Shown piece after piece: positions 1-38,561 of a stretch of DNA of 38,561 nt. How positions within the stretch are numbered: the first letter of the stretch is position 1; the number at the start of each line of letters is the position of its first letter. The notes beneath the pieces were generated by a model that did not search any database, had not been told where the DNA came from, and saw only the letters and a program-made list of their open reading frames with translations. A program made the position numbers and the translations under genes. The stretch comes from Streptomyces alkaliterrae (GTDB taxonomy: Bacteria; Actinomycetota; Actinomycetes; Streptomycetales; Streptomycetaceae), in contig NZ_VJYK02000011.1 of assembly GCF_007097205.2 (NCBI RefSeq), forward strand, positions 1-38,561, read 5' to 3'.

Positions 1-90
1 GCTCCCAGTAGACGACTGGGTTGATAGGCCGGAGATGGAAGACCTGTGAGGGTTGGAGTTGACCGGTACTAATAGGCCGAGGGCTTGACC
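1..90 (+). rRNA. 23S ribosomal RNA, 3' end (partial)
   Basis: The window opens inside a large-subunit rRNA. The conserved 3'-terminal segment is visible: GACCGGTACTAATAGGCCGA (61-80) followed by GGGCTTGACC, which is how actinobacterial 23S genes end. The exact mature 3' end near 90 is estimated from the family, not measured. A 5S gene follows about 100 bp later, so this is the tail of a 16S-23S-5S operon. Confidence 0.93.
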
Positions 91-188
91 ATATGTGCTC
101 GCGTCCACTGTGTTGGTTCTGAGGCAACAGCTGCCGGAACCCGAACCGCATGCGTGTGGTGGGTTTGCCGGGTTGTTTGTTTCATAGT

Positions 189-307
189 GTTTCGGTGGTC
201 ATAGCGATGGGGTAACGCCCGGTTACATTCCGAACCCGGAAGCTAAGCCTGTCAGCGCCGATGGTACTGCATGCGGGAGCGTGTGGGAGAGTAGGACGCC
301 GCCGAAC
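189..307 (+). rRNA. rrf: 5S ribosomal RNA
   Basis: About 119 nt with the classical actinobacterial 5S landmarks: a start of GTTTCGGTGGTCATAGCG, the loop region CCCGGTTACATTCCGAACCC, and the 3' arm GAGTAGGACGCCGCCGAAC, which pairs with the 5' end. It lies about 100 bp after the 23S end and is followed at once by a strong terminator, so it is the last gene of the rRNA operon. Confidence 0.95.
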
Positions 308-316
308 AAATATTGA

Positions 317-353
317 GTTGAGGCCCTGCCGGTTTATCCGGCAGGGCCTCAAC
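317..353 (+). terminator. rRNA operon terminator
   Basis: A perfect 16-bp inverted repeat (317-332 with 338-353) encloses a 5-nt loop (TTTAT), 10 nt after the 5S 3' end. No long T-run follows, which is common for Streptomyces terminators. Confidence 0.88.
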
Positions 354-417
354 GCGTTTACGGCTCCGAGTGCCCGGCATGTGCGGCACACCCCGTGAAA
401 CGGGCGAGGGGCGCTGC

Positions 418-448
418 CCGGTACAGTCGGTGCAGCTATCCGTACCGG
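418..448 (+). promoter_or_regulatory. Candidate promoter/inverted repeat before the phosphatidyltransferase gene
   Basis: TACAGT at 422-427 fits a -10 hexamer (TAnnnT) but no good -35 is seen. The hexamer sits inside an inverted repeat, CCGGTAC (418-424) and GTACCGG (442-448). The repeat could be an operator or a 5' UTR hairpin just before the ribosome binding site at 455-460. Confidence 0.3.
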
Positions 449-467
449 CACCCCAGGAGGCACCTCG

Positions 468-1076
468 GTGGAGGTCCAGGAGACGCAGGTCCAGACGGAC
501 CGGGTCCTCACCGTTCCGAACATCCTCAGCATGGCGAGGCTCGTCGGCGTTCCCGTCTTCCTCTGGCTGATTCTCTGGCCGATCTTCGGCGGGCCGAACA
601 ACGACCTGTGGGCGCTCGCGGTGCTGGCCTTCAGCGGGATCAGCGACTACCTCGACGGCAAGCTCGCCCGACGCTGGAACCAGATCAGCAGTCTCGGCCG
701 GATTCTCGATCCGGCGGCCGACCGGCTCTACATCCTCTCCACGCTTGTGGGCCTGACCTGGCGGGAGATCCTGCCGCTGTGGCTCACCGGCCTCCTGTTG
801 GCCCGTGAGCTGGTACTTCTTGTCATGGTTTGGGTACTCGACCGCCACGGGTACGCGCCGCCGCAGGTCAACTTCCTGGGGAAGGCCGCGACTTTCAACC
901 TCATGTACGCCTTCCCGTTGCTGCTTCTCAGTGACGGGACTGGCTGGCTGTCGTCACTCGCTGCTATTTTCGGATGGGCGTTCGCCGGATGGGGTACGGC
1001 TCTCTACTGGTGGGCAGGGATCCTTTACGTGGTTCAGGTCCGCCGAATTCTCCGGGCGGACGCCGCGGCCGACTGA
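468..1076 (+). CDS. CDP-alcohol phosphatidyltransferase family protein
   Basis: A 202-aa integral membrane enzyme that transfers a phosphatidyl group from CDP-diacylglycerol to an alcohol, releasing CMP. The family signature D-x2-D-G-x2-A-R-x8-G-x3-D-x3-D is complete: D60, D63, G64, A67, R68, G77, D81 and D85, the metal and CDP-binding residues. Hydrophobic helices lie on both sides of the motif. The GTG start is set by AGGAGG at 455-460, 7 nt upstream. The acceptor alcohol cannot be read from sequence: the family includes PgsA and phosphatidylinositol phosphate synthases. In mycobacteria the gene in this position (Rv1822) is annotated pgsA2. It is the first gene after the rRNA operon, followed by the GDP-mannose gene 114 bp on, so a role in envelope lipid or glycolipid supply is plausible but inferred. 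Confidence 0.9.
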   Translation: MEVQETQVQTDRVLTVPNILSMARLVGVPVFLWLILWPIFGGPNNDLWALAVLAFSGISDYLDGKLARRWNQISSLGRILDPAADRLYILSTLVGLTWREILPLWLTGLLLARELVLLVMVWVLDRHGYAPPQVNFLGKAATFNLMYAFPLLLLSDGTGWLSSLAAIFGWAFAGWGTALYWWAGILYVVQVRRILRADAAAD

Positions 1077-1190
1077 GCCGGGCCTCCTCGCAGCGTCGCA
1101 GGGGCCGGGTGTTCCCCCGTTCCCGCGTGGGCCCACTCCGACGGGCTTGGTCGGCGACACCGTCGTCTCTTCGAGGAGGACGTAACCGAC

Positions 1191-3686
1191 ATGAAGGCCG
1201 TAGTGATGGCAGGCGGCGAGGGCACTCGACTTCGCCCCATGACCGCGAGCATGCCGAAGCCGCTTCTGCCGGTGGCCAACAGGCCCATCATGGAGCACGT
1301 GCTTCGACTGCTGAAGCGGCACGGCCTGACCGAGACAGTGGTTACCGTCCAGTTTCTCGCCTCCCTCGTCCGCAGCTATTTCGGCGACGGCGAGGAACTG
1401 GGAATGGAGCTCACCTACGCGAACGAGGAGAAGCCGCTCGGCACTGCCGGCAGCGTCAAGAACGCCGAGGAAGCGCTGAAGGACGACTCGTTCCTGGTCA
1501 TCTCAGGCGACGCTCTCACGGATTTCGACCTGACGGACTTGATCCGCTTCCACAAGGAACGCGGCGCGCTGGTGACCGTCTGTCTCACCCGGGTTCCCAA
1601 TCCGCTGGAATTCGGCATCACCATCGTCGACGACGAAGGGAAGGTGGAGCGTTTCCTGGAGAAGCCGACCTGGGGGCAGGTCTTCTCCGACACGGTCAAC
1701 ACTGGTATCTACGTCATGGAGCCGGAGGTCTTCGACTACGTCGAACCCGATGTTCCGGTGGACTGGTCGGGAGACGTGTTCCCCCAGCTCATGAAGGAGG
1801 GGAAGCCCGTCTACGGCTATGTCGCGGAGGGCTACTGGGAGGATGTCGGCACGCACGAGAGTTATGTGAAGGCTCAGGCCGACGTGCTGGAGGGCAAGGT
1901 CGACGTCGAGATCGACGGGTTCGAACTCTCGCCCGGTGTGTGGGTGGCGGAAGGTGCGGAGGTCCATCCCGACGCCGTTCTGCGCGGGCCGCTGTACATC
2001 GGCGACTACGCGAAGGTGGAGGGCGGAGCCGAGGTCCGGGAGCACACGGTCGTCGGGTCCAACGTGGTGGTCAAGAGCGGCGCCTTCCTGCACAAGGCGG
2101 TGGTCCACGACAACGTGTACATCGGCCCGCAGTGCAATCTGCGCGGCTGTGTCATCGGCAAGAACACCGACGTGATGCGGGCCGCCCGGATCGAGGACGG
2201 CGCGGTCGTCGGCGACGAGTGCTTCATCGGCGAGGAGTCGATCGTCCAGGGAAACGTGCGCATCTACCCGTTCAAGACGGTGGAGGCGGGCGCCTTCGTC
2301 AACACGTCCGTCATCTGGGAGTCGCGGGGACAGGCGCACCTGTTCGGTGCGCGCGGCGTCTCCGGCATCCTGAACGTGGAGATCACCCCCGAGCTGGCGG
2401 TCCGGCTCGCGGGCGCGTACGCGACCACCCTGAAGAAGGGTTCCACCGTCACCACCGCCCGCGACCACTCACGTGGTGCGCGCGCGCTGAAGAGGGCCAT
2501 GATCTCGGCGCTCCAGGCGAGCGCGATCGACGTCACCGACCTGGAGAACGTGCCGCTGCCGGTGGCGCGCCAACTCACCGCCCGGGGCAACGCCGGCGGC
2601 ATCATGATCCGTACTACGCCAGGTCTGCCGGAGTCGGTGGACATCATGTTCTTCGACGAGCGCGGCGCCGACCTCTCCCAGGCCGGGCAGCGCAAACTGG
2701 ACCGCGTCTACGCCCGCCAGGAGTACCGGCGGGCCTTCCCCGGCGAGATCGGTGACCTCCGTTTCCCGTCGAGCGTGTTCGACGCGTACACCGGCGCGCT
2801 GCTGCGGGCGGTCGACACCACCGGGGTGGCCGAGGCCGGGCTGAAGATCGTCGTCGACTCGGCGAACGGCAGCGCCGGACTTGTGCTGCCCAGCCTGCTG
2901 GGCCGACTGGGCGTCGACTCCCTCACCATCAACCCCGGCCTGACCGAGGCGCGCCCGACCGAGACGGTCGAGGAACGCAGGGCGGGGCTGGTGCGCCTCG
3001 GCGAGATCGTCGGCTCGGCGCGCGCGGACTTCGGTATCCGCTTCGACCCGGTGGGCGAGCGCTTCTCCCTCGTCGACGAGCGCGGTCGGATCATCGAGGA
3101 CGAGCGGACGCTGCTCGTGCTGCTCGACCTGGTGGCCGCGGAGCGGCGCAGCGGCCGGGTGGCGCTCCCGGTGACGACGACCCGCATCGCCGAGCAGGTC
3201 GCGGCCTACCACGGCACCCAGGTCGAGTGGACGACGACGTCGCCGGACGATCTGACCCGGGTAGGCAGGGAGGAAAGCACGATCTTCGGCGGGGACGGGC
3301 GGGGCGGCTTCGTCGTGCCGGAGTTCAGCTCCGTCTTCGACGGCGCGGCGGCCTTCGTCCGGCTCGTCGGTCTGGTCGCACGCACGCAGCTCACGCTGAG
3401 CCAGATCGACGCGCGCATCCCCCGCGCACATGTGCTGCGCCGGGACCTCGCCACTCCCTGGGCGGTCAAGGGCCTGGTCATGCGGCAGGTCGTGGAGGCG
3501 GCGGGGGAGCGGGAGGTGGACACCACCGACGGTGTGCGCATCGTCGAGCCCGACGGCCGCTGGGTCATGGTGCTGCCTGACCCGGCGGAGGCCGTCACCC
3601 ATCTGTGGGCCGAGGGGCCGGACTCCACTTCGGCCGAGGCACTGCTCGACGAGTGGTCGGCGGTGGTGGAGAACGCCGGTCGCTGA
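1191..3686 (+). CDS. Mannose-1-phosphate guanylyltransferase fused to a degenerate phosphohexomutase module
   Basis: An 831-aa fusion. Residues 1 to about 230 are a nucleotidyltransferase with the G-rich loop [12 protein letters not shown], which makes GDP-mannose from mannose-1-phosphate and GTP. About 245-370 are left-handed beta-helix hexapeptide repeats. About 385-830 resemble alpha-D-phosphohexomutases, but the catalytic motifs have decayed. The phosphoserine loop (usually TASHNP) reads GIMIRTTPG at 470-478, and the Mg loop (usually DxDxDR) reads DPVGER at 619-624. So the transferase half should be active and the mutase half probably is not; a separate ManB would be needed. The start has GAGGAGGA at 1173-1180. 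Close Streptomyces homologues have been linked to GDP-mannose for protein O-mannosylation and lipomannan-type glycolipids (from memory). A hairpin follows the stop. Confidence 0.9.
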
Positions 3687-3718
3687 CTCCCCGGACACCG
3701 CCGGTGACATGGGGGAGT
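3686..3718 (+). terminator. Terminator-like nested hairpin after the guanylyltransferase gene
   Basis: ACTCCCC (3686-3692) pairs with GGGGAGT (3712-3718), with an inner CACC/GGTG stem. It begins on the stop codon of the upstream gene. It separates that gene from the DUF881 operon, which has its own promoter-like signal. Confidence 0.5.
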
Positions 3719-3772
3719 TGACCGCCGGGCGCGGCGTGCGGGGTCCGTTCGGCACCAGCCGGTCGGACGTGC

Positions 3773-3785
3773 GACGATGTGCGGC
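3773..3785 (+). promoter_or_regulatory. Candidate -10 for a leaderless DUF881 transcript
   Basis: GACGAT at 3773-3778 ends 7 nt before ATG 3786. No Shine-Dalgarno sequence is visible. This spacing recurs before several genes in the window and favours ATG 3786 over the in-frame ATG at 3777. No convincing -35 is present. Confidence 0.35.
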
Positions 3786-4682
3786 ATGTCGCAGCAGCAA
3801 CCGGTGGAGAAGACCGGCGGACGACCTGCGCGACCGGACGCCTCCATGTCGTTGCTCAACAACGTGATGGAACACAGCCTCGACGACGGCTACGCGGAGG
3901 CGGCCGCTCGCCGGGGTGAGGAGGGCCGGTCCGGCTTGCCCCGCACCCTGCGGGCCAAGCTCGGACTGGCCTTCGGCCTGGTCCTCGCGGCCCTGGTGGT
4001 GACGCTGGGCGCGGCGCAGGCGCAGGTGGCGGCGCCCACGGTGGCCAAGGAACGGCAGGAACTCATCGACCGTGTCGAGGACGGCACCCGGGAGGCGGAC
4101 GAGCTGCAACGGCAGCTGGCGACCCTGCGGGAGTCGGTCGCCCGCATGCAGCGGGAGGCCCTGCGGCACGAGGGCGGGGACTCCGGCGAGCTGGTGTCCC
4201 TGCTCGCCGCCGCGACACCGGTGGAAGGCCCGGGTGTCAAACTGGTCGTGGACGACGCCAAGGGAAGCGGCGGGGACGGCGGCGGGCCGCGCGAGAGCAG
4301 CGGCTTCGCCGACACCGGTCGGCTCCGGGACCGCGATCTCCAGCGTGTGGTCAACGGGCTGTGGGAGTCGGGAGCCGAGGCGATCTCGGTGAACGACCAA
4401 CGGCTCACGGCGCTTTCGGCGATCCGGGCGGCCGGTGACGCGATACTCGTCGACAACAAGCCGCTGGTACCGCCGTACACGGTGCTCGCCGTCGGCGACG
4501 GGCGCAACCTCAGCACCACGTTCCAGGACAGCGCCGACGGCCAGTACCTGCACGTGCTTCAGGAGAACTACGGCATCCGCACCAGCATCTCCGTCCAGGA
4601 CAAGGTGCGGATGCCGGCCGCCCCGAGCCTGAACGTGCGAAGCGCGGAACCGTTGGAGAGAGGGAAGGGCAGCACAAGGTGA
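3786..4682 (+). CDS. DUF881 family membrane protein (first copy)
   Basis: A 298-aa single-pass membrane protein. A polar N-terminal tail of about 58 residues is followed by one transmembrane segment (59-78), a coiled coil (about 86-125), and the DUF881 domain with motifs such as VEGPGVKLVVDD and LWESGAEAISVNDQRLT. The tail is probably cytoplasmic, with the domain outside. DUF881 function is not established; Bacillus relatives (YlxW/YlxX) sit beside division genes. The stop overlaps the start of the small basic protein gene (GTGA, 4679-4682), implying translational coupling. A second DUF881 protein follows it, the same trio as mycobacterial Rv1823-Rv1825. An alternative ATG at 3777 would add three residues. 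Confidence 0.88.
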   Translation: MSQQQPVEKTGGRPARPDASMSLLNNVMEHSLDDGYAEAAARRGEEGRSGLPRTLRAKLGLAFGLVLAALVVTLGAAQAQVAAPTVAKERQELIDRVEDGTREADELQRQLATLRESVARMQREALRHEGGDSGELVSLLAAATPVEGPGVKLVVDDAKGSGGDGGGPRESSGFADTGRLRDRDLQRVVNGLWESGAEAISVNDQRLTALSAIRAAGDAILVDNKPLVPPYTVLAVGDGRNLSTTFQDSADGQYLHVLQENYGIRTSISVQDKVRMPAAPSLNVRSAEPLERGKGSTR

Positions 4683-5011
4683 TCGCCGTACTGGGACTCA
4701 TCGTCGGCGTCGTGGCGGGTCTGGTGCTCCAGCCCGTCGTACCCACGGCCGTCGAGCCCTATCTGCCCATCGCGGTGGTCGCGGCGCTGGACGCGGTCTT
4801 CGGCGGCCTGCGTGCGATGCTCGACGGTATCTTCGACGACAAGGTCTTTGTCGTGTCCTTCCTGTCCAACGTCGTCGTGGCGGCGTTGATCGTGTTCCTC
4901 GGGGACAAGCTCGGCGTCGGCGCCCAGCTGTCCACGGGGGTGGTCGTCGTCCTCGGTATCCGCATCTTCTCCAACGCCGCCGCGATCCGGCGGCACATCT
5001 TCCGGGCGTGA
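4679..5011 (+). CDS. Small basic protein (Sbp, DUF1290)
   Basis: A 110-aa membrane protein made almost wholly of hydrophobic helices (about 3-20, 24-42, 54-75 and 82-98), ending in a basic tail (AAIRRHIFRA). It matches the DUF1290 family named after Sbp of Bacillus subtilis, encoded near ftsA/ftsZ; its biochemical role is unknown. The GTG start overlaps the upstream TGA in GTGA, and its own stop overlaps the next GTG in the same way (5008-5011). The three proteins are therefore likely made in step and may form a membrane complex (inference from the conserved trio). Confidence 0.9.
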   Translation: MIAVLGLIVGVVAGLVLQPVVPTAVEPYLPIAVVAALDAVFGGLRAMLDGIFDDKVFVVSFLSNVVVAALIVFLGDKLGVGAQLSTGVVVVLGIRIFSNAAAIRRHIFRA

Positions 5012-6117
5012 GTGACATGGCCGACGAACGACAGAACCCCGAGGCTCCCGAGCCGGAGCGGACCGGGCCCGTCCACTCCGAGGGCAACGGGACGCCGGAC
5101 GTGCCCGCCGGCGGCAGGCCCACCTCCGACCGCCCGGAGGACAAGCCGGCAGCCGAGGATGCCCCGCGCAAGCCGGGCGGGCGCGTACCGGCCGAGACAC
5201 CCACTCCCACCCCGGCGACCGACAGGCCGGCCGCCGGACCGGCGAGGGAAGAACCGGCGGCGAAGCAACCGGCGACGAAACAGCCGACCACGGAAGGACC
5301 GACCACGGAAGGACCGGCGGCGGCAGGACCGGCGACCGGGGAGGCGACAGCCGAGGAGCCGGCGGACCGGGCCGCGGAGAAGCCCGAGCCGGAGGCGCCG
5401 AGCGGTCGGCGGCGGCTCGCCTCCGGCCTGTGGCCGCCCAGGATCAACCGCAACCAGCTGGTCGTGGCCCTGCTGCTGTTCGTGCTCGGGCTCGGTCTGG
5501 CCATCCAGGTGCGCCAGACCAGTGAGGGCAGCGCGCTGCGCGGCGCCCGCCAGGAGGACCTGGTGCGCATCCTCGACGAGCTGGACGACCGCACCACCAG
5601 GCTGGAGGACGAGAAGACCCGCCTGGAACGTCAGCGCTCGGAGCTGGAGAACAGCTCGGACCAGGCCGAGGAGGCCCGCCGGCAGACCCGCGAGCGCGAG
5701 CGCCAGCTCGGTGTGCTGGCCGGTACGGTCGCCGCCCAGGGCCCCGGTATCCACTTCGAGATCGGCGACCCCCGAGGAGTCGTCGAGGCCGACAAGCTGC
5801 TGGACGCCATCCAGGAGCTGCGCGCGGCCGGTGCCGAGGCGATCCAGGTCAACGGAGTCCGGGTGGTCGCCGAGACGTTCTTCTCCGACGCCAGCGGCGG
5901 TGTGCGGATCGACGGCCGGAAGGTCACCGCCCCCTACCGCTTCGACGTCATCGGCAAGCCGCAGGATCTCGAGCCGGCGTTGAACATCCCCGGCGGCGTG
6001 GTGCAGACGCTCCAGAAGGAGCAGGCCACGGTCACCATCGAACCGTCGGAGAAGATCGTCGTGGACGCCTTGCGGACGGCGAAGCGGCCTGACTACGCTC
6101 GGTCGTCATCGCAGTGA
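5008..6117 (+). CDS. DUF881 family membrane protein (second copy) with long disordered N-terminus
   Basis: A 369-aa protein. Residues 1 to about 140 are low-complexity and rich in Pro, Glu, Ala and Thr, with short tandem units (TTEGP twice; KQPAT/KQPTT). A transmembrane helix lies at about 148-168, a coiled coil at about 185-235, and the DUF881 domain after it (motifs GPGIHFEIGDPRG, ELRAAGAEAIQVNGVRVV). The order tail, membrane segment, coiled coil, DUF881 repeats the first copy, but the disordered tail is much longer. It is coupled to the small basic protein gene by a GTGA overlap. The tandem Thr-rich units make it a possible kinase substrate (speculative). Function is unknown. Confidence 0.87.
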   Translation: MSDMADERQNPEAPEPERTGPVHSEGNGTPDVPAGGRPTSDRPEDKPAAEDAPRKPGGRVPAETPTPTPATDRPAAGPAREEPAAKQPATKQPTTEGPTTEGPAAAGPATGEATAEEPADRAAEKPEPEAPSGRRRLASGLWPPRINRNQLVVALLLFVLGLGLAIQVRQTSEGSALRGARQEDLVRILDELDDRTTRLEDEKTRLERQRSELENSSDQAEEARRQTRERERQLGVLAGTVAAQGPGIHFEIGDPRGVVEADKLLDAIQELRAAGAEAIQVNGVRVVAETFFSDASGGVRIDGRKVTAPYRFDVIGKPQDLEPALNIPGGVVQTLQKEQATVTIEPSEKIVVDALRTAKRPDYARSSSQ

Positions 6118-6283
6118 GGTCGACGATGATCCATTTCAGGGGGCGGCACGGTCGCGGAGCATCCGGTGGGGGAAACTGTCGGAAGGCGGCCGACGTTGTC
6201 AGGATGTCCGGATCGGCCTGTGTGAGAACCAACTGTCTGTCCTGCCCCACGGGCCGGCCTGTTTCGTGCGAGGGGAATCGCCC

Positions 6284-7066
6284 GTGAGTTTCTTTTCGAA
6301 GTTGTTCGGCAAGCGCCAGGACGCCGGCGACGGCGCCCCCCGGCACCGGGCGCCGCGCGGCGGCGCCGAGCCGGATCCGGCGTCGGCCGACGGCGCCGGG
6401 CGCCCCATGTTCCGCGACGAGGTCGCTACGGCAGAAGGTGACGTTTCCACCCGGCCTGGCGTGGTTTCTGTTGACCGGGGCGGTGCGGGCCGCATAGGTT
6501 TCGATGCACCATCAGCCTCGAGTACGGGTGGAGGGTTCCACTTGCCGGTATGCGCGAGGTGCGGCAGCCAGGCTGCCGAGTCCAGCCGCTTCTGCTCCCA
6601 CTGCGGCGCGCCCCTGGGGGGTGGCGCGTCGGCCGAGCGGCCGTCGGAGACCACCTCCACCATCTCGATCACCGGCCTTGAGGCCTACGACGCCGAGGCG
6701 ACGGGCCAGACGCCCATGCTGTCGCCGGAGGCGCTGGCCGCCGTGGAGGCGTTGCCGGCGGGCTCGGCGCTGCTGATCGTCCGGCGCGGCCCCAACTCGG
6801 GCAGCAGGTTTCTGCTGGACAGCGAGCTGACCACCGCCGGGCGGCACCCGCAGAGCGACATCTTCCTGGACGACTTCACCGTCTCGCGTCGCCACGTGGA
6901 GTTCCGGCGGCGTCCGGACGGGGTGTTCACCGTGGCCGACGTCGGCAGCCTCAACGGCACGTACGTCAACCGCGAGCCGATCGACCAGGTTGTGCTCAAC
7001 AACGGCGACGAGGTCCAGATCGGCAAGTTCCGGCTGGTCTTCTTCACGGGCCAGCGAAGCATCTGA
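6284..7066 (+). CDS. FHA-domain protein with zinc ribbon, GarA/OdhI-like
   Basis: A 260-aa protein. The start chosen is GTG 6284 with AGGGGAA 6 nt upstream (6271-6277); the GTG at 6266 has no such site. A CxxC-x10-CxxC zinc ribbon lies at C90, C93, C104 and C107. An ETTS motif lies at 122-125, in the place where GarA/OdhI is phosphorylated by PknG/PknB-type kinases. A C-terminal FHA domain (about 160-255) carries the phosphothreonine-binding signature GR-x-P-x-S-D, SRRH and LNGTYVN. GarA-type proteins, when unphosphorylated, inhibit 2-oxoglutarate dehydrogenase and control glutamate metabolism. That role is inferred here from the ETTS motif, the FHA domain and synteny with Rv1827. The N-terminal 85 residues and the zinc ribbon are extra relative to the short mycobacterial GarA. 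Confidence 0.85.
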   Translation: MSFFSKLFGKRQDAGDGAPRHRAPRGGAEPDPASADGAGRPMFRDEVATAEGDVSTRPGVVSVDRGGAGRIGFDAPSASSTGGGFHLPVCARCGSQAAESSRFCSHCGAPLGGGASAERPSETTSTISITGLEAYDAEATGQTPMLSPEALAAVEALPAGSALLIVRRGPNSGSRFLLDSELTTAGRHPQSDIFLDDFTVSRRHVEFRRRPDGVFTVADVGSLNGTYVNREPIDQVVLNNGDEVQIGKFRLVFFTGQRSI

Positions 7067-7087
7067 CAACCCCGCGAGGGAAGGTTC

Positions 7088-7825
7088 ATGCTTCATCAAC
7101 CGTCGGGCGGTGCCGGGGACGGCACCGCCACCGCGGACCGCGGTCCGATGAGCATCGGCGCCGTGCTCAGCCTGCTGCGCGACGAGTTCCCCGAGATCAC
7201 GATCTCCAAGATCCGCTTCCTGGAGTCGGAGGGGCTGGTCGAGCCGCAGCGCACACCCTCGGGCTACCGCAAGTTCTCCGCGCAGGACGTCGACCGGTTG
7301 ACCCGGGTGCTGCGGATACAGCGCGACCACTACCTTCCCCTGCGGGTGATCAGGGAACATCTCGACGCAGAGGACCGCGGCGAGCCGGTGCCGCTGCCCT
7401 CACCCTCACCGCCTGGCGACGCGGAGGGGCCGGCCGCCCCGGAGGAGCCCGAGGCGCCGCGCCGGGCCGGCCGCGACGAGCTGCTGGCGACCGTCGGTGC
7501 CGAGGAGCCGCAGCTCGCCGAGTGGGAGTCCTACGGTCTGGTACGTGCGGAGGCCGACGGACGGTTCAGCCCCGAGACGGTCGCCACCGCCCGGCTGGTC
7601 GCCGAGCTGGGCCGGCACGGGCTCCAGGCCCGTCACCTCAGGGTCGCCCGGGCGGCGGCAGAGCGGGAGGCGGGACTGATCGAGCAGCTGGTGGCCCCGC
7701 TGCGCCGCCATCGCAATCCGCAGACCCGCGCCCACGCGGAGGCGACCGCACGGGACGTGGCGGCGCTCTCCGCGCGGTTGCACGCGGCCTACCTGGACGC
7801 CGCCGTCCGCGACCGCCTGCGCTGA
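7088..7825 (+). CDS. ftsR: MerR-family transcriptional regulator, FtsR type
   Basis: A 245-aa regulator. An N-terminal MerR winged helix-turn-helix (about 20-90) reads MSIGAVLSLL, TISKIRFLESEGLV and PSGYRKFSAQDVDRL. A low-complexity Pro/Glu linker follows (about 100-130). The C-terminal domain (about 135-245) repeats a MerR-like fold and contains ELGRHGLQARHLR. This layout and the position after the FHA gene match Rv1828 and corynebacterial FtsR, an activator of ftsZ. No effector-binding cysteines are visible. The start has GAGGGAAGG at 7076-7084. Only 21 bp separate it from the FHA gene, so the two are probably co-transcribed. Confidence 0.86.
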   Translation: MLHQPSGGAGDGTATADRGPMSIGAVLSLLRDEFPEITISKIRFLESEGLVEPQRTPSGYRKFSAQDVDRLTRVLRIQRDHYLPLRVIREHLDAEDRGEPVPLPSPSPPGDAEGPAAPEEPEAPRRAGRDELLATVGAEEPQLAEWESYGLVRAEADGRFSPETVATARLVAELGRHGLQARHLRVARAAAEREAGLIEQLVAPLRRHRNPQTRAHAEATARDVAALSARLHAAYLDAAVRDRLR

Positions 7826-7904
7826 TCGGCCGCCCGGGGACCGTCCGGAGGCGGTATCGGGCCGTCCGCCGGTGCCCGACTATCCAAACCCGCCGTACAC
7901 GTCC

Positions 7905-7916
7905 TAGGGTTGCTGT
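7905..7916 (+). promoter_or_regulatory. -10 element of a leaderless promoter
   Basis: TAGGGT at 7905-7910 ends 6 nt before GTG 7917. No Shine-Dalgarno sequence precedes that codon, so the transcript probably starts on the start codon. No strong -35 is visible. Confidence 0.5.
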
Positions 7917-8390
7917 GTGAACGAGCTCGACGTCGTGGGTGTCCGGGTGGAAATGCCCTCCAACCAGCCGATCGTGCTTCTGCGCGAAGTGGGAGGCGAT
8001 CGCTACCTCCCCATCTGGATCGGACCGGGGGAGGCGACCGCGATCGCCTTCGCCCAGCAGGGCATGACCCCCGCCCGGCCGCTGACGCATGACCTTTTCA
8101 AGGACGTACTGGAAGCCGTCGGGCAGGAACTGACCGCGGTCCGCATCACCGACCTGCGGGAGGGCGTCTTCTTCGCCGAGCTGGTCTTCGCCGGCGGGGT
8201 CGAGGTCAGCGCCCGTCCGTCCGACGCCATAGCGCTCGCGCTCCGCATGGGCACGCCCATCTACGGCAGCGAGGGGGTGCTCGATGACGCGGGCATCGCC
8301 ATCCCCGACGAGCAGGAGGACGAGGTGGAGAAGTTCCGCGAGTTCCTCGACCAGATCTCGCCCGAGGACTTCGGTACGAGCAACCAGTGA
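7917..8390 (+). CDS. Bifunctional nuclease family protein (BFN, DUF151)
   Basis: A 157-aa single-domain protein. The family pattern is clear: LREVGGDRYLPIWIGPGEA near residues 22-40, then ARPLTHDLFKDVLEAVG and ARPSDAIALALRMGTPIY. The domain was first described in plants as having RNase and DNase activity. The bacterial role is not settled, so nuclease activity here is a family-based label. It is the counterpart of Rv1829 and sits in the same place, between two MerR genes. It appears to have its own leaderless promoter and is followed by a strong hairpin 10 nt after the stop, so it is likely a monocistronic unit. Confidence 0.9.
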   Translation: MNELDVVGVRVEMPSNQPIVLLREVGGDRYLPIWIGPGEATAIAFAQQGMTPARPLTHDLFKDVLEAVGQELTAVRITDLREGVFFAELVFAGGVEVSARPSDAIALALRMGTPIYGSEGVLDDAGIAIPDEQEDEVEKFREFLDQISPEDFGTSNQ

Positions 8391-8400
8391 CCACGGCTTC

Positions 8401-8425
8401 GGGGCGGCCGCACGCCGGCCGTCCC
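8401..8425 (+). terminator. Terminator after the bifunctional nuclease gene
   Basis: GGGGCGGCCG (8401-8410) pairs with CGGCCGTCCC (8416-8425): ten pairs including one G-U, with a 5-nt loop, 10 nt past the stop codon. Confidence 0.6.
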
Positions 8426-8535
8426 GGGCCCCTCGCCCGGCCCGCCCGACGCGAACCGGCCATTCTTCCCGCCACGCGGGCACGCAAAACCACTCTTTGG
8501 GTGACCATCACCCGGCGTGCCGAGCGCGGCGATGG

Positions 8536-8564
8536 TTGACGCACCCCTAGTGACTATCTACCGT
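8536..8564 (+). promoter_or_regulatory. Sigma-70-type promoter for the second MerR gene
   Basis: TTGACG (8536-8541), a 17-nt spacer and TACCGT (8559-8564) make a textbook housekeeping promoter. Transcription would start near 8571, giving a 5' UTR of roughly 47 nt before GTG 8618. Confidence 0.7.
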
Positions 8565-8617
8565 CATTGAGGCAGATCCCGGAGTGTCCACGGGATGTGA
8601 AGGGACGGAGGGTCGGC

Positions 8618-9211
8618 GTGAGCAGCACCGGCGAGAGCAGCGCGGCGAACCCCTGTCCGCTGCCCGAAGCCACGGCGCCGCCCGCCGCCAGACGGGTCCC
8701 CGCCGCCAGACGGCGGAGCGAGGAGGTCGGCTACCGCGGTCCCACCGCGTGCGCGGCGGCGGGCATCACCTACCGGCAGCTCGACTACTGGGCCAGGACG
8801 GGCCTGGTCGAGCCCAGCGTACGACCGGCCCACGGCTCGGGCAGCCAGCGTCTCTACAGCTTCCGGGACGTGGTCGTCCTCAAGATCGTCAAGCGGCTGC
8901 TGGACACCGGCGTCTCCCTCCAGAACATCCGCACCGCCGTTCGGCACCTGCGCAGCCAGGGCAGCGGGGTGCTCTCCCAGATGACCCTGATGAGTGACGG
9001 CGCCACCGTCTACGAGTGCTCCTCACCCGACGAGGTCGCCGAGCTCCTGCAGGGCGGGCAGGGCGTCTTCGGTATCGCGGTGGGCGTGGTGTGGCGGGAC
9101 GTCGAGGGCGCGCTCGCCCAACTGCACGCCGAGTGCGTCGACACCGGGGAGACCATCGTCCGCGACAACCCGGCCGACGAACTCGCCCGCCGCCGCAACC
9201 GGGCCGGCTAG
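8618..9211 (+). CDS. MerR-family transcriptional regulator (Rv1830-like)
   Basis: A 197-aa regulator. A polar N-terminal stretch (1-38) leads into a MerR winged helix-turn-helix (about 39-105; motifs ITYRQLDYWARTGLVEPS and GSQRLYSFRDVVVLKIVKRLL), then an effector-like domain with VYECSSPDEVAELLQGGQGVFGI broken across it. The GTG start at 8618 is set by GGAGGG (8607-8612), 5 nt away; an in-frame ATG at 8567 lies upstream but overlaps the likely transcription start. It corresponds in position and layout to Rv1830. Targets are unknown. No metal or redox cysteine pattern is seen, so it is unlikely to be a metal sensor. Confidence 0.85.
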   Translation: MSSTGESSAANPCPLPEATAPPAARRVPAARRRSEEVGYRGPTACAAAGITYRQLDYWARTGLVEPSVRPAHGSGSQRLYSFRDVVVLKIVKRLLDTGVSLQNIRTAVRHLRSQGSGVLSQMTLMSDGATVYECSSPDEVAELLQGGQGVFGIAVGVVWRDVEGALAQLHAECVDTGETIVRDNPADELARRRNRAG

Positions 9212-9245
9212 GGCCTGCCCCGGCACCCCCGCGCGTCGGGCGGCG

Positions 9246-9268
9246 TTGTCAGTGCCGTAGGGCACCAT
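9246..9268 (+). promoter_or_regulatory. LexA-independent DNA-damage promoter (PafBC/RecA-NDp type) for dinB
   Basis: TTGTCAGTG (9246-9254), 8 nt, then CACCAT (9263-9268). The actinobacterial damage-promoter consensus is TTGTCRGTG-N8-TAnnnT: the first element is perfect, and the -10 keeps A2 and T6 but has C for T1. The -10 ends 7 nt before GTG 9276, so the dinB mRNA is probably leaderless. Confidence 0.65.
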
Positions 9269-9275
9269 CTGCCTT

Positions 9276-10682
9276 GTGAGAGACGCCCCGACGATCCTGC
9301 ACCTCGACATGGACGCGTTCTACGCGGCCGTCGAGCAGGCCGCCAAGCCCAGCCTCCGGGGCAAGCCGGTCATCGTCGGCGGGCTCGGTCCCCGTGGCGT
9401 GGTCGCCACGGCCTCCTACGAGGCCAGGGCCTTCGGGGTGCACTCGGCGATGCCGATGTCCCAGGCCCGCCGGCACTGCCCGCAGGCGGCCTTCCTCGTC
9501 CCCCGCTTCGAGGCGTACCGGCAGAACAGCGAGCTGGTGATGGCCAGGCTGGCCGCGCTCTCCCCGCTGGTCGAGCCGCTGAGCCTGGACGAGGCCTACG
9601 TAGATCTGGAGGCCGGGCCCACCGGGGGCGGCGCGCGGGCGGCCCGTGCGGCCGGTGAGCGGCTGCGCGCGGAGATCGTCGCGGCCACCGGGCTCAGCGC
9701 CTCGGTCGGCCTGGCCCGCACCAAGACGCTCGCGAAGATCGCCTCGGAGCGTGCCAAGCCGGACGGTCTGCTGGTCATCGAGCGGCACACCGAGCGGGAG
9801 GTGCTGGACGCCCTGCCGGTGCGTGCGCTGCCCGGGGTGGGACCGGCCACCGCCGAGACGCTGCGCCGGGCCGGTATCCACACGGTGGCCGAGGTCGCCG
9901 CCGCCGAGAGTCGGGAGCTGGTCCGGCTGCTCGGCTCGGCGCACGGCGCGGCCGTCCACACGATGGCGCTCGGCGCCGACGACCGTCCGGTGGTCGCCGA
10001 GCGCGAGTCGAAGTCCGTCTCCGTTGAGGACACCTACGACGAGGATGTCACCGACCGGGCGCTGATCGCGCTCAAGGTCGCCGAACTGGCCGCGCGGTGC
10101 GCCGGTCGGCTGCGGCGGGCCGGGCGCTCCGCCCGCACGGTCTCGGTCAAGGTACGAAGACACGACTTCACCACCCTGACCAGGAGCGAGACGCTGCGCG
10201 GTCCGACGGACGACGCCGGGGTGATCAGGGAGGCCGCCGGGCGGCTGGTCGCCGCCGTCGACACCGGCGACGGTGTGCGGCTGCTGGGTGTAGGGGTGAG
10301 CGGCCTCGCGGACTTCACCCAGGAGGACCTGTTCGCGCAGGCCAAGGCGGCGGCCGAGCCCCGCTCGCCGACCGAGGGCGAGGCGCGGCCCGGGCAGCCG
10401 GACCGTCCGGGTGCCTCCGTCGCGGCTGCGGCGCACGCGGCGGGTGCGGGCGGCGACGCCCATCCGGTAGTCGGCCCGCGCCGGCGCTGGCAGCCCGGGA
10501 CCGACGTCTGGCACGCCGCGTGGGGGCCGGGCTGGGTGCAGGGCAGCGGGGTCGGGCGGGTCACCGTCCGCTTCGAGACGCCCGCCTCACCGCCCGGCCG
10601 GGTCCGCACGTTCCCCGTGGACGACCCCGACCTCACCGCGGCCGATCCGCTTCCACTGCTGCCCGGCCCGCCACCGGACTGA
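9276..10682 (+). CDS. dinB: DNA polymerase IV (Y-family translesion polymerase) with C-terminal extension
   Basis: A 468-aa translesion polymerase that copies damaged DNA. Catalytic residues are present: D11 in LHLDMDAFYAAVEQ, and D105/E106 in SLDEAYVDL. The thumb HhH segment (ALPGVGPATAETLRRAGI) and little-finger domain (about 240-345) follow. QEDLF at 349-353 fits a beta-clamp binding motif. After it comes a flexible Ala/Pro-rich linker and an extra domain (about 398-455; WQPGTDVWHAAWGPGWVQG, VTVRFET) absent from E. coli DinB and resembling small beta-barrel/Tudor-like modules. The leaderless GTG start is supported by a DNA-damage promoter ending 7 nt upstream, so damage induction independent of LexA is likely. 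A hairpin lies between it and the convergent PRC-barrel gene. Confidence 0.93.
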   Translation: MRDAPTILHLDMDAFYAAVEQAAKPSLRGKPVIVGGLGPRGVVATASYEARAFGVHSAMPMSQARRHCPQAAFLVPRFEAYRQNSELVMARLAALSPLVEPLSLDEAYVDLEAGPTGGGARAARAAGERLRAEIVAATGLSASVGLARTKTLAKIASERAKPDGLLVIERHTEREVLDALPVRALPGVGPATAETLRRAGIHTVAEVAAAESRELVRLLGSAHGAAVHTMALGADDRPVVAERESKSVSVEDTYDEDVTDRALIALKVAELAARCAGRLRRAGRSARTVSVKVRRHDFTTLTRSETLRGPTDDAGVIREAAGRLVAAVDTGDGVRLLGVGVSGLADFTQEDLFAQAKAAAEPRSPTEGEARPGQPDRPGASVAAAAHAAGAGGDAHPVVGPRRRWQPGTDVWHAAWGPGWVQGSGVGRVTVRFETPASPPGRVRTFPVDDPDLTAADPLPLLPGPPPD

Positions 10683-10686
10683 ACCC

Positions 10687-10748
10687 GCGCACCCGCTCGG
10701 GCACGCCGGACGCCCGGGCGTCGGCCCTCCGCCGCCGACCGGGTGCGC
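10687..10748. terminator. Bidirectional terminator between dinB and the PRC-barrel gene
   Basis: GCGCACCCG (10687-10695) pairs with CGGGTGCGC (10740-10748), with a second CGGGC/GCCCG stem inside. It lies between two convergent stop codons (10682 and 10758). Confidence 0.5.
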
Positions 10749-10757
10749 CCCCGTGCC

Positions 10758-11144
10758 CTACTCCTCGTCCTGGCCCGCGATCTGGCCGAAGTCCTGGTCC
10801 GGTGGCGGCTCCTCGCGCCGCGTGGAGTCGGACGGGAGATCAAGTCCGTAGTGGTGGTAGAGCTGGAGCTCCTGCTCGGGCGAGAGATGTCGACCGACGC
10901 CGAAGTCCGGCGCCTCCTTGATCAACGCCCGCTCGTAGGGCACTCGCAGCACGTCGTCCACCAGCTCGCTGGGCGCCAGCGGGACAAAGGCGTCCCGGCT
11001 GAACAGCCCGGTGCGGACGGCCGCCCACTCCGGCTCCCCGGTCGCGTCGTCGAGGTACACCTCGTCGACCGTACCGATCTTCGTTCCGTCCCGGTCGAAG
11101 GCTTTGCGTCCGATCAAACTCCGTGGATCAATGTCGGTCTGCAC
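10758..11144 (-). CDS. PRC-barrel domain protein
   Basis: A 128-aa soluble protein. Residues about 5-80 form a PRC-barrel: DIDPRSLIGRKAFDRDGTKI, then GTVDEVYLDDATGEPEWAAV and FVPLAPSELVDD. The tail (about 88-128) includes LSPEQELQLYHHYGL and an acidic Pro/Gln-rich end. PRC-barrels are small beta-barrels found in RimM and in photosynthetic reaction-centre H subunits. Many actinobacteria carry such stand-alone versions of unknown role, some stress-induced. The GTG start at 11144 has GGAGGAA just upstream on the minus strand. It is divergent from gcvP, with a 12-bp palindrome in the shared upstream region. Confidence 0.85.
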   Translation of the reverse strand: MQTDIDPRSLIGRKAFDRDGTKIGTVDEVYLDDATGEPEWAAVRTGLFSRDAFVPLAPSELVDDVLRVPYERALIKEAPDFGVGRHLSPEQELQLYHHYGLDLPSDSTRREEPPPDQDFGQIAGQDEE

Positions 11145-11202
11145 GGTTCCTCCAACACCTAGGCGTCGCTGACTGCGCCGCCGGCAACCCCTCACCTCTA
11201 CA

Positions 11203-11214
11203 AAAGTGCACTTT
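11203..11214. promoter_or_regulatory. Perfect 12-bp palindrome, candidate operator
   Basis: AAAGTGCACTTT is a perfect palindrome and one of the few AT-rich spots here. It is 59 bp before the PRC-barrel start and about 50 bp before the putative -10 (TAGGCT, 11265-11270) of gcvP. No regulator with this site is recognised. Confidence 0.4.
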
Positions 11215-11264
11215 CGACCGGACGGCCAGTCGAGCGCGCGCGGCCCGTTCGAACACGTCGCTGG

Positions 11265-11270
11265 TAGGCT
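11265..11270 (+). promoter_or_regulatory. Candidate -10 of the gcvP riboswitch transcript
   Basis: TAGGCT lies about 20-25 nt before the first riboswitch aptamer, the right place to start the leader RNA near 11277. The -35 is not convincing. Confidence 0.4.
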
Positions 11271-11289
11271 CGGAAACGGCTGTTGACCC

Positions 11290-11503
11290 CGCACGGGAGA
11301 GTCCGTCGGTCCCCGACCGGCGGCGCCGAAGGAGCAAACCCTCCCCGGAATCTCTCAGGCTCACGTACCGTGCGGACGAGGTCACTCTGGAAAGCAGGGC
11401 GGGCCATGGTCGGCACAGCGCCGAAGCCCCTCCTCACCGACGGTGAAAGCCGGCGCGCGGCCAGCGTGCCGGTGAAGCTCTCAGGTCGTGATGACAGAGG
11501 GGG
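11290..11503 (+). ncRNA. Tandem glycine riboswitch
   Basis: Two glycine aptamers sit side by side upstream of gcvP. Aptamer 1 (about 11293-11395) shows CGGGAGAGTCC, GCGCCGAAGGAGCAA, AATCTCTCAGG and GTCACTCTGGAAAG. Aptamer 2 (about 11405-11503) shows GCCGAAGC, GGTGAAGCTCTCAGG and GATGACAGAGGGGG. These are the conserved glycine-riboswitch segments. Glycine binding normally turns on glycine-cleavage genes so that excess glycine is burned as a carbon source. The expression platform must lie in 11504-11566, where a GGGCACC (11511-11517)/GGTGCCC (11527-11533) hairpin precedes the Shine-Dalgarno sequence at 11552. Aptamer ends are approximate. Confidence 0.92.
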
Positions 11504-11566
11504 AGGCCGACGGGCACCGACGCCGTGGTGCCCCCGCAGGTCGATAAGACCAGGAGGCCTCCGCAG

Positions 11567-14458
11567 ATGACTCAAGAACGCACGCCGCTCGCCGCCCTCG
11601 AGCAGGGCGTTCCCTTCACCCGTCGCCACATCGGCCCGGACGCCGCAGACCAGGCCAAGATGCTGGCCCAGGTCGGTTACGGCTCGCTGGACGAGCTGAC
11701 GGCCGCCGCCGTACCGGACGTGATCAAGAGCGCCGAGGCGCTGGATCTGCCCGCCGCCCGCACCGAGGCCGAGGTCCTCGCCGAGCTGCGCGAGCTCGCG
11801 GACCGCAACCAGGTGCTGGCGCCGATGATCGGCCTGGGCTACCACGGCACCTTCACCCCGCCGGTCATCCTCCGGAACGTCATGGAGAACCCGGCCTGGT
11901 ACACCGCCTACACCCCCTATCAGCCGGAGATCTCCCAGGGCCGGCTGGAGGCGCTGCTCAACTTCCAGACCGTCGTCGCGGACCTGACCGGGCTGCCCAC
12001 CTCGGGCGCCTCGCTGCTCGACGAGGGCACCGCCGCCGCCGAGGCGATGTCCCTCTCCCGGCGCGTCGGCAAGGTCAAGAAGGGCGTCTTCCTGGTCGAC
12101 GCCGACTGTCTGCCGCAGACGATCGCGGTGATCGAGACCCGCGCCGAGCCCACCGGCGTCGAGGTGGTCGTCGCCGACCTGACCGACGGCATCCCGGCCG
12201 ACGTCGCCGAGCGCGGTGTGTTCGGCCTCCTGCTGCAGTACCCGGGTGCCTCGGGCGCGGTCCGCGACCACCGGGCGCTCATCGAGCGGGCCCACGAGCT
12301 CGGCGCGGTGGTGACCGTGGCCGCCGACCTGCTCGCGCTGACGCTGCTCACCTCGCCCGGCGAGCTCGGCGCGGACATCGCTGTCGGCAGCAGCCAGCGC
12401 TTCGGTGTGCCGATGGGCTTCGGCGGCCCGCACGCGGGTTTCATGGCCGTCCGGGAGAAGTTCGCCCGCAGCCTGCCCGGCCGACTGGTCGGCGTCTCCG
12501 TCGACGCGGACGGCAACAAGGCCTACCGCCTGGCGCTGCAGACCCGTGAGCAGCACATCCGCCGAGAGAAGGCCACCAGCAACATCTGCACCGCCCAGGT
12601 GCTGCTCGCCGTCATGGCCGGCATGTACGCCGTCTACCACGGCCCGGACGGGCTCGCCGCGATCGCCCGCCGCACCCACCGCTACGCGGCGGTCCTGGCC
12701 GCCGGACTGCGGGCGGGCGGGGTGGAGATCGTCCACGGCGAGTTCTTCGACACGGTGACCGCCCGGGTGCCCGGTCGGGCCGCCGAGGTCGTCGAGGCGG
12801 CCCGCGACAACGGCGTCAACCTGCGCCTGGCCGACGCCGACCTGGTGGGCGTCGCCTGCGACGAGACCACCACCCGCGCCCAGCTGGACGCCGTGTGGCG
12901 CGCGTTCGGCGTCAGCGTCCCCGCTGACATCGAAGCGCTGGACGCGGCCGCCGCCGACGCCCTGCCGGACGCACTGCTGCGGCAGGACGAGTACCTGGAC
13001 CACCCGGTCTTCCACCAGCACCGCTCCGAGACCGCGATGCTGCGTTACCTGCGCCGCCTCGCCGACCGGGACTACGCGCTGGACCGCGGCATGATCCCGC
13101 TCGGCTCCTGCACGATGAAGCTCAACGCCACCACCGAGATGGAGCCGGTGACCTGGCCCGAGTTCGGTGCGCTGCACCCCTTCGCTCCGGTGGAGCAGGC
13201 CGGCGGCTACCTCACGCTGATCCGCGAGCTGGAGGAGCGGCTGGCCGAGGTCACCGGCTACGACAAGGTCTCCATCCAGCCCAACGCGGGTTCGCAGGGC
13301 GAGCTGGCCGGCCTGCTCGCGGTCCGCGCCTACCACCGGGCGAACGGGGACGACCAGCGCACGGTGTGCCTGATCCCGTCCTCCGCGCACGGCACCAACG
13401 CCGCGAGCGCCGTGATGGCCGGCATGAAGGTGGTCGTCGTCGCGACCGGCGAGAACGGCGACGTGGACACCGACGACCTGCGGGCGAAGATCGAGAAGCA
13501 CCACGACGAGCTGGCCGTCCTGATGGTCACCTACCCCTCGACGCACGGTGTGTTCGAGGAGCACATCACCGACATCTGCGCGGCCGTGCACGACGCCGGC
13601 GGGCAGGTCTACGTGGACGGTGCGAACCTGAACGCGCTGGTGGGCCTCGCCAAGCCGGGCCGCTTCGGCGCCGACGTCTCCCACCTGAACCTGCACAAGA
13701 CGTTCTGCATCCCGCACGGCGGCGGCGGTCCGGGCGTCGGCCCGGTGGCCGTCCGCGCCCACCTGGCGCCCTACCTGCCCAACCACCCGCTCCAGCCCAC
13801 CGCCGGCCCCGCCACCGGCATCGGCCCGATCTCCGCCGCGCCCTGGGGCTCGGCAGGCATCCTGCCGATCTCCTGGGCGTACGTGCGGCTCATGGGCGCC
13901 GAGGGGCTGCGCCGCGCCACCCAGGTCGCGGTGCTCAGCGCCAACTACGTGGCGAAGCGCCTCGAGCCGCACTACCCGGTGCTCTACACCGGTCCCGGCA
14001 ACCTCGTCGCGCACGAGTGCATCATCGACGTGCGGCCGCTAACCAAGTCGACCGGCGTGAGCATCGACGACGTCGCCAAGCGTCTGATCGACTACGGCTT
14101 CCACGCGCCGACGATGTCGTTCCCGGTGGCCGGCACCCTGATGATCGAGCCCACCGAGAGCGAGGACCTCGCCGAGCTGGACCGGTTCTGCGACGCGATG
14201 ATCGCGATCCGCGCCGAGGTCGAGCAGGTCGCCGACGGCACGTGGAACGCGGAGAACAGCCCGCTGCGGGGCGCCCCGCACACCGCCGAACAGCTTGCGG
14301 GGGAGTGGGACCTGCCCTACGACCGGCAGACCGCCGCCTTCCCGCCCGGTGTGCGCGCCGCCGACAAGTACTGGCCGCCGGTCCGCCGTATCGACGGTGC
14401 CTTCGGCGACCGGAACCTCGTCTGCTCCTGCCCCCCGCTGGAGGATTACGACGGCTGA
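11567..14458 (+). CDS. gcvP: Glycine dehydrogenase (decarboxylating), P-protein
   Basis: A 963-aa single-chain P-protein of the glycine cleavage system. It decarboxylates glycine with PLP and passes the aminomethyl group to the lipoyl arm of GcvH. Family landmarks: FTRRHIGPD near the N-terminus, the first half with [24 protein letters not shown], and the active half with [13 protein letters not shown] and the PLP lysine K711 in [18 protein letters not shown]. The length is normal. ATG 11567 is chosen because AGGAGG lies 9 nt upstream (11552-11557); the GTG at 11525 is inside the riboswitch expression platform. Control by the tandem glycine riboswitch is clear. Neither gcvT nor gcvH is in the window. 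A 12-bp stem terminator follows. Confidence 0.97.
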
Positions 14459-14500
14459 CCGGCCTCACCGAAGAGGCGGTCTCATCCTGGGAACAAGCGC

Positions 14501-14541
14501 ACGAGACGGAGCTCCGGCCACTGGTCGGGGCTCCGTCTCGT
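14501..14541. terminator. Terminator between gcvP and the convergent DUF5999 gene
   Basis: ACGAGACGGAGC (14501-14512) pairs perfectly with GCTCCGTCTCGT (14530-14541) around a 17-nt loop. It lies between the gcvP stop and the stop of the minus-strand gene at 14549, so it can serve both. Confidence 0.7.
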
Positions 14542-14548
14542 TGAGCGG

Positions 14549-14755
14549 TCAGGCAGCGGTGGCCACGTGTTCCGGGCCCAGCGGTCGGTGCGGAGCGATG
14601 ACCTGGCCGTCCGGCAGCAGTTCGCCGGTGTCCTCGAAGAAGACAACGCCGTTGCACAGCAGACTCCACCCCTGCTCGGGGTGGTGGGCCACCAGGTGGG
14701 CGGCCTCCCGGTCGGCCGAGTGGGCGGAGGGGCACTGTGGTTGGTGCGGGCACAT
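14549..14755 (-). CDS. DUF5999 family small protein
   Basis: A 68-aa protein recognised by the Streptomyces DUF5999 pattern: MCPHQPQCPSA at the start, then REAAHLVAHHPEQGWSLLCN, GVVFFEDTGELLPDG and IAPHRPL. The two early cysteines with nearby histidines (C2, H4, C8) suggest possible metal binding (inference). Function is unknown. An open frame continues upstream but loses coding character, and homologues start at this Met. No good Shine-Dalgarno sequence is seen (GAAAGAA about 9 nt upstream at best). It is convergent with gcvP and shares its terminator. Confidence 0.8.
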   Translation of the reverse strand: MCPHQPQCPSAHSADREAAHLVAHHPEQGWSLLCNGVVFFEDTGELLPDGQVIAPHRPLGPEHVATAA

Positions 14756-15004
14756 GGTGTGGTTCTTTCGGTCTGACGTCGCTGGCTGTGAGGTTGTCGC
14801 TGACGTGCTTGGTGCGGGTGGGACGCTCCACGCCCCGTGGCTGTCGCCGGTCATCGCCGCTCCCCCGTCCGATCCGGTTGCCATCCAGTGTTGTCCCGCG
14901 GACGCGCGTTCCGCAGGAGAATCCCCGATCGTGGTACTCACTCGTGTGAGACGCGTCACGCGGGCTGACGGTTGCCCGCCGAACGGGGGATCCGCCGTGG
15001 AACG
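14756..15004. other. Intergenic region upstream of DUF5999
   Basis: No gene is supported here. It must hold the DUF5999 promoter on the minus strand, but no convincing -35/-10 pair was found. GACGCGTC at 14950-14957 is an 8-bp palindrome within GTGAGACGCGTCAC, a possible but weak operator. Nothing else stands out. Confidence 0.4.
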
Positions 15005-15061
15005 CCGACAGCCGGGGTGGCGGGAGGTCGAGTCGATCCTCCGCAACACCCCGGCTGTCGG
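15005..15061 (-). terminator. Strong 15-bp hairpin terminator after the 193-aa hypothetical gene
   Basis: CCGACAGCCGGGGTG (15005-15019) and CACCCCGGCTGTCGG (15047-15061) are exact reverse complements. Inside, GCGGGAGG and CCTCCGC add 7 pairs with one bulge, leaving a loop of about 10 nt. It starts 20 nt beyond the minus-strand stop at 15082. Confidence 0.65.
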
Positions 15062-15081
15062 AACCGGCCGTCCAGGGGCCG

Positions 15082-15663
15082 TCAGGCGGTCCGCATCAGC
15101 CCCACCGGCGCGGACAGCCGCTCCGTGAGCAGCGGAAGCAGCTCCCTGGCACGGTGCGGCCGGTTGGCGGCGACGCCCGGTGGAGCCGGTACGAGGGGGA
15201 CGAGCAGGTCGCTCTCGTTGATGTCGTCCGGTCGCTCGGCGGAGCTGAGGCCGTGCAGCCACAGCGTCATCATGTACAACTCCGGCACGGACAGCAGGCG
15301 CGGTTCGTAGGGCCCGGTGAGTGTGTCCGCCAGCAGCAGGCAGCGTTCCACGGAGTCTGCGTAGGGGCCTTCCGCGAAGTGTGAGAACACCCAGCCGTCG
15401 GCGGTGGGAGTGGCGTCGGCGGTGACCACCGTGCGCTCCGCCTGCCGGACGAGGAAGCGCCAGCCCGCGGCCTGGGACCGGGGGGCGCCGCCGCGCACGC
15501 CGCTGAGCAGGTACAGCGGGAGCGCGGCCTCGGGGGTGAGGGGCGTCCCCAGCGCGAGCGCCGCGCGCAGCCTGCCGGTGGCATGGGAGGCCGGGGTGGA
15601 GTCGAGGGCGGCCAGGACGGTGCGCAGTGCGGCCGGAGGGGCCTTGCGGGCATGCAGGGGCAT
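15082..15663 (-). CDS. Hypothetical protein, conserved in Streptomyces
   Basis: A 193-aa soluble protein of unknown function. It has no signal peptide or membrane helix. Visible blocks are GWRFLVRQAERTVVTADATP, GWVFSHFAEGPYADSVERC, PRLLSVPELYMMTLWLHG and ESDLLVPLVPAPPGV; I recall similar blocks in other Streptomyces hypothetical proteins. The ATG at 15663 starts the conserved block (MPLHARKAPPAALRTV). The gene stands alone: a terminator hairpin lies 20 nt past the stop and a 480-bp gene-free region lies upstream. No function is proposed. Confidence 0.75.
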   Translation of the reverse strand: MPLHARKAPPAALRTVLAALDSTPASHATGRLRAALALGTPLTPEAALPLYLLSGVRGGAPRSQAAGWRFLVRQAERTVVTADATPTADGWVFSHFAEGPYADSVERCLLLADTLTGPYEPRLLSVPELYMMTLWLHGLSSAERPDDINESDLLVPLVPAPPGVAANRPHRARELLPLLTERLSAPVGLMRTA

Positions 15664-16143
15664 GGTGGTCGCCTCTCACTCGGGAGACTCGGGGTCGCCC
15701 CGACACGGCCGGACGGTGGGGCCGTTCGGCGGGTGCGCGGCGGAGTGCAGGGGGAGTGGATGCAGGTGCCGCTCGCCGAAGGCGGTCGGGGATGCGGCCT
15801 CTTCGGCGGAGTTTATACGAGACTTGTTCGGTAGGTGTTTCGGCTAGCGGCCGCCCGCATATCCGGCAAGGTTAAATCCGGTCGGGTAGCGTGGGGCTCC
15901 ACGCAGGGGCGTGTCAAATGGAGATCCCCTGACGTCGTAATCGTCCGCAGCGGCGGACGGCCTGATCCCGACCGTCCGAGGGGAAGGTCGTCGACGTCGT
16001 CCGGCCAGCCGGCCGTATGCCGCGTGAATGTGCCGCCGGTCCGTACGGAGGGAGCATAAACCGCCGCCCGCCCGGCGCGGAGCGTTATCGGGCTTCTCGC
16101 GGGGCATCATCCGGGCACGCTCACACGAGGAGGGGACCCGCCC
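15664..16143. other. 480-bp gene-free region with AT-rich patches, shared promoters
   Basis: Non-coding between divergent genes. It is richer in A+T than the surroundings, notably at 15810-15945. Minus strand: TATAAA (complement of 15812-15817) and a TTGCCG-N17-TAGCCG pair (complement of 15841-15869) could drive the 193-aa protein. Plus strand: TAGCGT at 15887-15892 could be a -10, starting a leader of about 240 nt before 16144. No small ORF or RNA family was recognised. Confidence 0.35.
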
Positions 16144-17640
16144 ATGGGCGAGAAGGTTGCCGCCGAGGCGTTCGGCCCGGCGGAACGGCGGCGCTACGGG
16201 GAGAAGCTGCACCGGTGTCTGGAGGCGCTGGACCGGTTGCTGGCCGAGCGGCGCTTCGACCGGCCGCGGAACCTGATGGGGCTGGAGATCGAATTGAATC
16301 TCGCCGACGCCGACGGGATGCCCCGGATGAAGAACGCCCAGGTGCTCGACCGCATCGGGAGCCAGGATTTCCAGACGGAACTCGGGCAGTTCAACCTGGA
16401 GGTGAATATCCTCCCGCATCCGCTGACCGGGCGAGTACTGGACCAACTGGCTGAGGAACTCCGCACCGGACTGGCGTACGCGGACCGAAAGGCCGGCGAG
16501 GTCGCCGCCGGCATCGTGATGATCGGCATTCTTCCCACCCTCACCGGGGAGGACCTGGTGGCGGCCAACCTCTCCGCCGCCGACCGGTACACCCTGCTCA
16601 ACGAGCAGATCATGGCCGCCAGGGGCGAGGAGATCGTGCTGGACATCGAGGGTGTGGAGCGGCTGCGCTACGTGGCCGGCTCGATCGCCCCGGAGGCCGC
16701 CTGCACCTCGGTGCAGCTGCACCTCCAGGTGACCCCGGCGCGCTTCCCCGGCGTGTGGAACGCCGCCCAGGCCGCCGCGGCCGTTCAGGTGGCGGTGGGC
16801 GCGAACTCGCCGTTCGTCTTCGGGCGGGAGCTGTGGCGCGAGTCCCGGGTGCCGCTGTTCCTCCAGTCGACGGACTCACGGCCGCCGCAGTTCCGCGACC
16901 AGGGGGTGCGGCCGCGCACCTGGTTCGGCGAGCGGTGGATCAGCTCCGCGTACGACCTCTTCGAGGAGAACGTGCGCTACTTCCCGGCGCTGATCCCGAT
17001 CCGCGACGAGGAGGACCCGCTCGAGGTGCTGGACGGCGGCGGCGTGCCCTCGCTCGCCGAACTCGTCCTGCACAACGGCACGGTCTACCGCTGGAACCGG
17101 CCCGTGTACGGCGTCGCGGACGGGGTGCCGCATCTGCGGGTGGAGAACCGGGTGCTGCCGGCCGGGCCGACCGTGACCGACGTGCTCGCGAACACCGCGT
17201 TCTACTACGGCCTGGTCCGCGCGCTGGCCGACGACCCCAGACCGGTGTGGACGCGGATGCCGTTCGAGCGGGCGGCGGAGAACTTCGACACCGCCTGCCG
17301 GCACGGCGTCGACGCCCGGCTGAGCTGGCCGCGCTCGGGGCGCGGTGGCGGACTGGCCACGCTGCCGGTGGAGCGTCTGGTCCGCGACGAGCTGCTGCCG
17401 GCGGCCGCGGCGGGCCTGGACGCCTGGGGGGTGGAGCCCGGCGACCGGGACCGCTACCTGGGCGTCATCGAGCAGCGCTGCGCGCGGCGGACCAACGGTG
17501 CCTCCTGGCAGGCCGCCGCCTACCACCGCGCCCGCGAGGGAGGGCTCGACCGGGAGAAGGCGCTGGCCGCGACCGTCCGCGCGTACTGCGAGCTGGCCCG
17601 CACCGGAGAGCCCGTGCACACCTGGCCGCCCGGCCCCTGA
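16144..17640 (+). CDS. Glutamate-cysteine ligase family protein (GCS2-like)
   Basis: A 498-aa ATP-dependent carboxylate-amine ligase-like protein. Family signs are LMGLEIELNLADADG (about 43-57), FQTELGQFNLEVNILPHPL (about 78-96), TSVQLHLQV (about 188-196) and LRVENRVLPAGPT (about 330-342), the strand and metal/ATP-site pattern of GCS2 proteins. The usual reaction of the superfamily is gamma-glutamylcysteine synthesis. Actinobacteria use mycothiol and ergothioneine, so the real substrate may differ. It is longer than EgtA and no ergothioneine genes are nearby, so substrate identity is unknown. The start has GAGGAGGGG about 9 nt upstream (16127-16135). Confidence 0.8.
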   Translation: MGEKVAAEAFGPAERRRYGEKLHRCLEALDRLLAERRFDRPRNLMGLEIELNLADADGMPRMKNAQVLDRIGSQDFQTELGQFNLEVNILPHPLTGRVLDQLAEELRTGLAYADRKAGEVAAGIVMIGILPTLTGEDLVAANLSAADRYTLLNEQIMAARGEEIVLDIEGVERLRYVAGSIAPEAACTSVQLHLQVTPARFPGVWNAAQAAAAVQVAVGANSPFVFGRELWRESRVPLFLQSTDSRPPQFRDQGVRPRTWFGERWISSAYDLFEENVRYFPALIPIRDEEDPLEVLDGGGVPSLAELVLHNGTVYRWNRPVYGVADGVPHLRVENRVLPAGPTVTDVLANTAFYYGLVRALADDPRPVWTRMPFERAAENFDTACRHGVDARLSWPRSGRGGGLATLPVERLVRDELLPAAAAGLDAWGVEPGDRDRYLGVIEQRCARRTNGASWQAAAYHRAREGGLDREKALAATVRAYCELARTGEPVHTWPPGP

Positions 17641-17759
17641 CGCGCGGGTCGCCCGGACCACCGTCCGCCGGGTACGGCAAGCTTGGGGCTGCCGCACCCG
17701 GCGGACTCCCGGTGGACGTCCCCGGCGGCGGACGGCGGTGTGAGCGACGGGAGGCGGGT

Positions 17760-18575
17760 GTGCGGCCGGTGTTCAAGGACGGCGGATCGGTGGGGGCGGG
17801 AGCGGAACCGGTGCCGGCCGGGCCGACGCCGCGCACCCTGCGCAACGAGGCGCTGCTGGTGCTCGCCCTCTCGCTGGGGGCCAGCGCGCTCGCCGCGCTG
17901 ATCAGCTTCACCGGTGCGCTGACCCGCCCCGGCGGGCTCAGCGACCAGGCGGCCAACCTGAACCGCTCGCTCGCCCCCGACCGGCCCTGGCTCGACCTCG
18001 CCTGGCAGCTCTTCGGTATCGCCACCGCCCTGGTGCCGGTACTCCTGGTGCTGCACCTGCTGGGCAGGGAGGGCGCCGGCCCCCGCGCGATCGGCTTCGA
18101 CCTGCGGCGGCCCGGCTTCGACCTCGGTCGGGGCGCGCTGCTCGCCGCCGGCATCGGCGGCAGCGGCCTGCTGCTGTATCTGGGCGCCCGGGAGGCGGGG
18201 CTGAACCTCACCGTCGTGCCGGAGTCGCTGCCCGAGGTCTGGTGGAAGTATCCGGTGCTCGTCCTCTCCGCGGTGCAGAACTCCGTGCTGGAGGAGGTCA
18301 TCGTCGTCGGCTACCTGCTGCGCCGGCTCGACCAGTTGGGCTGGGGCGCCGGTGCCGCGATGGCCGCGAGCGCCGTACTCCGCGGCCTCTACCACCTCTA
18401 CCAGGGCATCGGCGGCCTGGTGGGCAACATGGTGATGGGTGTGATCTTCGTCTGGCTCTACCGGCGGTGGGGCAGGGTGGGGCCGCTTGTCGCGGCCCAC
18501 GCCCTGATCGACATCGTCGCCTTCCTCGGCTACGGCCTGCTCGCCGGGAAGGTGGGCTGGCTGCCGACCGTGTGA
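17760..18575 (+). CDS. CPBP-family intramembrane protease-like protein
   Basis: A 271-aa membrane protein with about seven hydrophobic helices after a 30-residue polar N-terminus. CPBP (Abi, Rce1-like) motifs: motif 1 EEVIVVGYL (E178, E179), motif 2 LRGLYHLYQG (H212), motif 3 HALID (H247, D251). In most members motif 1 is EExxxR; here Val replaces the Arg. The glutamate and histidine ligands remain, so catalysis is possible. Bacterial substrates are generally unknown. GTG 17760 has GGAGG 5 nt upstream; the open frame extends further upstream only as an overlap with the previous gene. It is 119 bp after the ligase gene and may share its transcript. It converges on phzF with a 25-bp gap and no visible terminator. 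Confidence 0.82.
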   Translation: MRPVFKDGGSVGAGAEPVPAGPTPRTLRNEALLVLALSLGASALAALISFTGALTRPGGLSDQAANLNRSLAPDRPWLDLAWQLFGIATALVPVLLVLHLLGREGAGPRAIGFDLRRPGFDLGRGALLAAGIGGSGLLLYLGAREAGLNLTVVPESLPEVWWKYPVLVLSAVQNSVLEEVIVVGYLLRRLDQLGWGAGAAMAASAVLRGLYHLYQGIGGLVGNMVMGVIFVWLYRRWGRVGPLVAAHALIDIVAFLGYGLLAGKVGWLPTV

Positions 18576-18600
18576 CCCGGCCGGGGCCTCGCGAAGAGAG

Positions 18601-19428
18601 TCAGCCCGCGAGCGGGACCAGCAGGTCGCCCTCGATGACGGTGACGGCGGAACCGCGCAGCAACGTGCGGTCGCCGCGCACCTCGGTGCGCACCAGACCG
18701 GTACGCGCCGACGCCTGAAGCCCGGTCAGGCTGTTCCGGCCGAGCCGCTGCGACCAGAAGGGCGCGAGGGCGGTGTGCGCGCTGCCGGTGACCGGGTCCT
18801 CGGCGATGCCCACGGCGGGGAAGAAGCACCGGGAGACGTAGTCGTGGCCCGCGGCGTCCTCGGCGGCGCGGGCGGTGACGATCACGCCGCGGCCCCTGAG
18901 CCGGGCGAGCTGCCCGAGGTCGGGGTCCAGGGCGCGTACGCAGGCCTCGTCGGTGACCTCCACGAGCAGATCTCCCACGTTCTCACCGGTGTGGTGGACG
19001 GACAGGACCGGGGTGCCCAGCGCGGCGCGTGCCGCCTCGGGCAGTTCGGCGGGCCGCAGCGGAGCGGTGGGGAAGTCGAGCACCACCGAGCCGTCGTCCC
19101 GCGCCTCGGCACCCAGCACTCCGGAGAGCGTCGCGAAGCGCACCGGGCCGGACCGGCCGGTGGCGGTGCGGAGCACGTGCGCGGTGGCGAGTGTGGCGTG
19201 CCCGCACAGCCGCACCTCGGTGGTCGGGGTGAACCAGCGCAGCGCCCAGTCGGCCTCGGCGTGTCCGGGCAGGCGGTGGGCGAACGCCGTCTCGGACAGG
19301 TTGACCTCGGCGGCGAGGCGCTGGAGCGCGTCGTCCGGCGGGAAGCCGCCGCCGTCGAGCAGCACGACGGCCGCGGGGTTGCCGGCGAACGGGCGGTCGG
19401 TGAACGCGTCCACGTAACGGATCCTCAT
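18601..19428 (-). CDS. PhzF family isomerase
   Basis: A 275-aa protein of the PhzF/diaminopimelate-epimerase fold. Landmarks: VDAFTDRPFAGNPAAVVLL at the N-terminus, the catalytic glutamate E46 in NLSETAFAH, FTPTTEVRLCGHATLATAHV, and EDPVTGSAHTALAPFW in the C-terminal half. The enzyme in phenazine pathways isomerises trans-2,3-dihydro-3-hydroxyanthranilate. No phenazine genes are nearby and PhzF-like proteins are widespread, so the substrate is unknown. The ATG at 19428 follows TAGCGT at a leaderless distance. The length is normal for the family. Confidence 0.9.
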   Translation of the reverse strand: MRIRYVDAFTDRPFAGNPAAVVLLDGGGFPPDDALQRLAAEVNLSETAFAHRLPGHAEADWALRWFTPTTEVRLCGHATLATAHVLRTATGRSGPVRFATLSGVLGAEARDDGSVVLDFPTAPLRPAELPEAARAALGTPVLSVHHTGENVGDLLVEVTDEACVRALDPDLGQLARLRGRGVIVTARAAEDAAGHDYVSRCFFPAVGIAEDPVTGSAHTALAPFWSQRLGRNSLTGLQASARTGLVRTEVRGDRTLLRGSAVTVIEGDLLVPLAG

Positions 19429-19435
19429 GGCGGCG

Positions 19436-19441
19436 ACGCTA
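19436..19441 (-). promoter_or_regulatory. -10 element of the leaderless phzF-like gene
   Basis: On the minus strand TAGCGT (complement of 19436-19441) ends 7 nt before the ATG at 19428, and no Shine-Dalgarno sequence is present. No clear -35. Confidence 0.45.
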
Positions 19442-19514
19442 GGAGAGCGCCGTGCGGCGGCGACACGGCCAATCGCGTGGTCGTGGCCTCCTCCGGGCCG
19501 GCGGTGGCGGGGCG

Positions 19515-19730
19515 TCAGCCGACGTGCCATATCTCGGCCGCGTCGAAGGCGTCCGAGACCGGGGGAGAGGCGTGCGAGTCGGCGTCCTCGTGGCAGTGGA
19601 AGGCGGACCAGAACACGTCCCCCGGGAGCGCGTCCCCGGGCGCGTACACGCGGTAGACGAACTGGCGCCCGTCCGGCGACGGCAGCGCCACCATCCAGAC
19701 CTTCAGGCGGTGTTGCTCGCGGGTCGTCAA
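19515..19730 (-). CDS. Small hypothetical protein with TTG start
   Basis: A 71-aa protein of unknown function. TTG 19730 is chosen because a strong GGAGGAGGAG Shine-Dalgarno sequence lies 6 nt upstream on the minus strand; the first internal ATG (13 codons in) has none. Visible features are a basic start (TTREQHRLKVWMVALP), a beta-like middle (GRQFVYRVYAPGD), and an acidic aromatic end (AAEIWHVG). No signal or membrane segment. It lies upstream of phzF in the same direction, with an 86-bp gap, and is divergent from the first EamA gene. The function and even the family are not recognised. Confidence 0.62.
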   Translation of the reverse strand: MTTREQHRLKVWMVALPSPDGRQFVYRVYAPGDALPGDVFWSAFHCHEDADSHASPPVSDAFDAAEIWHVG

Positions 19731-19860
19731 GGCGGGCTCCTCCTCCGGCGGCCACGGGCGGATCAGGGGAGTAGACGAGCGGTGGGGGGGCCGGGGTTGC
19801 ACTCGCCCGGGTGGCCGGAGCGGGCGACGTCTCACACTCTGGATGACAGGTGCTAACGAC

Positions 19861-19895
19861 TCGACACTCATGTTGTGGCTGGGCATCATGGCCGG
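19861..19895 (+). promoter_or_regulatory. Leaderless promoter of the first EamA gene
   Basis: TCGACA (19861-19866), a 17-nt spacer and CATCAT (19884-19889), then 6 nt to ATG 19896. Both hexamers differ from consensus by one or two bases. The spacing predicts transcription starting at the ATG. Confidence 0.55.
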
Positions 19896-20939
19896 ATGCA
19901 CCAGAGCACCCCGTCGCCGGCCGCGCGTTCGCGCGTCGGCCTGATCCTGGCCCTGACCTCGGCACTCGCCTTCGGCGGCTCCGGAGTCGTGGCCAAACCA
20001 CTCATCGAGGCCGGACTCGCGCCGCTGCACGTCACCTGGCTCCGAGCCGCCGGCGCCGCCGTCCTGCTGCTGCCGCTGGCCTGGCGGTACCGGCGGCTGG
20101 TGTGGGAACGACCGGGCCTGCTGGCGGGCTTCGGTCTCTTTGCCGTGGCCGGCGTGCAGGCGTGCTACTTCGCGGCGATCTCCCGCATCCCCGTGGGCGT
20201 GGCGCTGCTCATCGAGTACCTCGGCCCGGCGCTGCTGCTCGGCTGGGTGCGCTTCGTGCAGCGCCGACCGGTCTCCCGCGCCGCCGGGGTGGGTGTGGTG
20301 CTCGCGGTGACGGGCCTGGCGTTCGTCGTGGAGATATGGGCCGGGCTGGGATTCGACGCCATCGGCATCCTGTTGGCGCTGGGCGCCGCCTTCTGCCAGG
20401 TCGGGTACTTCGTGCTCGCCGACCACGGCTCAGCCGGCGGAGAGGGCAAACCGCCGGCCGAGCCCGCCGGAGTCATCGCGTACGGCCTGCTGTTCGGAGC
20501 GCTGCTGCTGACCGTCGTCGCGCGGCCGTGGGGCATGGACTGGTCGGTCCTGGGCGGCTCTGCGTCGATGGACGGCCGCGAGGTGCCGGCGCTGCTGCTG
20601 CTCGGCTGGATCGTGCTGGTGGCGACGGTGGCCGCCTACCTCACCGGGGTGCTGGCGGTACGGCGGCTGTCGCCGCAGGTCGCCGGGGTCATCGCCTGTC
20701 TGGAGGCGGTCGTGGCGACGGTCCTGGCCTGGGTCGTGCTCGCCGAGCACCTGGGCGCGGCGCAGGTCGTCGGCGGCACGCTGGTACTCGCCGGTGCGCT
20801 GATCGCCCAGCGCTCCGCGCCCCGCCCGGCGGCCGGCGAGCCGGTCGCCGCGGGACCCGGCCCGCTGCCCGCGCCCACCGAGGAAGGCCCGCTGCCCGCG
20901 TCCACCGGGGACTTGCCGACGGCCGCGCGCCGTCCGTAG
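19896..20939 (+). CDS. EamA (DMT-superfamily) transporter, first copy
   Basis: A 347-aa transporter with ten hydrophobic helices arranged as two EamA repeats: about 14-145, then 160-300. It is likely an exporter of amino acids, metabolites or drugs; the substrate cannot be read. Typical marks are SALAFGGSGVVAKPLIEAG in repeat 1 and ACLEAVVATVLAWVVLAEHLG near the end of repeat 2. The last 45 residues are a Pro/Ala-rich tail. ATG 19896 is preferred to the ATG at 19875, which would lie between the promoter elements. The 3' end of the gene contains the promoter of the downstream leader peptide, so the two EamA genes seem to be separate transcription units although adjacent and co-directional. Confidence 0.88.
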   Translation: MHQSTPSPAARSRVGLILALTSALAFGGSGVVAKPLIEAGLAPLHVTWLRAAGAAVLLLPLAWRYRRLVWERPGLLAGFGLFAVAGVQACYFAAISRIPVGVALLIEYLGPALLLGWVRFVQRRPVSRAAGVGVVLAVTGLAFVVEIWAGLGFDAIGILLALGAAFCQVGYFVLADHGSAGGEGKPPAEPAGVIAYGLLFGALLLTVVARPWGMDWSVLGGSASMDGREVPALLLLGWIVLVATVAAYLTGVLAVRRLSPQVAGVIACLEAVVATVLAWVVLAEHLGAAQVVGGTLVLAGALIAQRSAPRPAAGEPVAAGPGPLPAPTEEGPLPASTGDLPTAARRP

Positions 20940-20942
20940 GGT
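20913..20942 (+). promoter_or_regulatory. Promoter for the leader peptide and second EamA gene
   Basis: TTGCCG (20913-20918), an 18-nt spacer and TAGGGT (20937-20942) lie inside and across the stop codon of the upstream EamA gene. The -10 ends 7 nt before the ATG at 20950, the leaderless arrangement seen elsewhere in the window. Confidence 0.55.
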
Positions 20943-20949
20943 TGCCGCC

Positions 20950-20985
20950 ATGCTCCAGACAGTGCTTCCGCCGCCCGCCGCGTAG
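20950..20985 (+). CDS. Putative 11-aa leader peptide MLQTVLPPPAA
   Basis: A 12-codon frame (ATG ... TAG) begins 7 nt after a -10 hexamer and needs no Shine-Dalgarno sequence. It encodes MLQTVLPPPAA; the three consecutive prolines are a known ribosome-stalling context, relieved by EF-P. The last codons form the left arm of a small hairpin (CCCGCC 20974-20979 with GGCGGG 20986-20991). Beyond it, TCAGGAGGA (20996-21004) can pair with TCCTCCCTGA (21078-21087) with one bulge, 15 nt before the next ATG. The layout resembles attenuation by a translated leader before a transporter. Too short for ordinary gene finders; whether it is translated is an inference. Confidence 0.45.
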   Translation: MLQTVLPPPAA

Positions 20986-20995
20986 GGCGGGCCCC

Positions 20996-21087
20996 TCAGG
21001 AGGATCGAGCCGACGGCCGACACCGGTCGCTCGGCCGGTCGCCGTCGCCCGCCCACGGGACACGCGACCCTCTTCACTCCTCCCTGA
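20996..21087 (+). promoter_or_regulatory. Structured leader between leader peptide and second EamA gene
   Basis: A 117-nt untranslated stretch. TCAGGAGGA at 20996-21004 looks like a Shine-Dalgarno sequence with no start codon after it. It is complementary to TCCTCCCTGA at 21078-21087, giving a long-range pairing with one bulged base. Such pairing could switch with the hairpin at the end of the leader ORF. This is inference from complementarity. Confidence 0.35.
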
Positions 21088-21102
21088 TTCGCGGAGCACT
21101 CC

Positions 21103-22176
21103 ATGAAGCTCGACCACAAACCCGCCCTGCCCGTGGGCCGGGGCCTGTCCTACGTCCTGATCGCCGCCATCGCCTGGGGCACGGCCGGCGCGGCGGCGGC
21201 CGTCCTGTTCGACACCAGCGGCCTGGGTCCGGTGGCGCTCACCTTCTGGCGCACGGCGGGCGGGCTGCTCCTGCTGGCGCCGCTCCTGCTGCTGCGGGCC
21301 CGTCGCGGTCGGCGCGGTGCCGGGCGGTCCGCCGGGTCCGGGCGTCCGCTCTCCTGCCGGGTCCGGCTGGGCCGCGCCCTGGCCACCGGAATGAGCCTGA
21401 CGGTCTTCCAGACCGCCTACTTCGGCGCCGTCCACGCCACCGGCCTGGCGGTGGCCACCGTGGTCACCCTCGGCGCCGGACCTGTCCTCATCGCACTGGG
21501 CGGGCGGCTGTGGATGGCCGAACGGCTGGGCCGGGGCGGCGCCCTGGCGGTGGCGGGCGCCGTGACGGGCCTGGCCGTCCTCGTCCTGGGCGGCGCCGAC
21601 GGCTCCGGCACGGTCGTCCCGCTCGGCGTCGGCTACGCCCTGCTCTCCGCCCTCGGCTACAGCGCCATGACCCTCCAGGCCAGGCACCGCGCCCGGGCCG
21701 GCGAGCACGTCGACTCGCTGGGCGCGACGATCTCCTCGTTCGCGGTCGGCGCCGTGCTGCTGCTTCCCGCGGCGATGTGGGAGGGACTGTGGCCGGTGTC
21801 GGCGGAACTCGGCGACTGGCTGCCGATGATGGTCTACCTGGCGGCCGTGCCGACCGCGCTGGCCTACGGCCTGTACTTCACCGGCCTGGTCGCGGTACGG
21901 GCGGCGACGGCGGCGGTGATCGCGCTGATCGAGCCGGTGACCGCCGCGGTGCTGGCCGTCGTCCTGCTCGGGGAGCACCTGACGGCCACCACCGTGGCCG
22001 GCACGACCGTGCTGCTCACGGCGGTGGCGGCGCTGGTGGTGGCCGAGTCGCGGTCAGGGGCGGGCGTATCCCGTCAGGTAGCCGGGGGCGGTGATCGCCG
22101 GGTCGAGGTCCTCGGCGGGGCGCAGCGGCCCGTAGGACTCGCGGACCGGGAGGACACCGCTCCAGTGCAGGAGTGA
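21103..22176 (+). CDS. EamA (DMT-superfamily) transporter, second copy
   Basis: A 357-aa membrane transporter with two EamA repeats (about 15-150 and 170-300). Landmarks are [16 protein letters not shown], a Tyr/Phe segment [20 protein letters not shown], and [20 protein letters not shown] near the end. Substrate unknown; related proteins export amino acids or drugs. GGAG lies 6 nt before ATG 21103. The last 41 codons are hydrophilic, unlike the family, and lie opposite the 3' end of the convergent PNPOx-like gene (overlap 22054-22176), as if an earlier stop had been lost. The long structured leader with a Pro-stalling peptide suggests its expression answers to translation stress. It shares only family-level similarity with the first EamA gene, so they are not a recent duplication. 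Confidence 0.88.
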
Positions 22177-22779
22177 CAGGTCCTCCGGTTCCTCGTTGGG
22201 GCCGCCCTGCCGGAGCTTCGCCGACACCTCGGCGAGGTCGAGCGCGAGCACCGCCGTGGCGGCCAGCTCCCTGGCGTTGCCGGGTCGGCAGTCCGCGGCC
22301 CTTCCGGGGATCACGTGGTCGACGAGCGCGTCCAGCACCTCCGCCTTGAGGTCGGGATCGGTGACCTGGCGGGCGGTGCCGTGCACCACCACGGACCGGT
22401 AGTTGACGGAGTGGTGGAAGGCGGACTTCGCCAGCACCAGCCCGTCGACGTGGGTGACCGTCACGCACACCGGGACGCCCGGGTCGCGCCGCCCGGCCAG
22501 CAGCGGGCGCGAACCGGTGGAGCCGTGCACGTAGAGGGTCTCGCCGATCCGCGCGTACAGGGTCGGCAGCACCACCGGCGCGCCGTCGCGCACAAAGCCG
22601 AGATGGCAGAGGTAGCCCTCGTCGAGTATCGCGTGCACGGTCTCCCGGTCGTACGCGGCGCGCTGCGGGGCGCGGCTGGGGACCGTGCGGTCGGTACGCG
22701 GGTACGAACCGGCGCGGACCGCGGGCGCGGCGTCTCCCGCGGGCACGGCGGCGGGGGTCGGCGAGGTGGTGTCGGACAT
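22054..22779 (-). CDS. Pyridoxamine 5'-phosphate oxidase family (FMN-binding split barrel) protein
   Basis: A 241-aa protein. A 40-residue disordered N-terminus (Ala/Pro-rich) is followed by the split-barrel: [20 protein letters not shown], then [31 protein letters not shown], and [14 protein letters not shown]. These are Pfam PNPOx-like marks, with residues for FMN binding; it is not a canonical PdxH. Members bind FMN, F420 or heme. It is divergent from a MocR-type PLP-binding regulator with a 45-bp gap containing operator repeats, so it is probably under MocR control. A link to vitamin B6 metabolism is plausible but unproven. AAGGAG lies 6-8 nt before the ATG. The 3' end overlaps the convergent EamA gene by 123 bp. 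Confidence 0.87.
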
Positions 22780-22788
22780 GCCTTCTCC

Positions 22789-22817
22789 TTGCGGCGCTGT
22801 ATGTACTAGTGCATACT
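22789..22817 (+). promoter_or_regulatory. Leaderless promoter of the MocR gene
   Basis: TTGCGG (22789-22794), a 17-nt spacer and CATACT (22812-22817), then 7 nt to GTG 22825. The operator half-sites overlap the spacer, the -10 and the start codon, the expected layout for autoregulation. Confidence 0.6.
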
Positions 22818-22831
22818 TGATTATGTGCTAG
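22799..22831. promoter_or_regulatory. MocR-type operator: direct and inverted repeats
   Basis: TATGTACTAG (22800-22809) recurs as TATGTGCTAG (22822-22831), exactly 22 bp apart (two helix turns). An inverted copy, CTAGTGCATA (22806-22815), overlaps the first, so GTATGTACTAGTGCATAC is also a near-palindrome. MocR/PdxR/GabR regulators bind direct repeats with such spacing. The third half-site covers the regulator's own GTG start. Confidence 0.6.
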
Positions 22832-24153
22832 AAGCTTACCGTCTGGAGGGCGCCGGCGCCGCGAATATCGCCGCCGCCGTCGAAGAGGCCGTGGCCGCGG
22901 GGGAGTTGAGCCCGGGGCAGTCACTCACGCCGATCCGGGAGTTCGCCGCGCGGATCGGCGTCAACCCCAACACCGTCGCCGCCGCCTACCGCCTGCTGCG
23001 CGAGCGCGGCGTCATCGAGACCGCCGGGCGGCGCGGCAGCCGGATCCGGGCCCGCCCGGTCAGCACGGCACGCGAGGCCCTGGGCACCCCGGTACCGCCC
23101 GGCGTACGGGACGTCTCCTCCGGCAACCCCGACCCCGCACTGCTTCCCGCGCTCGCCGACGTGCTCGCCGACGTCGCCCGCGGCCACGCCGAACGCCCCG
23201 TGCTCTACGGCGCGCCCCCGGTCAGCGAGGACCTGCGCGCCCAGGCCGCCGCCGCGCTGGCCGCCGACGGCGTCCCGCCGGGGCCGCTCGCCGTCACTTC
23301 CGGCGCGCTGGACGCGATCGAGCGGATCCTCGCCGCCCGGCTGCGCCCCGGTGACCGGGTGGCCGTCGAGGACCCGGGCTGGGGAGGCCTGCTCGACCTG
23401 CTGCCCGCCCTCGGGCTGCGCCCCGAGCCGTTCGGCACCGACGACGACGGCCCGGTCCCGGAGGAGTTGACGCGGGCGCTGGCCGCCGGTGCCCGCGCCG
23501 TCGTCGTCACCTGCCGCGCCCAGAACCCGACCGGCGCCGCCCTCACCGCCGAACGGGCGGGCACGCTGCGCGCGCTGCTGCGCGAGGCCGACCCGCTGCT
23601 GGTGGAGGACGACCACGGCCACGGCATCACCACACTGCCGCTCCAACCGCTCGGCGGAGCCACTCGCCGCTGGGCGTTCGTCCGCTCCACCGCCAAGGCC
23701 TACGGCCCCGACCTGCGGCTGGCCGTGGTCACCGGAGACGAGAACACGCTCGACCGGCTGAGCGGCCGACAGCGGCTCGGCGCGGGGTGGGTGAGCCACC
23801 TCCTCCAGGACGCCGTCGCCCGGCTGTGGCGGACCGGAGCCGTCGATCCGGCGACCGTCTCCGCCGCCTACGACCTCCGCCGCCGTCGGCTGCTGCAGGA
23901 GCTCGCCCGGCGCGGCGTACCCGCCCGCGGGCGCAGCGGCATGAACGTGTGGGTGCCGGTTCCCGACGAGACGTCGGCCGTCGCCCGCCTGCTGGCCGCC
24001 GGTTGGGCGGCGGCACCCGGCTCGCGATTCCGGATCGCCTCCCCGCCCGGTGTGCGGCTGACTCTGTCCGATGTGCGGCCCACCGAACTACCGGCGCTCG
24101 CCGACGCGGTCCGCGCCACGCTGGCCCCGCCCCCCGCCGGCCGCTACGGCTGA
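22825..24153 (+). CDS. MocR-type GntR regulator with aminotransferase domain
   Basis: A 442-aa PLP-dependent regulator. A GntR winged helix (about 8-75; TPIREFAARIGVNPNTVAAAYRLLRERGV) is joined to a fold-type I aminotransferase domain (about 95-435). The predicted PLP lysine is K291 in RSTAKAYGPDLRLA; CRAQNPTGAAL and VEDDHGHGI are the other cofactor-site motifs. The aminotransferase half is probably a sensor, not an enzyme. MocR proteins control vitamin B6 or amino-acid genes. It is divergent from a PNPOx-like gene, the most likely target, with repeats in the 45-bp gap. The GTG start appears leaderless. Confidence 0.92.
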   Translation: MLEAYRLEGAGAANIAAAVEEAVAAGELSPGQSLTPIREFAARIGVNPNTVAAAYRLLRERGVIETAGRRGSRIRARPVSTAREALGTPVPPGVRDVSSGNPDPALLPALADVLADVARGHAERPVLYGAPPVSEDLRAQAAAALAADGVPPGPLAVTSGALDAIERILAARLRPGDRVAVEDPGWGGLLDLLPALGLRPEPFGTDDDGPVPEELTRALAAGARAVVVTCRAQNPTGAALTAERAGTLRALLREADPLLVEDDHGHGITTLPLQPLGGATRRWAFVRSTAKAYGPDLRLAVVTGDENTLDRLSGRQRLGAGWVSHLLQDAVARLWRTGAVDPATVSAAYDLRRRRLLQELARRGVPARGRSGMNVWVPVPDETSAVARLLAAGWAAAPGSRFRIASPPGVRLTLSDVRPTELPALADAVRATLAPPPAGRYG

Positions 24154-24188
24154 GCCCGACGGCCGCCCGGCCCGTCGGACGGACGCGC

Positions 24189-24200
24189 TAGCGTGACGGC
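24189..24200 (+). promoter_or_regulatory. -10 element of the leaderless LysR gene
   Basis: TAGCGT (24189-24194) followed by 6 nt and ATG 24201, without a Shine-Dalgarno sequence. No clear -35. Confidence 0.45.
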
Positions 24201-25130
24201 ATGCTGAGTCTTGAGCGTCTGCGCGTGCTGCACGCGATCGCCGGCCACGGGTCGGTCACCGCCGCCTCGGAGGCGCTGCACGTCACCACCTCCGCCGTCT
24301 CCCAGCAGGTGGCCAAGCTGGAGCGGGAGACCGGACAGCAGCTGCTCACCAGGAACGGCCGCGGCGTCCGGCTCACCGACGCCGGCCGGCTGCTCGTCCG
24401 GCACGCCGACCGGGTGCTGTCCCAACTCGAACTGGCTCACGCCGAGCTGGAGGCCCATCGCGGCCAGCCGGTGGGCGAACTGCTGGTCGGCGGCTTCCCC
24501 ACGGCCGCGCGGGGCCTCTTCCCCGCCGCGCTGGCCGAGCTCCGGAGCGCCCACCCCCGGCTGGCGGTGCGGCTGCTGGAGGTGGAGCCGGAGGAGTCGG
24601 TACGGCGCCTCGGCCGCGGCGAACTCGATCTCGCGGTGGTACTCGACTGGTACAACCGCCCGTTGTCGGTGCCCGCCGGCATGGCCAAGCAGCCGCTCGC
24701 GGACGACGTCGTCGACGTCGCCGTGCCGGCGGACCACCGCTGCGCCGGGCTCGCCGAGGTCGACCTGGAGGACTTCGCGGGCGACGACTGGGTGACCTGG
24801 CCGCCGGGCGAGTTCTGCCACGAGTGGCTGACGTTCACTCTCCGGGACCGGGGCGTCGAGCCACGGCTGGCGCACCGCGCCGCCGAGCACCACACGCAGT
24901 TGGCGCTGGTCGCCGCCGGGCTGGGCGTCGCCGTGGCGCCGCGTCTTGGACGGGGAGCGGTGCCCGAGGGGGTGGCGATCGTGCCCGTCCGGCAGACCAT
25001 CACCCGGCACGTCTACGCGCTCTGGCGGCAGGACGCCGACCGGCGCCCCTCGATCCGGGCGGTGGTCGGCGCGCTCCGCGAGGCCGCCGTCCGGTCCCCG
25101 TGGGACGGGGGCGCGCCGGGCACTCGCTGA
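24201..25130 (+). CDS. LysR-family transcriptional regulator
   Basis: A 309-aa regulator. The N-terminal winged helix (1-60) reads LERLRVLHAIAGHGSVTAASEALHV in two parts, with TSAVSQQVAKLERETG as the recognition helix region. The rest is a periplasmic-binding-like effector domain (about 92-295) typical of LysR proteins. The length is standard. It is co-directional with MocR (47-bp gap), but its -10 is its own, so independent expression is likely. LysR regulators usually control a divergent gene, but none is divergent here: upstream is the MocR gene and downstream the convergent Rieske gene. Its targets are therefore unknown. Confidence 0.9.
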   Translation: MLSLERLRVLHAIAGHGSVTAASEALHVTTSAVSQQVAKLERETGQQLLTRNGRGVRLTDAGRLLVRHADRVLSQLELAHAELEAHRGQPVGELLVGGFPTAARGLFPAALAELRSAHPRLAVRLLEVEPEESVRRLGRGELDLAVVLDWYNRPLSVPAGMAKQPLADDVVDVAVPADHRCAGLAEVDLEDFAGDDWVTWPPGEFCHEWLTFTLRDRGVEPRLAHRAAEHHTQLALVAAGLGVAVAPRLGRGAVPEGVAIVPVRQTITRHVYALWRQDADRRPSIRAVVGALREAAVRSPWDGGAPGTR

Positions 25131-25303
25131 GGAGCGCGCCGCCGGGATGCCCGCTGAGTACACCCCGGCGACGCGCCTGCCGCGCGACCCGGCCGTCACC
25201 GTCAAGGACCCGCCGCGCGGCGCAAGCGGCGTCGTTCGGGACGCCACCTGGCGCCCGACCCGGCAAGCCCCCCAAGGCCCCGGGCCGGGCCGTTCGAGGA
25301 AGC

Positions 25304-25798
25304 TCAGCCGAGCTTGATCGTGTTGCCGTCCACGGTGATCGACGCCGGCGGCAGCGGACGCTGCGCCGGGCCCGAGGCGACCGTGCCGTCGGCCACGTTG
25401 AACTTGCTGCCGTGGCAGGCGCAGTTGATGGTGCCTCCGCTCACCTCGCTCACCAGGCAGTTCTCATGTGTGCAGACGGCGGAGTACGCCTTGAAGTCAC
25501 CGTTGGTCGGCTGGGTGACCACAACCTTCTCGTCGCGGAACACCTTGCCCTGGCCCACCGGGATGTCGGACGTCGGGCCGAGTTCGGCGCCTGCCTCGGC
25601 ACCGGGCTCCTGCGGAGTGCCGCCGGTCTCCGTGCCGCCGGTCTCCGTTCCGCCGTTGCCGGTGCCGTTCTCCTGCCGGCCGTTCCCGCCGCCGTAGCCG
25701 GGCCCGGAGTCGCCCGAGTCGCCACAGGCGGTGAGGGCGGCGGTGAGGCCGGCGGCTCCGGCGGCGAGGACGGCACGGCGCGAGGCGCTTGCTGACAT
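25304..25798 (-). CDS. Rieske [2Fe-2S] domain lipoprotein, Tat-type signal
   Basis: A 164-aa exported Rieske protein. SRRAVLAAGA at 6-15 fits a twin-arginine signal and LTAC with C25 a lipobox, so it is probably folded with its cluster in the cytoplasm, exported by Tat and anchored by lipid. Residues 27-75 are a Gly/Thr/Glu linker with a tandem GGTET repeat. The Rieske domain (about 78-164) has cluster ligands C109 and H111 (CTHENC) and C126 and H129 (CACHGS), plus the disulfide pair C114/C128. It likely carries electrons at the outer membrane face; no partner oxidoreductase is adjacent. It is convergent with the LysR gene; no strong terminator is seen in the 173-bp gap. Confidence 0.9.
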   Translation of the reverse strand: MSASASRRAVLAAGAAGLTAALTACGDSGDSGPGYGGGNGRQENGTGNGGTETGGTETGGTPQEPGAEAGAELGPTSDIPVGQGKVFRDEKVVVTQPTNGDFKAYSAVCTHENCLVSEVSGGTINCACHGSKFNVADGTVASGPAQRPLPPASITVDGNTIKLG

Positions 25799-25957
25799 GA
25801 GGGGCCTTCCTGCTCTGGGACGTGCTGTCGTGAGGATCTTGTGTGCGCTGCTGTTTCGGTGGGGGTTCGGCAGGCAGTACGCACCGCGACGCGGAGGTGT
25901 TCAACGGATCTCGGAGTTCGGCGGCGAATTTCACGCGCGCCCCCACGCTGCCAGCCG

Positions 25958-25969
25958 TAGCCTGTGGGA
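25958..25969 (+). promoter_or_regulatory. -10 element of the leaderless HipA-like gene
   Basis: TAGCCT (25958-25963) followed by 6 nt and ATG 25970. No Shine-Dalgarno sequence and no clear -35. This favours ATG 25970 over GTG 25964. Confidence 0.45.
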
Positions 25970-26842
25970 ATGCTCTCCGAGATCACCGCCACGCGCTACG
26001 TCACACCGTTGCGCGAGGGCGGTTCGCTGCCGGGTCTTGTCGAAGCCGACGATCTGGGCACGTACGTCGTCAAGTTCACCGGCGCCGGGCAGGGGCGCCG
26101 GACCCTCGTCGCGGAGGTCGTGGCCGGCCGGCTGGCCGACGCGCTGGGGCTGCGGGTGCCGCGCCTGGCGGCCGTGCAGCTCGACCCGGTGATCGGGCTC
26201 GGCGAACCGGACCAGGAGGTCCAGGAACTCCTCAAGGCCAGCGGCGGCCTCAATCTCGGCATGGACTACCTGCCGGGGTCCATCGGCTTCGACCCGCTCG
26301 CCTACACCGTCGACCCGGCCGAGGCGGGCCGGGTGGTCTGGTTCGACGCGCTCGTCAACAACGTCGACCGCTCCTGGCGCAACCCCAACCTGCTGGTCTG
26401 GCACGGCGACCTGTGGCTCATCGACCACGGCGCGTGCCTGATCTGGCAGCACAACTGGGCCTCGGCGCCGGCGGCCGCCGCCCGGTCCTACGACGCCTCC
26501 GACCACGTCCTCGCGCCCTTCGGCCCCGACCTGGCCGCGGCGCACGCGGCGCTCGCGCCCCGCGTCACCGAGGAACTGCTGGCCGCCTGCGTCGCCGACG
26601 TGCCCGACGAGTGGCTCGTCGACGAGCCGGGCTTCGACGACGTGGCCGCCCTGCGCGCCGCGCACACCGCCACCCTGCTCCGCCGGGTGGACGGTCTCGC
26701 CGAACGGATCGTCGTGGGCGAGCGCAGCGCGGACGGGCCGAGCCGGGCACCCGGCTGGCTGACGGAGTGGCCGCACCGCCCGGCGGAGCGGCGGGGCTCC
26801 GAAGCGGCGCGTGACGAGGCACGGGAAGGCGGCCGGGCATGA
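25970..26842 (+). CDS. HipA-like kinase (partner of DUF3037)
   Basis: A 290-aa protein kinase-like protein. The catalytic loop is NNVDRSWRNPNLL (D133, N138, N140), followed by a DFG-like IDHG with D152, the HipA/PI4K-type pattern. The N-terminal lobe has YVVKFTGAGQGRRTLVAEVVAG with a candidate ATP-binding lysine. It is shorter than E. coli HipA (about 440 aa) and lacks most of its N-terminal subdomain. Classical HipA toxins phosphorylate glutamyl-tRNA synthetase; this subgroup's target is unknown. Its stop overlaps the start of the DUF3037 gene (ATGA, 26839-26842), so the pair is translated together. No HipB-like helix-turn-helix gene is present. A toxin role is therefore only one option. Confidence 0.8.
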   Translation: MLSEITATRYVTPLREGGSLPGLVEADDLGTYVVKFTGAGQGRRTLVAEVVAGRLADALGLRVPRLAAVQLDPVIGLGEPDQEVQELLKASGGLNLGMDYLPGSIGFDPLAYTVDPAEAGRVVWFDALVNNVDRSWRNPNLLVWHGDLWLIDHGACLIWQHNWASAPAAAARSYDASDHVLAPFGPDLAAAHAALAPRVTEELLAACVADVPDEWLVDEPGFDDVAALRAAHTATLLRRVDGLAERIVVGERSADGPSRAPGWLTEWPHRPAERRGSEAARDEAREGGRA

Positions 26843-27225
26843 GCGGGAAGCGGGACGTCTTCGAGTACGCCCTGTTGCGGGTGGTGCCGCGTGTCGAGCG
26901 CGGCGAGCTGATCAACGCGGGCGTGGTGGTCTACTGCCGGGCGAGGTCGTACGTGTGCGCGCTGGTCGAGTTGGACGAGGCGCGGCTGCGCGCGCTCGAC
27001 CCTTCGGCGGACGTGGTCGGGGTGCGCGCCGCCCTGCACGCCGTCGAACGGGTCTGCACGGGCGGCCCGGCTGCCGGCCAGGCCGCCGGGGACGACGCCG
27101 GGCGGCGCTTCCGCTGGCTGGTCGCCCCGCGCTCCACGGTCGTGCAGCCGGGCCCGGTGCACACCGGCCTCACCGAGGACCCGCACGCGGAGGCCGAGCG
27201 CCTGTTGGAGTTGTTGGTGCGGTGA
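26839..27225 (+). CDS. DUF3037 family protein
   Basis: A 128-aa protein. The opening RDVFEYALLRVVPRVERGE, then LINAGVVVYCRARSYVCALV and FRWLVAPRSTVVQPGPVHTGL, are the DUF3037 pattern. Function is unknown. Its ATG overlaps the stop of the HipA-like gene by 4 bp. In other bacteria DUF3037 genes are often found beside HipA-like kinase genes (from memory), which points to a shared function: modulator, substrate or antidote. No DNA-binding motif, membrane segment or metal site is visible. A tight operon of two, bounded downstream by a new promoter at 27250. Confidence 0.8.
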   Translation: MSGKRDVFEYALLRVVPRVERGELINAGVVVYCRARSYVCALVELDEARLRALDPSADVVGVRAALHAVERVCTGGPAAGQAAGDDAGRRFRWLVAPRSTVVQPGPVHTGLTEDPHAEAERLLELLVR

Positions 27226-27249
27226 CGCTGGAAGCCGCCCGGCCGGCCG

Positions 27250-27278
27250 TTGACAGCCGGCTGGGCGGCTTCTAGCGT
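27250..27278 (+). promoter_or_regulatory. Consensus promoter of the dehydrogenase pair
   Basis: TTGACA (27250-27255), a 17-nt spacer and TAGCGT (27273-27278). It is the best housekeeping promoter in the window. Transcription would begin near 27285, 65 nt before ATG 27350. Confidence 0.75.
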
Positions 27279-27296
27279 CACGACAGCCGAAGCTAC

Positions 27297-27310
27297 TAAG
27301 CGGTTGCTCA
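27297..27310. promoter_or_regulatory. Inverted-repeat operator downstream of the promoter
   Basis: TAAGCGGTTGCTCA is an imperfect palindrome (T-x-AGC-N4-GCT-x-A) lying about 12-25 nt after the predicted transcription start. Repressors of the TetR type often bind such sites; which one is unknown. Confidence 0.4.
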
Positions 27311-27349
27311 TTTCGCCGGAGACCTACCAGGGACTCAAGGAGAGGCACC

Positions 27350-28111
27350 ATGTCCAGCACCGAACGCCGGATCGCCATCGTGACGGGCGGAGCCCGCGGA
27401 ATCGGGGCGGCTACGGCCGTCCGACTGGCCGAGGAGGGGCGCGCGGTCGCCGTCCTCGACCTCGACGAGGCCGCCTGCGCCGACACCGTCGACCAGATCA
27501 GGAAGAGCGGCGGCCAGGCGCTGGCCGTCGGCTGCGACGTCTCCGACGCCGCGCAGGTCGAGGCGGCGGTGGCGCGCGTCGCTGACGAACTCGGCGCCCC
27601 GACCGTCCTCGTGAACAACGCCGGTGTCCTGCGCGACAACCTGCTGTTCAAGATGAGCGAGGCCGACTGGGACACCGTCATGAACGTGCACCTGCGCGGG
27701 GCCTTCCTGATGTCCAGGGCCTGCCAGAAGCACATGGTCGACGCCGGTTTCGGTCGGATCGTGTGCCTGTCCTCCAGTTCCGCGCTGGGCAACCGGGGCC
27801 AGGCCAACTACTCGGCGGCCAAGGCCGGACTCCAGGGCCTCACCAAGACGCTGGCCAAGGAGCTCGGCAAGTTCGGCGTCACCGCCAACGCGGTGGCGCC
27901 CGGCTTCATCGCCACCGACATGACAGCGGCCACCGCCGCACGCGTCGGCATGGACTTCGAGGACTTCCAGACGGCCGCCGCCGGGGCCATCCCCGTCCAG
28001 CGGGTCGGGCGCCCCGAGGACGTGGCCGACGCCATCGCGTACTTCACCGGCGACCGCGCGGGCTTCGTCTCCGGCCAGGTGCTGTACGTGGCCGGCGGAC
28101 CGCTCGACTGA
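27350..28111 (+). CDS. SDR-family 3-oxoacyl-ACP reductase-like dehydrogenase
   Basis: A 253-aa FabG-like short-chain dehydrogenase. The Rossmann loop is TGGARGIG (12-19), with NNAG at 89-92, and the catalytic set S141, Y154, K158 ([20 protein letters not shown] region). It should reduce a 3-oxoacyl thioester or similar ketone with NAD(P)H. The real substrate and cofactor are not given by sequence, and many FabG paralogues serve fatty-acid breakdown or polyketide steps. AAGGAGAGG lies about 5 nt before the ATG. A second SDR gene follows 26 bp later, so both are read from the promoter at 27250. Confidence 0.9.
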
Positions 28112-28137
28112 CCCGCGAAGCGAGAGGAGTGACGCGC

Positions 28138-28893
28138 ATGAGCGCACAGCACAGCGGTGAGGTCGCGCTGGTCACCGGCGGCAGCCGGGGCATCGGCTAC
28201 GGCGTCGCCGAGGCTCTGGTGGCCCGCGGCGACCGGGTCTGTCTGACCGGCCGCAACGAGGAGCCGCTGAAGGAGGCGGTGGCCCGCCTGGGCGCGGACC
28301 GCGCGCTGTACGTGGTCGGCAAGGCGCACGACGAGGCGCACCAGGCGGAGACCGTCGAGCGGATCATGGCCGAGTGGGGCCGTCTGGACCACCTGGTCAA
28401 CAACGCCGGCACCAACCCGGTCTTCGGCCCCATCGCCGAGGTCGACCTCGCGGTGGCCAGGAAGGTCTTCGAGACCAACGTGGTCTCCGCCCTGGGCTTC
28501 GCCCAGCGGACGTGGGCCGCCTGGCAGCGCGACAACGGCGGCACCATCGTCAACGTCGCCTCGGTCGCCGGGCTCAGTGCCTTGCCGTTCGTCGGGCCCT
28601 ACGGCGTCAGCAAGGCGGCGCTGCTCAACCTCACCCAGCAGCTCGCCCACGAGTTCGCGCCGACGGTGCGGGTGAACGCGGTCGCCCCGGCGGTCGTGAA
28701 GACGAAGTTCGCCGCCGCGCTGTACGAGGGCCGGGAGCATGAGGCCGCGAGCGGCTACCCGATGGGCCGGCTGGGCGTGCCCGAGGACGTCGCGGGAGCG
28801 GTCGCCTTCCTGGCCTCGCCGGCGGCCGGCTGGATCACCGGCCAGACCCTGGTCGTCGACGGCGGCCTCTTCCTCAACGCCGGGGTGGCCTGA
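28138..28893 (+). CDS. SDR-family oxidoreductase
   Basis: A 251-aa short-chain dehydrogenase with TGGSRGIG (13-20), NNAG (88-91) and catalytic S142, Y155 and K159. The C-terminal [13 protein letters not shown] block is typical of the classical SDR group. GAGAGGAG precedes the ATG. It is 26 bp after the FabG-like gene and co-transcribed. The two differ enough in sequence to act on different substrates. A hairpin begins about 10 nt after the stop. Confidence 0.9.
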
Positions 28894-28903
28894 CCTGTTG
28901 TCC

Positions 28904-28954
28904 GGCCGTGGCGGGCTCCGTCGATCTTCACGGTTCGCGGGCCCGCCACCGGCC
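28904..28954 (+). terminator. Terminator after the dehydrogenase pair
   Basis: GTGGCGGGC (28908-28916) pairs with GCCCGCCAC (28941-28949); with a one-base bulge, GGCC/GGCC adds four more pairs. The loop is 24 nt. Confidence 0.5.
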
Positions 28955-29003
28955 CCGCCGCATTGACCGTCGGCAACCGTTGAATCACGGGTTGAGCAGC
29001 CGA

Positions 29004-29032
29004 TTCAGCTCTGGCGGACGCTGCGGTAGGGT
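29004..29032 (+). promoter_or_regulatory. Promoter of the peptide-binding lipoprotein gene
   Basis: TTCAGC (29004-29009), a 17-nt spacer and TAGGGT (29027-29032). The -10 is strong and the -35 weak. It gives a long leader of about 137 nt before GTG 29176; no riboswitch class was recognised in it. Confidence 0.45.
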
Positions 29033-29175
29033 CTGCCTCGTTGTTGGCCCCGAGTCCGGGAACGGCCGCCGTGCGCGAGACGCACGGCCCAGCGGCACCG
29101 GCCGAGCCGGCACGAAGCTTCCCTGTCGTTTCAGCATGTTCGGCATTGGTTCGTCGCCGATCGAGGAGTGTGCAC

Positions 29176-30768
29176 GTGGTCAGCCGGATGAGGCCTCTGA
29201 GGGCCGTGGCGGTTCTGTCGGCAGCGGCAGTGCTCGCCGGTTGCGGTTCGTTCTCGGGTGGCGGCGACGACGAGAACCAGCCCATCAGAGTCGGCACCAC
29301 CAGCGCGCCCAGCGTGCTCGACCCGGCCGGGGCGTGGGACGGCTCGTGGGAGCTGTACCGGAACGTCTACCAGTCACTCCTGCACTTCCCCGGTTCCGGC
29401 GGCACGCCCGAGCCGGACGCGGCGAAGTCGTGCTCCTTCACCGACAACAAGAGCCAGGTCTACCGCTGCACGCTGCGCGAGGGCCTGGAGTTCTCCAACG
29501 GCAACAAGCTGGACGCGGCGGCGGTCAAGCACTCCATCGAGCGCATCCTGAAGATCAACTCGCCGGCCGGCCCGGCCCCGCTGCTGGACAGCCTGGACCG
29601 AATAGAGACCACGGGGGACGACACCGTCGTCTTCCACCTCAAGAAGCCCACAGCGACCTTCCCGCTCGTGCTGGCGACCCCCGCCGGCTCCCTGGTGGAT
29701 CCGGCCTCCTACCCGGCGGACAAGCTGCGCGAGGGCGACTCCGGCGGTGCGATCGTCGGTTCCGGCCAGTACAAGATCAAGAAGTACGAGGCCGGCGAGG
29801 TCGCCGAGCTGGAGCGCAACGGCAAGTACCAGGGCTCCGCCAAGACCCGGAACGACGCCGTCACGATCCGCTACTTCGACGACTCCGGCAGCCTGGTGAA
29901 GGCGCTGGAGGACGAGGAGCTCGACCTCGCCTACCGCGGACTGACCCCCGACCAGATCACCGACCTGGGCGGCCGCTCCGGCAGCCAGTCCTCGATCAAG
30001 GTGAACGAGATCGTCGGCACCGAGATCCGCTACCTGGTCTTCAACCCCGAGGACGACGCCGTGAAGAACCCGGCCGTCCGAGAGGCCGTCGCCCAGCTGA
30101 TCGACCGCAAGGCCCTGGTGCGCAACGTCTACAAGCGCACCGCCGAACCGCTGTACTCGATGGTCCCCGGCGGCATCACCGGTCACACCAACGCCTTCTA
30201 CGACCGCTACGGCGAGCCGAACCAGCGCAAGGCCAAGTCGGTCCTCCAGGCAGCGGGCATCAACGAGCCGGTCGAGTTCACCCTCTGGTACACCACCGAC
30301 CGCTACGGTGCCACCACCAAGGCGGAGTTCGAGGAGATCCAGCGCCAGCTCAACGGCTCGGGGCTGTTCAAGGTGGAAATCGAGGGGCGGCCCTGGAACG
30401 AGTTCCAGAAGGCCTACCAGGAGGGCACCTACCCGGTCTTCGGCCGTGGCTGGTTCGCCGACTTCCCGGACGCCGACAACTACATCGGCCCGTTCGTCGG
30501 CGAGAACAACGCGCTCGGCATCCCCTACGTCGACAGCAAGCTGACCGGCAGCATCCTGCCGGAGTCGCGCAAGGAGAGCGACCGCGCGACGGCCGGGAAC
30601 ACCCTCAAGGAGGCGCAGCGGCTGCTCGCCAGGGACGCCCGGCTGATCCCGCTGTGGCAGGGCAACGTCCACATCGCCGCCTACGAGCACGTGGCCGGCG
30701 TGGAGTGGGCCATCGACGCCTCGACGATCATGCGGGTCGGCGAGCTGCACCGGAAGTCCAGCTGGTAG
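29176..30768 (+). CDS. Oligopeptide ABC-transporter substrate-binding lipoprotein
   Basis: A 530-aa solute-binding protein of the SBP_bac_5 (DppA/OppA) family. A lipoprotein signal (1-22) ends at the lipobox LAGC with C23. Family blocks: TLREGLEFSNGNKLDAAAVKHSIERI broken across about 110-135, and VREAVAQLIDRKALV near 310. It binds peptides or similar ligands outside the membrane and would hand them to a permease, but no permease or ATPase genes are adjacent, so it is an orphan component. GTG 29176 with GAGGAG 7 nt upstream gives a normal signal peptide; a longer frame upstream overlaps the leader. The stop is followed by a DNA-damage-type promoter for ung. Confidence 0.9.
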   Translation: MVSRMRPLRAVAVLSAAAVLAGCGSFSGGGDDENQPIRVGTTSAPSVLDPAGAWDGSWELYRNVYQSLLHFPGSGGTPEPDAAKSCSFTDNKSQVYRCTLREGLEFSNGNKLDAAAVKHSIERILKINSPAGPAPLLDSLDRIETTGDDTVVFHLKKPTATFPLVLATPAGSLVDPASYPADKLREGDSGGAIVGSGQYKIKKYEAGEVAELERNGKYQGSAKTRNDAVTIRYFDDSGSLVKALEDEELDLAYRGLTPDQITDLGGRSGSQSSIKVNEIVGTEIRYLVFNPEDDAVKNPAVREAVAQLIDRKALVRNVYKRTAEPLYSMVPGGITGHTNAFYDRYGEPNQRKAKSVLQAAGINEPVEFTLWYTTDRYGATTKAEFEEIQRQLNGSGLFKVEIEGRPWNEFQKAYQEGTYPVFGRGWFADFPDADNYIGPFVGENNALGIPYVDSKLTGSILPESRKESDRATAGNTLKEAQRLLARDARLIPLWQGNVHIAAYEHVAGVEWAIDASTIMRVGELHRKSSW

Positions 30769-30773
30769 TCCCG

Positions 30774-30796
30774 TTGTCGGTGCCGACCGGTACGTT
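30774..30796 (+). promoter_or_regulatory. LexA-independent DNA-damage promoter (PafBC/RecA-NDp type) for ung
   Basis: TTGTCGGTG (30774-30782), 8 nt (ccgaccgg), TACGTT (30791-30796) is a perfect match to TTGTCRGTG-N8-TAnnnT, the actinobacterial DNA-damage promoter. Transcription would start near 30803, giving a 5' UTR of about 33 nt. Confidence 0.75.
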
Positions 30797-30823
30797 CTGA
30801 CGTGTCATTATCAGACGTACCGG
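30787..30823. repeat. 13-bp dyad between the lipoprotein and ung genes
   Basis: CCGGTACGTTCTGA (30787-30800) and TCAGACGTACCGG (30811-30823) are complementary over 13 pairs with one bulged T and a 10-nt loop. The left arm holds the -10 of the ung promoter; the right arm reaches the ung Shine-Dalgarno sequence (GGAGG, 30822-30826). It could terminate read-through from the upstream gene or be an operator. Confidence 0.6.
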
Positions 30824-30835
30824 AGGTACCACGAC

Positions 30836-31516
30836 GTGATCGACATGCTGCCCGGCTCCTGGCAGGACGTCCTCGGCGACGAGCTGACCAAGCCCTACTT
30901 CAAGGAACTCACCGAGTTCGTGGAGGCGGAGCGCGCGGCCGGCCCGGTCTTCCCGCCGCGTGACGAGGTCTTCGCGGCCCTGGAGGCCACGCCGTACCAG
31001 CGCGTCAAGGTGCTCGTCCTCGGCCAGGACCCGTACCACGGCGAGGGCCAGGGCCACGGACTGTGCTTCTCGGTGCGGCCCGGTGTGCGCACGCCGCCCT
31101 CCCTGCGGAACATCTTCAAGGAGATGCACGAGGAGCTGGGCCACCCGGTCCCCGACAACGGCTTCCTGGCGCCCTGGGCCGAGCAGGGCGTGCTGCTGCT
31201 CAACGCGGTGCTCACTGTGCGCTCCGGAGAGGCAAACTCGCACAAGAACCAGGGCTGGGAGACGTTCACCGACGCCGTGATCCGGGCCGTCGCCGAGCGC
31301 GAGGACCCGGCGGTCTTCGTGCTGTGGGGCAACTACGCGAAGAAGAAGCTCCGCCTCATCGACACCGAGCGGCACACCGTCGTGCAGGGCGCCCACCCCT
31401 CACCGCTGTCCGCCAAGCGCTTCTTCGGCTCCCGGCCCTTCACCCAGATCAACGAGGCCGTCGCCGCCCACGGGCACGAGCCGATCGACTGGCGCCTCCC
31501 CGACCTGGGGCGCTGA
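30836..31516 (+). CDS. ung: Uracil-DNA glycosylase (family 1)
   Basis: A 226-aa DNA repair enzyme that cuts uracil from DNA. The water-activating motif GQDPYHG (D65), the uracil-binding and intercalation motifs, and HPSPLS with H187 are intact. The length is normal. GTG 30836 is chosen because GGAGG lies 9 nt upstream; ATG 30845 is an alternative three codons in. High-GC genomes suffer frequent cytosine deamination, so it should be important. The upstream region has a perfect LexA-independent damage promoter and a dyad covering the Shine-Dalgarno sequence. A 10-bp hairpin follows the stop. Confidence 0.95.
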   Translation: MIDMLPGSWQDVLGDELTKPYFKELTEFVEAERAAGPVFPPRDEVFAALEATPYQRVKVLVLGQDPYHGEGQGHGLCFSVRPGVRTPPSLRNIFKEMHEELGHPVPDNGFLAPWAEQGVLLLNAVLTVRSGEANSHKNQGWETFTDAVIRAVAEREDPAVFVLWGNYAKKKLRLIDTERHTVVQGAHPSPLSAKRFFGSRPFTQINEAVAAHGHEPIDWRLPDLGR

Positions 31517-31554
31517 CCCCCCTCGCCCGTTGCGGCGGCCGTGCCGAGAACCAT

Positions 31555-31586
31555 GCCGCGGGCCCGTGTGGGGGAAGGCCCGCGGC
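31555..31586 (+). terminator. Terminator after ung
   Basis: GCCGCGGGCC (31555-31564) pairs perfectly with GGCCCGCGGC (31577-31586) around a 12-nt loop, about 40 nt past the stop. Confidence 0.6.
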
Positions 31587-31740
31587 GGTACGGGGCGCCT
31601 GTCCGCCCGAGCGGCCGGGCGGAGCTAGCGTCAGCGGCGGCGGCCGTCCGGTCGCCGCTCCCGACGCCGCCGGCGCACCGCGGGCAGGTCCGCGCGGGCG
31701 GCCGGGAGCGCGGGGGCGCGAGCAGACGAAAGGTCAGTCG

Positions 31741-32259
31741 ATGACCGACCCGCCCCGGCCGGCTCCCGACCGGCTCGCCACCCGCATCGGGCAGGCGGTC
31801 ATCCTGCACCGCGCGGGAGACCGCGAGGAGGCGCGCAGCCGCCTGGCCGCGCTGTGGGCGGAACTCCAGGGCGGCCCGGCAGCGCAGGGCGATCCGGCCG
31901 TGCCGGGCGGCCCGGCCGTCGGCGGCGCGCTGGCCCGCTGTACGGTCGCGCACTACCTCGCCGGCACCCAGGAGGACCCGTACACCCGCCTCCAGTGGCA
32001 TCTGCGGGCCCTGTCGGCGGCGCGCGGGCACCGGGAACCGGCCGACGGGCGGTCGGAGGAGCCGTCCCCTGCGATGCGGGCGCTGTACCCGTTGCTCTGC
32101 CTCGGCCTCGCCGACGGCTACGCGGAGCTCGGGGAGCGCGCGGCCGCCCGGCGTGAACTGGCCCGTGCGCGGGCGGCGTTGGCGGCACTCCCGGACGAGG
32201 GCCGCCGTGCGGACCTCCAGGCGGCTGCGGACCGGCTCGCCCGCCGCCTCGACCCGTGA
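31741..32259 (+). CDS. Hypothetical helical protein (TPR-like)
   Basis: A 172-aa Ala/Arg-rich soluble protein, not confidently assigned to a family. Helical repeats can be seen: LATRIGQAVILHRAGDREEA, then YPLLCLGLADGYAELGERAA and ARRELARARAALAALPDEG. The hydrophobic spacing recalls tetratricopeptide repeats. Between them is a low-complexity Gly/Pro patch (about 42-62). The ATG at 31741 has only a weak AAAGG-like site upstream. It stands alone between ung and the convergent TetR gene. A short CGACAC/GTGTCG hairpin (32269-32291) lies after the stop. Possible roles in protein-protein contacts are speculation. Confidence 0.65.
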   Translation: MTDPPRPAPDRLATRIGQAVILHRAGDREEARSRLAALWAELQGGPAAQGDPAVPGGPAVGGALARCTVAHYLAGTQEDPYTRLQWHLRALSAARGHREPADGRSEEPSPAMRALYPLLCLGLADGYAELGERAAARRELARARAALAALPDEGRRADLQAAADRLARRLDP

Positions 32260-32320
32260 GACCGCGCCCGACACACCTGTGGGACGTGTCGACGGAGCCC
32301 GGGAAGCAACGGCCGCAGGC

Positions 32321-32956
32321 TCAGCCGCCGCTCGCCCCGCCGGTCCGCCCGGCGGGCAGCATCGCCCCGAGCAGTTCCGTCAGACCGGCGCGCAACTGCT
32401 CGCGCGTGGGCCGGCGCCTGCTGTAGGACCCGGCCGTCGAGCCGAACAGCACACCGTCGCACCACGCCGTCAGCGAGTGGGCGTGCCGCTCGGGATCGGG
32501 TGAACCGGCCGCCGCCAGCAGCGCGCTCAGCGGCCGCTGGAAGCCCACCTCGCCGACCTCGTCGTAGCAGGCCCGCAGTGCCGGGCGACGCGTCGCCTCC
32601 AGCGCCAGCTCGTAGCGGGCGACCAGCAGCTCCCGGTGGTCGCTCAGATAGCCGCTCAGAGCTCCCGCCACGGCGTCGGCCAGCCCGGCCACACCGGCGC
32701 CCGGGACCGGCATGCCCTCAGGGTCCAGGACGCGGCGCTCCCGCACGAGCAGACGGCGCACCGCCGCCTCCAGCAGCGCCTCGCGCGTCCGGGCGTGGTT
32801 GGAGGTCGAGCCGGGCGGCAGACCCGCGGCCTCGTCGACCGCGCGGTGCGTCAGCCCGCGCATACCGCGCTCGGCGAGCAGCCGGATGGCCGTGTCGGAG
32901 ATCAGTTCCGCCCTGGCCTGCCCGCGCGGGGGCAGGGGCGTGGGTGCAGCGGACAT
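32321..32956 (-). CDS. TetR-family transcriptional regulator
   Basis: A 211-aa repressor-type protein. The TetR helix-turn-helix (about 14-60) reads ISDTAIRLLAERGMRGLTHR and VDEAAGLPPGSTSNHARTRE. The C-terminal ligand domain (about 75-205) includes WCDGVLFGSTAG. The ATG at 32956 follows TAGGGT by 6 nt, so the mRNA is probably leaderless. It is divergent from the FAD monooxygenase operon, with two copies of a palindrome in the gap; the regulator most likely represses both. TetR proteins next to monooxygenases often sense the substrate, such as an aromatic compound or antibiotic; the ligand is unknown. Confidence 0.9.
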   Translation of the reverse strand: MSAAPTPLPPRGQARAELISDTAIRLLAERGMRGLTHRAVDEAAGLPPGSTSNHARTREALLEAAVRRLLVRERRVLDPEGMPVPGAGVAGLADAVAGALSGYLSDHRELLVARYELALEATRRPALRACYDEVGEVGFQRPLSALLAAAGSPDPERHAHSLTAWCDGVLFGSTAGSYSRRRPTREQLRAGLTELLGAMLPAGRTGGASGG

Positions 32957-32962
32957 GGAGCG

Positions 32963-32968
32963 ACCCTA
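32963..32968 (-). promoter_or_regulatory. -10 element of the leaderless TetR gene
   Basis: On the minus strand TAGGGT (complement of 32963-32968) ends 6 nt before ATG 32956. The region where a -35 would lie is covered by the first operator. Confidence 0.55.
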
Positions 32969-32976
32969 CCCGAGAA

Positions 32977-33011
32977 ACTACGACCGTAGTACACTCAACT
33001 ACAGCCGTAGT
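32977..33011. promoter_or_regulatory. Two tandem palindromic operators for the TetR regulator
   Basis: ACTACGACCGTAGT (32977-32990) is a perfect inverted repeat (ACTACG-N2-CGTAGT), and ACTACAGCCGTAGT (32998-33011) is a second copy with one mismatch. Their centres are 21 bp apart, two helix turns. TAGAGT at 33011-33016 may be the -10 of the monooxygenase operon, so both promoters would be covered. Confidence 0.75.
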
Positions 33012-33052
33012 AGAGTGGGTCCTCTCGGCCCGCGCTTCCCCAGGAGGTGGCC

Positions 33053-34318
33053 ATGTCCGGCGGACCACGCGCGCTTGTCATCGGCGCGGGCATCGGCGGG
33101 CTGACCGCCGCCGTCGCCCTGCACCAGCGCGGCTGGCAGGTGTCGGTCCACGAGCGGGCCGCCTCGCTGGAGCCCGTCGGCGCGGCGATCAGCATCGCGC
33201 CCAACGGCCAACGCGCCCTTGACGTCATCGGCCTCGGCGACGCCGTCCGCGACCAGATCGCCTGGACGGCCGAGGGCGGCATCCGGCGGCCGGACGGGCG
33301 CTGGCTCGCCCGCACCGACGCCGCCGCGGCGGCCGAGCGGTTCGGCGGCGGCCTCGCCCTCGTCCACCGGGCCCACCTCGTCGACCTGCTCCGCGCCCGC
33401 CTCCCGCGCGAGGCGGTGCACACCGGCAGCGCCGGCCGGCTGCTCGACCCGGGAGAGCCGGCCGGTCCAGGCCGCCCCGGCCGCCCGGCCGTCGTCGCCA
33501 CCGCCGACGGCGAGCGGGAGGCCGAACTGGTCGTCGCCGCCGACGGCGTGGCCTCCCCGGCCCGCCGCCTGCTCTTCCCCGACCACCCCGGTCCGCGCTA
33601 CGCCGGATTCACCACCTGGCGGCTGATGGCGGACGACCCCGACGGTCGTCTCGGCGACCTCCCCGCGCACGAGACCTGGGGCTCCGGCGCCCTGTGGGGC
33701 ACCCACCGGCTGCGGGACGGACGGATCTACGCCTACGCCGCCGCCCCGGCCCCCGCCGGCGCCCGCGCACCGGACGACGAACGACGGGAACTACTCCGCC
33801 GCTTCGGCACCTGGCACGCCCCGATCCCCGCCCTCATCGAGGACTGCCCGCCGCGCACCGTCCTCCGCCACGACGTGTACACCTTCCGCCGACCGCTGCC
33901 CGCCCACCACCGGGGCCGCACGGTGCTGCTGGGCGACGCGGCGCACGCCATGCCGCCCAGCCTCGGCCAGGGCGGCAACCAGGCCGTCGAGGACGCCGTC
34001 GTCCTCGCCCACCACGCGGACCCGGACACCGCCGACCACTGCCCGGCCCCGGCCGCCCACACCCGCGACCGGCTGCCGCGGACCACCGACGTCCTCCGCC
34101 GCTCCCGCCGCGCCGGCGCCCTCACGACCGTCGCCAACCCCCTGGCGGTGCTGGCCCGCGACACACTCACGGCCGCGGTCAGCCGCCTCGGCCCGCACCT
34201 CGCGCTCCGCGCGCTGGACGGCGTCGCCGACTGGTCACCACCGGGGACGGCATATCCTTCCCCCACGGCGGCCGGCCGCTCGGAGAACACCGACGGGAGA
34301 CGTCCCGGCCGGGAATGA
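33053..34318 (+). CDS. FAD-dependent aromatic-type monooxygenase
   Basis: A 421-aa class A flavin monooxygenase. The FAD Rossmann motif GAGIGG (11-16), the middle DG motif (VVAADGVASPARRLL), and GDAAHAMPPSLGQGGNQAVEDA (D295) for the FAD ribityl and pyrophosphate are all present. Such enzymes hydroxylate aromatic or polyketide compounds using NAD(P)H and O2. The residues past about 340 are Pro/Arg-rich and weakly conserved. ATG 33053 is chosen with AGGAGG 5 nt upstream; GTG 33047 overlaps that site. It heads an operon with the oxidoreductase gene 18 bp on, and its promoter lies under the TetR operators. Confidence 0.9.
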   Translation: MSGGPRALVIGAGIGGLTAAVALHQRGWQVSVHERAASLEPVGAAISIAPNGQRALDVIGLGDAVRDQIAWTAEGGIRRPDGRWLARTDAAAAAERFGGGLALVHRAHLVDLLRARLPREAVHTGSAGRLLDPGEPAGPGRPGRPAVVATADGEREAELVVAADGVASPARRLLFPDHPGPRYAGFTTWRLMADDPDGRLGDLPAHETWGSGALWGTHRLRDGRIYAYAAAPAPAGARAPDDERRELLRRFGTWHAPIPALIEDCPPRTVLRHDVYTFRRPLPAHHRGRTVLLGDAAHAMPPSLGQGGNQAVEDAVVLAHHADPDTADHCPAPAAHTRDRLPRTTDVLRRSRRAGALTTVANPLAVLARDTLTAAVSRLGPHLALRALDGVADWSPPGTAYPSPTAAGRSENTDGRRPGRE

Positions 34319-34336
34319 CGCGTGAGGAGCACCAGG

Positions 34337-35236
34337 GTGAAGATCGGCGTGATCGGCCTCGGAGACATCGCGAGGAAGGCCTACCTGCCCGTCCTCACCA
34401 CGCTCCCCGGAGCCGAACCGCACCTGCACACCCGCAGCGAGGGCACGCTCGGGGAGGTCGGCGACACCTACCGGGTGCCGGCCGCGCACCGCCACACCAC
34501 CCTGGACGCGCTGCTCGCCCAGGGGCTGGACGCGGCGTTCGTCCACGCGCCCACCGAGGTCCACCCGCAGCTCGTCGGCCGCCTGCTCGAAGCCGGTGTG
34601 CCCACCTACGTCGACAAGCCGCTCGCCTACACCCTCACCGACTCCGCCGGACTGGTCCACCTCGCCGAGGAGCGCGCGGTACCGCTGGCCGTCGGTTTCA
34701 ACCGCCGCCACGCGCCGGCCTACGCGCAGTGCCTGGAGCACCCGCGCGAGTTGATCCTGATGCAAAAGCACCGCATCGGGCTCCCCGAGCAGCCCCGCAC
34801 GATGGTCTTCGACGACTTCATCCACGTCGTCGACACCCTGCTCCACCTCGCGCCCGGCCCGGTGGACACCGTCGACGTGCGCCACCGGATGGTGGACGGC
34901 CTGCTGCACCACGTCGTGCTGCAACTCTCCGGCGACGGCTTCACCGCGGTCGGCATGATGAACCGGCTCTCCGGCTCCAACGAGGAGATCCTGGAGGTCT
35001 CCGGACAGGACAGCAAGCGGGAGGTCCGCAACCTGGCCGAGGTCATCGACCACAAGGGCCAGCCCAGCGTCCGCCGCCGGGGCGACTGGGTGCCGGTGGC
35101 CCGGCAGCGCGGCATCGAGCAGGCCGTGACCGCCTTCCTCGACCAGGCCCGAGCCGGCCACGGCGGAGACGTCACCAACTCCCTGCGCACCCACGAGCTG
35201 TGCGAACAGATCGTCACGGCCGTCGAGAGCGCGTGA
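34337..35236 (+). CDS. Gfo/Idh/MocA family oxidoreductase
   Basis: A 299-aa NAD(P)-dependent oxidoreductase. The Rossmann motif GLGDIA (7-12) opens the protein, and the family EKP motif is present as DKP (D93-K94-P95). The C-terminal half (about 125-299) is the substrate-binding alpha/beta domain with IHVVDTLLHLAPGPVDTV. The substrates of this family include sugars and inositols; here it is unknown. GTG 34337 with GGAG 7 nt upstream gives the natural start just before the Rossmann strand; GTG 34322 would add five residues. Its 3' end overlaps the convergent lnt gene by 23 bp. It is likely co-regulated with the monooxygenase, but a common pathway is not proven. Confidence 0.87.
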   Translation: MKIGVIGLGDIARKAYLPVLTTLPGAEPHLHTRSEGTLGEVGDTYRVPAAHRHTTLDALLAQGLDAAFVHAPTEVHPQLVGRLLEAGVPTYVDKPLAYTLTDSAGLVHLAEERAVPLAVGFNRRHAPAYAQCLEHPRELILMQKHRIGLPEQPRTMVFDDFIHVVDTLLHLAPGPVDTVDVRHRMVDGLLHHVVLQLSGDGFTAVGMMNRLSGSNEEILEVSGQDSKREVRNLAEVIDHKGQPSVRRRGDWVPVARQRGIEQAVTAFLDQARAGHGGDVTNSLRTHELCEQIVTAVESA

Positions 35237-36749
35237 GACCCGGCCCGCTCCCGGCGGCGCCGGAAGGTGACACCGCGCGGCGGCGGAGCAGCGACACCAG
35301 CACGAACGCGGCGACGGCCGCCGACGCCAGGCCCGGCAGCCAGTCCCCGTACCGCACGTAGGGAGTCCGCCCCTCCGCCAGCGGCACCCGGTACACCTCG
35401 GCCGTCGAACGCTCGACGCCGAGGGCCGGCCCCACCGGGCGCCCGTCGGGGCCGTAGACGGCACTCACACCGGTCAACGTCGCGTGTACGACGGGGCGTC
35501 CGGTCTCCGCCGCGCGCAGCGCGCCGAGCGAGGCGTGCTGCGCGGGAGCCCAGCTCTCCTGGAAACTGCTGGTGGCCGACTGGGCCACCAGCAGCCCCGC
35601 GCCGTCCCGGGCCAGCTGTCGGCTCATGTCGGGGAAGGCCGTCTCGAAGCAGACGAGCGGCCCGATCCGCGTCCCCCGCACGTCGAAGAGCACCTGCGAG
35701 TCACCGCGCCGCCGGTCCTCCTCGGCGGCGCGACCCACCGAGGTCGCCCAACCCAGCAGCGGCCGCAGCGGCACGTACTCGCCGAAGGGCACAAGCCGCA
35801 TCTTGTCGTACCGCTCCCCGGTCGGCCCGCGCTCGTCCACCACGACGGAGCTCTTGAAGATGCCGGGTCCGCCGGCCCGCCGCGCGTCCACGTTGACCAG
35901 CAGCGGCGCCTCCACCCGCGACGCGAGCGTCCGCAGCCGCTCCATCAGGTCCGGTCGGGCGTCGAGGTCGAAGCCCACGCTGCTCTCGCCCCACACGACC
36001 AGATCCAGCTCGCGCCCCGCGAGTTCGGCGGTGAGCGCGGCGGCACGCTCGAACCGCGCCTGCGGGCCGGGTGTCAGCCCGGGCTGGACCACGGCGATCC
36101 GGGCCTCGCCCTGCTGCCGGGGCGCCGGAGCCCACCAGGCGGTGGCGGCCGTCAGCAGTACGACGGTCAGCAGGGCGGCGCCGGCCGCCCGGCGCGCCGG
36201 CGGGACGGCGAGCAGCAGTACCAGCGCGGTGTTGACGGCCACCACCAGCACGCTCACCAACCACACCCCGCCCACCGAGGCCAGCCGCAGCGCGGGGCCG
36301 AACTGCCACTGGGAGGCACCGAGCAGCGCCCAGGGCCCGCCCAGGTACTCCCAGGAGCGCACCACCTCGATCAGCAGCCACCCCGACGGCAGCAGCGCGA
36401 CGGCCGCGGCAGCCCTCATCCCGCGCGGCGCGCCGGTGAGCAGCCGATGGGCCAGCCATCCCCAGGGCGCCCAGAGCAGACCGGTCAGGGCCGCCAGGGG
36501 GAGGAGGAAGACGTGCAGGCTGGGCATCAGCCAGTGATGGGTGGCCAGGACAAAGCCCGTCCCGCCCAGCCAGCCGACCAGCAGGGCGGCCCGTCCGCCG
36601 GGCGCCGACCGCAGGAGCAGCAGCCACGGCAGCAGCGCCACCCAGGCCAGCCACCACAGACCGGGCGCGGGGAACGCGGGGGCGGGCAGCGCTCCGGCGA
36701 GGAACGCCACCGCCGCGAGCGGCGCCCGTCGTTGCGACAACCGCCCCAT
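35214..36749 (-). CDS. lnt: Apolipoprotein N-acyltransferase
   Basis: A 511-aa membrane enzyme that adds a third fatty acyl chain to the N-terminal Cys of lipoproteins. Residues 1-205 contain about six to seven membrane helices; 215-475 form the nitrilase-like domain with the catalytic triad E255 (VVWGESSVG), K316 (YDKMRLVPFGEYVP) and C367 (LVCFETAF). A last helix lies near 485-500. The start at 36749 has GGAGG 5 nt upstream on the minus strand. This window encodes two lipoproteins (Rieske and peptide-binding) that would be substrates. The stop overlaps the convergent Gfo gene. A separate promoter was not found. Confidence 0.93.
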   Translation of the reverse strand: MGRLSQRRAPLAAVAFLAGALPAPAFPAPGLWWLAWVALLPWLLLLRSAPGGRAALLVGWLGGTGFVLATHHWLMPSLHVFLLPLAALTGLLWAPWGWLAHRLLTGAPRGMRAAAAVALLPSGWLLIEVVRSWEYLGGPWALLGASQWQFGPALRLASVGGVWLVSVLVVAVNTALVLLLAVPPARRAAGAALLTVVLLTAATAWWAPAPRQQGEARIAVVQPGLTPGPQARFERAAALTAELAGRELDLVVWGESSVGFDLDARPDLMERLRTLASRVEAPLLVNVDARRAGGPGIFKSSVVVDERGPTGERYDKMRLVPFGEYVPLRPLLGWATSVGRAAEEDRRRGDSQVLFDVRGTRIGPLVCFETAFPDMSRQLARDGAGLLVAQSATSSFQESWAPAQHASLGALRAAETGRPVVHATLTGVSAVYGPDGRPVGPALGVERSTAEVYRVPLAEGRTPYVRYGDWLPGLASAAVAAFVLVSLLRRRAVSPSGAAGSGPGLTRSRRP

Positions 36750-36804
36750 CAGCGCCTCCTCGCCACCGGTGTCACCAGTGTGCAAGGAGCCGGAGCCGCT
36801 GTCT

Positions 36805-36839
36805 CGGTCTTGGCGGAACCCGCGCCTCCGCCAAGACCG
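36805..36839 (-). terminator. Terminator between uppP and lnt
   Basis: CGGTCTTGGCGGA (36805-36817) and TCCGCCAAGACCG (36827-36839) are exact complements over 13 pairs with a 9-nt loop. It lies 28 nt after the uppP stop on the minus strand, so lnt may need its own promoter. Confidence 0.75.
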
Positions 36840-36866
36840 CCCGACCGCCCGACCGACCGCGAGACG

Positions 36867-37754
36867 CTAGCCGCCGTCCACCTCGGGTGCGCCGGCCAGC
36901 GGGTCGAGGACGCCGAAGCCCACGAGCAGCAGGATCACCACACCCACCGCGATCCGGTACCAGACGAAGGGCATGAAGCTGCGCGTGGAGATCCAGTGCA
37001 TGAACCAGGCGATCACCGCGTAGCCCACCAGGCCGCCGACCACCGTGGCCAGGATCGTCGGACCCCACGCGACCTGGCCGGTCTCCCCGCCGATCTCCTT
37101 CAGCTCGTACGCGCCGGAGCCCAGCACGGCGGGGATCGCCAGCAGGAATGAGTACCGGGCGGCGGCGGCCCGCTCGTACCCGAGGAACAGGCCGCCGGTC
37201 ATCGTCACACCCGACCGCGACATGCCCGGCACCAGGGCGAGCGCCTGCCACAGACCGAAGAGCACACCGTCGCGGACGGTCAGCTGTTCGAGGTTCTTGC
37301 GCGGCTTGCCGGCCCGGTGGCGGCCGCCGTTCTCCGCCTGGGAGGCGAGGTAGTCGGCGACACCGAGCGCGATGCCCAGCGCGATGAAGCTGAAGGCGAT
37401 GAGCCGCAGGTCACGGAACGGCCCCTCGATGTGGTCCTTGAACGTCACGCCCAGCACGGCGATGGGGATCGAGCCCACGATCACCAGCCAGCCCATCCGG
37501 GCCTCCAGCTCCCGGCGGGCCTCCTTGCTCACCAACGACCGCGCCCAGGCACTGACGATGCGCCCGATGTCCTTGCGGAAGTAGATGAGGATGGCCAGCT
37601 CGGTGCCGATCTGCGAGACGGCGGTGAAGGCGGCGCCGGGGTCCGGCCAGCCCGCGCCGACCGCGATCAGCCGGATGTGGGCACTGGAGGAGATCGGAAG
37701 GAACTCGGTGAGTCCCTGGACGACTCCGAGGATGAGGGACTGGAACCAGGACAT
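36867..37754 (-). CDS. uppP: Undecaprenyl-diphosphatase (UppP/BacA)
   Basis: A 295-aa membrane phosphatase that recycles undecaprenyl diphosphate to the monophosphate carrier lipid for cell-wall synthesis. Motif 1 is QGLTEFLPISSSAH (Q13, E17), and motif 2 PGMSRSGVT (176-184, R180) is the phosphatase site. Several transmembrane helices follow the usual BacA pattern. BacA-type enzymes also give bacitracin tolerance. It is followed by a perfect 13-bp terminator. The TVP38-like gene lies 54 bp upstream on the same strand. Confidence 0.95.
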   Translation of the reverse strand: MSWFQSLILGVVQGLTEFLPISSSAHIRLIAVGAGWPDPGAAFTAVSQIGTELAILIYFRKDIGRIVSAWARSLVSKEARRELEARMGWLVIVGSIPIAVLGVTFKDHIEGPFRDLRLIAFSFIALGIALGVADYLASQAENGGRHRAGKPRKNLEQLTVRDGVLFGLWQALALVPGMSRSGVTMTGGLFLGYERAAAARYSFLLAIPAVLGSGAYELKEIGGETGQVAWGPTILATVVGGLVGYAVIAWFMHWISTRSFMPFVWYRIAVGVVILLLVGFGVLDPLAGAPEVDGG

Positions 37755-37808
37755 GTCGGAGTGTGGTCGCCCTTGCGGTCGTGGAGTGTGACGGGTGCTG
37801 AGGTTCGG

Positions 37809-38555
37809 TCAGATCGTATGGGCCGCCGCGCCGGCGCCGGTGGCCGGCCCCGGGGCCGAGGTGCTCTCCCGGCCCCGGGCGAGGTGGCGCCTGGCCGCGG
37901 CGGCGCCCAGTACGCCGGTCGCCGCCACCAGCCCGAGTACGGCGAGGAACGCGGGGGAGACCGGCTCGCTCGCGCGGCTGCCTGCCAGCGCGTACACCAG
38001 GGTGTAGGGCAGCCCGCCGACAGCGGTGGCCCCGAGGAAGACCGGCCAGCGGACCCGGGAGAGCGACGCCGCGTAGTTGGAGGCGGCGAACGGTACGCCG
38101 GGCAGCAGCCGGAGCAGCAGCACCGACCGGAAGCCGTGGTCGGTCAGCTGCCGGTCGACGGCGGCCAGCCGCCGGCCGCGCAGCAGCGGACTCATGGCGT
38201 CCCGGCCGAGCAGCCGACCGGCGGCCAGGCACAGCCCGGCGCCGAGCACGGTCCCGACCACGGCGGCGGTGACGCCGAGGACGGAGCCGAACAGCGCGCC
38301 CGCGGCCAGTCCGAGCAGCGGCCGGGGAACGAACAGCGCGGCGGCCACCGCGTAGAGCAATGCGAACAGCGGGGCGGCGAGCCCGGCCGGCAGGCTCTCG
38401 CGCCAGGCGCCGCCGGTCAGCCAGGAGTGCGGCTCGTACCAGCTGACGGCCGCCCACGCCGCCGCGAGCAGCACGACCAGCAGGCACAGCCGCCGCCACG
38501 CCCGGGAGCCGGCGGAGGCCGACGGGCGAACGGGTTCGGGGGAAGGTGCGGGCAC
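37809..38555 (-). CDS. TVP38/TMEM64 (DedA-like, VTT-domain) membrane protein
   Basis: At least 248 aa. After a polar N-terminus (about 1-20), hydrophobic helices lie at about 22-40, 56-80, 82-110, 150-170, 175-192 and 205-225. The central VTT pattern is seen in FVPRPLLGLAAGALFGSVLG and LLRLLPGVPFAASNYAASLS. Members are thought to move or scramble lipids, including undecaprenyl phosphate in related DedA/DUF368 systems; for this protein it is inference. Next to uppP, a role in lipid carrier recycling is attractive. The start used, GTG at 38555, is the first in the window and only 6 bp remain upstream, so the true start could lie outside. Confidence 0.82.
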   Translation of the reverse strand: MPAPSPEPVRPSASAGSRAWRRLCLLVVLLAAAWAAVSWYEPHSWLTGGAWRESLPAGLAAPLFALLYAVAAALFVPRPLLGLAAGALFGSVLGVTAAVVGTVLGAGLCLAAGRLLGRDAMSPLLRGRRLAAVDRQLTDHGFRSVLLLRLLPGVPFAASNYAASLSRVRWPVFLGATAVGGLPYTLVYALAGSRASEPVSPAFLAVLGLVAATGVLGAAAARRHLARGRESTSAPGPATGAGAAAHTI

Positions 38556-38561
38556 CGGGGG

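Follow-up and report, generated by a model that had tools for sequence, protein, structure and literature searches.

What does an 11-codon reading frame with three consecutive proline codons do in front of a transporter gene? The window, by which we mean the whole 38,561-nt stretch of Streptomyces alkaliterrae DNA that was analysed, contains two tandem EamA genes, and the 163 nt between them hold a leader element whose parts are listed in Table 1. The original prediction read this element as an attenuator driven by ribosome stalling on a short upstream open reading frame (uORF). We examine below how far the sequence of the locus and of its relatives bears out that reading.

Table 1. Positions, in the window, of the leader element and of the EamA genes on either side of it.
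Feature	Position	Strand	Remarks
Upstream EamA paralogue	19875..20939	+	PF00892 2.4e-26; stop codon overlaps the leader −10 box
Promoter	20913..20942	+	−35 TTGCCG 20913-20918, 18-nt spacer, −10 TAGGGT 20937-20942
Leaderless uORF (predicted), 11 codons	20950..20985	+	MLQTVLPPPAA-stop; conservation, coding signature
Segment S (anti-SD), uORF codons 4-8, AGTGCTTCCGC	20961..20971	+	complementary to the transporter SD region
Hairpin P1	20973..20992	+	Pro8-Ala10 codons GCCCGCC 20973-20979 with GGCGGGC 20986-20992; uORF stop codon in the loop
Arm 2, GGGCGGGC	20985..20992	+	alternative partners: Pro codons (P1) or arm 3
Segment A, SD-like TCAGGAGGA without start codon	20996..21004	+	pairs with A'
Hairpin P2	21009..21035	+	strongest covariation
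Hairpin P3	21037..21069	+	holds arm 3, GCCCGCCC, 21047-21054
Segment A', TCCTCCCTGA	21078..21087	+	partner of A; fold and covariation
Segment S', transporter SD region, GCGGAGCACT	21091..21100	+	Shine-Dalgarno (SD) GGAG 21093-21096; partner of S
Regulated gene, EamA/DMT transporter, 357 aa	21103..22176	+	start ATG 21103; PF00892 9.5e-29

The uORF and its promoter

Both EamA products pass the Pfam EamA gathering score. The downstream, regulated product is a putative exporter, judging from its family, and weakly resembles exporters of amino acids or amines. The NCBIfam models of the 2A78 carboxylate/amino acid/amine transporters and of YddG matched it weakly, both below cut-off, and a structure comparison by sequence returned no close solved structure for it. 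The 3' end of its frame (22054-22176) overlaps a convergent pyridoxamine-phosphate-oxidase-like gene on the minus strand (22054-22779). The convergent gene is retained at 139 of the 166 loci, and beyond it a MocR-type regulator is seen in 84 of the 166, a count that is limited by flank length. Elsewhere, the window carries a glycine riboswitch aptamer (11284-11380; Rfam RF00504, 67.4 bits), and the contig opens with a 23S rRNA 3' end and then a 5S rRNA gene (window positions 1-307).

Orthologs of the regulated transporter were collected by protein similarity alone, with the leader ignored. An ortholog was found in 144 of 199 genomes of the genus (E 1e-40) and, at the level of the class, in 37 of 296 genomes; 44 ortholog loci, a handful of them distant or spurious, came from a set of named genomes. 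At 166 of 169 EamA loci (approximately 79 clusters), the orthologous gene is preceded by a uORF of looser definition, together with the promoter and the hairpin. The exceptions are L132 and L176 (one truncated contig) and L075, where the anchor was misplaced and which carries MYARALVLPPPAA. A strict uORF filter was passed by 166 of 166 upstream regions, this set being the loci, out of the 169, that already held a looser match, and by 0 of 166 control windows of each of three types (reverse-strand, in-gene and farther-upstream). The 166/169 conservation and the empty control windows led us to reject a chance ORF. The original prediction had named absence of the frame from relatives as the outcome that would speak against it, and on this point it survived.

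The codons of the uORF in the window are ATG CTC CAG ACA GTG CTT CCG CCG CCC GCC GCG TAG, and the conserved core of the encoded peptide is V-L-[P/S/A]-P-P-A-x-stop. The final two prolines are invariant in all 79 clusters and are followed by Ala, Val or Leu; at the position before them, 67 clusters have P, 11 have S and 1 has A. The proline motif predicted earlier is therefore conserved, although its strictly conserved form is X-P-P rather than PPP. In 75 of the 79 clusters the stop comes two codons past the last proline. The length of the uORF varies from 10 to 13 codons, and it changes by whole codons with the frame retained. Within the Val, Leu and Pro codons the first two bases are near-fixed and the third varies freely: across the 79 clusters, the entropies of bases 1, 2 and 3 are 0.46, 0.39 and 1.77 bits for Val, 0.65, 0.39 and 1.44 for Leu, 0, 0 and 1.54 for P8, and 0, 0 and 1.34 for P9. 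This pattern of substitution indicates that the uORF is under coding selection. The MLQTVLPPPAA frame of the original prediction is thus supported as a leader peptide, with its proline motif in a hairpin.

Carriers of the leader make up most of the genus sampled and extend to several other actinobacterial families. Outside the core genus, the peptide reads MHQTVLPPPAA in Streptantibioticus, MRFGISPPVR in Glycomyces and MRHLVICPPPAA in Virgisporangium; Micromonospora is also a carrier, though a weak case. Of 30 genomes searched with a covariance model, 29 contain a single clear copy each and two also gave a weak second match; the copies sit directly upstream of the transporter wherever its coordinates are known. 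In S. durbertensis, the nearest relative, the uORF and hairpin are identical to the letter while the flanks differ. The clearest departure from the motif is the MPMTVLPSPAR peptide of Streptomyces philanthi, which has lost the middle proline. This leader, which is perhaps decaying, was excluded from the 79 clusters.

The promoter and the 7-nt gap to the uORF ATG lie in the sequence at the positions originally predicted. A detail missed earlier is that the TAG of the −10 box (20937-20939) is the very stop codon of the upstream EamA gene. The upstream gene precedes the leader in 141 of 166 loci, and the −10 begins with TAG or TAA in 140 of these 141 relatives with the tandem pair, in which promoter and upstream stop codon appear to be fused. 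Most often, at 138 of the 166 loci, the uORF starts 7 nt after TAnnnT; the distance is 6 nt at another 20 and 8 nt at the remaining 8. The 25 loci without the upstream EamA gene have the TAnnnT box too. Because the uORF scan demanded TAnnnT but permitted a spacing of 4-10 nt, the peak at 7 nt was not imposed by the scan. In S. lividans, the −10 element is TAnnnT and lies at a mean distance of 6.3 nt from the transcription start site (TSS) (PMC8079986). The spacing of the uORF fits this −10 to TSS distance, and we therefore predict that the mRNA is leaderless.

Long-range pairing in the leader RNA

The leader folds 4 s.d. better than its shuffles, and the fold contains five nested helices, S:S', P1, A:A', P2 and P3. 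RNAalifold applied to a MAFFT alignment returned few pairs, a probable consequence of misalignment around A' and the SD. For this reason we adopted matched-versus-swapped tests, in which the duplex energy of a species' own two strands is compared with that of strands exchanged between species. Covariation was also scored in an alignment of 99 leaders, and those scores have to be read with the fact that the alignment, or blocks from it, had been fitted to the A:A'/P2/P3 structure. With that qualification, the strongest signal belongs to P2 (z 17 and 13), the A:A' pair 56-132 ranks third in the entire alignment, and two pairs of P3 covary (z 8.0 and 6.0). The swap test gave z −11.4 for P2 and z −5.2 for A:A' (0 of 1000). 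It was indecisive for P1 (z −1.2), the arms of which are near-invariant so that little covariation is possible, and for P3 (−0.6), since these helices are too invariant or too loosely placed. Within P3, GCCCGC is near-invariant in relatives and GCCCGCnnACGGGAnCACGCGACC occurs in many loci. Arm 2 and arm 3 are better matched within species than when swapped (z −3.2), and their pairing increases in folding calculations once the uORF is masked.

Some folds also allow a local lock between A' and the SD. Matched strands performed no better than swapped ones here (z 0.5), and we do not claim it as a conserved helix. Some leaders carry insertions. In L009 and L051, approximately 150 extra nt separate the P1 side from the P3 side, yet both loci retain the uORF and arm 2 as well as the arm 3 region and the SD end; the idea that these loci contain two leader copies was rejected, each being a single leader with a long insert that was matched as two pieces. 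In L108, an inverted repeat of approximately 50 nt is inserted right after the uORF stop, ahead of arm 2.

The original prediction paired the orphan SD-like segment A with TCCTCCC just before the transporter start. The A:A' result supports that pairing, but the proposed switch involves more than this. An SD belonging to the transporter itself, absent from the original prediction, pairs with uORF codons 4-8. Complementarity of the Thr-Val-Leu-Pro-Pro codons extends over the SD and the nucleotides that follow, in a version that changes between species: GTGCTTCCGC is found with GCGGGAGCAC, GACTGTTCTTCCGC with GCGGGAGAACAGTC, GCTGTTCTCCC with GGGAGAACAGC, ACGCGTTCTTCCGC with GCGGAGAGAACGCGTG and, in one large clade, GTACTTC with GAAGTCAC. 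Matched S:S' strands paired better than swapped strands at three dereplication levels (z −8.3, −6.0 and −4.0; 0 of 5000 each). Two controls, the uORF strand with later transporter codons and the PPPAA codons with the SD, showed no effect.

The nucleotide that follows the SD varies in concert with the silent base of the Val codon. T accompanies A in 20 of 20 clusters (Fisher 9e-6), and where C follows the SD it is paired with a G third base in 11 of 12 (Fisher 9e-5). A tree-based test of this wobble position counted 2-4 independent co-changes, all as predicted and none opposing, but the test is underpowered and by itself not significant; the co-changes are suggestive of S:S' pairing rather than proof of it. 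When each strand was swapped with that of the nearest relative in the densest set, pairing lost nothing, and much of the S:S' signal therefore lies between clades. The conservation of Val-Leu may be owed in part to the SD pairing (anti-SD CU-N-CC), and thus need not mean that these residues contact the ribosome as a nascent chain. On comparative sequence evidence, then, S:S', A:A' and P2 are pairings of this leader and the promoter is placed as in Table 1.

A probable translational switch and its alternatives

One interpretation of these results, to which we assign a probability of roughly two-thirds, is that the leader is a cis-acting translational attenuator switched by a ribosome held at X-P-P. 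The transcript would begin at or beside the uORF ATG and so be leaderless. With no ribosome on the uORF, S would pair with S', held near by A:A', P1, P2 and P3, and the transporter would be off. A ribosome on the uORF, above all at X-P-P, would cover S and the Pro-codon arm of P1; the SD would then be freed, arm 2 would pair with arm 3, and the transporter would be translated. The signal would be whatever slows peptide bond formation at X-P-P. A scan of the region between the EamA genes found no terminator-like site, and this, with the pairing of S to the SD, points to control at the level of translation.

Folding calculations are consistent with such a switch. The mean computed cost of opening the region from the SD to the start is 13.4 kcal/mol with the uORF free, 9.9 with a ribosome at X-P-P and 11.3 with one at the stop codon. 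Masking X-P-P lowers the cost in 64 of 76 leaders, and the mean drop is 3.5 kcal/mol, as compared with 1.1 when SD regions are exchanged between species (p 7e-9). The modelled SD is never fully open even with the uORF masked, 9.9 kcal/mol being left. For the leader in the window, the computed costs are 14.1 (free), 9.4 (X-P-P stall) and 6.3 kcal/mol (stop codon); a ribosome at the stop codon likewise opens the SD, and in the window it does so more than the X-P-P stall.

The stall itself, its direction (stall meaning on) and the nature of the signal we infer from the arrangement of the leader. A ribosome stalled at PPP in E. coli has the second proline in its P site (PMC4176338). By analogy, a ribosome so placed would extend over the uORF roughly as far as the stop codon, and arm 2 would remain available to arm 3. 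LPPP stalls ribosomes weakly in E. coli (PMC4176338), which suggests that stalling at the leader may be slight or conditional. Candidate signals are a shortage of EF-P or prolyl-tRNA, a peptidyl-transferase inhibitor or the exported compound. The original prediction of stalling-driven attenuation is thus supported in part, with S:S' pointing to translational control. Pure proline starvation, however, is not favoured, both because LPPP is such a weak context and because induction by starvation for proline would be odd for a putative exporter; it is at least as likely that the trigger is an inhibitor of peptidyl transferase, reduced EF-P activity or the exported compound.

One could instead envision that transcription is attenuated, with stalling at the Pro codons selecting among arms 1:2, 2:3 and 3:4, and with the last of these, or Rho, ending transcription before the transporter gene. 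Mutually exclusive arms 1:2 and 2:3 do exist, with 2:3 favoured in the swap test, and several Streptomyces leader peptides have been described as attenuators that have no clear U-run (PMC8079986). Such a scheme nevertheless seems unlikely, given the empty terminator scan, a conserved covarying partner that is the SD itself and a conserved region that extends up to the start codon. We regard as no more probable a constitutive translational coupling, whereby a heavily used leaderless start would melt the SD helix with no regulated stall. The computed opening of the SD by a ribosome at the stop codon would suit it, as would the weakness of LPPP in E. coli (PMC4176338), but there would be no obvious reason to keep X-P-P at a fixed two codons before the stop.

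Somewhat less probable again is a riboswitch or protein-binding RNA built on the A:A', P2 and P3 junction, in which the uORF would serve only as the anti-SD strand and its translation would be incidental. The conservation of P3 goes beyond what a spacer needs, as this would predict; the alternative pairing with arm 2 explains it too, and the coding signature and the conserved X-P-P beside the stop argue against incidental translation. That the hairpin is merely a terminator of the upstream EamA gene, followed by a short frame arising by chance, was suggested by the GC-rich P1 and by the position of the uORF directly after the upstream stop codon. This can be set aside as refuted by conservation: the same element occurs in 25 loci that have no upstream EamA gene, and the coding signature, the covariation and the absence of control matches speak against it as well.

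Relation to known leaders

In attenuators of the ermC/cat type, a short leader peptide precedes a main gene whose SD is locked in RNA, and a ribosome held on the leader frees the SD. The translational attenuator that we propose resembles these in having a conserved short uORF with a coding signature upstream of the gene and in the sequestration of the main-gene SD by S:S' (comparative and computed evidence). A ribosome on the leader would, in our proposal, free the SD, and the calculation gives a lower opening cost for that state. It differs in that the leader's own codons would be the direct long-range partner of the SD. Here the uORF is also predicted to be leaderless, the gene encodes an EamA transporter, and X-P-P is the candidate stall motif.

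With SecM/MifM and ApdA/ApdP the leader shares a nascent chain that contains proline and whose coding sequence precedes a membrane or export gene. In SecM, the stem-loop that hides the secA SD is the target of control, whereas no SD-hiding hairpin was found for ApcA, ApdA and ApdP (PMC7897499). Unlike these proteins, the EamA leader peptide has only 10-13 residues, lacks a signal or membrane segment and is not encoded upstream of sec or yidC genes. Among the peptides listed there was no R-A-P-P of the RAPP motif (R-A-P-P or R-G-P-P), and V-L-[P/S/A]-P-P occurs in nearly all of the 79 clusters. The actinobacterial amino acid attenuators (leuA, ilvB and trpE leaders) are similar in that they have leaderless short peptides and alternative hairpins in Streptomyces (PMC8079986). 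In contrast to them, the EamA leader has neither a terminator nor a matching biosynthesis gene, and Val-Leu is kept beside its Pro codons.

The original prediction treated a leader of this type as not known for DMT transporters, and our searches agree. The leader and eight relatives had no gathering match in Rfam, and relaxing the threshold yielded nothing beyond one hit at chance level (8.4 bits, E 3.8), on which basis a known RNA family was rejected. The EamA leader is not among the eight peptides listed in the S. lividans leader-peptide survey (PMC8079986), and in the open-access literature we found no EamA leader peptide or VLPPPA peptide described in such a context. The EamA leader has apparently not been described as a regulatory element.

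A more tentative idea, which we consider possible but rather doubtful, is that these leaders form a new family of conditional arrest peptides: a V-L-[P/S/A]-P-P-A-x leader of 10-13 residues would sense a small molecule or translation stress, uncover the SD hidden by its own codons and induce an exporter of the same molecule or of related ones. If this is true, one stretch of RNA would be coding sequence, arrest motif and anti-SD together. Pairing with an SD approximately 120 nt distant seems to constrain the silent codon positions of the leader. As a short natural X-P-P leader, it may have an output that reports EF-P activity, prolyl-tRNA supply or the presence of peptidyl-transferase drugs. 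Streptomyces is the main antibiotic-producing genus, and the finding adds to it a widespread candidate cis-regulatory element ahead of a conserved putative exporter; the leader would offer a direct route, via its inducer, to the substrate of that transporter.

Follow-up and report, generated by a model that had tools for sequence, protein, structure and literature searches.

A putative PafBC-type DNA-damage promoter upstream of ung in Streptomyces, overlapped by a local dyad

The ung gene of Streptomyces alkaliterrae is preceded by a short segment in which a motif of the PafBC (RecA-NDp) promoter type and an inverted repeat, or dyad, occupy the same bases (Table 1). The window, i.e., the whole stretch of 38,561 nt that was analyzed, is from contig NZ_VJYK02000011.1. 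Two questions arise from this arrangement: whether ung is part of the PafBC DNA-damage regulon, and whether the dyad places a second layer of control on the gene, as a preliminary description of the locus had proposed. Sequence comparisons strongly support the placement of ung under a genus-wide conserved DNA-damage promoter, and membership in the regulon is given a probability of about 0.85. The dyad is, by the same comparisons, a local feature and not a genus-wide one like the promoter.

Table 1. Positions in the window of the features discussed in the text
Feature	Position	Strand	Basis
ABC substrate-binding lipoprotein gene, upstream of ung	29188..30768	+	best NCBIfam match Opp5A_nikA, 1.8e-30, below cut-off
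PafBC/RecA-NDp-type promoter, TTGTCGGTG-N8-TACGTT	30774..30796	+	12/12 defined positions of TTGTCRGTG-N8-TANNNT
Outer stem extension, left	30779..30784	+	RNA fold; pairs with the stretch past the right arm
Dyad left arm, contains the -10	30787..30800	+	repeat search, RNA fold
Predicted transcription start of damage-induced ung mRNA	30803..30805	+	inferred from spacing in 10/18 motif copies
Dyad right arm, overlaps first two bases of the Shine-Dalgarno GGAGG	30811..30823	+	repeat search, RNA fold
ung Shine-Dalgarno, GGAGG	30822..30826	+	sequence; 9 nt before GTG
Outer stem extension, right	30825..30830	+	RNA fold
ung, uracil-DNA glycosylase, 226 aa	30836..31516	+	NCBIfam PRK05254 and TIGR00628 equivalogs, above cut-off

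The promoter motif and its conservation

The perfect promoter match reported in the preliminary description is confirmed, with the -10 at positions 30791–30796. The motif is unique in the window when a gap of 7–9 nt is allowed, and none of 100 dinucleotide shuffles has one. The gene downstream starts with GTG at position 30836 in the window sequence. No housekeeping sigma-70-type promoter was found in positions 28700–32600. LexA/SOS control of ung was considered and rejected, as there is no SOS-box-like site near the gene; the nearest one-mismatch site is at positions 30145–30156, and the count in the window is at chance level.

The exact motif is found within approximately 200 nt before ung in 61 of 80 named relatives, which are Streptomyces by title except for one Actinacidiphila and one "Actinobacteria bacterium OK074". 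The other 19 match at 11/12 positions, mostly with C replacing the first T, and none scores lower. Conservation across Streptomyces had been named in the preliminary description as a check on the motif, and it is found in the larger set as well: all 110 loci (the 80 named relatives plus 30 more, with the window included) score 11–12/12, with exactly one match per locus, under a search pattern that admits only few deviations. Removal of five duplicates leaves 105 distinct upstream regions, again with the window, of which 83 score 12 and 22 score 11. Scores of 10 or more are reached by 5 of 471 random 200-nt windows from the same loci. A strict pattern of motif, leader and ung start matches 317/392 genus genomes, where a few rows represent other genes. 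The ung gene itself was detected by protein search in 198/199 genus genomes.

The regulon, its regulator and a second ung

There are 18 exact copies of the motif in the genome and none in the reversed control. Each of 81 genus genomes (81/81) has 9–44 exact motifs, compared with about 0.1, mostly 0, in reversed controls. DNA-repair genes are downstream of eight of the 18 copies: recA, uvrB, radA, an sbcD-like phosphoesterase, a rarA/MgsA ATPase, an O6-methylguanine methyltransferase, an AlkZ-like glycosylase and ung. The non-repair genes encode, among others, a DUF2277 protein and a WGR protein. Ten of the downstream genes were searched against Pfam, and the names SbcD and RadA are sequence readings with partial Pfam support. 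The genome also has tandem genes at G000:C335 whose matches in solved complexes are PafB (E 1e-57) and PafC (E 2e-53). It is highly improbable that another factor, for example ClgR, or the housekeeping sigma factor alone, reads the promoter in place of PafBC: ClgR binding to the motif was proposed for mycobacteria (cited in PMC5656591), but RecA-NDp promoters are assigned to PafBC with ssDNA and sigma-A polymerase in the available text of PMC6789036, PMC11804915 and PMC8223512, and both pafB and pafC are present here.

In ten of the 18 copies the start codon is 6–8 nt past the -10, a leaderless-like spacing from which the ung transcript would begin at the site given in Table 1. Many of the copies at L006–L018 in this genome (G000) have this short distance, and a large share of the damage regulon may consist of leaderless mRNA.

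Published work on Streptomyces bears on this assignment. RecA-NDp promoters are reported at S. coelicolor recA and SCO6735, and SCO6735 is up 5-fold after UV (PMC5087735, PMC9411070). These promoters are of the same genus and motif type as that of ung; they serve genes other than ung, and no overlapping hairpin is described in the accessible text of PMC5087735. In S. lividans, RecA, UvrB, UvrA, Ung2/SCO1343 and RadA are reported to be raised together (log2 values of 2.08, 1.69, 1.20, 1.04 and 0.91, respectively); the rise in SCO1343 is 2.1-fold and occurred under heterologous protein production with no damaging agent (PMC6302529). SCO1343 is likely an orthologue of the window ung, as inferred from gene order: the window has the order fabG-SDR-lipoprotein-ung, SCO1346 is reported as fabG3 (PMC4595836), and S. 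violaceoruber has the lipoprotein gene 28 nt upstream. No openly accessible paper was found that joins ung to a RecA-NDp promoter, with the promoter study of 2004 and the regulon study of 2018 covered through citations only.

The ung promoter shares its two-part motif and spacing with the Mycobacterium recA RecA-NDp promoter (P1) and PafBC regulon, and the genome has in common with that regulon pafB, pafC and repair genes of several kinds. A difference is that ung is unmentioned in the portions of the mycobacterial literature searched. Streptomyces LexA/SOS promoters likewise drive damage-induced repair genes, but they work by de-repression at an SOS box, whereas the ung promoter would work by activation and has no SOS-box-like site.

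Motif conservation, the regulon, the regulator genes and the published co-induction of the orthologue together strongly support the interpretation as a PafBC/RecA-NDp promoter. PafBC dependence, the start site and damage induction in the S. alkaliterrae strain are predictions from these data. After damage, ssDNA-activated PafBC would let the housekeeping RNA polymerase use TTGTCGGTG-N8-TACGTT, and ung RNA would start near position 30804 with a short leader and a more accessible Shine-Dalgarno. According to the available part of a 2022 report, the M. smegmatis PafBC motif seemed not to be conserved in S. venezuelae and a LexA-independent response was still to be shown, which left open a working PafBC damage response in Streptomyces (PMC9380542). 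The genus-wide set of promoters, with ung as a conserved member, makes this response testable.

The genome has a second ung gene at G000:C168:11696-12298, with 49% identity to the window copy. It is without the motif (best score 7/12, at chance level), as are the second copies in nine of ten genus relatives; the exception, L197, scores 11/12. Judged by identity and not by a tree, the second ung is apparently the type that is the sole copy in most other families sampled. That the window gene is an extra ung under PafBC control is well supported by these comparisons; it would be made on demand, next to the copy at G000:C168. Streptomycetes may keep a damage-switched ung beside one that lacks the motif, a division of labour in base-excision repair.

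The window ung is closer to ung in Enterococcus- and Listeria phage-labelled records (54% identity) than to the second copy, which suggests acquisition from outside the actinomycetes. Outside the genus, four of ten ung loci in family f17 (L176, L178, L179, L186) score 10–11/12 with the motif 42–45 nt upstream, and the remaining six score 9 or less. These PafBC-like motifs may point to more than one origin for the damage control of ung. Six ung loci in family f4 have motif scores at chance level only.

Structure of the dyad

The dyad at positions 30787–30823 consists of nine contiguous base pairs, a bulged T, four more pairs and a 10-nt loop, and is formed by the arms CCGGTACGT-T-CTGA and TCAGACGTACCGG. 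The 13 base pairs of the preliminary description are present, although only when the one bulged T is allowed. Its statements on the position of the arms hold as well: the left arm contains the -10, and the right arm reaches the Shine-Dalgarno, with an overlap at 30822–30823. Secondary structure modeling adds an outer stem extension that brings most of the promoter and the Shine-Dalgarno into the fold. The RNA of positions 30774–30835 has a folding energy of -32.5 kcal/mol (z -5.3), and none of 200 shuffles is as good. RNA that begins at position 30804 is without the left arm and folds as expected by chance (z +0.7). The claim that promoter-started RNA would contain the right arm but not the left is supported by the predicted start site.

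The dyad is real and unusual among the PafBC promoters of this genome. Of the 18 motif copies, 15 have z values above -2 (62 nt), and a general folding habit of PafBC promoters was rejected as only ung, L003 and L017 fall below -2. The promoters of L017 and L003 (G000:C751:4060-4082 and G000:C39:1109-1131) have z values of -3.5 and -3.0, and one of them is before the AlkZ-like glycosylase. With up to three mismatches allowed, the genome has a single match to the 37-bp dyad structure. Conservation of the dyad, which the preliminary description had named as a check along with that of the motif, is not found in the near relatives examined: six of them (L110, L210–L214) have the promoter but not the 13-bp form. 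A search of Rfam shows nothing above threshold, and a sub-threshold match is on the other strand only (30610–30672).

Possible roles of the dyad

The promoter is close to the end of the lipoprotein gene, with 5 nt between the stop codon and the motif in the window. The same lipoprotein gene is directly upstream of ung on the same strand in 80 of the 105 loci, where the median distance is 28 nt. In the other 25 loci the best upstream coding frame is also on the ung strand, such that all 105 have a co-directional gene upstream. RNA that runs in from this gene would contain both arms of the dyad.

Most likely, the dyad is a hairpin that matters only in such read-through RNA, while its function is a conjecture. 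As a best guess, held at somewhat less than even odds, it represents a lineage-specific hairpin, formed in RNA entering from the lipoprotein gene and absent from the damage-induced RNA, that would mask the ung Shine-Dalgarno and may hinder the read-through RNA. In the window, opening of the Shine-Dalgarno and start region is calculated to cost 16.8 kcal/mol in read-through RNA versus 7.8 kcal/mol in promoter-started RNA. Over the 105 loci, masking shows no significant gain relative to swapped left halves (p 0.12). Many of these loci are close relatives, and the p values for control folds, masking and sense versus antisense folding overstate independence for this reason.

An alternative, doubtful but with several points in its favor, assigns the dyad to the lipoprotein mRNA, as an intrinsic terminator or a 3'-end hairpin. 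It would happen to share its DNA with the ung promoter and would stop or trim incoming RNA, with no effect on translation. The fold starts about 5–10 nt past the lipoprotein stop codon, and a stable GC-rich hairpin after a stop codon, one mark of terminators, is present. Across the 105 loci, RNA from motif to start codon has a mean fold z of -1.65 (34/105 below -2), whereas the stretch from stop codon to motif does not fold (mean z -0.04, n=100) and controls give only -0.26 (315 windows) and -0.31 (29 upstream regions of an annotated Streptomyces plasmid). The uniformly co-directional upstream genes also fit a terminator, as do two recurring architectures in which the promoter pairs either with ACCGG-A-GGTTGTTGAC, which includes the Shine-Dalgarno, or with a GACCGC stretch that ends before it. 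However, no U-tract follows the hairpin and the terminator scan does not list it. Averaging over clusters gives a strong fold signal with 26 clusters or more and a borderline one with 10 deep clusters (p 0.05–0.08), and RNAalifold gives no consensus pairs for the 45-sequence class of window-like loci, i.e., the structure is inconsistent. The earlier proposal that the dyad ends read-through from the lipoprotein gene may hold: the co-directional upstream gene and the better-than-chance fold are consistent with it, but the missing U-tract, the weak covariation and the lack of conserved masking are not in its favor. Terminators without a U-tract and Shine-Dalgarno-masking leaders similarly place a stable hairpin past an upstream stop codon and over a downstream Shine-Dalgarno; the ung dyad differs in that it overlaps a promoter and its structure is not conserved in detail.

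It is unlikely that the dyad is neutral, i.e., that CCGG by the -10 pairs by coincidence with the CCGG of CCGGAGG and that the rest drifted to a greater length in this lineage. Within the class the CCGG/CCGG pairing hardly varies, which the promoter spacer and Shine-Dalgarno explain, and no other genome examined has the long form. At the named register, 83% of cells in the 45-sequence class are paired, compared with 25–49% when it is slid, with most columns fixed by the promoter or the Shine-Dalgarno. Changes on both sides are seen in two of 18 pairs (8 cells), and in one of nine pairs in the smaller class. The exchange that is informative, with C replacing G in the -10 and G in the right arm, has about two origins, and covariation in the dyad region is weak. 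Coupling of the R of TTGTCRGTG to a base before the start codon has too few cases to claim. Against a neutral origin are the extreme z value of the window fold, which no shuffle equals, and the mostly unfolded state of the other PafBC promoters of the genome. In addition, right halves suit their own promoters better than shuffled ones do, with a mean z of -1.59 over the 105 loci when the left half is held fixed. As duplexes, native halves differ little from swapped halves (-21.1 versus -19.3 kcal/mol), and sense and antisense strands fold equally well (p 0.13). Six loci (L028, L029, L034, L040, L064, L122) were given a start codon that is too early, and the shortened right ends affect the fold-z, shuffle, duplex, architecture, R-coupling, class, covariation, RNAalifold, cluster and sense/antisense results; the masking-energy analysis attempted a correction.

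The read-through hairpin could be part of a wider arrangement, in which the same bases are two devices throughout Streptomyces: a PafBC promoter as DNA and, in read-through RNA, a hairpin into which the promoter is folded, together with the Shine-Dalgarno in this lineage. The ung mRNA would be translated only when started by damage, and different lineages would have rebuilt the hairpin with different right arms. This arrangement is decidedly unlikely.

It is quite improbable that the dyad is an operator, where a repressor or activator would add a second control to ung. The nearly perfect arms lie over the -10 and start site, a usual position of a repressor site, but the arms are not kept in near relatives and no known site could be named. 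No further copies that could serve a repressor are in the genome at up to three mismatches, and together with the absence in the six relatives this makes an operator shared by the regulon unlikely; an operator for a single gene is compatible with a single copy. Of the second layer of control proposed in the preliminary description, the dyad is real, but the layer as such is not established.

Long hairpin-like repeats are also seen in some relatives (L036, L066, L070, L092, L095), where they lie past the promoter within the leader of ung.
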